The notes beneath the pieces are model-generated. The model was not told the origin of the DNA and searched no databases. It was given only the letters and a program-made list of their open reading frames with translations. Made by a program: the position numbers and the translations under genes. DNA of 64,000 nucleotides from positions 1,178,001 through 1,242,000 of the forward strand of contig OZ024940.1 of assembly GCA_964017235.1 (NCBI GenBank), in the 5' to 3' direction. The first letter of the stretch is position 1, and each line of letters begins with the position of its first letter. The DNA is from Sabellastarte sp. h YS-2021. Its lineage: Eukaryota; Annelida; Polychaeta; Sabellida; Sabellidae. Positions 1 through 64,000 of the stretch are shown here, in pieces.

Positions 1-155
1 TATAAACAAAGTCGGTAAGTATTCAACACCGATTTCAAAGGAATTTTTAATGAGTTCGACTTCAAAACTGACGCTACTCTCGAAAAGTTAATGAGCAGAT
101 TTCTGTGAATTCAAATTGTTTTAAGATGTTGGTGGTTACTGGTCAAATTTACTTG

Positions 156-398
156 GATTTAGATTTATTTTTGGTTTTACGTCGAGTTCAAGAGCCAGGG
201 TCATATTGCGGCAGGGTAGTTTACAGGTGGAGGAAACCAGTGAATACTAATTGGTCAACATTCTGCACTGTAAACCACCATGGCATTAGCAAGTAAACTA
301 CCCAACTTTCCAACGTGAAGCGCACGGGGCTTCGAAATTCGAACTGGCGACCTCGGAGGCTGAGGGCGAGCACTCTAACCGCTAGACCACCAAGCCCC
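156..398 (-). repeat. SINE, family B (Glu-type tRNA head)
   Basis: Read on the minus strand: head ggggcttggtggtctagcgg with an A box (TGGTCTAGCGG) and a B-box-like GTTCGAATTTC, a body with 'tttacagtgcagaa' and 'ctggtttcctccacctgtaa', and a tail 'acgtaaaaccaaaaataaat' ending in ctaaat repeats. The head resembles tRNA-Glu genes; the body and tail are shared with family A. Confidence 0.8.
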
Positions 399-399
399 C

Positions 400-2330
400 T
401 AGGGGCTAAGCTTAAAGGAAGCGGTGAAAAGATTTTGGGAAAGATTTCAATCACATTCCGGATACAAAAAAAAAAAACCCTAATTATCCCAAATTTTTAA
501 CAGTAACATTTTCAATGGTTTTCGTGGTTAAGCTTTCGGTCTATGAGGCTGCGTGGTTACGATTGGCCCAAAGGTCATATCTATACATATATTTAAAGAA
601 ATGGGTTACTTGGGGGAAATTACTGTACAGAGGAACCTGGGCTGTCTCGCCGGAGGTTTGCACTCCGTGAGTGATACTCTTAATTGTTACATATGAAACC
701 TCAGTACGTTTATATTGGGAAAACAGAAGCATTATCAATTGATATAGACATTTTTGATATGATAGCAAGTTCAGTTTCTCTTTTTCAGCAAACAAATGAC
801 AGATGTAAACAATAGTAATTAATGTAAAGGTTTTCAAAAGTCCTGATGTCAAACTTCTAAAGGACTGTCAAAATACTGGATATAAATAGCAGCCAGTGAG
901 GTTTGACAGTACTAAATAAAGTAAATAAAATAAACAGATTTCAATTGGAAATTATGTCAACTGGAAAAAATAGATTCTGGATAAAAGATCTAAACATTTC
1001 AACATCTAAGAAAGACATTTAAGTTAGTGAGGACGTTTTTTTTTTTTGTTTTTCTCTGCAAATAAAACAAGGATATCTCTCCAGATATCAGATTTTTCAA
1101 CTTACAAGGGATATTTTTAAAGACTGTGACACGATCTCGTCTGGAATTCAACGATTGTTTATAATCGAACATCTTACAGGGCCCAAAACAGGAAGTACGA
1201 GAAAGATGTATACTGAGTAATGTGAATTTAATGTGATATTATTATTATTGTGCAATAACTTGATGGATATTTTACAAGAGAAATGTTTAAGTGTGGGTTT
1301 TTTGTGACAAGAACAGACGGAAAAAATTAAATAAATAAATACAATAAAGGTAAATAACTGAACACTCAAAAACATTCAAACTGGATAAGTTAGTAAACAA
1401 GGAGCATTTCACAGGTAAGGATTTTTAAATTTTATTTGTTAAAATTGACAAAGTTATTAGTTTTTTTTTAAAGTTTGCCTTTAAAATACTAAATGCCAAC
1501 TTTTTAAAAAAAATAATTATGAAATTTTTTTTTTGTAGCAGGAACATTAAGTGGGTCCGAAAAAATGTAATAATTTCTAAATCCTTTGGCAAGGTGCTAG
1601 CCATATTTACAAAATTTTGTGAAGATCTGTCCATTACAACCACAAACAAACAGGTGAACGCATTAAAAAACAATACCTTGTTGAGGTTATAACAATTGTA
1701 GAATTTTTTTTTAGTTTGCAACTAGGGATTCAGAACAGATCTGTACAAAATCTAATGGGATTAAAGTTGAATTTACCAGAAATATTGCCCCATCCCCCAA
1801 CCCTTTTATCTTATTTAATTCAAACTAATATTGAACTTCTACAGAAAATCTTCACACCACCCACTGACATACAAACAGTAGCACAATCCCTGAGGGTGGA
1901 GAAGTCCTAAGATTTTCAGAGGAGGGGGGGATGTTGGGTGGGCCAACATTTCCTGCTGCACTGCAACAAAAATTGTAGTTACGTAATGGCAGAGCATCAC
2001 TTAAGTAATGTCCCAAAAAAATGTCCCAAAAAAATAAATTGACATTGTGTAACAAGGAAAGCACATTGCATAATTTTTTTTTTTTTTTCAAAAAAAAAAA
2101 CCTCGAAAAGTGGGAAAACCTGGAAATTGCACAGATCGTCTAAATATCGTCCACCAAGTCACGTCTAACGCTGGACTTTAAATTGTTTATGTATGTTTTA
2201 GTAAAATTTTGGAATATTTTCACCATGTAGAAGATTCAAATTGACAAAAAAAAACCCCGTCAAATTTGTCGATATCTGACCAGGCTTTGCAATAAAAAAG
2301 TAGCAAACACCGTTCCTTAAGACCCAAGTG
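400..2330. other. AT-rich spacer
   Basis: No exon, RNA gene or recognisable repeat family. Many A and T runs of 8-13 bases. Confidence 0.5.
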
Positions 2331-2338
2331 GTCTTAAT

Positions 2339-2876
2339 TAGGGCTGGAATGATTCTTCGGTTACTCGGAAACAAAACGATTCAGTACAATACTCGAGGCA
2401 AGAAAAGTGAACCGGGTCTTCGAAAACAACTAAACATAGACGTAATATCTACTACAAAATTCAATTTTTTTTTCTTTAAATATACAAATATATTTATATA
2501 TTTTACTAATATAAGGTGTTTTCGTTTTAGTATTTTATATTTTAAGTATTTGCATGCTTTAATTCTTTGTGTAACAATCTTTTATAAGACGGCATTTTAT
2601 TATAACGTATTTCGAAGACGCCTCAAATCTGGCAATATTAAAGATGGTTAAAGTGTCCTATATTTTGAATTATCAATGCGTTTTTTTCTCCCAAAATTCA
2701 ATAAATTATCAAAATTCTTTCCTGTTGTGTGCCTTGTAACCATTTTATAGGTTTTGATATGTCAAAAATATGAAGCAGTTTATTTCGTGGGCGATAATCA
2801 AGCGATTAACCGAGTCCAAGTCCGTTCTTCTAAAACGAGGAATCGAGGCGCATTTTTGGGCTCGCTTGCAGCCCTA
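2339..2876. mobile_element. Short TIR element, hAT-like
   Basis: Ends tagggctggaatgattc and (reverse complement of the right end) tagggctgcaagcgagc. The 8-bp flanks gtcttaat and gaattaat agree at 6 of 8 positions, as for a decayed hAT-type duplication. No transposase frame. Confidence 0.55.
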
Positions 2877-3248
2877 GAATTAATAAGTCTCAAGAGGAAA
2901 TCACTTCATTTAAACCTTCTCTACATAAATGTTACTGATAGGTTGGGAACCAGAGCATTCATAGGTGACCTCTGCCCAATGACCCAACAGCTTCCATATA
3001 TTGCTTCCGAATTGCAACGGTGAAAATTCCCTTTTAAATTATTAAATTCCCAGATCCAGACAGTGGGATCCTGAACTCCACCAGTTATATGTATATATTA
3101 TAATTATATGTCGCTTTTGCCATTGTTGACACTTGACACTGAATATTTTCATCAAAATCAAAATCCGTCCCAAAGGCTCTAAATTAGTTTGCTATAACCC
3201 AGACAGTCGCTGGAAAGGAGGTAAAAAGCCCCCAACCTTTGTGCAAGT

Positions 3249-3358
3249 AAAAATATGCAGGAAAAATCAGTTGGCAATGAAAGTGAAAGTGACTCATATC
3301 GATAAAAATATGCAGAAAAATCAGTTGACAATGAAAGTGAAAGTGACTCATATCGATA
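3249..3358 (+). repeat. 55-bp tandem duplication
   Basis: Two units of 55 bp each contain 'aaaaatatgcag', 'aaaaatcagttg' and 'caatgaaagtgaaagtgact' with only a few differences. Confidence 0.8.
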
Positions 3359-4137
3359 AAGTGTTAAAGCGTGCGCAGAACCGACTTAATATGATAGCCA
3401 CACGTTAACGCCTCTCCAAACTGTTGCTGTGCAGTCGTGCTGTGTAACTCGTATTTCAAAACCTTGCCTCCTCTGCAAGTCTTAATTCGCCACCAACAGC
3501 CCCCCCCCCCCTCTCTTGTGTACATTTCAGTTTTAGGCTTTTTTCCAAACTTTTCGAACACCCTGGATATAATAATAATCATCACATCTCCACGTTGCTG
3601 TCGAAGGCATCCATTTGCTTAATCCCATCAGATCGCACGCCCCACGGTCGTGTTACCCAGACAGGAAGTGGATCATATCACAACGATCCACAAGCGTGAA
3701 AAGTAGGCAATCCCGTCAGCTTGTAGTCCCTACACCCTGCAGACGGAGACGTGTGAACGAGGGCTAAGAAAAACACACACACAGATCGCCAACATGGAAA
3801 CGCACACTATAATTGACTGTACACACAATTTGCCTCTTACAATATAACGCCATAGAGCTTTTTTCTCCCCCTGAAACTGTAAACACAACTGCCATGATAG
3901 ATAGACTTGCCCGCATGATTTGAGATTAGATATAGAAAAACCGACCATATTGTGTGTGTGACAAGTTATTATTTATTTTACTGTTTGACATTAAAAACAA
4001 GGAAGTCAATTACAGTCTGGTTTGGGTTTTATATAATTTTGTTTGTTTGTCTCCGTATTTGGTTATCATTTGGTGTTCTGGCACGGGTCCCAGTGCTAGC
4101 TGCTATATTGATACTGTAAAATATAACTGACAAGATG

Positions 4138-4485
4138 TCTCTGGGTCGATTTGTATCTCTGTCCATCTGTCTGTATGTCTGTCCATCCATCTGTCCCCTC
4201 CTTCTGTCCGTCTGTCTGTATGTCTGTCCATCCATCTGTCCCCCCTTCTGTCCATCTTTCTGTATGTCTGTCCATCCGTCTGTCCCCCCTTCTGTCTGTC
4301 TGACTGTATGCCCATCCATCTGTCCCCCCTTCTGTCCATCTGTTTGTATGTCTGTCCATCCGTCTGTCGCACCTTCTGTCCATGTGTTTGTATGTCTGTC
4401 CATCTGTCTGTCCCACCTTCTGTCCGTCTGTCTGTATGTCTGTCCATCCGTCTTTCCCCCCTTCTGTCTGTCTGCCATCAATCAA
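4138..4485 (+). repeat. CTGT/CCAT-rich minisatellite
   Basis: Six or so imperfect units of about 50-60 bp of the type 'tctgtctgtatgtctgtcca' + 'tccatctgtccccccttctg'. It is strongly strand-asymmetric (C/T on plus). Open frames on both strands come from the lack of stops in the repeat and are not genes. Confidence 0.9.
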
Positions 4486-4489
4486 AAAC

Positions 4490-5560
4490 TGATGAACGCA
4501 TCTTTATGAAGTCTTATATGGTAGTAGGGTCTGACGAGAGGAGGAAGTTGCTTAAATTTTGGGAAAGATCTAGATCCAATCCTGGATACAAGAAAAGTAA
4601 ATAAAAAAAATTTAAAAAAATCCCAAACATTTCAGAAATGTGTACCAGCAGGAGGTTTGCACTTTACGAGTGCTTTCCAGTTAATGGATATTCCAGACTT
4701 ATACACTTATATATCATGCATGTGTATCACCTGACTAGCTTAATGAATATTCTGATTCACATTAGTAAAATAAGTTATTAAAGGTTTATAATTGTTTTAA
4801 TTATTAAATCAGTGAAAAAAATTGTTGTTTTTATTTTTCTTTGTAAACAACTTAGCAAAACTACTTCGACTTTGAAATACATGTACTAATCATAAGGGTC
4901 AAAGTTCATGAAATATTGTACCAACAAATTTACAGCTTTTCAAACATAGTTTCAGTCTTTCATCCACACACACACACAGCCATACACACACGCACGCACG
5001 CGTACGCCATCAACTGGGAAGTACACAAAGAAAGTTGTCATTTTGTAAAAAAAAAAAAAAAAATATTTGTCACTTCCAACTAAAATGCAAAATGAAATTT
5101 CTGGATTCACACACACAAAAAAAAACCATAAATATTCCACATGAATTATGTGAGGACTCTAACAGACCACCGAAGGCCTACGTATGAACGATTTCTGAAA
5201 AGTAATGACCTCCAGTCAGTATTACTGACGTCCAAGGACGTCATGTGATCATTAGATGGTGTTTGGGTTTTTTCGTACCGTGGGTCAGTCCTTACAGATG
5301 AACTGGAACTTGAATTCAGAATTTTTTTTTTTTATTCATTGGCAAAATAACTTGTTTTTTTTTAAATATGTTTTATCAGTTGCAGCAGCAACCACCTACC
5401 ATCCCCAGGAAAAATTTACAAGTTGCAGTTGCACATATATATATATATATACACCAAGACACGATTCCAATATTTTCAGTAAGAATTCACCAGTGTGAAA
5501 ACAACCACTAAGTTTATGCCCTTGTTCCACCAAAGGGCACCTTGTTTCCACCAAAAAAAC
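4490..5560. other. Spacer with simple repeats
   Basis: CA repeats at about 4967-5000, A run at 5048-5063 and an AT run at about 5434-5451. No gene supported. Confidence 0.5.
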
Positions 5561-6130
5561 ACAAAAATGGGCGGGAAAACTGGATTGGTTTCAAGGTCAG
5601 GGATTAAGTACAGATCGTCCTCAGGAAGCCTCAGGACGCCTCAGGCGGCCCCAGACAGTCCCTAACTGGTCTGGCACTAAGAACCGACTAAGCCATTTTT
5701 TCTGGTCGGTTTGAACCACGATCCTGTCCTAGACAAACCGACTGGCTCCCAGGATGCCTCAGGCCTCCTGGGGCTAAGCCCCGACTAACCCACGATTAAG
5801 TCAAGATCCCACAAGGTGTCCTGAGGCGTCCCCAGACCGAGATAGCCGATTCTTGTTTTGCAATGGGACTACGGGTCGCAGGAGGCCTGGGAGTAAGGTA
5901 CTAAGGGTCGGGGACTAAGGGTCGGCGACTAAGGGTCGCAGGCGACAACATAGGACTGAGGAAGCCTGGGACTGGACATTTTGTTTATGGCAGGAAAAAA
6001 TAATCGGTTGGGGTCGGGAGAAATATCAAACATGTTTGATTTTTCACACGGCCTCAACCGACCACAACCGACCCTTACAGGACGCCTGGGACTAAGCAAA
6101 TTTTTGAAACCGACCCCCCAAAACCCTTAA
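5560..6130. repeat. Unclassified repeat-like block with recurring 'ctaagggtcg' and 'gcctcagg'
   Basis: Words such as cctcaggacgcctcagg, ggactaagggtcggcgacta and ccgaccacaaccgacc recur many times within 600 bp in both orientations. It looks like a decayed repetitive element; boundaries and class are unclear. Confidence 0.4.
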
Positions 6131-6615
6131 TCATAACAATTTTGGGGCAAAAAAAAAATCTTCAAAACTTCATATGACCACCGATGTTGGCAAAACAGTC
6201 CAGATTTAAAAAAAAGTAAATAAATAAAATAATTTCACCCGATTATAGTCAGAACTTAAAATTCCGCTGACAGAAATGAAAATCGTGTTTATGTAGCTGT
6301 AAATCAAGAAATAAAGTCTAACAAAACATTTTCAACTTTATTGGTAAAATCGAACATTAAACGCATACATTATTCACTGAGATTAGCACTGCAATTATAG
6401 CAAAAAAACGGAGACGAAAACCTACTCAGGGACACACCGAAAACCTACTCAAGAAACCTACAACAGTAAAGAAAGTTTAGGTGCTGGAGTACAGATCAAA
6501 GTACATCAGAGCAGGTAATTAAACAGAGAGAGATCAACTACTCGGGGGGGGGGGGGGGGGATTTTAAAACACATGTATTGAAAAGTTAGTGTGTATATTA
6601 ATGTACTATTATATA

Positions 6616-6847
6616 GGGGCCATTGTGGCAGAGTGGTAACACTCTCGCCTCCCACCTCTGAGGTCGGGGTTCGATCCCCGTCACGGCCTCAAGTGGGAAA
6701 GCTGGTAGTTGCTTGCCGTTGGTCGGCAGTTTACAGAACAGAACCCTAGCGAACTCTATGTACTGGTTTCCTCCGCCCTTCCAACTACCCGTCGTGATAT
6801 GACCTGTACAGTGTTGAAAGCGACATAAAAGCCCAAATAAATAAATA
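6616..6847 (+). repeat. SINE, family A (tRNA-Gly-type head)
   Basis: Head ggggccattgtggcagagtg with A box TGGCAGAGTGG, cctccca in the anticodon-loop position (CCC, as in tRNA-Gly), B box GGTTCGATCCC, body 'tttacagaacagaaccctag', tail 'gcccaaataaataaat'. Full-length copies are about 230 bp. Confidence 0.85.
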
Positions 6848-8339
6848 GAAATACTTATACTTTTAAATTAGCACATTAGTTCTGAGTTCCCTTTAAAATG
6901 TAAAATACTAACTCACTGTAAAAGAAGTTAACCAAAATATATAGAATCATGATTTTATCAGGATTTTAAGTTCTGTCAAGATATTTTGACAGAATTTTAA
7001 ATTCTGTCAAGAGGTTCGGAATGTGAAAACAACTTGTATGACGTCATAGCCTGGGATTCTTTTTTATGTGTTGAATTTAAAATCCTGTCGACAGAACTTA
7101 GAATGTTATAATTTTAAGTTTAGTAGTCACCTATACAATTCAAGCTGATTTGCTATTAAACTTGGACCTGCAGTAGAAATGGCCTAGCCTGGTCTTCTCT
7201 TTTTAAAAACCGTCTCCGTCTCTCAAACTCAGTACCTTTACTTGCCATATTCATCACTGCATTATAAAAAGGGGGCGGGGGGGGGGGGGGTTAGGGCGAC
7301 TTCTTTGAGATAAACCAATCAAAAACAAGAACCACTGTTGTGGTGTTTATCTCCCACCAGAAATGTAGTCTGGACACGCACACAAAAAAAGGACGCCAAA
7401 ACTCAAACAGCGACAGTTTAAGGGCCATAAATGGCCTTTTCAATACGAGGACCCAGCAGAACTGGTTGTCTTATGCCTCAGGATCAGTAATAATGGAGAA
7501 CTAAAGGAAATATAAGGCCTTTGTAGTGAGACGACCCTCGCCTGACCTTGAGGAAGGGGTCAAAGGTCAAAGTCAGCAATTAGAAAAAGAGTCCGTGATA
7601 TGAAACATGATCTGATGCAAATTTTGTTTTTTTTTTTAAATTAGTGCTATCTTATGCTAGCTTACTGCTGCAATGTTGCACATTTCAGAGCATCTTAATG
7701 ATTTTGAAATAATTGGCTATGGTGGCCATTTTGTTTTTCAAAATACTTTCATGGTCTGTCTTTACATTCTAAAGGTATAGCACCTATGATAAGGGAGGAA
7801 AAAAGGACGTTTTAGTGTGATGACCCCATGTAACCTTGAAGCAGGGATTAAAGGTCAAATGCAATACCTGGAAAAGATTTCCAGGCCATGACGTCATACA
7901 AGTTGTTTTCACATTCCGAACCTCTAGGAGCAATATTAGGGGAGATATAAGACCTTTTTAATAGGAGAACCCTGTTTGACACTAAACAGGTGATACGGCG
8001 GCCATTTTGTTTTTGGAACTAGGCCAAAATTACTATCAGGCTAGCTTTTCCAGCCATATAGCTTTTGTGCACATTTGACGATGCTAGCTGCAGTATTCCA
8101 AGATTCAGAGCATCTTAATGATGTTCAAACCATCCGCTATGGCGGCCATTTTGTCTTTCAAAATGAGGCCACAATTTTACACAGACAAATTTTCATAGCC
8201 ATGAGCATTCCCTGCAGATTTCCTGAAGATTAAGGTTCATCTAAAAACATGACAAACAGACGGAAGGCATTTTATTAAAAACTCCCGACCCGATAAAAAA
8301 AAACCATATGCCTGCTAACCACAGTATTTTATTTTTCAG
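6848..8339. other. Upstream intron or spacer of the 8.34-kb exon
   Basis: Apart from the 37-bp inverted repeat this stretch holds repeated 'ttctgtcaa/ttgacagaa' palindromes (6969-7010, 7081-7100), a poly-G run near 7266-7291 and several 'ggcggccattttgt' repeat fragments (about 7721, 7996, 8143). No exon is supported. Confidence 0.5.
7011..7924. mobile_element. Inverted-repeat unit with perfect 37-bp arms
   Basis: 7011-7047 (gaggttcggaatgtgaaaac...) is the exact reverse complement of 7888-7924. The 840 bp between include the 'ggccattttgtttttcaaaa' and 'gaccttgaggaaggggtcaa' motifs that also mark the 147-bp monomer elements, so this may be a relative. No coding capacity is seen. Confidence 0.55.
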
Positions 8340-8501
8340 ACCTTGAGACTGCCTGCGCGTACAGCTGTCAGGCGCCCGAGCTCAGGCTTCTCCGCAAGAT
8401 GTACCAGCCGGAGGACCTGTCACCCACGGCAACAGCCGCCGGTCAGCTGACCTCGTCTAAATACTCGGACAGCGAGCGGGAAGACATCAACAAGTACCCA
8501 G
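8340..8501 (+). CDS. Internal coding exon of an unidentified gene
   Basis: A 162-bp phase 1-1 exon is bounded by a pyrimidine-rich acceptor (tttatttttcag) and a perfect GTGAGT donor. Two of the three frames are closed by TGA; the open one has phase 1 at both ends and encodes about 54 residues beginning LETACAYSCQAPELRLLRKM and ending SDSEREDINKYPG. The exon is clearly GC-rich (GCGCGT, GCCCGAG, GGACCTGTC) against AT-rich surroundings, and codon third positions favour C and G, as in conserved coding sequence. It contains two cysteines and a polar Ser/Glu/Asp-rich C-terminal half, with no recognisable fold. I do not recognise the family. Flanking exons are not visible, so the neighbouring introns are either large or extend outside the window. 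Confidence 0.75.
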
Positions 8502-8514
8502 GTGAGTTTGGAAA

Positions 8515-9265
8515 GAAAGGAAGAACTGATCTAATCTAACACGCCCATATTGTAAAGAGCAGTCAGAATGGTTGAAAATAAAAGAAAGAACCAAATCTAA
8601 CACACCCGTATTGTATAGTTGGAGTGGTTTGAATAATTAAATAAAAAGCCCAAATGTAACACACTCATATTGTAAAGAGAGTGGTTGAATAAAAGGAAGG
8701 ACCCTAATCTAACATGCCCATCCTGTAAAGAATAGCTGGGATGGCTGAAAAAGAAAAGAAAGATAAAAGAAAGATCCAAATCTAACACACCCGTATTGAA
8801 AAAGCAGGAGAATCAAATTTAGCCCACTCCGGTTATGTAAGCAAAAAGTGTGAAGAGGACTGAATCTAACACACCCGTTATATCAAGAACAGCTGGAATA
8901 ATGTAAAAATAAAAAAGGACCAAATCTAACACACCCGTGTTGTATATCTTAAAGGAAATCCAAACTCTAACACATGAGGAATCTCTCAGACTACAATCTA
9001 ACAGAGTCATATGGTAATCAAAAATAAGAAGAACCAAATCTAACACGCTCGTGTCATACATCCAGTGCAATCGGATAAACCTGTAAACAAAATGACCAAA
9101 AGTTGAACACCCCTACACAATAAAACAAGAAAAGGTGAGATTAATCGGTCAGACGTGTATTAATTTAAGTTCAAAAGAAAGACCAAGTCTAATAGCCCCA
9201 TGTGGTATATCTGTAAAAAAAAAATTATACTTACTGAATCTAACACAGGTGCATTGTATATTGTA
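8515..9265 (+). repeat. Decayed minisatellite in the intron after the 8.34-kb exon
   Basis: About ten imperfect units of roughly 60-85 bp share the core 'aaatctaacacacccgtattgta' (for example near 8594, 8650, 8708, 8778, 8865, 8923, 9037). Spacing and sequence drift strongly between units. It begins only about 15 bp after the GTGAGT donor. Minus-strand open frames here are by-products of the repeat. Confidence 0.75.
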
Positions 9266-10200
9266 TGTCATGAGAGAGCTTAATTCATATTTGACAGAGT
9301 CTCAAATTCAGTTGACAGAATGTACCTCCAATCCTTGTGTTTGAGTTTACTTTTCAGGGGGATCTGAAGTTCTGTTGACAGAAATTTCAAATTCTGTTAA
9401 ATTCATCTATGATGCTGTCAGATTTACGATCTATCACGACAAGAAGCTGAAGTCTGAACCCCTCTGCCTAAATTTCACTCTTTTTGGTCGGTAAACTGCC
9501 GTATAAACCCTCCGCAAAAATGTGTTTATTACGTGAATAGCAAAATAAAAAAAAACCATAGAAACAAGTATAGCCCTCAATAACAGTTGCTCACCCCCCC
9601 CCCCTCCCTCCCCAGTTCCTTAACTATGGGCAAGAGTTGATATAAATTGGTGTCAACTCGTGTGACAAAAGAGCTACAGGTCCAATGGCTTGCCACCGCG
9701 GGGTAGAGGTGACATTAATTCCCGGAGAATTGGCACCCCGGCCTGTACGGCGGGGCCCTTCTGTATTAAGTGGAGTGATTAGTTTGAAGAAAGAGATCGG
9801 AGGGTGGGTGGGTGGGTGGAGGTTAACAAGTTTAGGAAAAAGCCCCTCCCCTCCACTCAGACCCCACCCCTGCTCAAAATGAAGCATGCCCCTCCTCCCC
9901 CCACCTCCCAGACCTTGTCAACAGCGAACGTGCCGCGGAATTAATTTGATTTTCGAGTATGACTGATGTTTGGTGGCTTCATTAGAGCTGATTTCTGTGG
10001 GGGGGGGGGGGGGGGGATAAAGGGGCGGGGGGGTTGGGGGTTAAAGCTTGAAATAATAGATAATATTTCCTTTGATGCAAACACAATTTCAGATGATTCA
10101 CTATAATAGTATTGTAACTTAAATATATACAAAATGTACGATCAAAAAACTACCCCGTATGTTATACACCAATAATTCATCTGCAACTATTATTATTACT
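9266..10200. other. Spacer with homopolymer tracts
   Basis: No gene is supported. Contains a C run at about 9594-9603, a G run at about 9999-10016 and a 'gggtgggtgggtgg' run near 9803. Both ORFs that cross it are GC-rich shadows. Confidence 0.5.
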
Positions 10201-10204
10201 ATTA

Positions 10205-10345
10205 TTATGTATTTATACTCAGCGCAATATCTCCATATACTACAGGACTCAAAGCGCTATTTAACCCATCCGACTGTACAGGTACAGCCCCCCAACTCAC
10301 AAGTAACTGACATTCCCCCCTAACTGGAAGATACCCGAAATGTCT
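10205..10345 (-). repeat. SINE, family C, tail/body fragment
   Basis: 'tatttatactcagcgcaata', 'ggactcaaagcgctatttaa' and 'cccaactcacaagtaactga' match the 39.4- and 42.4-kb copies; the tRNA-like head is missing. Confidence 0.7.
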
Positions 10346-10951
10346 CCACTTCCATATTTGGCCAATCCCTACCCATGTAATAAAATTCATTAAGAATCCC
10401 TTCAGTACTTTTGGGAATTGTCTCATTGACACAGACGAACAGACAAATTGCCACCCCAAAAAACATAATCTCCTCGTGGAGTTTGTCATAATTGACGAAA
10501 TGTTGTCGGCGTTTATGAAATTGATGAAGAGTTTTTCGCCAAACGTCTCATGGGGGGGGGGGGGCTCTTAAGCCTTACTGGATTAGGAGATGAAGCGGCC
10601 CTTGGATTGTTGCCGCCGCCCGCCTGCCCACCCACCCAATTTGGGGGAGAGGACGCTGTTTATCCCCGAGAAATTAATTGTCTGGAATTTGTTAACGAGC
10701 AAAGGTCGTCACCGACTCAGATTGCCTTACCATAAAGCAGTAAATTTGGTGGAAATTATCACGCATTTTGCCGCTTTTATAATTGCTGCTAAAATAGCAA
10801 GCAGACAGAAATCAAAAGCAATTACTAAGTAGGGGTTTTTTTTGGGTTTTTTTTGGGGGGGGGATGTGCAGAATCTGATCCGGGTCTTTCTCTAAATGAA
10901 AACATCTCTTTCCTTCTCCATGTATCAAGTTCTGCTCATGTTTCTGGAGTA

Positions 10952-11188
10952 GATTTAGATTTAGATTTGTTGTTTTACGTCGCATTCAACAGCCAGGGTA
11001 ATATTGCAACGGGGAGTTTTACAGGTGGAGGAAACCAGTGCATACTGCACTGTAAACCACCGGGCATTGGCAAGTAACTACCAACTTTCCAACACGAAGC
11101 GCCAGGCCCGAGATTTGAACCGGCGACATCAGAGGTTGGAGGTGAGAACTCTAGCCGCTACACCACCGACCCCCCCCCCCCCCCCCCC
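10952..11188 (-). repeat. SINE, family B, with 12-bp target duplication
   Basis: Flanked by gtttctggagta at 10940-10951 and 11189-11200. The tail (ctaaatctaaatct on the minus strand) is at the low-coordinate end. The head end carries a C run (about 11170-11188) on the plus strand, that is, a G run at the element's 5' end. Confidence 0.85.
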
Positions 11189-11320
11189 GTTTCTGGAGTA
11201 ATTAAGCACACAAACCAACAGACAAACTGCTGCGCTCGAAAACAGAGCCTCTTTGTGTAGGTTTTTAAATTATTTTGAGATTTAATCAATCCTAGATTAA
11301 TCCCTGATTTACTTTTTTTT

Positions 11321-11545
11321 TGAGATTTAACTTCGCTTTCGACACTGTACAGGCCATATCACGACGGGTAGTTTTGTGGGGCGGAGGAAACCAGTACATA
11401 CAGTTGGTGTGTCAAGGTTTCTGTACTATAAACTGCCGACCATCGGAAAGGTAACTACTAACTTTCACACATAGGGATCTGCGGTTTGAACCGGCGACCT
11501 CAGAGGTGGGAGGCGAGTGTGTTACCACTGCCCCACCATGGCCCT
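11321..11545 (-). repeat. SINE, family A
   Basis: Reverse orientation: 'ctttcgacactgtacaggcc', 'gggcggaggaaaccagtaca' and a head ending 'ccccaccatggccc'. Tail is decayed to 'ttgagatttaac'. Confidence 0.8.
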
Positions 11546-12195
11546 CTATAGATTAATCCTGGAATCGTGTCCTGTTAAATGAAATCAATCGGTATTGACC
11601 CTCCTCCAACGTTGTTCATTAATAGATTCAATTTTCGTCCCTAGGGGTACTAATGTGATATTAATGGCAGATTTCATCAAAGATGAATCTCATTTCTGCT
11701 GCTAATCAAAAGTAAAAGAACGATTGCAAGGGTCATTGTCTGATCTAATTGATAAAACAAACGCTCCATTATTTCTGTGTAATTGACTGTAATGTAACCT
11801 TCCGGCTTAAAGTCGGATTCACACTCTCCTGATAAGGTGGCAACCCCCCCCCTCCCCCCGCAACGGCCTGGGATCATAAAATCCTGTCTTTAAACTTTGA
11901 TGGATGTGGTCAGTGTACTGGCCTCCCAATTGTAAACGTCTGGGTTCAAACCACAGTCCGAAGTGTGATTTAGTTGGTAACTTCAATGCCTTTGGGTTTT
12001 TTTGTTCATTCAGTGCAAATATTTGGACAGCAACTTATATGCACTGCATTCCTGCACTCCCCCCCCCCCCCCAAACTACTTGTTATGGTATGAACTCTTA
12101 CATATCGGTGGTCGGACCGGTTGCAAAAGTGATCAGGGGCGATGCATTTTTTTTGGGGGGGGTGAGTTGAAGGGCGACCATTACAGATAAAAAAG

Positions 12196-12585
12196 TAGGG
12201 CTGTGACGGGTGCTGAAAAACAGCATCGAGTACTCGCCCTCTGACAACCGGCCCGAATTCGAGTAACCGCGAGATTTAGTACCTATCATTAGAAGTCTTC
12301 TGTAAACAAATAGTCCTTTCCGGAAACAAAACTTTTGAAGAAAGACGTCTTCTATTTGACCAGATATTATAGAATATGGAGTGGATTATAGATTTTCAAG
12401 TGAACACAACAGCTTTAATTGATTTTCCGTGACGGAAACGCTCAAATTTAGCATATTTTACACAAACGTTTCATTTCGTTGGCGATAATACAATACCTTT
12501 TGAGGAACCGAGTACTGAAAATGGACTCGAGTACTAGCAATGATCGACTTGTCTATCGAGGTTCGAGTAACCGTTCACAGCCTTA
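12196..12585. mobile_element. Short TIR element, hAT-like
   Basis: Left end tagggctgtgacgggt; reverse complement of the right end taaggctgtgaacggtt. Internal 'cgagtactcg' and 'actcgagtac' elements recall the 2.3-kb copy. Non-coding. Confidence 0.55.
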
Positions 12586-12719
12586 AAAAAACTCTCGAGT
12601 CCAGTGGCAGTGGGCGATAATGGACGCTAGCAGCCTTGATCTCGCTTGTCACCGTGTATAATTTCAGGAGAGCTTAAACTATTGGAAACCAACCTTAAAT
12701 CTGAAGAAACGATAGACTT

Positions 12720-13445
12720 TTATCTCATGTTTTTGCATATTTTAATGCCTCTGTGATCAAGCTGCCATGTTTTAGTTCCGATTCTTGTATCATCCGGTGG
12801 ATACTTTGGTTTAGCGTTCTCTACGCCACCACAGCGCGTACAGATTTTTGGCGTTAACACTCTAAGAGGAGAACTCTCTACGAGGAAAACTACACCAAAT
12901 TTGCAGGATATCTCCATTGCGGAGTAAGCTTCTCTGGGAAGGAAATTGGCCGCATTCTGAAAATACAAGATGGCCGCCGCTTGCATTTCTCTGAAAGTTA
13001 TCTACATTTTTCTACTGGCTGTTTCTCATAGGTAGAAGGTTGAATCTCTTCATAGGTGATATGTATAACAGATATATATGTCCTCTACAACCTTGCAGAT
13101 ATTTGACCTTCTGATGTGGTCAGATTTGACCTTGGGGCCCCTCCTTCACGGTCAAACGAGGATAGCCAAACTTAAAAGTGCTTATATTTCACTCATTATT
13201 GGTCCTAGAGGTTTGGGATGGTAAACCAACTTATAGGAAATCATGGGCTGGGAATCTTTTGATGTGGTCAGATTTGACCTTGGACCCTTCCTTCAATGTC
13301 AAACGAGGATAGCCAAAATTAAAAGGGTTTACAACTCGTTTATTATTGATCCTAGAGGTTTGCAATGTGAAACCAACTTGCAGGATATTGTGGGCTGGGA
13401 ATCTTCTGATGTCAGATTTGACCTTTGACCCCTCCTTCAAGGTCA
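12720..13445 (-). mobile_element. 147-bp-monomer element, inverted copy (pearl-like)
   Basis: In reverse orientation it carries the same tail module as the arrays at 18-22 kb ('tttctcataggtagaaggtt', 'cttctctgggaaggaaattg', 'gttaacactctaagagg') joined to two to three monomers ('gtcagatttgaccttggggc', 'gtcctagaggtttgggatgg'). So array plus tail is a mobile unit, not a local satellite. Confidence 0.7.
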
Positions 13446-14800
13446 AACGATGGTTCACTAGCTTTGGTGAGTTGTCTTTCCGGTGGATACAGATTTGTAT
13501 CGGTTCTCCGATGCATAGGTCTAGTTTTATTTCCGGTAAACAGTATTCCATTGGGGAACTACTAAAACGTATCTTTTTTTTTGGAATCCCAGAATCGCAA
13601 AAGTGCTGGCTGTTGAAACCCGCAAAAGATGGACTCTGCAACGGTTGAGATTAGGGGTTGGGGATTTATTAATAAATTAATAGGGAGGCGCAGTGTTACG
13701 GTGGATATCAGAAATACTGTCCCGAAATTGTACAAAACGACACACTCAGTACAAGATTCTAGTGAAAGTGACTCTTTTAAAGCTCCTGCGAGCAGATTGT
13801 GTTTAAAAAGCGAAATAAATGCTTCTAGAGCTTACATTGTTTGAGCCAAATTATAAAAAAAAAAGTTTCCCCCCTCCCCCCTCCTCCCTCCTGCCTAAAA
13901 TTGAGGCGGGCTTGTAATTAATGACCTTTCAAATTGCTGCCCAATTAAACTCCCTGTATGAAGGGCCCGGAGTGACACCACAGATCCATAACAGTCCCGA
14001 GCAGGTAGATTGATTGATCGGCCGTCAGGCTGGTACAAGGCAACTGCCCGCCTCCCCACCCCTATACCTCCCACCTCAGAGTATCATACAAAAACCTGAC
14101 AGCAAAGGGGCAAGAAATAACCTGTGACTAAAACGGGGAGGGGAGTCTGGGACGTGGGTTTTTTTATGGGGTGGTCGGGGACTGGGAATGGCAGTCCAGG
14201 AATTAAAAGGGATTGTAGTTGCCGAAGGTAGCAGATAGCCGGAGGTTTAAATAGTGCAGAATCTTCACTAGTATACGCTGGGGGTCGTTCAGTTGGTAAC
14301 GCCCCTACGTCGGCGGAGTCTGTCATCTCTGAAAATCCCTTGACGACACAGTACAAGTGACTTCTTGATTGTCGCCATGCAGGATTGTTCGGGAAAATTT
14401 CAAAATCTTAGAACAGCTGAGACCACCACCCCCCCCCCACCCCCACCCCGAGAACTGCCATGAGGTGTTTTTCTATGAGCTCGCCATCACCCTAAATCGG
14501 CGAGGCCAATTTGACGTGGGACTGAGCAAGAACACGAATGTTTTTCGATAGGATAGTTTTACCCAGACAAGAAGACGCTTAAAATGGGAAATAGGTTACC
14601 CGCCCTGCATAGCCATATGCTTGAACTTTCCACCAACATGTCTTAAGGCTGGCCATCACTGCTTAAACTGGCTTCTCCGAGACTATCTGCCTTAGCCACC
14701 TCAAACCCCTTGTTTCTTCTCTGGTATAGCCTTGCAAAACGTGTATAGACTCAAACTCTTTGTACCATATCTTCATGCATAGTTGCACCTTGGACAGTCT
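13446..14800. other. Spacer, no gene supported
   Basis: Mixed sequence with C/T-rich runs (13868-13893, 14430-14448). Short ORFs are not supported by splice sites or homology. Confidence 0.45.
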
Positions 14801-14803
14801 GAT

Positions 14804-15045
14804 GCGGCCATGATGGGGCAGTGGTAACACACTCGCCTCCCACCTCCGAGGTCGGCGGTTCAGACCCCGGAACCCTACGTAGGAAAGTTGGTAGTTCCTT
14901 ACCGGTGGTCGGCAGTATACGCTTTACAGTACAGAAACCTTGACACACCAACTGTATGTACTGGTTTCCTCCGCCCATAAAACTGCCCGCCGTCATATGA
15001 CCTGTGCAGTGTTCAGAGCGACCTCAAACCCTCAAATAAATAAAT
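14804..15045 (+). repeat. SINE, family A
   Basis: Head gcggccatgatggggcagtg, B-box-like GGTTCAGACCC, body and 'ctcaaataaataaat' tail. Confidence 0.85.
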
Positions 15046-15816
15046 GGACAGTCTGCCACTAGATAGAGGTTAGGCACTATAAAAAAATTTTATTAGATTA
15101 GAATAAATTGTCGATGTATCTTCAACTGACTTAATTCTTGTCATCAGCCAACCAATTTTAGATATTTTTAAAATGATATTGGGGGTCCTTGGCAGTGGTT
15201 GGCCCTCTCTGAGTCCTTCAGAGTTCAGTACTGAGTCACTTTAACAAAACACCCCCCCCCCCCCCCTTCAAACCTCTGTTGAGATTCCATGGCTGCACCA
15301 ACTCCCAGACTTGGGAGGAATCCCAAGCAAGGTCCCTAATGTAACTTAATTACTCCACAATTACCCGCCCGTAATGAAAGAGAGGCTTCATTAACGGTGT
15401 ACCTTTACAAGCTTCTAATGAGTGAGGATGGACATAGCCCCAGGGTTTTGGGGGAGGGGGGGGACGAAGGAACTCTTATACGCCTGTCCCACTGTGGCGA
15501 TAGACCACTATATGGTCATGATCTTGAAAATTTGCTATTTGGGAAGCAGTCGGAATGTTTATAAACCCATTAGAAACATTTGCAGACAATTAGGGACCAT
15601 CTTATGGCTCAGAATTTTGAATCGGGACCCAGTCTAAAGATTTAGGTGTGTTCCCGATCATTTTTTGTACTGTTTAATATTATCAAATCTGTTCCCTATT
15701 GTTATCCGATCTTGCACTCGAGAACCCAGCATAAATAACTCGGCTTAAAATTCATTGTGTACAGTTCATAAAAGTCATCTTGTTGAAGTTCCGGCGATTC
15801 CTAAATCGATCATAAC

Positions 15817-16000
15817 ATTTATTTATTTATTTGGGGGTTTACGTCGCTTTCAACACTGTACAGGTCATATCACGACGGGTAGTTGGAAGGGCAGAGGAAA
15901 CCAGTACATAGAGTTCGTTAGGCTTCTGTACTGCAAACTGCCGACCAACGGCAAGCAACTACCAGCTTTCCCACTTAAGGCCGTGCTGGGGATCGAACTC
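15817..16000 (-). repeat. SINE, family A, head-truncated
   Basis: Begins 'tttatttatttatttggggg' and runs to the B-box region 'gggatcgaactc', where homology stops; the A-box half is missing. Confidence 0.8.
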
Positions 16001-16385
16001 TTTTCCATTGTAAAAAACATCCTTAAGGTTCGTAAAACCATGCGCTAGGATCAGACCACTCTCGCCAACTGTTTGGACGACTTCTCGCACCAATCACAAC
16101 ATCACTCAGAAAGCTGTCTGGAAATACCGTAGTATCGAAAACCTATCTGAAAATACATGCCCATAGACAGAGAATGGTTTTCATTTTTTTGTCCAAGCCG
16201 ACGGTAGGTTTACGATCAGATATTGCCATGGTGCTCCAGCCCTATGGCTGACGAGGGAGGAGAAGGGGGCAGAGGGGAGGGGGTATAAAGGGGGAGGGAG
16301 AACGGTCTGGCCACTGGATGTCAGTTCCTTTTAAAGTTTATAATATCTCCGATAAGTTGTGAAGGATTTTGAAAAGTTTTATTCA

Positions 16386-16969
16386 GATGTGTTTACAAAC
16401 CTAACTATGAACGGTTTATTTAAGGTTTAAACTGATGGGTTCCTAGACGTTTGCCTATAGACGTTTATCAACGTTTAAGCATGAACGTTTATAAATGGTA
16501 ATACATAGACGTTTAGAAACGTTTGTACACCGGTTATAGGTTCAAGTATCCAGCATGATTCAAGGGAGAATGTAAAGAAATGTCATTTTATGAAAAATTA
16601 CCCTGTTTACATCAATTTAACCTTGTAAAGTGCAGTCTGTGATATTCTATACTTTTATATCTCTACTAAAAATTTAATGATGGCTTCAAACAACAGTGAT
16701 ACAGCAAGATATACTGACAGAAATATTTCTTCAGTTTCTCTTCATATGGCTGTGCAGACGTGATCGAAAATAAAAATGAGTTTAGGATATTTTTCATCCT
16801 TTGTAAAACGTTTAAAAACGTTTTTAAACGTTTATATACCAGACTAATATTGCTGGAACGTTTATGAAACCATAATATTGAATAATTGTCAATATTTAGG
16901 TGTATATTTGGTTTTAAAAACGTGTACAGGTTTACTAAACGTTTATAAACGTTTACAATGTTTACTGGG
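16386..16969. mobile_element. 'aaacgtttataaacg' TIR element, left end truncated
   Basis: The right end 'acaatgtttactggg' matches the family terminus. Internal sequence ('ggttcaagtatccagcatga', 'gatggcttcaaacaacagtg') is shared with the 43.5-, 47.3- and 58.9-kb copies. Confidence 0.7.
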
Positions 16970-17407
16970 TGGTACCATTGTCACCATTTCATGAAATAAT
17001 ATGTCCTGATAATCGGTCCGCAAACTTTGCGAGTTATTTCGCCAAGAAACGAACAAACGTGTACCCACAAAAGCATACCTCTCTTTGTCTTATGGACAAC
17101 TATAAAGCGCTCGCAGAGTGCCGACCTTCACCAGCAGGAGGTCATTTTCTAAAAATGTTTAGGATCTCATTTTTTTTTTTTTTGGGGGGGGGGGATATCC
17201 CATTATATGATCCGGATCTATCCCATAATGTAACCACTTATTCCTTTCTCCAAGCCCTAACAATATAAGAAAAAGTTTCATGAAGGTCCACTTAGTACTT
17301 TTGAAGTTAAATCAGACACACAGATGGACAAACGGGCAGACAAGCAGACTCCGCCACAAACATTATTCTCCTATCCTGAGGTAATTAGCAGTTAATTTTA
17401 AAAGCCT

Positions 17408-17640
17408 AAATCTCGGCGGTGTAAGCGGTTAGAGTTCTCGCCTCCAACCTCTGAGGGCCGCCGGTTCGAATCACGGGCCGGGCGCTTCATGTTGGAAAGT
17501 TGGCAGTTACTTGCCGATGCCCTGGTGGTTTACAGTGCAGTATGCACTGGTTTCCTCCACCTGTAAAACTACCCGTCACAATATGACCCTGGCTGTTGAA
17601 CGCGACGTCAAAACAACAAATAAATCTAAATCTAAATAAA
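17408..17640 (+). repeat. SINE, family B
   Basis: Head ctcggcggtgtaagcggtta, B box GGTTCGAATCA, body 'ggtttacagtgcagtatgca', 'ggtttcctccacctgtaaaa', tail 'aacaaataaatctaaatcta'. Confidence 0.8.
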
Positions 17641-17997
17641 AGCCAAAATAGGATTGATTTCCTTATTTAATGCAATCCATCCACTTAAAAAATTGGCCCT
17701 TTTTAAAATCAACCATGAAATAATATATATTGTTTAAAAGTCTGTTTGATCAATAAAACATAGTTTATTCTTTACTTTTGGTGTTATAAAAAATGTTCAG
17801 ATGACGAGTTAATTATTTAAGAAAACTTAAGTTACTCTCATCCATTTCTTTTGCGTCCAAGTGTCTTTTTGTCGTTTGTTATTACACCAATCCATCTATG
17901 TAACTCTGTATGTCAAACAGCATTTACATGGCCAACAGAAAATGTAGAAAAAAAAATATTTTTTACCCCCCGAAAAAAAAGAAAATCCCCTCATAAA

Positions 17998-18197
17998 NNN
18001 NNNNNNNNNNNNNNNNNNNNNNNNNNNNNNNNNNNNNNNNNNNNNNNNNNNNNNNNNNNNNNNNNNNNNNNNNNNNNNNNNNNNNNNNNNNNNNNNNNNN
18101 NNNNNNNNNNNNNNNNNNNNNNNNNNNNNNNNNNNNNNNNNNNNNNNNNNNNNNNNNNNNNNNNNNNNNNNNNNNNNNNNNNNNNNNNNNNNNNNNN
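17998..18197. other. Assembly gap, 200 N
   Basis: Exactly 200 undetermined bases, a typical fixed scaffolding size, so true length is unknown. The sequence resumes inside a tandem array. Confidence 0.99.
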
Positions 18198-19690
18198 ACC
18201 ATCCCAAACCTGTAGGACCAATAATGAGCGAGTTATAAGCACTTTTAACTTTGGCTATCCTCGTTTGACCTCGAAGGAGAGGCCCAAGGTCAAATCCATC
18301 TACACCAGAAGATTCCCAGCCCATGATTTCCAAAATGTCGGTTTACCATCTTAAACCTCTAGGACCAATAATAAGTGAGTTACAAGCACTCTAAACTTTG
18401 GCTATCCTCATGTGACCTTGAAGGAAGAGCCCAAGGTCAAATCTGACCACACAAGAAGATTGCCATCCCATGATTTCCTATATGTTGGTTTACCATCCCA
18501 AATCTCTACGACCAATAATAAGTGAGTTATAAGCAGTACTATGTTTGGCTGTCCCAATTTGAGCTTGAAGGAGGGGCCCAAGGTCAAGTTTGACTACACC
18601 AGAAGATTCCTAGCCCATGATGTCCTATATGTTGGTTTACCATCCCAAATGTCTAGGACCAACCATAAGTTAGTTATAAGGGCTTTTAAAATTGGTTAAC
18701 CTCGTTTGGCCTTGAAGGAGGGACCGAAAGTCAAATCCCACCACACCAGAATATTCCCAGCCCATGATTTCCTATATGTTGGTTTACCATCCCAAACCTC
18801 TGGGACCAATAATAAGAGAGTTATAAGCACTTTTAAGTTTGGCTATCCTTGTTTGACCCTGAACGAGGGGTCTAAGGTCAAATCCGACTGCACCAAAAGA
18901 TTCCCTGCCCATGATTTCCTATATGTTTGTTTACCATCCCAAATCTCTAGAACCAATAATAAGTGAGTTATAAGCAGCTTTAACTTTGGCTATTTTCATT
19001 TGACCTTGAAGGAGGGGCCCAAGGTCTAATCTGATCACACCAGAAGATTCCCAGCCCATAATAAGTGAGTTATAGCCACTTTTAAGTTTGGCTATCCTCG
19101 TTTAACCTTGAACAAGGGGCCCAAGATTAAATCTGAAAACACAAAAAGATTCCCAGCCCATGAGTTTCTATATGTTGGTTTACCATCCCAAACCTCTAGG
19201 AGCAATAAAGAGTGAGTTATAAGCAGTTTTAACTTTGGCTATCCTCATTTGACCTTGAACGAGGGGTCCAAGGTGAAATCCGACCACACCAGAAGAGTCC
19301 CAGCCCATGATTTCCTTTATGTTGGTTAACCATCCCTAATCTCTAGAACCAATAATAAGTGAGTTATAAGCAGTTCTAAGTTTGGCTGTCCTCATTTGAC
19401 CTTGAAGTAGGGGCCCAAGGTCAAATTTGACCACACCAAGAGATTCCTAGCCCATGATTTCCTATATGTTGGTTTACCATCCCAAACCTCTAGGATCGAT
19501 AATAAGCGAGTTATCAGCACTTTCAAGTTTCCCTATCCTCGATTGACCTTGAAGGAGGGGTCCCAGGTCAAATCTGACAACATTAGAAGATTCGCAGCAC
19601 ATGATTTCCTGTAGGTTGGTTTCACATTGCAAATCTCTAGGACCAATAATAAGGGAGATATAGGCACTTTTGAAGTCCGCTATGTTGGTT
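18198..19690 (+). repeat. Tandem array A of about 147-bp monomers
   Basis: About ten monomers. Start-to-start distances measured at 'tggtttaccatcccaaa' are 147 bp (18486, 18633, 18780). Each monomer holds 'tttgaccttgaaggaggggc' and 'ccaaggtcaaatctgacc', so an inverted pair of AGGTCA-type half-sites. ORFs in it are repeat artefacts. Confidence 0.92.
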
Positions 19691-20080
19691 ACTCGGCTCT
19701 CCGTGGATGACCTTGAAATAAGAGCTTCAAGGTCAAATGTGTGTGAGGTTGTAGAGGATATGTATATATGTTATACATGTCACCTATGAAGAGATTCAAC
19801 CTTCCACCTATGAGAAACAGACAGTAGAAAAATGTAGATTATTTTCAAAGAAATGCCCGTGGTGGCCATCTTGTTTGTCAGAATGAGGCTAATTTCCTTC
19901 CCAGAGAAGCTTACCCCAATGAAGATATTCTGCAAATTTGGTGAACCTAGCTGCTGTCATTTTCCTCTGAGAGCGTTAACGCCGAAAATCTCTCTACGAA
20001 TGGCGGCGGCATAACAAAGGCTAGCCCAAAGTCAAATCCGACCACACCAGAAGATTCCCAGCCAATGATTTCCTACATGT
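19691..20080 (+). mobile_element. Tail module of array A
   Basis: Non-tandem segment with 'cacctatgaagagattcaac', 'tgagaaacagacagtagaaa', 'cttcccagagaagcttaccc' and 'gagagcgttaacgccgaaaa'. The same module follows array B and, inverted, the 12.7-kb copy. Confidence 0.75.
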
Positions 20081-21715
20081 TTGTTTACCATCTCAAATGT
20101 GTAGAACAATAATAAGAGAGATATAAGTGCTTTTAAATTTGGATATCCTAGTTTGACCTTGAACGAGGGGCCCAAGGTTAATTCTGAAAACAAAAGGATT
20201 CCCAGCCCATGAGTTTCTATATGTTGGTTTACCATCCCAAACCTGTAGGACCAATAATGAGCGAGTTATAAGCACTTTTAACTTTGGCTATCCTCGTTTG
20301 ACCTCGAAGGAGAGGCCCAAGGTCAAATCCATCTACACCAGAAGATTCCCAGCCCATGATTTCCAAAATGTCGGTTTACCATCTTAAACCTCTAGGACCA
20401 ATAATAAGTGAGTTACAAGCACTCTAAACTTTGGCTATCCTCATGTGACCTTGAAGGAAGAGCCCAAGGTCAAATCTGACCACACAAGAAGATTGCCATC
20501 CCATGATTTCCTATATGTTGGTTTACCATCCCAAATCTCTACGACCAATAATAAGTGAGTTATAAGCAGTACTATGTTTGGCTGTCCCAATTTGAGCTTG
20601 AAGGAGGGGCCCAAGGTCAAGTTTGACTACACCAGAAGATTCCTAGCCCATGATGTCCTATATGTTGGTTTACCATCCCAAATGTCTAGGACCAACCATA
20701 AGTTAGTTATAAGGGCTTTTAAAATTGGTTAACCTCGTTTGGCCTTGAAGGAGGGACCGAAAGTCAAATCCCACCACACCAGAATATTCCCAGCCCATGA
20801 TTTCCTATATGTTGGTTTACCATCCCAAACCTCTGGGACCAATAATAAGAGAGTTATAAGCACTTTTAAGTTTGGCTATCCTTGTTTGACCCTGAACGAG
20901 GGGTCTAAGGTCAAATCCGACTGCACCAAAAGATTCCCTGCCCATGATTTCCTATATGTTTGTTTACCATCCCAAATCTCTAGAACCAATAATAAGTGAG
21001 TTATAAGCAGCTTTAACTTTGGCTATTTTCATTTGACCTTGAAGGAGGGGCCCAAGGTCTAATCTGATCACACCAGAAGATTCCCAGCCCATAATAAGTG
21101 AGTTATAGCCACTTTTAAGTTTGGCTATCCTCGTTTAACCTTGAACAAGGGGCCCAAGGTTAAATCTGAAAACACAAAAAGATTCCCAGCCCATGAGTTT
21201 CTATATGTTGGTTTACCATCCCAAACCTCTAGGAGCAATAAAGAGTGAGTTATAAGCAGCTTTAACTTTGGCTATCCTCATTTGACCTTGAACGAGGGGT
21301 CCAAGGTGAAATCCGACCACACCAGAAGAGTACCAGCCCATGATTTCCTTTATGTTGGTTAACCATCCCAAATCTCTAGAACCAATAATAAGTGAGTTAT
21401 AGGCAGTTCTAAGTTTGGCTGTCCTCATTTGACCTTGAAGGAGGGGCTCAAGGTCAAATTTGACCACACCAAGAGATTCCTAGCCCATGATTTCCTATAT
21501 GTTGGTTTACTATCCCAAACCTCTAGGATCCATAATAAGTGAGTTATCATCACTTTCAAGTTTCCCTATCCTCGTTTGACCTTGAAGGAGGGGTCCAAGG
21601 TCAAATCTGACAACATTAGAAGATTTGCAGCATATGATTTCCTGTAGGTTGGGTTCACATTGCAAATCTCTAGGACCAATAATAAGGGAGATATAGGCAC
21701 TTTTAAAGTCCGCTG
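20081..21715 (+). repeat. Tandem array B of about 147-bp monomers
   Basis: From 20231 on it repeats array A with an offset of 2033 bp. I see no difference over roughly the first 0.9 kb; substitutions appear afterwards and become frequent in the tail. Confidence 0.9.
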
Positions 21716-22105
21716 TGTGGGTTACTGGGCACTCCGTGGATGACCTTGAATTAAGAGCTTGAAGGTCAAATGTCTGCAAGGTTGTAGAGGATATGTATAT
21801 CTGTTATACATGTCACCTATGAAGAGATTCAACCTTCTACCTATGAGAAACAGACAGTTGAAAAATGTAGATTATTTTCAAAGAAATGCCCATGGCGGCA
21901 ATCTGGTCTTTCAGAATGAGGCTAATTTCCTTCCCAGAGAAGCTTACCCCCAATGAAGATATCCTGTAAATTTGGTGAACCTAGCTGATGTAGTTTTCCT
22001 CTTAGAGCATTAACGCCAAAAATTTCTCTATGTGCGGCTGCGGCGGCGTAGCGAATGCTAAACCAAAGTATCCACCGGATGCTTCTGGTTAATACAATAA
22101 TAGGA
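21716..22105 (+). mobile_element. Tail module of array B
   Basis: Same order of motifs as 19691-20080, ending 'ctaaaccaaagtatccaccg', which is also where the inverted copy at 12.8 kb starts to lose homology, suggesting the element's right end. Confidence 0.72.
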
Positions 22106-22244
22106 ACACCTACCAAATTACATGCTTAAAAACAACTTTCATTTTTGAAGGATGTACCTAGCACAGAAACCAACCTATCTGAATATATATACTTACTTTT
22201 CTAAGGAGATTATGTTTTGGTTGGATTGTTTGTTTGATTATTTG

Positions 22245-22990
22245 GCTTTTTATCTATAGTAAATATAATTTGTCTTGTAAACAAGGTCCTTATAATTTTA
22301 ATAGTTTATTCAGTCTTTAAATGTTAGTATATAAAATCTAACAGTGAGTATGAATGCTTGAATATGCTTTTTAGCAAACAGATTTATATTTATATTTATT
22401 TTTTGTTTTAGCAAACAGAAAATTTTGTTGTTTCTTTAGGTTTAACGTAAACTGTGACACTATATAGGTGATATCATGATGGGTAGTTTTATGGGCAGAG
22501 GAAACCAGTTCATAGAGTTGGTGTCGAGGTTCTGTACTTTTAACTGCCAACCATCGGCTAGAAACTACAGCCTTTCCTAGGTAGGGTACAGAGTTTTTAC
22601 CGCCAGCCTCAAACGTAGAAGGAGAGTATGTTACCAGTGTCCCACTGTGGCTCCTTTTAAACTATATAAAAGTTCAGCCTTTTACAATATTTACAACTGT
22701 TCCAGTTTTTCTGAAAGTTTGGTCTGATTTTCCATTACCTAACAGGTGACAGTTTTCAACATTCAAACCTTTCACGCCACTAGTAATAAATTTATACCAA
22801 TACATTAAATGATAAAGCCATTGGTAAGTACATGTACAATGCACATATTTAGTGTAAAAATTACTCTAATTTACATGCATGAGCACATTATAGACCCATC
22901 AAATATAATACGAAAAGTCACTAAGCTGTTAATTGTTATTTATATAGTGCTCATCCATACTTATTTATACTGAAAAGTCATCATGAGATT
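22245..22990 (+). repeat. Segment homologous to 50590-55460 (uninterrupted copy)
   Basis: 'ttatctatagtaaatataat', the SINE, 'cgccactagtaataaattta', 'aagccattggtaagtacatg' and 'gagcacattatagacccatc' occur in the same order at 50.6, 51.1, 51.3, 51.6 and 55.4 kb, where the copy is split by later insertions. Confidence 0.6.
22432..22653 (-). repeat. SINE, family A, diverged
   Basis: 'gtgacactatataggtgata', 'gggcagaggaaaccagttca' and a head ending 'gtcccactgtggctcc' in the expected order. Part of a larger segment also found at 50.6-51.6 kb. Confidence 0.7.
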
Positions 22991-23590
22991 CTTGAATTAG
23001 AGTATGGAGTGGCAGTATCCATGGAAGAAATCACCTAATTAATTAATAAACTGGGAGATCAAAGCCTAGCTTTAAATGCCGGTAAAACAATCAGTATTTA
23101 GGCTCTTTTAATCAGACAACACACTCATAATCAAAATGTTCCTTGTATAAACAATGCTCATGTATAGAGAATTCAACTGGGAACTTTGTATAAGACATCT
23201 TTAAAAATTAATATATACAACAGCATTCATGGAATAACTCTCCATCAAATAAAACGGGAAAATTAGAGGATAGGTTGCAATACCTATAAAAGGCTCAAAT
23301 ATGGGGTGAATTTTTTCACATTTCAACCAGAATTCTCCTTATTATGTGTACAACACTCATCTGTAGATAATTTAATTGTAAACTAAGCATAAGGCATCTT
23401 TAAACTATCATAATAAGAAGTAACATGGACGGAACAAATGTATAACTAAATTGCTATTTGATATCAAAGCCAATGATACAGTTTTACAAAATACTTATAT
23501 TTTGATTACTTTAATTAAAATGCCACCAAATTGTTCACAGAAAAAGTATAAATCCAATTTAATATAATCTTGTAAGTTTCTTCATTTGCA

Positions 23591-23770
23591 TTTTAACGAA
23601 GCTTGCAACATATATGATGTGTAGTTTTATGGCAGATGAAACCAATACATACAGTTGGTCAAGGTTCTGTACTGTAAACTGTCGACCAACGGCAAGCAAC
23701 TAGCAGTTTTCCCACTTGAGGTAGGGTAGGGACCAAACTCCAAATTTGGAGGTGGGAGGTGAAAGTGTTA
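23591..23770 (-). repeat. SINE, family A, strongly decayed
   Basis: 'ggcagatgaaaccaatacat', 'ctgtaaactgtcgaccaacg', 'gcaagcaactagcagttttc' remain; the ends are poorly defined. Confidence 0.6.
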
Positions 23771-23779
23771 AATATGATA

Positions 23780-25860
23780 AAGTATTTGGATGAAGTTACA
23801 ATATGGAAAATCTTTGCTGCTTTGGCAGAGGGGTGCTCTCTAACAGTGCTTCATAGGAACTAATTGCTCACAGTGACAGTTACAGGACCTTCTTTGACAA
23901 TGTGGTTTCAGTGGCCTACTAGTTACATCAGTGTTTGACTAATAAAATCTCATTGACTTCAAGGTTATGGATTTGAACCTGGCTAATGGCAACATGTGGG
24001 AAACACTATCCAAATATGACCCAAAGCTGTTGAATGGATTGGACACAACACAACTGAATTTTAAGGGACTTACTTTCATGTATACTACATGTACTAATTG
24101 AAATGTATAAGTTTTTCAGAAAAGCTATATGTATAGAGAAATAATAAACAATAGTTACATTTCTGTTCTGTTTATTTCATTTTCCATAATCAAATAATTC
24201 ATTACAGTAATAGATACACATTGTTTCCATTTACAAAATTTAGTTTCAGAAAAATACCATATTTACTATAAATAAATGTATAGAGGATAATATATACATT
24301 AAGGCTAAAATTACATTTAATATTTCATTTATTGCATATAGGTGCAACACATTATATATGGTTATAAAATTTTGTTTTATAAAATTGTATATATACAAAT
24401 TATACATCATAGATGAATAGGATATACACATTTGAAACTGCTATTTATTCCCACTACAATAGTAATCAGTGGTCAAAGGTACATAATGTCGTCTGAACTG
24501 GTATATTTTAGGCACAAAGCTTATTTTTTAAAAGTTCCAGTGAGCTAATAATTTCCAAGATGGTTCTAAACTCCAATATTGTCCTAATACTAAAAACTTC
24601 GGGAAGTATAAATTAGTTCATTTTAGATCCAAATATTTTTTTCATATCCAAATGCACATTAACATTTGGAAATTGACAAAATATTGCAAGACTTATTTTT
24701 CAAATGTCTGTTTAATCTAAGGATGTTGCTTTGAAAAAAATGGCTGCTCTCTTTGAAAATTCTTAAGAATTTTTAAGAAAAAACTTAATGTGTTCTGTTT
24801 CTCAGAATGTTACTCAGAAAAATATGTAAAGGTTAAAACATTTAGAGTAAAGGTAATTGTAAGAAAAAGGATTTGAATGACAGTCGGCCCTTTCTCCTTA
24901 GCTAAATAAGGTCCCAGATGGTTATACTCTACCATATATAGTGCCCTAATGAAACATGAAAGACACCAAGTGAACCAGCAACAGAAAAAAATGGCATATC
25001 AGTGTATCAACGTTAAATATGCAAATCTTATCAGGAGTTTGGCATTTCTAATAAAACTATTTTTATCTATATGTACTAAAATACCTTCTTCATTTTACAC
25101 AGTTCTGTCCAGTTGCATACAATGAACACTCACATATCTGGAGCTATTAGGGGAAATACCTGAAGCTTGAGGAATAATTCTAAATAATCTTGTAATGTAT
25201 AAGTAATGTAATTAGTAATGTTGTCATTACTGACAAATTTAAGTAAAAAAAAAGAGAACAGAAAATAAACAAAAATGTATTTTAAATCCCTGTGGTTTTC
25301 AGTGTGGCTAAAAAAGTATAAAACAATTTTTATAATATCTACAATCATTGTACATCAGAATCAGAGATATTGAGTTAGACACCAAATTTTCAGTCTGGGT
25401 GACTTGGATAATCATGATTGGATGAACAAGTGTCCTCTATATTCACAATAAAAGAAGACACACTATGTCTTCTATCATTTCAAAATACACACACAAATAA
25501 CACATATACATATATATGTGTATCTTAACACAACAAAGCTATTGTATCAACAGTATAAATATGACACCCAATGTCGTAAAATATAAAGTACTTTATTTAT
25601 ATAATTATATACACTAAAATATATACATAAATACACATGAACTTTTATATCCAAGCTATTGTTTTCATTAAATGTATATCACCACATTTCTTGAAAACAT
25701 ACACAAAAATAACTGTACATATATAAACATATATACTAGGGATATTGTGTTGAATTTATATATACAACAGCACCTTTCATAAGAACATACACTAAAACTA
25801 GACAAAGGGTTTTGTACACAAAAACAAAGCATCCCTGCAGTTATCAATTTTGTATGACAG
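23780..25860. other. AT-rich spacer
   Basis: No exon or named repeat. TATA-type low-complexity runs near 24350 and 25500-25760. Confidence 0.5.
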
Positions 25861-26200
25861 TCTAAAGGACTAATGCGAAGAGGTAATTAAGGATGGGCCC
25901 AAGGTTAAACCTGATGACATCTAAAGATTCCCAATTTATGATTACCTCTGATTTGTTTTGTCATTGCAAACCCCTAAAACCAATAATGAGGGAGTTTTAA
26001 GCACTTTGAATTTTGGCCATCCTGGTTTGGCCTTTTGACCAATAATAAGAGAGTTATAAGCACTTTTAGGCTCGGCTATCCTCATTTGACCTTGAATGAG
26101 GGACTCTGGGTAAAACCTGAATACATCTAAGGACTCCCAGGCCATGGTGTCCTATATGTTGGTTTCTCATCCCAAACCTCTGGCACCAATCATAAGCCAG
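25860..26200 (+). repeat. Isolated decayed 147-bp monomers
   Basis: 'gatgggcccaaggttaaacc', 'ccaataatgagggagtttta' and 'gttataagcacttttaggct' match the monomer consensus; two to three degraded units without a tail. Confidence 0.75.
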
Positions 26201-26581
26201 GGCTTAGTATTTGCATCTTTTTATCAACCAATAATCAATTGCCCGTCAATGCGGGCCTAATTGATCCTAAAATCGAGTGGCCCCTAGATTTTAATGTGAG
26301 CAACATGCTTACCAAAATTGAATGACCCACAATTTCTGAGAAATTCTGGTGAAACAGAAGTTTAATAAATAAATTTTAATCATGTGACCTTGATAGAGGT
26401 CAATGGTCCAATTTATGCCTCTCGATAATTTTACTCACGCCTATAGAAGATAACTGTGAAATATCATTTTGATAGGCTTAATATCAAGTGAGATATTCAT
26501 GCAAGATGATAATGTGGCAGCTGCCTGAAAACTTTTCATTTGATGCTTAATCGCATACCATTACATGGTCAAGCTATTAAA

Positions 26582-26826
26582 TTTAAAGTTTATTTTAGTC
26601 AAGTTTATTTGGGTTTTAACGTTGCTTTCAACACTGTATAGGTCATATAATGATGGGTAGTGTTATAGGCAGAGGAAACCAGTACATACAGTTGGTCAAG
26701 ATTTTGTACCGCAAACTGCCGACCACTGGTAAGAAACTACCAGCTTTCCCACATAAGGTTCTTGATTTGAACCACCAACCTCAGACGTTGGAGGAGAGTG
26801 TGTTACCACAGGGCCACCATGGCCTT
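26582..26826 (-). repeat. SINE, family A, with 13-bp target duplication
   Basis: Flanked by tcaagctattaaa at 26569-26581 and 26827-26839. Tail (tttatttgggttttaac) at low coordinate, head ending 'ccaccatggcc' at high coordinate. Confidence 0.85.
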
Positions 26827-26839
26827 TCAAGCTATTAAA

Positions 26840-27960
26840 AGAATATTTCTTTTACAAAGCTTCAGAAAAAAGTAACCAAGTTGGATATCTGTGTATCTAT
26901 AATACAATTTATTTAGTGTATATGTATATGTACATCACAACACTTCATACACATAAAAGAATCATACACACATGTACAAGCATTTGGTATGGCCAATTAA
27001 ATTGGCCACATGACTTGGAGTTAAGTGGAGGGGGTTGTAAACCATAGTGATGTTTCTTGAAATCAGTTATCCATATTGCACATCTATTCAGTACCCTGCA
27101 GTGCTAAAATTTCACTTGCTCTGATTGCAAGATCAACACATTTTTTTTCCAGCAAAAATTTAAGATGACTACCAAAATGTGAGGAAATAACTTTTTATCA
27201 CCATATATGCATTTTCTTATATTACATAGATCCAAAATCAACTGTAAATTGCTCTATCAGACTCTGTTCAAAAATGACATCAAAAGATTCTCCAAAGCTA
27301 CAGCATCATAGGTCACATAAACTATTTTACCCTGCAAAATAAATTGCTCTAGAAATATCATATCATTGAATGTTTTATCATAAAGGTGATTTCATAAAGC
27401 ATACAAAACAAATGACAAAAGTTGAATTTTTATACTCATTTCAACAACAAAACTCATATCAGGAGAGGTTCTTAGTGCATCACCCCAGATGCTGTAATGA
27501 GCTGCATTTAAAAAGCCACCACATATGTAAGAGCCAAGTGACTGAATTCTGTAAACCATTGAGCAAGTTTTGTCTTTGCTGTTGAAAATGGATTTAAACT
27601 TTGATTTTGACCCTATTTGGCTTGTGGTCATATCAAATTTGGAAAGCAATCAGTTGGCCCTTACCTTTGTGGTCTTGCATTCTATCTAAGCTATCAGAGC
27701 AACATGTGTGACACACTGAGGTCCTGATATGAATTTTGCTGTTTGAAGGGGCACAAAAATCCAAACTTTGAGCTTTGGCTGATCATTTTCAACATATTGT
27801 ACATGAAAATCACTAGTAGGGGAAATTAGTACAAACTTATTGGCAAAGATTTTGCTCTGTAAACTGGGAGAATTTTCTGCTCTGTAAACCACCCAACATA
27901 TATTGTTAGGTATTGTGTATTGGTAAGGGCATACCAATTTTATGCTCACTAAAATGTTTA
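26840..27960 (-). other. 3' flank / possible 3' UTR of the ROCO gene
   Basis: About 1.1 kb of AT-rich sequence follows the stop codon on the minus strand. The first AATAAA-type hexamer I find on this strand lies near 26905, about 1 kb past the stop, so a long 3' UTR is possible. Short open frames here show no recognisable domain. Confidence 0.35.
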
Positions 27961-28142
27961 CTAGTGCGATGCTGCATTCCTGTTCTCTAGTTTCACAGGT
28001 ACATTTGCAGCCATCACCAACTGGCCAGTTTCCAGAAGAGTCTTCTTGAAGAGGTAAAGGTTCTTGTATGTAGTCCTATAGATAACTTTCTCCATCAGTT
28101 GGTCTGGAGCTGTAATAACATCCTCCATCAGTTGGTCTGCAG
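27961..28142 (-). CDS. LRR-ROC-COR-FN3-CARD gene, exon 7 (second half of CARD, stop)
   Basis: The terminal coding exon is 182 bp including TAG at 27961-27963 and encodes residues 988-1047. It starts after GTTTACAG. Translation: AADQLMEDVITAPDQLMEKV, then IYRTTYKNLYLFKKTLLETG and QLVMAANVPV, ending in NRNAASH. YKNLYLFKKTLLETGQ is CARD helix 5 with the characteristic 'LxETGQ', and DQLMEKV is helix 4. DQLME occurs twice because 33 bp are tandemly duplicated, and the second copy carries its own TTACAG acceptor at 28110-28115 (exon start 28109). Using that downstream acceptor removes 11 residues in frame and gives the normal helix 3-4 spacing for a CARD. Which acceptor is used cannot be told from DNA. 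Confidence 0.8.
28077..28142 (-). repeat. 33-bp tandem duplication covering a splice acceptor
   Basis: Two adjacent 33-bp units (28110-28142 and 28077-28109) begin on the minus strand with CTGCAGACCAACTGATGGAG and CTCCAGACCAACTGATGGAG. Each is preceded by TTACAG, so the duplication provides tandem AG acceptors 33 bp apart. The units encode 11 residues each and keep the frame. Confidence 0.85.
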
Positions 28143-28894
28143 CTGTAAACAATGATAAATCTTCATAAAACATCTTTAAGTCTTCAGAAAGTATAAGACC
28201 TCTGTGTCAGGAGTTAAGGCTGACAGTTTAATGTCTAAAATTGTATTAGAGTAGTACAGTGTCATATTTAAAAATACATGCAAGATAGCACCATATACTT
28301 AAGATGAATATCCATTGCATTAAATTACCCATTAGTACAATTAAATATAATGAGTAATTCTTGTTTAATTTTGCTCCTTTACTATCCACCATGAGCAGTA
28401 TATAGAGGGGCACATACAGAAATAATTCTCTTTTTTGTATTTAATGGTGTGATTTACTATGCATAATAGCATTAAAAATTCTTTGATGAGTGCTGATTTT
28501 TCATTAATATTTATGAGACTATGTAATAGATATGTTCTATATACACCACTAGAAAGGTATATTACAGAGCTTCTGCCAGTTTTGATACATTAAAATCCAT
28601 ACAGAAATTGACTCTCAAGTTAAGAATTGAGGTTTCTATATTCACTTCTGCCCCTATATATTATAGCTCTTTTTGCCTGCTTTCTTGAAGTATGGATTTA
28701 GTTTACTTATTTATCACACAGAATGGTTGATAATAAAATGAAACATCCTCCAAAACTATTGATCACCCATGAAGAAGAAAAATATAATAGTCGTGTCAGA
28801 CATTCCTATAATACTGTCATCTTCATTTGTGATGCGTATTTGTGTATGTTATATGGGAAGCTTTCCTATTTTATCCATAAGATTTTCTCTGTAC

Positions 28895-29056
28895 CTTCTA
28901 TGTTTGTTTTTTGCAATAGTTGTTCTTTCTGTGTCTTTGAAATGACACCTCGACTAACAAGTCGTAGTAGCACTTCTCTAATATTGGTCATCCTGCTGAA
29001 GAACAAGTGATTGGCAACCATTGCATCCCTGTCAGAGTCGTCTAGCATTTCATCAG
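28895..29056 (-). CDS. LRR-ROC-COR-FN3-CARD gene, exon 6 (first half of CARD)
   Basis: A 162-bp phase 1-1 exon encodes residues 934-987. The acceptor is AATTTTCAG and the donor is GAAG|GTACAG. The translation has a short acidic lead (ADEMLDDSD), then RDAMVANHLFFSRM, NIREVLLRLVSRGVIS and KTQKEQLLQKT, matching helices 1-3 of a caspase recruitment domain, including the helix 2-3 turn 'RGVIS'. CARDs bind other CARDs to nucleate signalling assemblies. If the donor is not used, the frame runs into a TAG at 28866-28868, giving a protein with half a CARD; that would be a non-signalling form. A DEATH or DED assignment fits less well because of the RGVIS turn and the spacing. Confidence 0.87.
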
Positions 29057-29292
29057 CTGAAAATTGATTTTTAAGATTGATAGAATACTGGATAATAGTT
29101 ATACGGATCACCTCTTTTCAAGGCCACTAATCTTGATATTTAATACAAGTATTATATAATGTCTTATAATATGCTGGTATTATTGAATGTAATTGAACTT
29201 TTATGCACCAACTGCGTGTCAGTAATTTCTTTAAAAGTAGAATAAATTGAAAGAATTAAATAATTGTTTAATAATCTGAATATTTAACGTAC

Positions 29293-29379
29293 CCTTTACT
29301 ACATGGACAGGGATGACATGGGAGAATTCCCCAGGTCCGTTCTTATTAACTGCAGCTACCTTGAACTCTTCAGCCTTAC
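29293..29379 (-). CDS. LRR-ROC-COR-FN3-CARD gene, exon 5 (C-terminal part of FN3)
   Basis: An 87-bp phase 1-1 exon encodes residues 905-933. The acceptor is TTTATTAG and the donor is AAAGG|GTACGT. The translation AEEFKVAAVNKNGPGEFS is the signature F-G region of fibronectin type III domains (aromatic-x-V-x-A-x-N-x-x-G-x-G-x-x-S), then VIPVHVV forms the last strand. Together with exon 4 it makes one complete FN3 of about 90 residues, split by an intron in the usual central position. The match to the FN3 consensus is strong evidence that this small exon is real and in the chosen frame. Confidence 0.88.
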
Positions 29380-29694
29380 CTAATAAAAACCAAAGATTTT
29401 GATAAAATGTTGCAAATAAGCCATAAAGCAAATAATTTAAGAAAACTATAGCAAATACATGCAATTTAAAATTTAAAATAATATGATGCTCATAAAAATG
29501 TTTTTGTTTGTGACTGAGAATGATATAATGCAGTAGTTGATGTACAGTAATTTTGTAGGTACCACACTTCTTCCCCACCTATTATCCCCTGGGTTTGTTT
29601 TCCCAGCAGACCTGAAGCAGACAAATGTATATCTCTTTGCCTCAGTCATTTTCTTTGCAAAATAAAATCTTGAGCAAACTGTATCCTTCCTGTA

Positions 29695-29935
29695 TCTAGT
29701 AGACTAAGCAGTGTAGTGGTTGACACTGCTGCTTTCCACCTTTGAGGTTGTGGCCTCAAATCTTGCAAGTAACTTCTAGTCAACAATTTGGTTTTCTCTT
29801 CATGATAGATCGCAATTTCCAATGCAGAATCTTAGTTTGCTAGTATGCACTAGTTTCTTCTGCCCTTAACAACACCTCTTATGATAGGACTTGTATAATA
29901 TGCTGAACCCAAGCAAACATACTAAATCCTCCATT
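29695..29935 (+). repeat. Decayed family-A SINE in intron 4
   Basis: A head-like run (cagtgtagtggttgacactg, then ttccacctttgaggttgtgg) is followed by traces of the body: tatgcactagtttcttctgc, then cttatgataggacttgtata and gctgaac. It is in the layout of the family-A SINE but heavily diverged, so an old insertion. Confidence 0.55.
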
Positions 29936-30066
29936 TCCTCAATGGCCCACAGTGACAAAAATGTAGCTAATGCTTGAAGTTATGTTTAACTTGAATGGGT
30001 CATAAGTCTTATTTTCATAAGTGTATTCTAATGAGAACTTTTTAAATTTTGAAGCAATTTACACAC

Positions 30067-30264
30067 ATTTGACCATGTAAGGCGAGGTCTGGATGATATC
30101 AGAGAGTCTAGTCCAGTGTTCCCCAACTCTGTACTCCACCACTGCATGGGTGAAGAGAGGACCAATCTCTTCATTACAAGCAGGCCAACCCCAAGAGAGA
30201 CAAAATTGATTTTCCCCCTCTTCCTCACAGTCCAGGTAGAGTAACTTGCCAGGCAAGGATGTTT
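30067..30264 (-). CDS. LRR-ROC-COR-FN3-CARD gene, exon 4 (N-terminal part of FN3)
   Basis: A 198-bp phase 1-1 exon encodes residues 839-904. The acceptor is TTTAACAG. The donor is CAAAT|GTGTGT: weak at the last exon base, but it is the only choice that keeps the frame into exon 5. The translation carries the first strands of a fibronectin type III domain: FCLSWGWP (the conserved tryptophan strand), THAVVEYRVGEHWTRLSDII (strands C and C') and SPYMVK leading into the conserved F strand, which is in exon 5. FN3 domains are protein-interaction modules and are more common outside cells, so one in a cytosolic ROCO protein is noteworthy. An alternative donor two bases downstream would shift the frame. 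Confidence 0.86.
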
Positions 30265-30924
30265 CTGTTAAATAAAATAACAAAATTTGCCAGGGATTAC
30301 AATGTGTTTGTTGAAATACATTGCTTACTCAACTGGAGACTTTTTAATATTATTATTAAGAATCAATATATTTTGTAGACATTTTAGGTAACATCCAGAA
30401 CATAGAATAGTGTTTGTGACTTAAAATGACACATTATAAACAATGTTCTCTCACTGATTTGTCACATGACGATGTTAATTTACTTCATTACCTTTACTGG
30501 CCAACATCAGTAAAGAAAAACATTTAAAAAGGTAATCTGTTCAATGGTTAGAATTATAAATCAGTTTTAACCTTGTAACATGGGTTTTTAGGACCTCTGG
30601 GGTAAGGTTTTGCACTGTTATATGGTTTGTCACAATTCCATGCATGCCACAATTTGACCTTGAATGGCACTGTTTCATGCTATTACATGGGATGTCACAT
30701 TACCTCCAGTCTCACAATATTCTTTATGTGTCAATATGTCTGTACAGAAATTTATATACAACAGTTAATTGGCATGAATGTGTTATATGCTATAAGATTT
30801 GGACATATTTTAGCACACTGTATTGTGGTCTATTTTCTTTCAACTTGAAAAGGCATTTCTCATGATTAGTTTCTTGATATGCAGTGTTGTAACAATGTGT
30901 GAAACTGGCTTTTAAACTTTATAC

Positions 30925-30990
30925 CTTGGAATGTTTTCTTGAGATATTCTTGCACATTTGCGACATGTTCTTTAATCTTCCTGCTTCCAG
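30925..30990 (-). CDS. LRR-ROC-COR-FN3-CARD gene, exon 3 (helical linker)
   Basis: A 66-bp phase 1-1 exon encodes residues 817-838. It is bounded by GATTGCAG on its 5' side and CAAG|GTATAA on its 3' side. The split codon G|CT reads alanine, and the translation is AGSRKIKEHVANVQEYLKKT followed by FQ. It is rich in Lys, Glu and Leu, so an amphipathic or coiled helix between COR and FN3 is likely. Its length is a multiple of three and both junctions share the same phase, so skipping it would not break the frame; it could be a cassette exon. No domain is recognised in it. Support comes from splice sites and phase only, which is why confidence is lower than for its neighbours. Confidence 0.75.
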
Positions 30991-31264
30991 CTGCAATCAA
31001 GGAAATACATTAAGTAAACAGATTCAGATTACAGGACATCTTTGAAACATTATGAAAAGGTAACAACCAATTAAAGTGCTTAATTTAAGAACAAACAAAT
31101 CTCTTTTTAAAGTGCAGAATAAATTTAACAAGAAACATAAAAAAGAACTGGGAATATAAGGCTTAGAATTTATTAAAGCATGGTTTAATTTTTCTGGCAG
31201 ACCAGTGTTTACTTTTAGTTATGTTAGTTAGTTTTTTAGTTATGAATATCAATTACTGACTCAC

Positions 31265-32898
31265 CAGATGGTGCAATCACCAAAGCTCTTGGAATTTTAT
31301 CACCCTTGCAGCGCTCATATGTCACATCTGGCTCTTCAGTTTTGAGAACATCCCTGGGGTGTCGTTTGTGAACAGGCTGTAGATGCTTAACAATGCAGTG
31401 GGTGCATTCGAAAAACATCAGCTTAATGACACCCAACAGTGGCTGTATGACTGCCTCAAGGTCTGAATAGACATTGGCTGTCACTTCCCACACTTGTTCT
31501 ACATCATGGCTCGGAGCACAAACACATATTGCAATGGTTGACTCAGAAGCTCTTCTTATTGCTCTGATTTCCAAGGTTCCTATAATTACCTGGATTCCAT
31601 CCTGCCAGGCGTAACGCAAGTTCCCATATTTCCGTTCAACAGCAGTTTTCTGAAGTTGAACCTGCATTGCTTCAAAAGCGTTTATGGGAACTGCATTGTG
31701 GAACACACAATTAAATACAACTGAGAAATACTGTTCTTGTATAGAGTGTAGTTTCTGCAAATCAAGTGAAGCTGGTGGTTCGTGGCTTTTCAGGAAAAAC
31801 GGAAAAAAGAAGAGTTTCTCAGTGCTATCAACTGGATAACAAATATGAAATTTCTTCATTATTTCCAGTACTGCTCTTTCCTCCTCTTCTTTAAGCCCAT
31901 ATTTTCGCCACAGAAATTGCAGGAGTTCAATGGCCAACAGACCTTCCTCATCATACTGCTGTAGCATCAGATGAACAGAGACTTTAGTGGTTTGACGAAG
32001 GTCCCTAAAGTCAGTGGCATTCTTGAGATTGTGATGGAAGACAGATTGTGTCATTTGTAGAAGGAAGTCTTTGTTGTGAAAGACATAATCTTCTAAGACA
32101 GGATTGTCTGGGAAGTACAGCACATGCCCCGCAGCACGGTAATATTCCAAAGCTGACCTAAACTTCTTCATGATTTTAGCCTGCTGAAATAACTGTGTGC
32201 CCTTGAAATATAGTTGCTTGAAAAGTTGCTGCAACTCAGCTAATTTGAAAAAGTTTTTCTTCTGGTTTAACATGAGTTTGTAGAACTGGACCCATTTCTC
32301 TGGCAGAGAAACCCGCTTTTGTTCTGTCAATTTTGTAAGGAATTCCTTGAGATTGTCTATGCCCTCAAATGTCTTGCTGGACAGAAGAAACACCACCATG
32401 TTGTCCCTCTGCTTCTGCAGTTGGGCTGCCAGCTGATTTCTAGCCTCATCTTCCTCCATGGGATGTGCGAGACTCTGTATTTCTTGATTAATACATGCAT
32501 TAATCTTGTCCTTTATAAAGTCCCCATTCTTCTGTGCTTCATCTCTACTAACAACATCTGTGTGGGTGAGCACCAGGTGAACTTGATTTCCAGGGTGATA
32601 TGCGAATGCATGGCGTAAAATGGCTGCTGTATCATCAACCCTGTCTTCACTAACTTGACTGATGTCATGAACAAGTGCTACAGTGCCATTGGGAACTATG
32701 AATATGGGACTTGTTATCCTATATATGTCGTGGCCCCCATGATCAAATAGCTGAATGGAATCTTCTGGAGTAATCTCCCAGGTTTTGATGTCTGCAACTT
32801 GCGTGCGATCATCAATGTGAACCAGAACAGCTTTCCCCTCCATTAGCGATTTCATTAGACTAGACTTTCCTGCAGTTGTTGGTCCCAGCAACATCAGG
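31265..32898 (-). CDS. LRR-ROC-COR-FN3-CARD gene, exon 2 (ROC GTPase and COR)
   Basis: A single 1634-bp exon encodes residues 272-816. It starts right after a TTTTCAG acceptor and ends at a strong GTGAGT donor. The ROC GTPase comes first: P-loop LLGPTTAGKSSL (about 275-286), G3-like LFDHGGHD (about 322-329), G4-like LTHTD (382-386) and SSK as the G5 candidate (about 445-447). The COR dimerisation module follows (about 480-760), with the typical LPEKW, AGHVLYF and HNKDFLLQM elements. The end holds a Cys/His cluster (FECTHC, then YERCKGDKIP) as in other metazoan ROCO tails. ROC-COR proteins bind GTP and couple nucleotide state to dimerisation. The G3 motif reads DHGG rather than the usual DxAG, so hydrolysis may be altered. 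The ATG at 33185 extends the open frame into the upstream intron but is probably not used. Confidence 0.95.
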
Positions 32899-34038
32899 CT
32901 GAAAACCAGACGGGAAAAGATGAATGCAAATATACCTAGTAACAAAAGTATTTCTCTAGTACTTTCCAAATGATATATAAACAATGACAGCAACATAACA
33001 TTTGAATCCCAAAAATTGTTCACAGGCACAAGATTTAGAAGATGCCTTTCCTGGAGGTCCAAATTTGGAATATAAAAGCCAGGAACCAGCCAGAGGGTTT
33101 TCATTGTTACGTGAGATGTTGTTAGAAGTACACTTGCCTCTGCAAGTCTGAATAGGATGCAATATTCTTGATGAAATTTTCTCATTTAAGTGGCTATTTT
33201 TGTCACATAATCAGAATCAGGAATAAGTTGATGTCTGTTTTATACAATTACCAGTCCAAACCTAAAAACCACAATTAACAAGCTAAAAATGTCAACGCCA
33301 ACTTGCCCTTGGCCTAATTTTATCACTATTTTCATTGACATCAACACTTGATCCCCTTTTCACAGAAATGGCTGATGAGGTTTAACTGAGACAAAAAAAA
33401 ATTGCCATGTGATGGGATCCAAATAATTTGTTGACTGACCTTGACCTGATTTTATTGAAAGAAATGTTAGCAATGAATGGAGAGGAAAATCAGCCATAAT
33501 ACTTGTCCTTGGTCAACACAAATATAGAAATGTTTAAGTTGTGATTTCTCTGCCATTTTTGCATGGATTTCAATGCAGGAAGCACGAGCAGAAAGTCGTA
33601 TAAAATGCCTTTCTAACGATACATATTACATGTCTGTAACTTACACAATTAGCGAGAAATTAGCAAAGAATGGAGATAATATATCATCTGTGAAACATAT
33701 CCAAGGGCACCAGAAAACATAAAAAACTTCAGTGTTTAACTTGTGATTTCTCTGCCAAGTCTGCATGGATTTTAAAACACCAAATTCAAGCAGAAAATGT
33801 GTAAAAGGACCTTTTTAATGGTGTATGCGACATATTTGTAACCCACAGAGTTTATGAAATATTACCAGAAAAGCTCAGCACATGTTTTTCAGATTTCGCA
33901 GTTTATTCAGATGAAGTACAGCATGTGGTGGATGACAAAAATCCTACACATTCACACAGAGACTTCTTTCTTGTGTCAGTTTTGGAAAGAGTGCTGTGTA
34001 AAAAATATTAGAAAAAAGTAAAGCAGAGAAAACGTTAC
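32899..34038 (-). other. Intron 1 of the ROCO gene
   Basis: A 1140-bp intron with GTAACG donor and TTTTCAG acceptor. The part next to exon 2 (32899-33185) happens to be open in the exon 2 frame and starts with an ATG, but its translation is AT-driven and hydrophobic, so I treat it as intron. No repeat family is recognised in the rest. Confidence 0.85.
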
Positions 34039-34853
34039 CTTGAGTGTGTGGTCCTGATGGGTTTCTCTTTGTAATACTCTAGCACAGCCTCAAGTCCTTG
34101 CAACAACACTTCTACCGGTGGCTGTTCTAGCTCCCATTTTATTTTCTTACACTTTTTCTTCAGTATGCCGTAGGTGTTCTCGTGGAAACACTTTTCTTCC
34201 AGGACCCTCACACTCGAATTGATGTCGAAGTGGAAGCTTCTATTCGGGAGCGACTGAATCCAGTGGAGAGTGCTGTTGTTGTCCAAGTCTAGCCGCTCCA
34301 GTCGTATACAGTGGAACAGATCGACTGCCGTGAGTTGATTATTGTAAAGGTCGAGCCGTGTCAACGCAGGTGGCAGGTTCCTCCAGTCGATCTGATTGAT
34401 GCGATTGCTGCCCACAGACAATACACTCAGTTGTGTAAGATGGCTGCAATTGCCCACGGTTCTGAGTTGATTCTTGCCCAGGTCGAGCCGTTTCAGTGCA
34501 GGTGGAAGGTTCCTCCAGTGTACATGTGTGATCTGATTGTACGATACATCCAAGTACTTGAGTTCTGTACAACAGCTCAGATCCCGAATACCATTCAGTT
34601 CATTAAAACTAAGGTTAAGCTTTGTCACTGTGGGCGGGATCAAACTGAAATCAATGTGTGTGACATTGTTATGCCACAGATTTAACACTTTCAGGCCATC
34701 AAACTGCCTGAATTTCCTCAAGTCTGGCAGAGATGTTAGGTTGTTGTAGGATAAATCTAGCTCTTCATATTGTATGTCATTTTTTACATTATGCAGCTTT
34801 TTGAGAAGATCAGAGTCTTTTAGATCCTTTTTACTCAAGTCAAGTTTAGACAT
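34039..34853 (-). CDS. LRR-ROC-COR-FN3-CARD gene, exon 1 (leucine-rich repeats)
   Basis: This is the first coding exon of a seven-exon ROCO-type gene and encodes residues 1-271 plus two bases of codon 272. The ATG at 34853 has an A at -3 (AAACATG) and opens a frame with no upstream competitor. After a short charged start, about eight leucine-rich repeats follow (roughly residues 30-210), visible as LxxLxLxxNxL units such as LDLSYNNLTSLP, LNLSFNELNGI, LDLGKNQLRTV and LDLYNNQLTAV. A helical stretch ending KEKPIRTTHS leads into the GTPase domain. The exon ends at a CAAG|GTAACG donor. Joining to exon 2 turns the split codon into serine and keeps the frame; reading past the donor meets TAA at once. 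LRRs in ROCO proteins normally act in ligand or partner recognition. The ligand is unknown. Protein is predicted cytosolic: no signal peptide or membrane segment is seen. Confidence 0.95.
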
Positions 34854-35084
34854 GTTTTACTCCAAATCTCTCACTGACTACAACAAAAAAGTTACACAGT
34901 ATATATTCCTATATATCCAACAGTTTTTTGCTTGTGTGCTCTCTGTGCAGAAATTTCTATGCTAAAGTTTACTTCACACTTCCACTCACTTCAGTATCAC
35001 CTAGTTTTATATAAAGTTTCTTTATTAAAGGTCCTGTTATGTGCAATTTCAATAATTATATATAGTTGTTCAATGTACAGTTTG

Positions 35085-35620
35085 GAAAACTTAAGCTCCG
35101 ACTTAGACTTAAATGTAAGACTTTGGTCTTTAAATTTTCTCAACAGAATGGTAAGTCAATGTGCTAAGACTTGGCAGATTTCACAAAGCAGTGAAATTGC
35201 AAAGTGCATGAAATTGCTAAGCAGGGGACTTAACTTTAGGTCTGATAGGGAATGGGCTTCAACTTTGTAAAGAGGACTTAAGCATGGCCGCCATGACTGC
35301 AAATAGAGTATAATTGTACAGCACACCTCACTAAAGTAATTTTTGTGAAGTTTATATCTAGGAACAATGTTTTCCATGTCAAAACAACACTTATCCTCAG
35401 ATAAAATGAATCAAATGAAGGATATATGTCACAAATACTATATTTTGAATAGCAATAAAAAAATCACATGACACAGAACACCACTATGGTTATATGATAA
35501 GCTTGGACTTAGCTAAGTCACCCTCTTTGAATTCCATTTAAGCCCCCGACCTAGCTAAGGCCAGAGTCTTAGATTTGAGTTCCTGACTTAGCCAAAAGCT
35601 TGGCTAATAAGTCACACATA
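35085..35620. mobile_element. Decayed 'gacttag' inverted-repeat element
   Basis: Left part 'agctccgacttagacttaaa', right part 'agagtcttagatttgagttc' and internal 'aagcatggccgccatgactg' resemble the 41.8-kb element in inverted arrangement. Ends are not clear. Confidence 0.45.
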
Positions 35621-38270
35621 TTAAGGCATAATTTCCTTAAAATCAAGTATTTTACAGGGATCAAAACCTAAGCTTTGATTTCCAGTATAAATTAATTGGG
35701 CAATTTGTTCTGTGGATCTTACCTGTTATTTTTTTTCGACTTTTAAGATATTTTATAGTAAGTTTCTATTGCAAATAGCTATAGATGAGTATTCTACAAA
35801 TACTGAGGAACAACTGCATTTGTCTCATGAAAACTGACTAAAAGTTAAGTATTTTACAGGGCATAAAAGCTCATCTATGAATTCCAGTATTACTGAGTTG
35901 GTAGACTTTTTCTTTTGATAGATCTTGCCGCTAAGTTGCTTAATTTGAAGATACCTTAAACTCAGTTTCTGGTTTCAGTAGGTATAGACTAGCATTTCAA
36001 ACATAATAAGAAATGGCTGTACCTTAGAGTCTGTCAATTCATGGAAATTAAGTGGTATGAAAGTCCATATTAGATCCGATGGAATTTTTTTTATCTTCAA
36101 TTTAATTTCACTGTCAGTTTCTCATGCTCAGCAATACTGTTTCTGTCGAGCATCACTGTTCAGACTCAAATGTCAAATATAAACCTCGAGGCTCTTTCAG
36201 AAAGTTTTCCAGTCCACATATAGATTTTCACTGTATATAATATAAAGTCCATTTAGAAGACTAACTGCTTAATTACTTTACAAATTATCCAACAGGTTAT
36301 GCACATAGGAATCACAGACTAAGTACAAATTAGAAATATATCATATCCACAAGATGTCACAAGCATTCAAAATCCCCATTTATTTCTCTACCAAGAGGTA
36401 AAACCTGCTGGATGATGTAATGTGACCATAAAAATAGGCCACACCTGCACTTTTGTCAACAATTAATACAACAGTATACTCTGCTCTCATGACTCATAAT
36501 GCCAGTCATCTTTATTAAAAGTTTTTGTCTTGTTCAGTTTTTCCTTAGTGGCTTTGTGTGTGTACTTAGCCTGGTAAATATTTCACATAAACACTTCTGT
36601 CGATAGTCTATCGTTCAGTGTCTCACAGAAGGGTCCCTTTCTGAATCCATCTTTGAAATGCGATCACCCAGGCAAAGTCCTCACTTATGAAAGCTTTCAT
36701 GAAGGTTATTCAGCCATTCTCCCAAAGAAGAAAGACCAAGTATCTGTCAACAAATGATCACTTTATTATTAGCAGTTACGTGGGTTATGTCTTGTGTAAC
36801 CTACTTTATTAAAATGTGGCTAAGTTTCAACTTAAAAGTGTACAACAGAGGTCATAATTTCAGTGTTTATTCATCATCCATTTTTAAACATTTAACTTAT
36901 CCTTGATTCAAATTGTAGCAATTTTTTGAAATCGCTAAGATTTGGTTATTTGATTCATTCAATTGTCACTGGCTGAAACGGTGTTCTGCTGTCTAAATTT
37001 AAGTATATGTGCCTCTCTTAAATACCCCCCCTCCAGACATTATGTATCTAACAGGATCTTGTTTGTCTCTTCTAAATAGTGATAAGTAAGTTATCAATAT
37101 GAATCAGACATTGGAGAGGCTTTTAATGAATCTTTTCCTCCCTGCCATTGCATCAGTGTCAGACAGATCACTTGTGGGTAAATAGTGTTATATCATGAGT
37201 GAACCACATGACATCCTCTTTGCTCTGTCATTTATTTCATTTTGCTTTAATATTCCCCCCTCCCATGTTTTACCTAAAACATGGGAAAAATCTCTGTTCA
37301 CACATATGTTGAAATGGAATGGAGAATATGAAGTCAATTTTATAATGTTTGAAACTGCACAGGCTTTTACGCTGCACCAATAATGGAACCCTGAACATTT
37401 GTGTAATAAGGTTCTTTTTTTTTCATAAATAATATCTTATTATCCGTCACATTAAACCGAAACAACAGGGGGTTGTGTATACAAAAGGTCCTGTGGGAAT
37501 CTCAGGCTTTAAGTTGGCCATTTTTGTATACAAAAGTTTGAGGCTAAAACCTATTTGTGAATAATGCACCAGGACAAACAAACAAGTTGTATTTTTTTAA
37601 TTCTCTGTCCCCCTTTCTTATAACTTATAACAAATTATATATATGTATATATCTATATATATATGTAGCTTACGAAAATTAATGAAATGTCAACAAAATG
37701 CTACTTGTTGATGAATCTGTAATGGTAACTATTAATAGTAAGCATTCAAGACTATGCCCTTGTCTCTATAATCCCAGTATGAAATATTGCATTAACTGGA
37801 CAAAAAAATGTAATGAGTACAGGAGAGAAAATGGCAAATGAAAACTTCACCTATGTTTCTGTTCATATTTCTGTTTGAAATAAGCTTTAACCTTCCTGCC
37901 TTAGTTGGCTTGTTAATTTGGGACACTCCTAGAGTTTCCACAATTTTGCTAATCAGTTGATTTAGTCTGAATAGAATTCGTCCCACACACCAAGAGTTTC
38001 AAGTGGAAACTAAACATTCTTATATTATGAACTGTGCATATAATAGGCAAACATACTTGAATATATACTACTTAATAATATGTACTGATTTTGCATTATG
38101 AAATCTCAAAGGCATTGTTATGCATACAATTTGTATATATTTGCATACTAGTTACATTTTAAAGGGTGATTTCTCCCCCTTTATTTCCACAAGGAGATTA
38201 TGTTTTGGGTGTCTGCTTGTTTGGTCGTCTATGTTCAAGATAACTCTAGGAGGCTATGATGGCGCAGCCG
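35621..38270. other. AT-rich spacer upstream of the ROCO gene
   Basis: No exon is supported on either strand and few repeats are recognisable; TA-rich run at about 37637-37665. Confidence 0.45.
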
Positions 38271-38274
38271 TAGG

Positions 38275-38522
38275 GGGGCCATGGTGGCAGAGTGGTAACA
38301 CTCTCACCTCCCACCTCTGAGACCTATGTTCTGTTCCCGGCCTGACCTCAAGTGGGAAAGCTGGTAGTTGCTTGCCATTGGTCAGCAGTTTACAGTACAG
38401 AAACCTTGACACACCAACTGTATGTACTGGTTTCCTTTGCCATTCCAACTACCCGTTTTGAAATGACCTGTACAGTGTTGAAAGCGAAGTAAAACCCCAA
38501 TTGAATAAATAATTAAATAAAT
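38275..38522 (+). repeat. SINE, family A
   Basis: Complete head ggggccatggtggcagagtg, anticodon-loop cctccca, body and tail 'ccccaattgaataaataatt'. Directly followed by a second copy. Confidence 0.85.
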
Positions 38523-38736
38523 ACAGTGGTTCAGTGGTAACACTTGCCTCCCACCTCTGAGGTCTGTGGTTCAATCCTCAGACCCTTTGTGGGAAAGTTG
38601 AAAGTTGGTTACTTATGGTCAGCAGTTTACAGTGCAGAAACTTGAAACCAACTGTATGTACTGGTTTCCTCCACCCACAAAACTACCCTTCGTGATATGA
38701 CCTGTACAGTGTTGAAATTGATGTTAAAAACCCCAA
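38523..38736 (+). repeat. SINE, family A, second tandem copy
   Basis: Starts 'acagtggttcagtggtaaca' immediately at the tail of the preceding copy and ends 'gttaaaaacccc'. Head first bases missing; more diverged than its neighbour. Confidence 0.8.
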
Positions 38737-39378
38737 AGATAACTCTAAAGTGTAAAAAATGATTTTAAAAAAATGTTTTATCTGTGTTGTGGCCACACGA
38801 AGAAATGATCAAATTTTGGAAAAGATCTCAATGATATCGTGAAAAAAATCCTGAATGTTGTTCCTGAAAGGTCCTATATTTAATGTATTTTCAATGACTT
38901 TGGATTTCTGGTTGGAATTACTCCTAAAGTAAAGAATGGATCTTCATGAAACTTTTATGTTCTTATGGAAACAAGTAATTACCATATTTATCTGTATAAA
39001 TGCCCCCCCACCTCCAATTAAATGCTCAACCCCCACCACTTTTGCCATTCGGGGAAAATCCAAAAGTCATGCCCTTTAGGGCATCTCTAATCAAATAACC
39101 ACTAACAAAACCACTAAGTTCATCAAAACAAACTGCTTGGATAAAGAAAGCCTTAAAATCAACAAAAATACAAGATACAGGTATGTAACGCCTTCAGAGT
39201 TAAGGTTTGTTCACACTATTTTCAAGAAGTATCATTTTATCAGCCCTTAATATTGCCAAGAAATCTAGATCACCATCTACATTTAATAATCATCAACATT
39301 TCCTGACAATTTCATCCATATTCGTCTGATGAGCAAACAAACAGATAAACAAACCAACAAACAAAGAGATTGTCTTGT

Positions 39379-39702
39379 ATTGTGTTTTTATACTCTGTGC
39401 AATTTCTCCAGGACTTCAGGACTCAAAACGCTATTTAACCAATCCAACTGTACAGGTACAGACCCCCAACTCACAAGTAACTCACATTCCCCCCTAACTG
39501 GAAGAACAGAGGCTCAAGGATGACCATTTATCAACGTCCTTCAGGTTCTTTAACCTGCCACTGGGGATAGGACCCAATGATAGAGGACCGCCATTTTAAG
39601 TGGTCATCTGAGCCACTATGTATCTGCGTGTGTCTGGGTTAGACCTCCCTTCTTCTTCTCTATTCCTAGGTGAGTGTGTTACCCACTAGACCAAAGTGGC
39701 AA
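39379..39702 (-). repeat. SINE, family C
   Basis: About 320 bp in reverse orientation. Tail side 'gtttttatactctgtgcaat'; head side on the minus strand 'tgccactttggtctagtggg'. Central 'gatgaccatttatcaacg' and 'gccattttaagtggtcatct' are shared with 42.4 kb. Confidence 0.75.
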
Positions 39703-40057
39703 GAGATGAACACAAGAATGTCGTAAATTACATAAACTCATTCTCAGACGTTACTATAAATGAAGTTAGTTTTGTTAACATGTGAATAATAAAAAAAATC
39801 ATAACAACCCTTGGGGTGCATATTCTGGTAATTTTTCTATTGTATCATTTCCTAAAGCGCCCATAATAACTGTGTCCTTTGAGCTCACTTGAAGTTTGGG
39901 TTTGTGGGCCGATTCTATTCAGAATTAATCAAGCAACCTCTGTAACTGGAGGAATTTGAGATTTTGGCCAAATTAGCAAGTCAACCAATACATGAGAGTC
40001 CTGTGTTTTTCATTTCAGGGAATTATTAAATTTTAACAAATCTGAAGTTTTATGAAA

Positions 40058-40190
40058 TGTTCTTCCCCCAGGTTCTTATTGAGACAGGTTCCTCACTATT
40101 TCTGCCATTGGTGGGAGGTGAACCCACACACAGACGTGACAGCCTATGATTAGACGCCAAAGTTGCTCATCCACTAGACCTGTGAGGGAT
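40058..40190 (-). repeat. Short SINE, family D, no duplication identified
   Basis: Reverse relative of the 56.9-kb copy: 'gaggtgaacccacacacaga', 'gacagcctatgattagacgc', 'tcatccactagacctgtgag'. Confidence 0.6.
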
Positions 40191-40214
40191 TTCCAATGAA
40201 TGTATTAGGCATTA

Positions 40215-40418
40215 ATTTATTTATTTATTTGGGGTTTTATGTCGCTTTCAACACTGTACAGGTCATATCACGACAGGTAATTGGAAGGGCAGAGGAAACC
40301 AGTACATACAGTTCGCTAGGGTTCTGTACTGTAAACTGCCGACCAATGGCAAGCAACTACCAGCTTTCCCACTTGAGGCGGTGCCGGGAATTGAACCCCG
40401 GCCTCAGAGGTGGGAGGC
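40215..40418 (-). repeat. SINE, family A, 5'-truncated at insertion
   Basis: Flanked by a perfect 13-bp duplication gtattaggcatta (40202-40214 and 40419-40431) although the A-box half of the head is absent, so the truncation happened when it inserted, as expected of target-primed reverse transcription. Confidence 0.87.
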
Positions 40419-41230
40419 GTATTAGGCATTAAAAACAACCAACTTTCTATTGTGAATCTTCTCCAAAAGTCATATGATACTGGACTTGGCAATGACTATA
40501 GAGAGATGATTTTTTTAATTGGATTTTGTTGTTGCGCCTTAGAGTCTGCCTAGCAGAGATTAAGTGCTTTAAAAGTACAGAATAAAATAGAATACTATCG
40601 TGCAGCAATATGTAATTTTTGCAGAAGTTCCTGGAAACCTGAGCAACTTCATACTTACCTAAGTATACATGTTTAAAAATTAGGAGTATGATTTTAGATT
40701 TGAGCCTTTAGCGAGGCTATGTAAATATAGATGGGCTTCCTATTTAATGCCAGACTTAGTAATTTGCCCTCAAATACAGCCACTTTTGCAAATCAGTTAA
40801 TTTGAGTCAATATAGCATTGTATCTTTATAAACTCACTTATTTACTATTGATGTCTGACGTTCAGGGTAGCCTGACAAATATTGAAGCCTTCTGTTTGAT
40901 TGGTAGTACATCTTGTAATGGTTACTTGTATCTCTAAACCCTCTTGTTAGCAACCTAAGACTTTTCCATCTGTATTCTATATTCTCTAATTGGTAAGAAA
41001 CTTGAGCCTAAATTAAGGCTATGTTTAACACGGGGGGGGGGGGGGAGCTTAAGAGTTAGAGTTATGCAAATACATGCAACATAAGATATAAAACTATATA
41101 TGGTTAGAACAGAGACATATGAATCACTCATGACACTACACAAACAAACCACATCTTATTTGCTTGACTCTGACATTATCAGATAGAAATATTTATCTAA
41201 AGCTGAGGCTTCATGTATGTGCATGCGTAT

Positions 41231-41466
41231 TCACTTATTTATGGTTTTACCTCACTTTCAACACACTGTACAGGTCACATCATGACGGGTAGTTGGAAGG
41301 GCGGAGGAAACCAGTACATACAGTTGGTGTGTCAAGGTTTCTGTACTGTAAACTGCTGACCAACGGCAAGCAACTACCAGCTTTCCCACTTGAGGTCGTG
41401 CCGGGAACCGAACCCTGGCCTCAGAGGTGGGAGGTGAGAGTGTTACCACTCTGCCACCGTGGCCCC
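41231..41466 (-). repeat. SINE, family A, with imperfect target duplication
   Basis: Full-length in reverse orientation. 'tatgtgcatgcgta' on the left matches 'tatgtgcatgtgta' on the right with one mismatch. Confidence 0.82.
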
Positions 41467-41810
41467 TATGTGCATGTGTAAACCTATGCCTGTATCCACT
41501 CTGTTGTTCCTTTGCATGTTATGTGGTCGCATTAAGTCTTAGTACACATCGGTGCGACTTATAACGGGCAATGTCCAGTTTGCGATATTTGTCATGGGAT
41601 ATATTACATACATCCAATTTTCAATTCTAAGATATAAATATGTGAGATTTCAATTTTTACTCTTTGACAGACCTTTTTTTTCTCTCCCTGAGGAAAAATG
41701 AACGCTGTTGTAAATTTGAATTTTGAAACAGTCATCAAAATATCAGACTTTCTTCCCTCCTAGAGGACTACATTAGTAGTGGGATGGGTGACCGCTTCAG
41801 TCCACTACAG

Positions 41811-42345
41811 GGGCCGGTTTCACAAAGGGTCTCAGACTTAGGCTAAGTCAGGGACTTAAATCTGAGTCTTTTGTCTTTGCCAAGTCCTAGACTTAAATGG
41901 ATTTCATAAAGGGTGACTTAGCTTGTCATATAACCATGGTGGTTTTCTAGGTCATGTGACCCTTTATTTCTACTTAAAATATTTTAGTGGCAACATATAT
42001 CCCTTGTTTAGCTCATTTTATCTTTGACAAAATGCTGTATTTTTAAATGGGAAACCTTATAATCACACAGACATGTCCAAAGAATAATTTAGGGAGATGT
42101 TCTATATATTTATTCTTTATTTTCAAGCATTTCAAATTTTGAAGTGAGAAAAATATATTGCGGCCATATTTAAGCCTTTGTTTACAAAAGTTAAGCCCAC
42201 TCTTGGGTAGACTTAGCTAAAGCCTAGACTTAGCAGCTTTGTGAAATCCTCCAAGTCTAAGATCACAGACTTAGCCTCATTTTAAGACAAAAGTCTTCAA
42301 TTTCAGTCTAAGTCTGGGCTAAGTGTTTTTGTGAAATCGACCCCT
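41811..42345. mobile_element. Short inverted-repeat element ('ggggccggtttcac')
   Basis: Left end ggggccggtttcacaaaggg; reverse complement of the right end aggggtcgatttcacaaaaa. Subterminal regions are dense in inverted 'agacttag/ctaagtct' words. About 535 bp, non-coding. Confidence 0.72.
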
Positions 42346-42432
42346 GGAGTCTCTGAACGCTTTGCGGCTCGGGCTAGTAGCCACAAGCTTTGGTTTTTCT
42401 TTCTGTCCTTTGTTTTCATTGTAGTTTTTTTG

Positions 42433-42718
42433 TTGTACTTGTATTTATACTAAGTGCAATATCTTCATGTACTACATGGTATCAAAGAGCTACATGACCA
42501 GTTAAATGACTGACATTCCCCTAACTGAATCACGGAGACTCAAGTATGACCATTTATCAACGCCCTTGATCTTCTTTAGCCTGTCACTGGAAATAGGGGA
42601 CAGAGGACCTCCATTTTAGGTGGTCATCCGAGCCACTATGTATCAGGCTACACCTGGGATTGAACCCACGTCCTCTGTGTCCCTAGGCTAGTGTGTTAGC
42701 CACTAGACCACAGTGGCA
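42433..42718 (-). repeat. SINE, family C
   Basis: On the minus strand the head reads tgccactgtggtctagtggc (A box TGGTCTAGTGG) with a B-box-like GGGTTCAATCC, followed by 'gtggctcggatgaccaccta' and a tail 'ataaatacaagtacaac'. Head resembles tRNA genes with a 'GGTCTAGTGG' D-arm. Confidence 0.78.
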
Positions 42719-43504
42719 GATATATACATATCCATATAACTACAAATAATATGATCAGCAATTATAGCCAATACCTGCCCCCCCACTCCCCCTCCTGTAT
42801 ATGGACTTTGGTTTATGTTATAGGTTTGCCCGAGTGACAGTCCATTAAACATGCAAATAGCCTAATACTCACATATTATTGAAGTTACTATTGGTATCAA
42901 ACACTTATCCTTATGTTTGCATTGCATAAAGGAATGTATGGCTCAGTAATAAAGCATTCAGTAAGAAAGTAAGTCAACTTTTATCCGATCTGTGCACTTT
43001 TTCCCCTCAAGAATGCTTCATTTTACTATGAATAGCAAATGATATATTAACATGAATAGATTATTTATATCTTATTCATATTCTGTGCAATATGAATCAC
43101 AATGTAGCCTAACAGCAAAATTGTATTTTCGCCACAACCGAACCTGTCACACTAAGTACAACACTAAGCAGCTTAGCATTAAGAGGCCTGTTCCAATAGG
43201 CCGATCCTGATAATTTGCTCCTAAGGAGCAATAAGGAGGACAATGTCTTCAGTTGGAAGGTTTGTAAACCACAATTTCAGCATTCAGAAAAAAGGCCCAG
43301 ACGTGGCAGTTAAGAGGTGGTTCCACTGTTCCAGTCGTCCTCTCCGATGGGGGCTACAAGCCTGGAAATTTGTCATCTGAGAGGCAATCCATTCATAAAC
43401 CATTCAACTGGATCAGAAACCTTTCGCAAACTTCTCCAGAACATATCGTAGAAGATTTTTTTAACTAATCGTATCACAATGCAAGCAACATGATCTACAA
43501 AATA

Positions 43505-43785
43505 CCCAATAAACATTAGAAACGTTTATAAACGTTTATAAAAATAACTATGAACGGTTTATTTAAGGTTTAAAATGATGGGTCCCTAAACGTTTGCCTG
43601 TAAACATTTATCAACGTTTAAGGATAAACGTTTATAAACGGTAATACATAAATGTTTATAAATGTTTGTACACCGTTTAAAAACATTTATAAATGTTTTT
43701 CACATTCAGGTTCAAGTATCCAGCATGATTCAAGGGAGAATGTAAACAAATGTCATTTTATGAATAATTACCCCAATTACATGGT
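43505..43785. mobile_element. 'aaacgtttataaacg' TIR element, left half
   Basis: Left end cccaataaacattagaaacg, then 'aactatgaacggtttattta' and 'ggttcaagtatccagcatga'. Homology to the family ends near 43785; right end missing. Confidence 0.7.
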
Positions 43786-43840
43786 TCACAAAATATGTCA
43801 TTGAATGACCATTTCAGACAGGCTATTTATCCTATTTGTT

Positions 43841-44060
43841 GTTAATTTGGGATTTTACGTCACTTTCTAGGTCGTATCACAGCGGGTTGTTTTGTGGGCA
43901 GAGGGGACCAGTCCACACAGCTGGTGTCAAGGTTCTGTTCTGTACCCCTGCCAACCAACGGTAAGCAACTACCAGCTTTCACACATAAGGTCCAGGGTTT
44001 GATCCACTGACCTCCGAGGTGGGAGTCGAGTGTGTTACCACTGCCCCACTGTGCGCCCCC
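43841..44060 (-). repeat. SINE, family A, diverged
   Basis: 'gggattttacgtcactttct', 'gggcagaggggaccagtcca', head ending 'gccccactgtgcgcccc'. Confidence 0.75.
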
Positions 44061-45311
44061 CTTCTATTTGGGTAAGTCTATCAATGAAACAGGGACCTAT
44101 AAATGTAGCTGTATAAACTTATTCAAACCAAAATTAATCGCCACTGTCTGTTTGCTTGTTTGTAGGCTAGCAGGAAAACACCAATACAGAGTATAAGATA
44201 CAAGTACACGTATGACGTCATCTATCAACGTTTTTATCAAACTGCGTACGTCAAGCTACAAGTAGACAACGTGCAAAAAAACAGTTCTACAAGTATGTAC
44301 AAAACGTGAGGGTTTATGTTAACTTTGTACTATTACATCTTCAATTTTGCATCATCAACTTAAGCAATAATATATTCATGTATCTTACATTATATTTATG
44401 TTGCCAAAAATGTAGTTTTAGATAAAAAAAGACACTTGGTAACACTGTTTTTAAAAAGCCTTTGTAGTTTTTGCCATATTCAACAGGTAAGGGACAGACT
44501 AATCCTTATCATGCTGTATTGTATTTACCTTTGTGGGAAGCTTAAAAAAACAACAACTTAAAATTAAATAGTTTATATATATTTTGCTAGCCTTTTTTGT
44601 TGCTAATCTTTGTTATTTTTATTTTATAAGCACCACAACTGTTGATAAAGTTTATATTACATTGAATCAGTAAAAAAGAGTTCATCCCTCTACCATACAT
44701 TCCTTGCAGTGAAATTCAGTCCATTTCCAAGCATAAATAACCAAATCGGGGGGGTGGGGGGGGAGGGCATGACATCACCTAGTACTTGTATCTTAAACCA
44801 GAAATGACATATGGGAACGTCTACGTATACTTACAGATTTTGCAGTACAAGTAATTTCCAAAACAAAAATCTCTATTGCTGCTAGTTGGTACTTCGAGTT
44901 CTGGATCGCTATCTGGATACAGAAGAAACTAATCAGGATCTTCCCATTTACTTATTCTTACCTGCCTTATGAGCCCAAAGTGGAGGGGTCAAAGAGCATT
45001 CAGGAACCTTCATTCCTCTGTCAATTCTGATGCTAAAATAAGCAAACTAATGTTGCATGGCAAGGTGCATTGTAATGTAAACCTATCTCAGGCAATTAAC
45101 AACTGCCAGTATACAGAAGGACTTATATGTTGAAATCTGCTGAGAAAATTAAAATAAAATTTGTGTCCTTTAAAAGGAACTGCATCAGGTAACAAAATTC
45201 CTTGAGAACTTATGCCCTTCTAGCCTGGAAGGAAGAGTTTATCAGTGCTGTCAAAAGTGTGATATGTTATATCATACTAAGCTGTGGTGTTTGTTGATAT
45301 TTGTATATAAA

Positions 45312-45940
45312 AGCCAGGTCACACTGTGACGATTCTTTTGTGGCGAATATGCGCGATCCTGAAATTCTTCACCCTTCGTATTGCGCTCTTGGTCCATCTT
45401 CACTGTTCTCCACCATTTTCCATGGATCGTCATCTGACTACGACAGTTTCAAACTGTTCAAAACTATCGCCGGTTTTCGCCGATTTTTGGCATTTTTTTT
45501 AAGTTCGCCATGAGAATTCGCCGCTATTGGTAGCAGATTCTTCTACATCGTAGCTCTGTGGTAGGACATTCTCCAGCAAATCGTACTACCTTCTTGTTCT
45601 CAGTAAATTCGCCAGATATTCTTCCTCGTTCTCAACTGGTTCTTCCTTTGTTGTGGAAGATCCTTCAAAGATCGCATGCATTCTCTCCCCGACCTGTAGC
45701 TAATTCGCGGACAATTGTAGTCAAATCGCCAGATATCTTCACCAGTTCGTAGGGTATTCTCGGTATATTCTCAGTGTATTCTTGCTTTGTTGAGGGTTAA
45801 TCTCAGGACAGTCAAAAAGCATCGTAGAACATCGTAGAAGGGTCGTCGAAGAATGAAGATGTTTTATCGCATGACCACGCTTTCCCGCATTTTTGGGGGG
45901 CAAATCCTGGCAAATTTGAAGTCTACTGGGCTTTAAGACT
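45312..45940. mobile_element. 'gccaggtcacactgtg' TIR element, left end intact
   Basis: Starts agccaggtcacactgtgacg and matches the reverse complement of the 55.5-kb element through 'gaatatgcgcgatcctgaaa', 'cagtttcaaactgttcaaaa', 'agctctgtggtaggacattc' and 'caaatttgaagtc'. The right end is not recognisable past about 45940. Confidence 0.75.
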
Positions 45941-46254
45941 TTATAAAGACTATATAAAGGAGATTTTTGACCTGGGTCGAAAACTTTCCCCGTTAAAGGA
46001 GATATCCACTCCCACAGTGTGTTTGTTGTTTTTGTTGGTTATTTATTTATTTTTGTTCATTAAATGAGTTTTAACTTTGCGCGCACATGAAAAACAAAAT
46101 GCACACCTAGGAATTATAGATTGGTTGTCATAAGTCAGGTATAAGTGACTTAGATGTGCACATAACACAACTACTCAGACTTTAATGAGACAACTCCACA
46201 TTTCTCCACTGAATGATACACACACACATATTTTCACGCAGAAGCCAGTTATAT

Positions 46255-46450
46255 TACCGTAAATTTCCAAAATAATGCCTAGGTTCAAATAAACGCCTGG
46301 TTCAAATTAACGCCTGGTACCAAGCACACCGTTTACAATTTATGACACTGTTTTTTGTATTTCAAAAGAACGCCTGGTTCAATTTAACGCCTGGTCTGAT
46401 GCCATTTGAAAATAATTAATGCCTGGGCCATATTTTGGAAAAATACGGTA
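46255..46450. mobile_element. 196-bp TIR element ('taccgtattt')
   Basis: Left taccgtaaatttccaaaata; reverse complement of the right taccgtatttttccaaaata. Internal 'aacgcctggttcaaattaac' occurs several times. Confidence 0.8.
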
Positions 46451-47339
46451 ATTAGACAAGTCAGTCCTCCAAGCCACTCTCTTTCTCAAAGTCACCTGAC
46501 TCTGACATCCACCAATGAGAAGTGAGTATTTGGACACACACCCCCCCCCCCCCTTTCAGTCAGCCCAGGTATATTGACTGTTCACACACAGTGGTACAGG
46601 GACATGGCTCATAAATACGGGTTATATTGAACACATGAGTTTGATTATGAGTTTTATGTCCTAAATAATGGACCTTCTCTGTCCCGCCCTGCTTCATTTC
46701 AACAGTTAGAATTAGTTTGTCTAGTTGAAATGATGAAATAATTTTGCATGCATATTGCATGCATTATCCAGTATATTCCCCCTTTCATGACTGAAGGACA
46801 TTCGCGGTACAAACATTATGTTATTCAACTCCATGGCTCATAATGTATATGCCTTTGATGAGATTTTGCCCAGTAAATCAGGCGACGACTGTCATTCTGT
46901 TTGTTTGTTAGGAACAACACAGGAGAAGAAAGATATACATCTTTTTTACAGTAAATATACGTCTGACATACAAATGACTTACTGTCTTGGAGATTCAGAA
47001 CCAATTCTGGATTCAGGATTTTGGGAAAGAAAAAAGTTATTTGGATTTTGGTGGAGGTACTCACTCTTCAAGTGTCATTTATTTATTTATTTGGGGATAT
47101 CCCTGTCTTGATGAGATGGGGGGAAAGCATACTGGCTGGTGTGAAGACCCTGCACTGAAAACAAACCCATTGGTCGATCACCAGCATTCAAACGACACGG
47201 GTGGTCATTAAGATAAATGGTCATAGAGATTAAACGCTCTTCAGAAATTAAGACACAAAAATCTGTTAAAGGGTTTAAACAGCGATGTAACGCAAAACCA
47301 GATGTCACATTGGATACTGTTAAAGTATATGTTGTTATT

Positions 47340-48350
47340 CCCAGTAAACATCGCAAACGTTTATAAACATTTAGTCAACCTATTAATGTTTTTAAAACCA
47401 AATATATTTATTTATTTGGGGTTTTACGTCGCTTTCAACACTGTACAGGTCATATCACGACAGGTAGTTGGACGGGCGGAGGAAACCAGTACATAGAGTT
47501 CGTTAGGGTTCTGTACTGTAAACTACCGACCAACGGTAAGCAACTACCAGCTTTCCCACTTGAGGCCGTGCCAGGGATCGAACCCCGGCCTCAGAGGTGG
47601 GAGGCACGAGTGTTACCACCCTGCCACCATGGCCACCTTTAAAACCAAATATAAACCTAAATATTGGTAATTATTCAATACTGTGGTTTTATAAACGTTT
47701 GAGCAATATTAGTTTGGTATATAAACGTTTAATAAACGTTTCTAGACCTTTTACAAAGAGTGAAGAATATCTTAACCTCGTTTTCATTTTGAATGATGAT
47801 GTCAGCACAGCCATTTTGAGAGAAACTGGAGAAATATTTCTATAAGTATATCTTGCTGTATCACTGTTGTTTGAAGCCATCATTAAATGTCAAGTAGAAA
47901 TATAGAAGTACATTATATCATAGAATGCACTGTACAAAGTTAAATTGATGTAACTTGAGTAATTATTCATAAAATGACCTTCGTTTATAACTTAAATTGG
48001 GTAATGTAGAAAACGTTTATAAACATTTATAATTGTCTTTAAATGGTGTATAAATGTTTATAAATGTTGATCTTTGTTGATTAGGTCCAAATGGTTTATA
48101 AACATTTATAAACGTTTACAAACTTTTCTAAACCAAATTCAAATAGTTATGCAAGGTTTACAATGATTGTACCCTAAATGTTTTTATATAAACGTTTATG
48201 TATTAGCGTTTATAAGTGCATAAATGTTTATGCTTAAACGTTGATCAACGTTTATAGGTGAACATTTAGGAGCCCATCATTTTAAACCTGAAATAAACCG
48301 TTCATAGTTAGGTTCATAAACGTCTATAAACGTTTTTAATGTTTACTGGG
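47340..48350. mobile_element. 'aaacgtttataaacg' TIR element with nested SINE
   Basis: Left end cccagtaaacatcgcaaacg; reverse complement of the right end cccagtaaacattaaaaacg. Length without the SINE and one duplication copy is about 764 bp. Largest and most complete copy of this family here. Confidence 0.85.
47406..47637 (-). repeat. SINE, family A, nested in an inverted-repeat element
   Basis: Flanked by a perfect 15-bp duplication tttaaaaccaaatat (47391-47405 and 47638-47652), both halves of which belong to the surrounding TIR element. The SINE is therefore the younger insertion. Confidence 0.92.
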
Positions 48351-49080
48351 TCTAGTTTGTGAGATTTTCTTATTTGCGCCACTTAAATTGGAAAGCTATG
48401 AAGACCGTTGATCTCTATGACCGCTTATCTTATTGACCACCCATGTACCCACTTTGCCAATTGAGGTTGGTTCTGCAGTCAAACCCAGGTCCTGTGCTGG
48501 GTGTGGTGTGGTAGACTGATTCTATTCAATCACAACTGAAATAGGAAAAGGGTATTTCACTTAAACTTCATTCCTATAAAAATAATAATAAAAAAAAACC
48601 ACACACAAGAAAAATCCAGAAATTAATTCTTGCAAAATCAAACAGTTGACTGTTGATCGTCATTCATTTGTGTTGCTCTTACAAAAGAGAGAGAGATCCA
48701 TTCATTAATTTTGGAGTTATTCTGACAGACAGACAGACAGACACACCCCCAAAGCATAATCTCTTCTCAGAGGTACAGGTCAGTTTGTAAATAGCATCCA
48801 TGAATCAATAGGAAATTATAGTATGGTACTTCACTGTTGTGGGTCAAATCTTACCTTTCAAACTGTAAAACCAAAAATTAAATCGGTAATAGTTTTTTTC
48901 CCTCTTTTTAAACTAAGGTTCCGTGCTGAGTTTCCCTCTGCACTAGTCCCCTCAGTCAAGCAGTGGAGTGGATGGTATTAAGATAAAAACTTTACCCGGA
49001 AAAAAAAAAAACCCCACAGAATTTATCATCATAGGTGACAAACCCATTAGAGAGTCACTTGCACCAGATTTTCCGGTATC
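48351..49080. other. Spacer, no gene supported
   Basis: Contains 'gacagacagacagacaga' (48725-48743) and A runs. No recognised element. Confidence 0.45.
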
Positions 49081-49084
49081 ACTT

Positions 49085-49400
49085 CTTCAAAACACTAGCT
49101 CTCCATCGGTGGAAGTAAAAAAAATCTGGGTGTTATCTTGACTCAAAACAATTCCTTTGAAAGCCATATTTCCAAGGTTTGCCAGGCATGTTACTATCAT
49201 CTTTGCGATTTGAGGCAAATTCGCAAATCCCTTAATGTTGATACTGCAATACTTCTGGCAAACGCAATGATCAGTAGTTGTTTGGACTACTGTTACTCTT
49301 TGTTGGGTTTTTTGTTGTGGGTTCAGAAAAAATCTAACATAGCTAAACCACAGAGTTCGAAATGCTCTTTGCTGTACTGGTTTTCTGACTTGATGGAATG
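49085..49400 (+). pseudogene. LINE reverse transcriptase remnant (region after the RT core)
   Basis: The frame reads NLGVILTQNNSFESHISKV, then SKVCQACYYHLCDLRQIRKS and SCLDYCYSLL. This LGVxLD...H(I)xxVxxxxxxxLxxLxxI pattern with 'SxLDYCNSLL' is the standard stretch just downstream of the RT domain in CR1/Jockey-type LINEs. It is broken soon after LDYC, so it is a dead fragment. It probably belongs with the C-terminal fragment around 49.84-50.5 kb. Confidence 0.8.
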
Positions 49401-49839
49401 AGTCATGTTGCACCCAAGCCTGACCCCCCCCCTCCCCGTAACTATCAGCATTAATGAAATCAACCAGTCTTACTATATAGGGTAGAACGCCTGGGGCCAC
49501 TTGTATGCTTAAACTAGTATTTGTATACGACCAAAATTATTTATTATAACTTGTAGCCAGTCAGAAATAAGCATTAGTAACTTTTAGTAATCTTAGTAAC
49601 TTAGTTATCTTAACTTTACTTTATATAAGTCAGTATTAACCTTCTTAGTAATTTAGTAATGTTGCTTTTAATTGTAGTGGTTGGTCTTCAATATTAACCC
49701 AGTAGTTTCGTAATGTAATTTTAACCTAGTAATGTGTTAGTATTAGGTCTTAGTATGTGTTATTGTACAGTGTGTGTTTTTACTAATAAATAATTTTTAT
49801 CCCAACGTGTCTCACTTCTAGGCTTGTTACTCGTGGCAA

Positions 49840-50560
49840 TAGGCTATCTGTTTTCTCAACCCATCCTAAGAAGCACAGATGTAGGCGTTAGAACTGAAAT
49901 GATTAGTAAAATTTGCTAGCCAGGTAGTCGCTTGCATTAACCGTCGACTAAACGACTAATTATTTCTGATGTTTAGCATGTATGAGGAATACCAAAAACT
50001 TGTGTGTTCCGGATGTAAACAAACAAAATGGTGGATCGCGAGATGCTGAAAAGCAAGGAATTCACCAGATTATTCGGTAAACTGGCCAATAATGTAATAT
50101 TTTGATATTTTACAAATAAAATGCACATAAAATGCTTTAATTTGATATGTTTTAAGGTCTTAACTCGAGACGCTCATAGCTCCAACGATCATGTGTAATC
50201 CGCTATGGGGGTGATATACACAAGAAAACAATTTTTAACCGATTTCATAATATTGGCATCGACTAGTGCTTTGATAACCTACTAATCAGTTAGCAGGAAT
50301 AATCGTTTCAGCTCTTGTAGGCGTGGCTTCACAGTTGCCACATCAGTTGAACGGAACAGGCTGCCACAAACTCTCAGAACCCAGAAGGCCTCCCACCACC
50401 ACCACCTTAGTCATACCCTGGCTGGTACTTTTTGGACATTGACCCATGTCTGTCCCTGGACTACCCCTTCTTGGAATCAAGAGCCTCAGATGATTTGTAT
50501 CAAGTTGGCACTCTATAAATCCCTCTACTATTATTATTATTATTATTATATAATATTATT
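49840..50560 (+). pseudogene. LINE C-terminal and 3' end remnant split by a short TIR element
   Basis: The frame LSVFSTHPKKHRC before 49880 and GFTVATSVERNRLPQTLRT after 50324 are the two sides of one LINE C-terminus (usual pattern 'G.RSFxVAAPxxWNxLPxxIR'). It ends in an ATT microsatellite (about 50528-50550), as expected of a LINE 3' tail. Confidence 0.7.
49889..50315. mobile_element. Short hAT-like TIR element inside the LINE remnant
   Basis: Ends tagaactgaaatgatta and (reverse complement) agagctgaaacgattat, flanked by tgtaggcgt on both sides (49880-49888 and 50316-50324). Non-coding. Confidence 0.82.
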
Positions 50561-50683
50561 ATTATATTAATTTTTCAATATGTCTCCAGAGGCTTTTCAT
50601 CTATAGTAAATCTACTTAGTCTTGTGAAAAACCAGGTCCGTAATTTGGAAGACTGGTGAACTGATGACGATGTTGTCAATTTA

Positions 50684-50911
50684 GTTATTTATTTATTTAT
50701 TTGGGTGTTTTACGCCGCTTTCAACACTGTACAGGTCATATCACGGCGGGTAGTTGGAAGGGCGGAGGAAACCAGTGCATACAGTTCGTCAGGGTTCTGT
50801 ACTGTAAACTTCCAGCTAACTGCCAACTTCCAGCTTTCCCACTTGAGGCCGTGCCAGGAACCGAACCGAGGTGGGAGGCGAGAGTGTTACCACTCGGTCA
50901 CCGTGGCCCCT
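50684..50911 (-). repeat. SINE, family A
   Basis: Full-length reverse copy ('ttatttatttatttgggtgt' to 'caccgtggccc'). Flanks 'gttgtcaattta' and 'gttgtaaattga' look like a slightly decayed target duplication. Confidence 0.85.
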
Positions 50912-51089
50912 GTTGTAAATTGAGAAATTTTATGAATTCAATCCCAAAGGTGTGAGAGGACAGAGACCATTTAAAGCCAGTCCTCAGTCAAATAGTGATG
51001 CACAAATATAATCATCTTAGGCATCCCTGACTTGTGGCACAGGTGAAATGTAATGGAATTTTTGTCCTGGGAGAAAAACCTTCCCCTTT

Positions 51090-51217
51090 TACCTGTAAAC
51101 TGCTGACCATCGGCAAGCAACTACCAGCTTTCCCACATGGGGGCCGGGGTTTGAAACCCAGACCTCAGAGAGAGGTGGGAGGTCAGAGTGATACCACAGC
51201 AACCACCTTGACCCCGC
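51090..51217 (-). repeat. SINE, family A, partial
   Basis: Only the head-side half is present ('cctgtaaactgctgaccatc' to 'ccaccttgacccc'). Confidence 0.75.
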
Positions 51218-52191
51218 CTTGATCAAAATAAGACTTTGGCCTTTCACAGAATTTATAACAGTTGCAGTTAATCCAAAGGTTTCATCAGGTTTTGTATGAC
51301 GTCACAGGAGACAGTTGTCAGCATTAAACCTTCCACTCCACTAGTAATAGATTTATATGAAAATACATTAAATTGAAAATTTAATTACTTAAATGTAGCT
51401 TTTATAAGCTACAAGCCTGCGATGTGGGGCTGAATGCTGTTCTCGGATGGCCGCAAGGCATCACGGCCAACGTCTAAGAAAAATAGACATTTATAGTTGG
51501 CCGTAGTCTCAAGATGTCCTCACGTGATAACCTTTGACCTCTCGACCTACTTTCTTGTTATGATAAAGCCATTATTGGTAAGTACATGTACAATATGAAC
51601 ATACCGGTAAGCCAGTTCGTGGTTTCGAGTGCGCATGCTCAAGTCGCTTGTTTATGTTGCGAAAGGCACACACACAAACAAGTACCACGCGGTTGAATGA
51701 AATAGATCAGAACTTAGGGTTAAAACTCGTGAAATTGTCATTTCTTGCTTGATTTGGGTACATAATATATCATTTTAAAGCTTAGAACACATAGGAAGCA
51801 TCTACGACGGCAATACCTCATCATTTTATCACAAACGGGTGAAAATTGTTTTTTTTTTTGCCTTTATTATTTAAACTTATTTGTACTATTTGAGGGGAAC
51901 TGTAGTTTGTGATATTTTTTAGGGAATCAGTGGAGAATCAGTGAAGAATTTTGAGAAAGCCTTGAATTCACCAGAAATAAGATGTTAAAAAAAACGAAAT
52001 TTTGGCAATGAAAGTATATAGATTAAACATGGATGTCTAAAAAAATTTGAAGTTACAAAGACGACACTCGTATAACTTTAGAATGGTTTTTTATTGTAGG
52101 TTATACTGCTTTCTATTCTAATATCTGTGGTTGTATATTTCCTTATAAGGTATTGGAGGAACTTTTAAATACTTCTGAGGTAAGGAAATAT

Positions 52192-52492
52192 CCCAGCAAA
52201 CATTCTAAATGTTTATAAACGTTTATAAACCTTAAAAACGATTTGTAAACCTAAAATAAAACTTTTAAAAAAATAAAAATTTTAAACCTTATTTCAACCT
52301 TATCTAAACCTTTTTCTTATAGGTTTTAAAACGTTTATAAACGTTGGACATATGGTTTAGAAACATTTAAAAACGTTTACATAAATGTTTGCAAGTATTT
52401 CATTTTAAACCTTATTTAAGCCTCATCTAAACGTTTCCCTTATGGGTTTATAAATGGTTTAGAAACATTTGAAATGTTTCCTGTATACTGGT
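52192..52492. mobile_element. Short 'aaacgtttataaacg' family member
   Basis: Left end cccagcaaacattctaaatg; right part 'aaacatttgaaatgtttcct'. About 300 bp of repeated 'gtttataaac' words; right terminus imperfect. Confidence 0.6.
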
Positions 52493-52963
52493 AAACCCAA
52501 ATTTGACTTTAAATAAGTTTTTTCTCTCGATTTTAATGCAATAACAACCATCACAAGTGTTGTTCAAATACCTTTCTAATGTTATTATTATTAACTTTTT
52601 TTTTGCATGTTAAGTAATGTTTGGTAAAAGATGAACCCCTGTTTAGATCCGCAATGTTTTAATTCCTCCAATTTGGTTAAAATTAATGATGTTGTGTTTT
52701 TTTTAATTGAAGCTGTAGTAACATAGTATTTATACCAATTTCAAAGGCAAATTACTATTATAGGTTTCATGGCTTTTATTTAAGGAAGTTGTGTTGTTTG
52801 TTGGCAAAGATATAATCAAATTACTATACAAACTAGTATGAGAAATGAACAATAATAGAAAGATATGAAGTACAGTGTAAATATACGTCTATATAGCGAA
52901 TGGAGGATTGATTTTAATGGAATAAAATTGAACACAAACCCTGTTGAAATATACCTTTGTCAT

Positions 52964-52995
52964 GATGTGTGTGTATGTGTGTGTGTGTGTGTGTG
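52964..52995 (+). repeat. GT microsatellite
   Basis: About 30 bp of (gt)n with one 'at' interruption. Confidence 0.9.
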
Positions 52996-53009
52996 GTTAA
53001 CATAGTTTC

Positions 53010-53240
53010 AGGGGCCACGGTGGCAGAGTGGTAACACTCTCGTCTCCCACCTCTGAGGCCGGGGTTCCATCCCCGTCATGGCCTTAAGTGGGAAAGCTGG
53101 TAGTTGCTTGCCGTTGGTCGGCAGTTTACAGTACAGAACCCTAGCGAACTGTATGTACTGGTTTCCTCTGCCCTTCCAACTACCCGTCGTGATATGACCT
53201 GTACAGTGTTGAAAGCGACGTAAAACCCCAAATAAATAAA
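53010..53240 (+). repeat. SINE, family A, with 12-bp target duplication
   Basis: Flanked by taacatagtttc at 52998-53009 and 53241-53252. Head ggggccacggtggcagagtg, body, tail 'ccccaaataaataaa' are all intact: a young copy. Confidence 0.9.
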
Positions 53241-53278
53241 TAACATAGTTTCTCTTATGAATTATTTATTTGGATGCT

Positions 53279-54491
53279 GGGCCAGTATTCATAAAACTTG
53301 CTGAGACCAAATTTTGTCTCAAGTCTTAAGTTTTGGTCTCAAGTCTGAGACCATTTTTAGTCTCAAACTTGTTAGCTATTCACAAAACAGTTTAGTCTCA
53401 GATTTGGTCTCAAACTTAAGACTGGTACATAGTTGTCTTAAATATTTTGTTCAAAGTCTCAAGCATTATTTCATCTTAACTGAGATTCATATTTTTTATT
53501 TTTTTATGGCTTAATGTAAAGTAGAAATAATTTACAACCTGTATACTACTTGGCCTAAACTTTTGGAACAACTGATAGCACAAATTTTGGCTTCAAAAGT
53601 ACCTTACTTTGAGTTTTCTGACTGCACAGCAACAAAGAAGTGGATCATGTGACATCCAAAATAAAAAACAATTGACACAATTTTCTATTTATTTTTTTTT
53701 TATTTTAATAGACAGAATAATTTTTGTTAAGAATTAGAACACACAGAACAACTATTGATCTTTAAAAAATGTTGGATAGATTTGCAAGTTAATGATTTTG
53801 TTTACATTGGGAAGACTTGAGACTGGTCTCAGCTTGGTCTCAGCTGAGAACCTGTTTGTGAATACAAAGTTGAGATTTCGTCTCAGCTGAGACCAAATCT
53901 CAAAGCTGAGACTAACTTTTGTCTCAGACTTAAGATCTCTTCATCCCCCCTGTGGGTCCGGGGAAGTAGAATAGGCGCAACGTGCCCTCCTGCGTGTCGT
54001 AAGAGGCGACTACATGGAGGAAGTATAGATACACATATATCACAGTGTAATACCAGACTAGAGTGAAGTTTTACTTTATGTTTTATTTATATGTTCTTCT
54101 TTTTATTGATGCTTTGTATCTGTTTTATTCTCTTTGTTTCTATACAGTTTATTTGTTGTAGTCGTTTACTGTGATCTTATTTTTAAATTCTTTTTTATGT
54201 TTAGATTTAGTTTTGAAATATAGCCTCCTATTTTTGTTTTTTAATCCTTATATCTACTGTGTTTTATTAGTATTTTGGTCATATTTTGATAAATATTTCT
54301 TGTTTTTTTATAGTTTATCTTGTCGTTACTTGTGTGTGTGTTATGGTTATTTTATGAAATATAATGTATTTGTACATACTTATGTAGTTTTAGAATATTT
54401 GTAAATATTTAGTGCAGTATAACACTTAGGTGTTTTTGCACTGTAATTTTAATTAACTTTAACTTTAAGATCTCTTCATGAATATGGCGCC
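53279..54491. mobile_element. 'gggccagtattcat' inverted-repeat element, interrupted
   Basis: Left end gggccagtattcataaaact; reverse complement of the right end ggcgccatattcatgaagag. Arms are rich in inverted 'ctgagacc/ggtctcag' words. The right arm is split by the 53945-54464 insertion. Confidence 0.72.
53945..54464 (+). mobile_element. 520-bp retro-type insertion with 15-bp duplication
   Basis: Flanked by ttaagatctcttcat at 53930-53944 and 54465-54479. Starts 'cccccctgtgggtccgggga' and contains 'tgtcgtaagaggcgactaca', a pattern I associate with a widespread invertebrate repeat family that I cannot name with certainty. The rest is T-rich, ending 'aattttaattaactttaac'. No TIRs, so a SINE or LINE end is more likely than a DNA element. 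Confidence 0.72.
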
Positions 54492-55350
54492 AGATGCCTT
54501 GCCAACTTACAGGAATTTGGTTGAAGATTGGATAAATATAAAACAAATATAAAATATGTATATAAAAATATAATATTCACACCATTTCAAAGGCAATTTA
54601 TTACATATTCTGGTGCTTTTCATTTTGTAAAAATCCGGTAAGTATTTCCAGAGATACAGCCATTTTATTACGAAGATGAGGACAAGAAAAAATTCGCCTA
54701 TTTTCGCCCACCACGTGCTTTTGTTTACGTGCTCTCCCGAGGTTTGTTTACACCGGAAGATCGGAACATGCGACTAGGCTTATTCCCAGTGGACCTTTCC
54801 ACGGTGTCAATCAAAATACCGCAAATCGGCATATATCCTGTTTACTACAATGGCAACAACCAATCATTTCCTCCGATTTTCATCGGCGCCATTTTGAATC
54901 ACAAAAACGTGGTCATTTTTAGGGACATATTTGTAAATATTATTGCTTTCTGACAATGGAACAAAAAGAAACCACAGTGTAATTTCATAAAAAAATTATA
55001 TCATCAATCCTACCTACTTTAAAATGTCCGCAATGCATACATATATTCCCAAGCTGCCATTGTTTATATTTTACTGCAATGCACGAGGATTTGTTTTGAT
55101 CAATAAATTGCTTATTTATTTATTTTATAATTTTTGTCACAATAAAGCAAATATACTTTATTATATAATTTCTAATTATATGCTACATCCAATCATTTAA
55201 AATGCGTGTTATTTCTCTTATATCTAGAAATACTCAATGTTTACATTTCATTTCCCGCCATTTTCGCCATTTGTTTGTCAGACAAGGCCTGACATGGAGA
55301 CAACTAAAATACCATAAACCAGGAAGTGGGCGTGGCCTATGGAACGGTCA
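54492..55350. other. CpG-containing spacer
   Basis: CpG is more frequent than around it (54690-54910, 55240-55340). ORFs exist but no domain is recognised; could be part of the unidentified insert at 51603-55355. Confidence 0.4.
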
Positions 55351-55468
55351 GTGTAAAGCTTGCTCTTAACCTACACGCATGAGTGCATTATAGATCCATC
55401 AAATTTAATCAGAAAAGCCGTCAAATTGTTCATTGTTAATCTCAGAACGGTCGATTATACTCATTTAT

Positions 55469-56110
55469 GGCCAGGTCACACAGTGGCGAGGGTGCTACGA
55501 TGATATCTGCGAATAGAGAAGAATAAAGGCGACTTCAAATTCGCCAGAATTCGCAAAAAAAAAAAGCGGGAAAGTGTAGTCACGTGATAAAAGATCTTCA
55601 TACTTCTACGACCCCTCTACGATGTTCTACGATGCCTTTCGAATGTCCTGAGACAAAGCAAGAATATACAAAGAATACCCTACGAACTGGTGAAGATATC
55701 TGGTGAATTTACCCACGAATCAGCTACAAGTAGGAGAGAATGAATGCGATACTTGGGGAATCTTCTACGACAAAGGAAGAACCAGTTGAGAACAAGGAAG
55801 AATATTTGGCGAATTTACTGAGAACAAGAAGGTATAGTACGATTTGCTGGAGAATGTCCTACCACAGAGCTACGATGTAGAAGAATCTGCTCCCAATAGC
55901 GGCGAATTCCCATGGCGGAATAAAAAAAACCGCCAAGAATCACCGAATACCGGCGATAGTTTTGAACAGTTTGAAACTGTCGTAGTCAGATGACGATCCA
56001 TGGAGAACGGTGGAGAACAGTGAAGATGGACCAAGAATATGCTACCAACGGGGAAGAATTTCAGGATCGCGCATATTCGCCACTAAAAATCGCCACAGTG
56101 TGAGCTGGCT
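55469..56110. mobile_element. 'gccaggtcacactgtg' TIR element, complete
   Basis: Left end ggccaggtcacacagtggcg; reverse complement of the right end agccagctcacactgtggcg. About 640 bp with no transposase frame: a non-autonomous DNA element. The second copy lies inverted at 45.3 kb. Confidence 0.8.
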
Positions 56111-56903
56111 TTAACCTCGTACATGTATAAAATCTACCATAAAGTAGAGTCAAACAGAAAATACAGATCTCATACAAGTATTTCTTCTACTGTCTCGCCA
56201 GGCGGAATACGCCTATTTCTTAGTTTTCTCGCTTCAATTGCAATTGGATAAACTAGTGATACTTCAATAGGTCTTAGAGAGTAGATCTGGTTCAGAGAGT
56301 TTGTTCTATGTCCAGCCTGCCTCAGTGACTGAGTGGCATGCCATTGATGTACTTCTTTCCAAAACCCTGCGGAGAAACACTGAAGCCACTGTAGAACAGT
56401 TTCAAAAAGATCCTGCATAAGTCCTTCAACATGACGTCAAAATTGGGTTTTTGTGTTCCGTTCAACAGCCAATACAGAGTCAACAGCCTGTGAATAGATG
56501 CCACAAACTTGCTAGACCCACTAGGGCCATCGAGGACCTCTTCATTTAAAATACTACCGGGTCATGAAAAATCTTGCTGATCTGGCAAATATATGTTTGG
56601 ACTTCTTTTCTTTTCAGTGAGACAATTTTCAAAATCTAATTCTGTGCACAAATATCAACACCTATCACAGTCACTAGAGTCAGCTTTTTAGCTACCTTGG
56701 GGAATTCAATAGCCGGGAACTGAGGGAAACATTAAAGTATATAGAATTACTTCAAAATCTTCAGAGGTCAAAGTATGTTTGTTTGTTTGTATGTTAGCCC
56801 ATTCTATACCACAGTTTTTTACCTGTGAATCTCATTTTTTTTTTTTGAATAACATTACCATTGGTCTGAAGCACCGCGAAAATTTGGGCCCAATCAGATT
56901 TTG

Positions 56904-57055
56904 GAGGTCCTCAGTGGCCTAGTGGTTAGCAAGTTTGGCATCTAATCATAGACTGTCACCTCTGTGGGTTCGAGTCTCACAAGTGGCAATTCTGAGGACC
57001 TGTCCCAATATGTTGAATGGGACGTAAAACCCCAACTTTGACCTTTGACCTTTGA
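56904..57055 (+). repeat. Short SINE, family D, with 14-bp target duplication
   Basis: Flanked by ccaatcagattttg at 56890-56903 and 57056-57069. The 152-bp insert has A box TGGCCTAGTGG and B box GGTTCGAGTCT and ends in a 'tttgacc' repeat tail, so it is a minimal tRNA-headed SINE. Confidence 0.85.
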
Positions 57056-57496
57056 CCAATCAGATTTTGACTTTCCTATGATGTTTTATTAATATACGCT
57101 GTCATACAAGTCAGTGGCACCATTTCAAATTCTCAGGCAAGTCTGAATAACAGTTTTTCTCTTTACTTTTTTTTTCAAAATGAAAACCAAAGTGGGTGTA
57201 GTTAGAATCTTGTTATGCAGAAGACGGGTAGATTCTGTTGCATGACTCGGTCGTAGTCTCATTTCATTTTTCGAATTGCTGCCATTGAAAAATATTTTTG
57301 GTTTATTTTTTTTTGATTCAACACAAATTCATGTTTGTGTCTTAACGTGTCCCTTGTTGTCGGTCACGGAGAAAATTGGGGAAAAAAAATACACAGATGA
57401 AAATTAAAAGGTAATGGATGATATATGATCACTTGGTCAGCATCCATTTGTATTTTGTATGACATGGTCCAAAGCAAGGTTCAGGGGGCCACGGTA

Positions 57497-57987
57497 GACC
57501 GAGTTTCTGTCCCGTCGCCAATTGCTGTTGATATACTGATGGACGCAATGGCGAGGGACAGAGCTCACATGTACCTGTTTTCTGTGTAAATTTTCTAACG
57601 GCATATTTGTACACATATTGCCACAAGTATAAAGTGTTATTTGGTTTCTTTAAGGTCTGTATATATGCCGTTCACTTATATTTCATGCCAATCAAACTGG
57701 CATGTAGTTATTTCAACCAATTTTCAAAATGTAAACAAACCTTCAACACTGCATAGTTATATACAAAAGAAATTCCTGGCTTCTGAAAGCAGCTTAATTT
57801 AATAACATATACATTGTAACCTGGATACAGCTATAATAGACATAACAAGGAGTTTTTGAAAGCGAATACAATCATTCCCCACAGTTCGAGATTTACACAG
57901 AAAACAGGTACATGGGAACTCTGTCCCTCGCCATTGCGTACCGTTAGAAATATCAACAGCAATGCGCGACGGGACAGAAACTCGGTC
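57497..57987. mobile_element. 491-bp TIR element with TA duplication (Tc1/mariner-type MITE)
   Basis: Ends gaccgagtttctgtcccgtc in both orientations, flanked by TA (57495-57496 and 57988-57989). The arms continue as inverted repeats for about 100 bp ('gcaatggcgagggacagagc', 'acctgttttctgtgtaaatt'). Non-coding. Confidence 0.85.
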
Positions 57988-57989
57988 TA

Positions 57990-58230
57990 GGGGCCACGGC
58001 AGAGAGGTAACACTCTCGCCTCTCACCTCTGAGATCAGGGTTCGGTTCATGGCTCTACCTCAAGTGGGAAAGCTGGTAGTTGCTTGCCGTTGGTCGGCAG
58101 TTTACCAGTACAGAAACCTTGACACACCAACTGTATGTATGTACTGGTTTCCTCCGCCCGCAAAACTACCCGTCGTGAAATGACCTGTACAGTGTTAAAA
58201 GCAACGTGAAACCCCAAATAAATAAATAAA
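57990..58230 (+). repeat. SINE, family A, next to a short TIR element
   Basis: Head 'ggggccacggcagagaggta' to tail 'ccccaaataaataaataaa'. Starts one base after the TA that flanks the 57497-57987 element. Confidence 0.85.
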
Positions 58231-58911
58231 CCAAAGCAAGTTTCAATATACAGTCCCCGTTGACTGGGAAAAGAAGAGTCCTACACACACACATAAAAAT
58301 ACCAAAAAGATCTTTTATTTACCACTAGAGTACAGCTGGGGTTCAGCCTTTCATCAGTTACAGCAAACTCGTGACAGGCCATAAATAAACGTAAATTCTA
58401 AGTAAAAGACATTTAAAACTAACAGATAATTACAGCAATATTAAATGTTGCAATTTATGCCATTAATATATGTATTTTGCACCAATGTACAACCAAAATT
58501 CCATGTATTACAGTAATATTATTGTTTTTGTCTAATATGACCTAATATTGTCTGTGCATAAATGAATAATAGTGAGTTCAACAAGTGCGCCCGTCCAAAC
58601 CATTTCTCCCTCAACGAAATAGACCTAAAGTACACAATCTTTGTTCAGCATTTCTGCACTTAATACATTGTTTGAACAAGGCCAAAAGGTGTTTTGGTCC
58701 CCTAGGACGAGCGCAAAGCCATCAGAGACACGAGTTGTGCACTAGAATTTACAAAAGTCTCGTGACCGAAGGGAATTCCAACTTAACTCCAGTGAGCAGA
58801 CAAATCGTCTTCACTCTGAGCAACAATTCATGAAAGTTTGATGGAAGAAGGACATATGTATGGGGAAAAAGCCAAAAGGACACGTGTCCTTTTAGCTCTT
58901 GGAGAGCAGGA

Positions 58912-59484
58912 CCCAGTAAACATTACAAACGTTTATAAACGTTTAGTAAACCTATAAACATTTTTTAAACCAAATATAAACCTAAATATTGACAATTATT
59001 CAATATTAAGGGTTTATAAACGTTTCAGCAACATTGGTTTGGTTTATAAATGTTTTTAAACCTTTACAAAGGGTTAAAACTATCTTAACCTCACTTTCAG
59101 TTGGGATGATGACATCAGCACAGCCATTTTGAGAGAAACTGGAGAAATATTTCTGTTACTATTTCTTGCTGTATCACTGTTGTTTGAAGCCATCATTATA
59201 TTCTAAGTAGAGATATAAAAGTATATAATATCATCCAATTATATACTTCTATATATCTACTTAGAGTGTAATGATGGCTTCAAACAACAGTGATACAGCA
59301 AGATATACTTACAGAAATATTTCTCCAGATTTTAAACACGTGTATAAACGTTTATAAACATTTATGCTTAAATGTTTATAAATGTTTATAGGCAAATGTT
59401 TAGCGACCCATCATTTTAAACCTAATCTAAACCGTTGATAGTTAGGTTTATAAACGTTTATAAACATTTGTAATGTTTACTGGG
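58912..59484. mobile_element. 'aaacgtttataaacg' TIR element with central hairpin
   Basis: Left end cccagtaaacattacaaacg; reverse complement of the right end cccagtaaacattacaaatg. In the centre, 59141-59226 and 59240-59326 are near-complementary arms of about 86 bp with a loop of about 13 bp. Confidence 0.85.
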
Positions 59485-59559
59485 AAGAGGCAAATTCAGA
59501 ATCCACAGGTGTAGAAGCCCCGGGCTCTAGCCAGGCTCACGCTTAAAAAATCCAGGGGC

Positions 59560-59675
59560 CGGTTTCATGAAAAGCCTCAAACTGAGCCAGACTCAAGGCT
59601 GAGTCAGGGTCTCAAATCTGAGACTTTTGTCTTGGCTGAGTTTTTGGCTCAAATGGATTTCCCAAAGGGTGGATC
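59560..59675. mobile_element. Left fragment of the 'ggggccggtttca' element
   Basis: Matches the left end of the 41.8-kb element ('ggggccggtttcatgaaaag', 'gactcaaggctgagtcaggg') and stops at the SINE that follows. The right half is not seen after the SINE. Confidence 0.65.
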
Positions 59676-59909
59676 GGGGCCACGGTGGCAGAGTGGTAAC
59701 ACTCTCGCCTCCCACCTCTGAGGCCGGGGTTCAATTCCCGGCACGTCCTCAAGTGGGAAACCTGGTAGTTTCTTTCTATTGGTCGGCAGTTTACAGTACA
59801 GAACTCTGACGAACTGTATGTACTGGTTTCCTCTGCCCTTCCAACTACCCGTCGTGATATGACTTGTACAGTGTTGAAAGCGAAGTAAAACCCCAAATAA
59901 ATAAATAAG
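59676..59909 (+). repeat. SINE, family A
   Basis: Intact head, B box and 'ccccaaataaataaat' tail; interrupts the left half of a 'ggggccggtttca' inverted-repeat element. Confidence 0.87.
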
Positions 59910-60284
59910 TCCATAATCGTGTCTGGGTTTTTAGATAAATCGCCAACCAAAGCCCACCCCCCACACCCCCAGCCTTCCAAAACTAAACTGCACATCTATC
60001 AATGAGATTCTCACATGTGTCTAATTCTCATCAACTGAAGTGAGCCACATAAATTTACACACTTAAAAAAGTGAGTGGCTAATTGGAATCAATAGTATTT
60101 TTATTTCTCCATGTTCAGAAAAGTGTGGCTCACTGTTCGTCTACTTATTTATTATATGGCTTTTACGTCACTTCCAACACCATACAGGTCATATCACAAT
60201 TTTGTCTGTGGGCTGTCATTATGCAGCCAAGCTTATTTTAAATTTATAAAGTTGGGTATTATGCTGTGATGGATTACATGCTAT

Positions 60285-60812
60285 TTCTCTTTTAAATATT
60301 TCTTCATTGATTTCCCTCTAAACATTTCTTTTCATTAGATTCAAAACGGTATTTTTGTGGGAAATAGATCTTCAGTTTATCAGAAACAGACGGTCCCAAT
60401 CTAATCCAGCCAGTGCGAAAAATAACCATATATTGGTATACTGCGCATGGTTCAACATGCAGGATAATTTTTTTGCTCTGTCATTAGCATTGTGAAGTAT
60501 CATTAAGTAGGTCCTAGATACTCTCCAAAAGTGATCAAGTATATAGATTATGTGCAATTTCTTTTAAATACTTCTTCATTGATTTCCCTCTAGACATTTC
60601 TTTTCATTAGATTCAAAACAGTATTTTTTGTGGGAAATAGTTCTTCAGTTTATCAGAAACAGACGGTCCCAATCTAATCCGGCCAGTGCGAAAAATAACT
60701 ATATATTGGTATACTGCGCATGGTTCAACATGCAGGATAATTTTTTTGCTCTGTCATTAGCATTGTGAAGTATCATTAAGTAGGTCCTATATACTCTCTA
60801 AAAGTGATTTTT
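60285..60812 (+). repeat. 272-bp direct tandem duplication
   Basis: 60301 and 60573 start the same run 'tcttcattgatttccctcta'; the copies remain nearly identical through 'tggtatactgcgcatggttc' and 'taagtaggtcctata'. Confidence 0.92.
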
Positions 60813-61415
60813 TTCCTCTAGATAGGTACACTGACTAGGAAATCTAACACCGTGTACATGCAAGTATCAAGTGACTTCACAGTGGGAAGGCATTTATAAA
60901 CCAATGCACACACACAAAAGAGAAAAAAAAAACAACAGAAATATATTGTCACTTCTATTGATATCAACCCATTCTGAGACATTACAGGTACTCTATTGAG
61001 GCAGACATCTTGCGCATGAATATATAGGCTACCTTTTAGAGTCTTAACTACGCGTATGTGTCAAAAATAGACTTGGTGACAATGGTCTGAAGGAATCAAT
61101 TGGAAAGTTTTAAAAAAAATGAAATTAGTTTGTGTAATACTTCAAGACGAAATTATGTACAATGAAAATTATTGACCATTGCTTGAATGTTATTACTAAA
61201 AAGCCAATAAAAAAAACAACGTTCGTGCTAAAATTGACAGGAATTTTCATGAACTTCACATAAAAAGGTACGTAAATGTACGTAAATATATTGTTTTGAC
61301 AGATATATTCAATGGGAAGTAGATCGGACGATAATATTTTATTCATAAAAAAAATCTCAAATAAAATGGTTACGCGACCAGTGTTACGATAACTAGTTAT
61401 TTCCATCCTAAACAG

Positions 61416-61646
61416 GGGGCCACGGTGGCAGAGTGGTAACACTCTCGCCTCCCACCTCTGCGACCGGGGTTCGATCCCCGTCATGGCCGTAAGTGGGAAA
61501 GCTGGTAGTCGCTTGCCGTTGGTCGGCAGTTTACAGTACAGAACCCTAGCGAACTATATCTACTGGTTTCCTCTGCCCTTCCAACTACCCGTTGTGATAT
61601 GACCTGTACAGTGTTGAAAGCGACGTAAAACCCCAAATAAACAAAC
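61416..61646 (+). repeat. SINE, family A, with near-perfect target duplication
   Basis: Flanked by ccatcctaaacag (61402-61414) and ccattctaaacag (61647-61659), one mismatch in 13. Full-length. Confidence 0.88.
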
Positions 61647-61656
61647 CATTCTAAAC

Positions 61657-62165
61657 AGATATATTTCTATCAAGGCAGTCAGTTTGAAATCCCTCAAATT
61701 TACAACTGGTTTTAACTTCAAAATGGTATAATGCTTTTAAATTTGGGTGATTCTATTTGGACAACAACTGAACAGTTTATCATTATGTGAATAATGCTCA
61801 TCAAGGGGACCACACATCGGCTCAGGTGGTAACACTCATACCCTCCCAACTCTCAGGTCTTTGGTTCAAAACCCCCGGACACTATGTGGCAAAATCGGTA
61901 TGTGCTGCAACTGTATACGCTGGTTTCCTCCGCCCAATCTCAAACAATAAACGCAAGGTAACCAGCCCAGGTTTTCAAGGTATTAAGGTATTACCTTGAC
62001 GAGATATATTTTTATCCAGGGAGTCAATTTCAAATTGTTTTCAAATTATCAAATGTTTTTTATACTTCAAAATTGTAAAAATGCTGAACATATAGGTGAT
62101 TCTATTGGGACAACCACTGAATAGTTTATCATTCTGTGTACAATGCTCATCAATAGTTCATTAAA
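61657..62165 (+). repeat. Diverged direct duplication, about 340-bp period
   Basis: 'gatatatttctatcaaggca' (61659) and 'gatatatttttatccaggga' (62002); then 'gtgattctatttggacaaca' (61746) and 'gtgattctattgggacaacc' (62096). A decayed SINE head lies between the two copies. Confidence 0.75.
61805..61960 (+). repeat. SINE, family A, decayed head half
   Basis: 'ggggaccacacatcggctca', 'ggtggtaacactcatacc', 'ggtctttggttcaaaacccc' and 'tggtttcctccgccc' remain; the tail is absent. Confidence 0.6.
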
Positions 62166-62378
62166 CAGAAAATCAAGCATTATGGGGCTCTTTCATTTCT
62201 CCGATATATGGTAAACATTGCTCGGGATTCTAAAATTTGGGGAACTGGGAACTAGCATATACAGGTTAATAAGTTGAATGTATGAGTTATTAACTGGTGT
62301 ATATGAGATATTAAGTCAAACATGCAAGATAATAAGTCGTATATACTAGATACTAAGTATTGCATACAGCCATGTGCA

Positions 62379-62895
62379 GCCAACTCAACATCCCCCATCT
62401 GGTCCTGCCAGAGACCAGCCGAGATGACCATAGACAGGATGAGCAGTAGATGCCCATCATCACCAGACCCTTAATCTGTAACCACCTTCGATACCCGTAT
62501 GCCTTCAATGCCTACGAATCCTGTCTCAGTAGCCTCAGCAGACACATAATTTGGACAACTCATCTGTGCCTTGGCCGACTCTTCAGTAGATGACAGATAC
62601 AGTCAGCTCAACATCTCCTATCCGGTCCTGCCAGAGATCAGCCGAGATGACCATAGACAGGATGAGCAGTAGATGCCCATCATCACCAGACCCTTAACCA
62701 CCTTCAATACCCGTATACCTTCAATGCCTATGAACCCACCCTCAGTAGCCTCAGCAGATACATAATTTGGACAACTCATCTGTGCATTGCCCCCTGCTTC
62801 AGTAGATGACAGATACAGTTACCTCAACATCCCCCCCCCCATCCGGTCCTGCCAGAGACCAGCCGAGATGACCATGGACAGGATGAGCAGTAGAT
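62379..62895 (+). repeat. Tandem repeat, about 222-bp period, 2.3 copies
   Basis: 'ggtcctgccagaga' occurs at 62401, 62624 and 62845; units also share 'gatgaccatagacaggatga' and 'gatgcccatcatcaccagac'. Cytosine- and CAT-rich, no gene. Confidence 0.9.
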
Positions 62896-63379
62896 GACAT
62901 AGTGAAAGTGTCTGTGCAGCAGCCAGCATTCAACTTTTAGCTGAACACTTCTTAGGCCCTTATCATATGGCAACGAGCAAGCTCGTAAAAAAAAATTCTC
63001 ACAAAATCCCAACAGACAGCACGTTCCACCTCGTCCAAGCCTAATTACACCAATGAAATACAAGAACGAAATGAGTTCAGTGTTTAAACCTTGGCCATTT
63101 AATCTCAAAGTGCCATGCCACAGGACATAACCACCTCAGTTTCGAACCCCAACCACCCCCCCCCCCCCCCCAAAAAAAAAAAAAAAAAAAAAAACTAGTT
63201 ACACAGTCCATTTTTCAAACCTTTCCCTATTATTCTAAGACAAAGTGTTAGGTCACCAGGCCTAAGCTCCTTAGTGTTCTCGAGGGTTCAAACCTGGTCA
63301 TCCTTCTCTCATCCAAGGCCCAAACCAGGTTCAAGTTCAGTGGGGAGGGGTTCAAACTCTGCCATGTCTCTGTCATTCA
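62896..63379. other. Spacer with C-run/A-run junction
   Basis: A C run of about 17 directly joins an A run of more than 20 at about 63155-63195. No gene supported. Confidence 0.6.
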
Positions 63380-63611
63380 TTTATTTATTTGGGGTTTTAT
63401 GTTGCTTTCAACACTGTACAGGTCATATCACGACGGGTAGTTGGAAGGGCAGAGGAAACCAGTACATAGAGTTCGCTAGGGTTCTGTACTGTAAACTGCC
63501 GACCAACGGCAAGCAACTACCAGCTTTCCCACATAAGGCCTTGACGGGGATCGAACCCCGGCCTCAGAGGTGGGAGGCGAGAGTGTTACCACTCTGTCAC
63601 CGTGGCCCCTC
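63380..63611 (-). repeat. SINE, family A, with 13-bp target duplication
   Basis: Flanked by tctctgtcattca at 63367-63379 and 63612-63624. Full-length reverse copy. Confidence 0.9.
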
Positions 63612-64000
63612 TCTCTGTCATTCAAAATCCTAACCAGTTTCAGGTTCAGTGGTGGCGAGATCAAAAGTCATTCAATGAACATATATATTTATTCCTCTAG
63701 TAAAAAGATATCTTCAAGCAACGTTCATTAAAATATTATCAAAGAGAAATACACAGTAGTGCAAAGAAACATCTGAACTATTTCAGAGGGTAGACAAGGC
63801 CGATTTTATTCAATGCAGAAACTGTACAAGTACAACAAAAAAAATAAAGCATTTGCACCTGTGTTCATACGGGTAACACATATTTGAAACTTCTATGAAT
63901 TAAAACATCACTGAAACACCTTAAACATGCTATGTACTTTTAGACAAAAAAAAAACACTGTTGATATATTTAAATTGTCCTTTTCACTAGTGTCTACATG

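Follow-up and report, generated by a model that had tools for sequence, protein, structure and literature searches.

A probable ROCO receptor with an FN3-CARD tail belongs to a large, diversified gene family in a sabellid annelid

ROCO GTPases have been studied chiefly through LRRK2 and Parkinson's disease. NLRs, NLRP1, CARD8 and PIDD join a sensor and a switch or processing module to a death-fold output, which is C-terminal in NLRP1, CARD8 and PIDD. A ROC-COR core is common to MFHAS1, LRRK1/2 and DAPK1, accompanied by LRRs in MFHAS1 and LRRK and by a C-terminal death domain in DAPK1, according to the available portion of PMC6337361. In the available text of Civiero et al. 2014 (PMC4104024), Trichoplax adhaerens is credited with at least 17 ROCO genes in which CARD, death, LRR and TPR domains are found around ROC-COR, and the accessible part of PMC11378527 describes 9–47 ROCO genes per species in brown algae, with LRRs under diversifying selection and a proposed role as immune receptors. 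Aplysia (PMC9334734) and sea anemones (PMC5094078) are described, in the sections available, as having ROCO proteins fused to TIR or death domains.

We have analysed a window, that is, a 64,000-nucleotide stretch of the Sabellastarte sp. genome, in which seven minus-strand exons extending from 34853 to 27961 encode 1047 residues with no internal stop (Table 1). All six introns are GT-AG, with phases 2,1,1,1,1,1. The exon number, strand, coordinates, consistent phases, GPTTAGKS motif and 1047-residue length given by an earlier, sequence-only reading were all reproduced. Taken with its relatives in the same genome, the gene is probably a cytosolic ROCO receptor, a member of a large diversified family in which sensing would be coupled to a CARD, a reading to which we assign a probability of roughly 0.55. 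Nine other frames of 93–149 aa in the window did not match any Pfam family above cut-off, and an Rfam scan of the window returned no family. A query resembling APGWamide gave weak matches in the genome, the best of which (E 0.0027, 43%) is a simple repeat, and was uninformative on the mollusc affiliation presumed by the sequence-only reading.

Table 1. Exons of the window gene and the repeat at its last exon
Feature	Position	Strand	Evidence
Exon 1: start codon, eight LRR strands (residues ~29-196), linker to ROC	34039..34853	-	LRR_8 1.1e-21; predicted strands
Exon 2: ROC (Pfam residues 273-386) and COR (COR-A residues 471-638, then COR-B-like region)	31265..32898	-	Roc 29.2, COR-A 36.3 bits; LRRK2 ROC 1.1e-6; bacterial ROCO alignment
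Exon 3: 22-residue linker	30925..30990	-	identity 68-77% to L018, L019, L026; 86% to C11 paralog
Exon 4: FN3, first part	30067..30264	-	paralog exons; paralog FN3 profile matching solved FN3 domains
Exon 5: FN3, second part	29293..29379	-	paralog exons; fn3 E 0.2 in isolated segment
Exon 6: CARD, first half	28895..29056	-	paralog exons; CARD profile
Exon 7: CARD, second half, and stop codon	27961..28142	-	paralog exons; 88% C11 paralog ends at same position
33-bp tandem duplication with exon-7 acceptor and first codons	28082..28148	-	tandem repeat; alternative exon start 28109

Two details of the model concern splicing. The exon 4 donor is weak in the window gene (T/GTGTGT), the same site being T/GTAAGT in paralog L026 and T/GTATGT in L018. 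The 33-bp duplication provides exon 7 with two in-frame acceptors, starting the exon at 28142 (1047 aa) or 28109 (1036 aa), and the unit occurs three times in the C11 paralog and once each in L032 and L033. The shorter product has the length of the single-unit paralogs, and this agreement is the one point that would favour it; its CARD score is not better (13.4 against 13.9 bits; PDB E 0.79 against 0.2).

An HMM search of the joined translation, proposed by the sequence-only reading as a check on its five domains, detected LRR_8, Roc and COR-A above cut-off (27 bits for Roc and 35.3 for COR-A; scores in Table 1), while fn3 and CARD were both missing from the full-length matches. Scanned alone, the FN3 segment matched only fn3 (E 0.2; 12.3 bits, below the cut-off of 25), and the exon 6 and 7 translation, for which a CARD match had been predicted, did yield CARD as the better of two matches, at E 0.055 and 13.9 bits, below the cut-off of 23.9. 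Eight shuffled segments, four per domain and too few for statistics, gave neither fn3 nor CARD, but unrelated families reached E 0.023 in them, and the window sequence on its own is therefore only suggestive of FN3 and CARD. Pfam matches of the 1047-residue protein included neither protein kinase nor ankyrin, and NACHT was absent among matches up to E 10.

The ROC of the window gene carries G1 GPTTAGKS, G3 DHGGH and G4 THTD. Among 16 ROC-COR exons examined, G1 and G4 are intact in all and G3 in 15 by the pattern used. COR follows ROC immediately, and a thin alignment with two bacterial ROCO proteins runs on into the COR-B region; a ROC-COR structure prediction with these two relatives as the alignment was poor (pLDDT 52, pTM 0.41) and was not used. 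The predicted LRR structure has eight strands, with a mean pLDDT of ~79 over residues 1-190 and a low tail, and a fold search with it retrieved many LRR proteins, SDS22 at the top (1.2e-5), a result uninformative on ligand.

The identity of the FN3 and CARD is settled, at the level of sequence, by the paralogs, through exon order, profile matches to solved chains and low dN/dS, and the order LRR-ROC-COR-FN3-CARD claimed for the window gene is borne out. An FN3 profile of the paralogs matched the single-domain titin chain 8bw6 at 1.4e-4 and a multi-FN3 titin chain at 4.2e-11, the latter value obtained by summing domains; 11 of its 12 matches at E up to 1 were titin, myomesin, NCAM2 or contactin, the remaining one being 2mqb. 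A CARD profile of seven ROCO paralogs produced five PDB matches: the cIAP1 CARD twice (6e-4, 0.003), CED-3 residues 4-87 (0.018) and a pair of designs, of which one uses the Apaf-1 CARD as its template. Addition of two non-ROCO relatives raised this to 22 matches, 18 of which were CED-3, cIAP1, caspase-9/caspase and Apaf-1 chains and the other four three designs and one outsider, 4fqg. A nine-row ROCO-CARD HMM scored 30.4 bits on L064, a CARD of the same genome that passes Pfam. Pfam itself named CARD in four of the seven aligned paralog members. It did not name CARD in a further three close paralogs, and in two of those three a ParB-type HTH was matched in its place.

The window gene has many relatives. 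At least 79 ROC-COR loci are present in the genome, a lower bound as 80 of 195 candidates were scored, and 42 of these share at least 55% ROC-COR identity with it. Locus architectures were counted from all 88 ROC-COR matches, 59 of 125 FN3 matches (exon-4 matches, E up to ~0.02), 73 of 150 CARD matches (those that extend into exon 7, at E no higher than ~0.05) and 77 of at least 181 LRR matches, the rest being dropped. FN3 and CARD exons lie downstream on the same strand in 38 of the 42 close loci and an LRR exon lies upstream in 40; in 33, LRR, ROC-COR, FN3 and CARD are all present and ROC-COR is free of stops. Both FN3 and CARD were found by the probes used in 3 of 31 loci at 30–42% ROC-COR identity. 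The FN3-CARD cassette is repeated in five loci. The close family forms 12 clusters at a 2-Mb gap, and most copies lie toward contig ends, as assessed for 73 of the 79 loci with limits set after looking.

In the mechanism that we propose, a ligand, most likely of microbial or damage-related origin, would bind the LRR face; binding would shift the GTP/GDP and dimer state of ROC-COR, and this shift would expose or cluster the FN3-CARD tails. Clustered CARDs could then recruit CARD-bearing partners, caspases foremost, and so start cell death or inflammatory signalling, with two or three cassettes per gene providing higher CARD valency. In its overall logic the protein would resemble an NLR in which NACHT is replaced by a ROCO switch, as the sequence-only reading had suggested; this idea gains support from the variable exposed LRR positions described below, the intact G1 and G4 motifs and a relationship of the CARD to a caspase N-terminus. 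The caspase concerned (L035; N-terminal domain at C5:70973605; Peptidase_C14 5e-42) is encoded in the same genome, and its N-terminal domain is related to the ROCO CARD by sequence comparison, scoring 21.9 bits against the ROCO-CARD HMM, with 13.2 the best of 2000 shuffles of itself, and reaching a ROCO CARD exon at E 5.6e-5 in the reverse search. Pfam did not name this N-terminus as CARD, and a genome-wide search with the ROCO CARD reached it only at E 1.87. The same architecture might instead recruit an adaptor or IAP-type protein for NF-kappaB-like signalling, or titrate CARDs as a negative regulator. The top PDB match of the ROCO-only profile, the cIAP1 CARD, favours such a role, as do at least 57 other places in the genome with a Pfam CARD, which would offer many possible partners. 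We consider it rather unlikely, the caspase being the sole partner-type gene identified among the CARD relatives, a weak counterweight as two non-ROCO relatives (L034, L035) were read.

Variation within the family is concentrated in the presumed sensor. Across 21 LRR exons, including near-identical copies, exposed strand positions are the most variable (entropy 1.63 bits, against 0.81 at other and 0.29 at framework positions). In the set of 14 used for dN/dS, values were 0.22 at framework, 0.47 at other and 1.24 at exposed positions defined by five pre-set offsets, or 1.29 with four offsets picked after the entropies were seen; the exposed-site bootstrap range, 0.93–1.87, includes 1. LRR dN/dS exceeded that of ROC-COR in all six gene pairs. 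Against one 88% paralog, dN/dS was 0.19 for ROC-COR, 0.12 for FN3 and 0.21 for CARD, which shows these three to be under constraint by this measure. Relaxed constraint after duplication, in a family with a housekeeping or stress role and not one in immune recognition, would accommodate the bootstrap range, the post hoc choice of four offsets and the lack of a dN/dS excess at exposed LRR sites in 15 near-identical pairs, and a non-immune stress response is also attributed to brown algal ROCO genes in the available part of PMC11378527. It is nevertheless improbable, as framework and other LRR positions are constrained while exposed ones are not, and as ROC-COR, FN3 and CARD remain constrained. 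Stops interrupt ROC-COR in 7 of the 42 close loci, and some copies of the family are therefore decaying, but a very improbable origin of exons 3-7 from another gene, or a dead locus, is rejected for the window gene on its open frame and consistent phases, the exon order and low dN/dS kept among paralogs, and the rarity, among the matches used, of CARD (4/73) and FN3 (2/59) matches for which the upstream 20 kb contain no ROC-COR match.

Our preferred reading remains a ROCO receptor acting through its CARD. The differing sensor faces among dozens of relatives suggest a repertoire of immune receptors that act inside the cell and share an uncommon type of switch. More tentatively, and at somewhat less than even odds, the family may constitute a second NLR-like intracellular receptor system. 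Its dozens of LRR-ROC-COR-(FN3-CARD)1-3 genes, most of them situated toward chromosome ends, would combine diversified ligand-binding LRR surfaces with a GTPase switch of ROCO type where NLRs have NACHT, and their CARD tails, adjustable in valency, would seed CARD-caspase complexes. If the proposed mechanism holds, ROCO GTPases would natively be ligand-gated nucleators of death-fold complexes, and the family supplies naturally occurring variation in the sensor face and in the number of CARDs for testing how the ROC-COR switch is coupled to output.

The sequence-only reading knew of no description of the arrangement, a statement that holds in part. CARD-bearing ROCO proteins have already been reported from Trichoplax (PMC4104024), which resembles this annelid in possessing many ROCO genes, CARD being among the domains they encode, and differs in having fewer genes; the word 'fibronectin' does not occur in the available text of that paper. 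Among the matches listed from the ROCO literature, covering CARD, death domains, COR and gene-family expansion, no description was found of an FN3-CARD tail on a ROCO protein or of an expansion of this kind; the main text of one hard clam paper contains none of ROC, COR and CARD as a whole word. The Aplysia and sea anemone proteins share the fusion to an immune signalling domain, theirs being TIR or Death and not FN3-CARD in the portions available (PMC9334734, PMC5094078). Brown algal proteins are, in the available text, bare LRR-ROC-COR without CARD, and diversify their LRRs by splicing and by exons that encode one LRR each (PMC11378527); in the annelid, by contrast, a single exon holds the LRRs, and the differences are between gene copies. 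MFHAS1, LRRK1/2 and DAPK1 lack the FN3-CARD tail as described in the available part of PMC6337361. The window protein is without kinase or ankyrin, and its tail sets it apart from the tail-less LRR-ROC-COR of MFHAS1 type.

Compared with NLRs, NLRP1, CARD8 and PIDD, the window protein is without NACHT and carries a ROC-type GTPase switch in the order LRR-switch-CARD. If this reading is true, ROCO would be a third switch, besides NACHT and NB-ARC, in expanded intracellular receptor repertoires.

Seven minus-strand exons in the window join into a chain of 1047 residues with zero internal stops, all introns being GT-AG with phases 2,1,1,1,1,1, and the seven-exon, phase-consistent frame proposed by the sequence-only reading is reproduced. 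With the whole protein as query, Pfam identifies LRR_8 at 1.1e-21, Roc at 29.2 bits (cut-off 27) and COR-A at 36.3 bits (cut-off 35.3); fn3 (E 0.2) and CARD (E 0.055) fall below cut-off and are seen only with isolated segments. The sole PDB matches of the exon 6 and 7 segment are to the cIAP1 CARD (E 0.2 and 1.9). A hydropathy scan gave a 19-residue maximum of 1.47, with no strongly hydrophobic stretch. Taken by itself, the window sequence is suggestive of an FN3-CARD tail, no more, and the question is decided by the paralogs.

Positions of features in the window
Feature	Position	Strand	Basis
Exon 1	34853-34039	-	spliced reading
Exon 2	32898-31265	-	spliced reading
Exon 3	30990-30925	-	spliced reading
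Exon 4	30264-30067	-	spliced reading
Exon 5	29379-29293	-	spliced reading
Exon 6	29056-28895	-	spliced reading
Exon 7	28142-27961	-	spliced reading
33-bp tandem duplication	28082-28148		
147-bp tandem array	13108-13450		
Gap, 200 bases	17998-18197		
147-bp tandem array	18198-21706		
Frame with common peptide	61125-61553		
Frame with common peptide	63199-63633		

Elsewhere in the window, a 147-bp unit forms long tandem arrays adjoined by a gap, and two opposite-strand frames have in common a peptide resembling TGIEPRxQRWEARVLPLCHRGP, which is probably a dispersed repeat.

The window is C21:1178001-1242000 of an assembly of 1.79 Gb (647 contigs). Searching this assembly with the ROC-COR exon gave at least 88 matches, merged into at least 79 loci, and 10-kb stretches around 20 Roc matches were read. 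Exons 3 to 7 occur in window-gene order in three close paralogs (L018, L019 and L026; ROC-COR identity 71-73%), and FN3 and CARD exons are also present in the more distant L014, L020 and L024 (33-35%). In genome searches with FN3 and CARD, both lie downstream on the same strand at 38 of 42 loci with ROC-COR identity of at least 55% and at 6/6 of those at 43-46%; both were found at 3 of 31 loci at 33-41%, where the short exons of the window gene are poor probes. An LRR exon stands within 15 kb upstream of ROC-COR at 40/42, 5/6 and 24/31 of these loci, respectively, and all four exon kinds with a stop-free ROC-COR are present at 33 of the 42. For 73 loci, spread over 13 contigs, the nearest contig end is at most 11 Mb away in 65 cases (this zone makes up 17.4% of the length of those contigs) and at most 5 Mb away in 38 (7.9%). 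In a 25-row tree, 16 ROCO rows including the window gene group together (99/97), 13 of them with a CARD match downstream; none was found downstream at L022 or L027, and L025 has just one, 15 kb away. Six ROCO rows (L011, L016, L017, L021, L023, L028) form a separate second lineage, whose ROC-COR genes have a single exon and are about 22% identical, and FN3 and CARD matches are absent within the 10 kb read at each.

An FN3 profile of four paralog rows, compared with PDB, gave E 1.4e-4 for a titin chain with a single domain and 4.2e-11, summed over domains, for one with several, and titin, myomesin, NCAM2 or contactin account for 11 of its 12 matches (E up to 1). The ROCO-only CARD profile (7 rows) gave five PDB matches in total: the cIAP1 CARD at 6e-4 and 0.003, CED-3 residues 4-87 at 0.018, and two designed proteins, one built on an Apaf-1 CARD template. 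When the profile was enlarged by two further paralogs and two non-ROCO relatives from this genome, CED-3, cIAP1, caspase-9/caspase or Apaf-1 chains made up 18 of 22 matches, the remainder being three designs and one unrelated protein. Pfam CARD is found in four of the seven single profile members (best 5.9e-4). Three other close paralogs lack it, and two of these match a ParB-type HTH instead. The CARD of L064, a locus of the same genome, passes in Pfam (36.1 bits) and scores 30.4 bits with an HMM of nine ROCO CARDs. The nine-row HMM gives 36.6 and 17.0 bits for two frames downstream of ROCO paralog C3:120901534, the latter passing Pfam CARD (26.8 bits) and the former not (19.0); strand and position suggest that both are part of that paralog's gene, where the coding strand yielded no FN3. 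The CARD is taken as established for this family of ROCO paralogs and, by homology, for the window protein. Three CARD-like places of one kind (C5:140824266, 140877535, which is L034, and 140917050) lie outside ROCO genes and show relationship to the ROCO CARD as well as to the N-terminus of the caspase L035, described below.

The FN3-CARD cassette is repeated two to three times behind one ROC-COR exon at L018, L019, C18:2130804, C14:5187962 and C18:5699529. Three FN3 and three CARD matches alternate at three C18 loci, and two of each at two other loci. Since L018 has a donor-like GT (CTG/GTGAGT) ahead of the stop in its first exon 7, such cassettes may be joined into one transcript. The 33-bp tandem duplication comprises, in frame, the exon-7 splice acceptor and first codons; the unit is present twice in the window, three times in the C11 paralog and once each in the C14 paralogs L032 and L033, and might give rise to CARDs of differing length. 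In both C14 paralogs (L032 1183-1515, L033 1210-1542), exon 7 runs beyond the position of the window's stop, its tail (LEQPPVEV...IRTT) resembling the LRR exon end, as though a copy of the linker there had been placed after the CARD.

Between the window gene and its 88% relative on C11, dN/dS is 0.19 for ROC-COR, 0.12 for FN3 and 0.21 for CARD, values from one pair with 18 differences in FN3 and 26 in CARD. LRR exon values exceed those of ROC-COR in all six gene pairs (0.25-0.62 vs 0.17-0.27). Across 21 LRR exons, the exposed strand positions have a mean entropy of 1.63 bits, compared with 0.81 for other positions and 0.29 for the framework (p 1.7e-8, nominal since the rows are related). Pooled over 14 non-redundant exons, dN/dS is 1.24 at five pre-set exposed offsets, 1.29 (bootstrap 0.93-1.87) at the four most variable, a set picked after the entropies were computed, 0.47 at other positions and 0.22 in the framework. 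Exposed sites show no excess in 15 near-identical pairs (pN 0.001 vs 0.011). Structure prediction models the LRR exon with eight strands at the motif-predicted places. This pattern is what a variable binding face would give, positive selection itself being not proven.

From known domain roles, the LRR would bind ligand, ROC-COR would switch and the CARDs would cluster. A CARD query of the genome reached L035, a caspase (Peptidase_C14 5e-42) whose N-terminus is 21% identical to the ROCO CARD in alignment. The ROCO-CARD HMM gives this N-terminus 21.9 bits and the top-scoring of 2000 shuffled versions of it 13.2; the reverse search returned a ROCO CARD exon at C3:111944492 (E 5.6e-5). Counting against a caspase partner, Pfam does not name this N-terminus a CARD and the genome-wide forward E-value is 1.87; the partner might instead be an IAP or adaptor. 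The L035 caspase is a candidate partner.

The genome makes a strong case for a diversified family of receptors. Among the matches listed, neither an LRR-ROC-COR-FN3-CARD protein nor an animal ROCO-CARD expansion was found in the open-access literature. For Trichoplax, CARD and death domains are described on ROCO proteins (PMC4104024), and for sea anemones (PMC5094078) and Aplysia (PMC9334734), TIR or death domains. Brown algae carry LRR-ROCO repertoires proposed as immune receptors, and the same source states that animals have up to forty combinations of domains with ROCO (PMC11378527), among which the LRR-ROC-COR-FN3-CARD arrangement may already be included.
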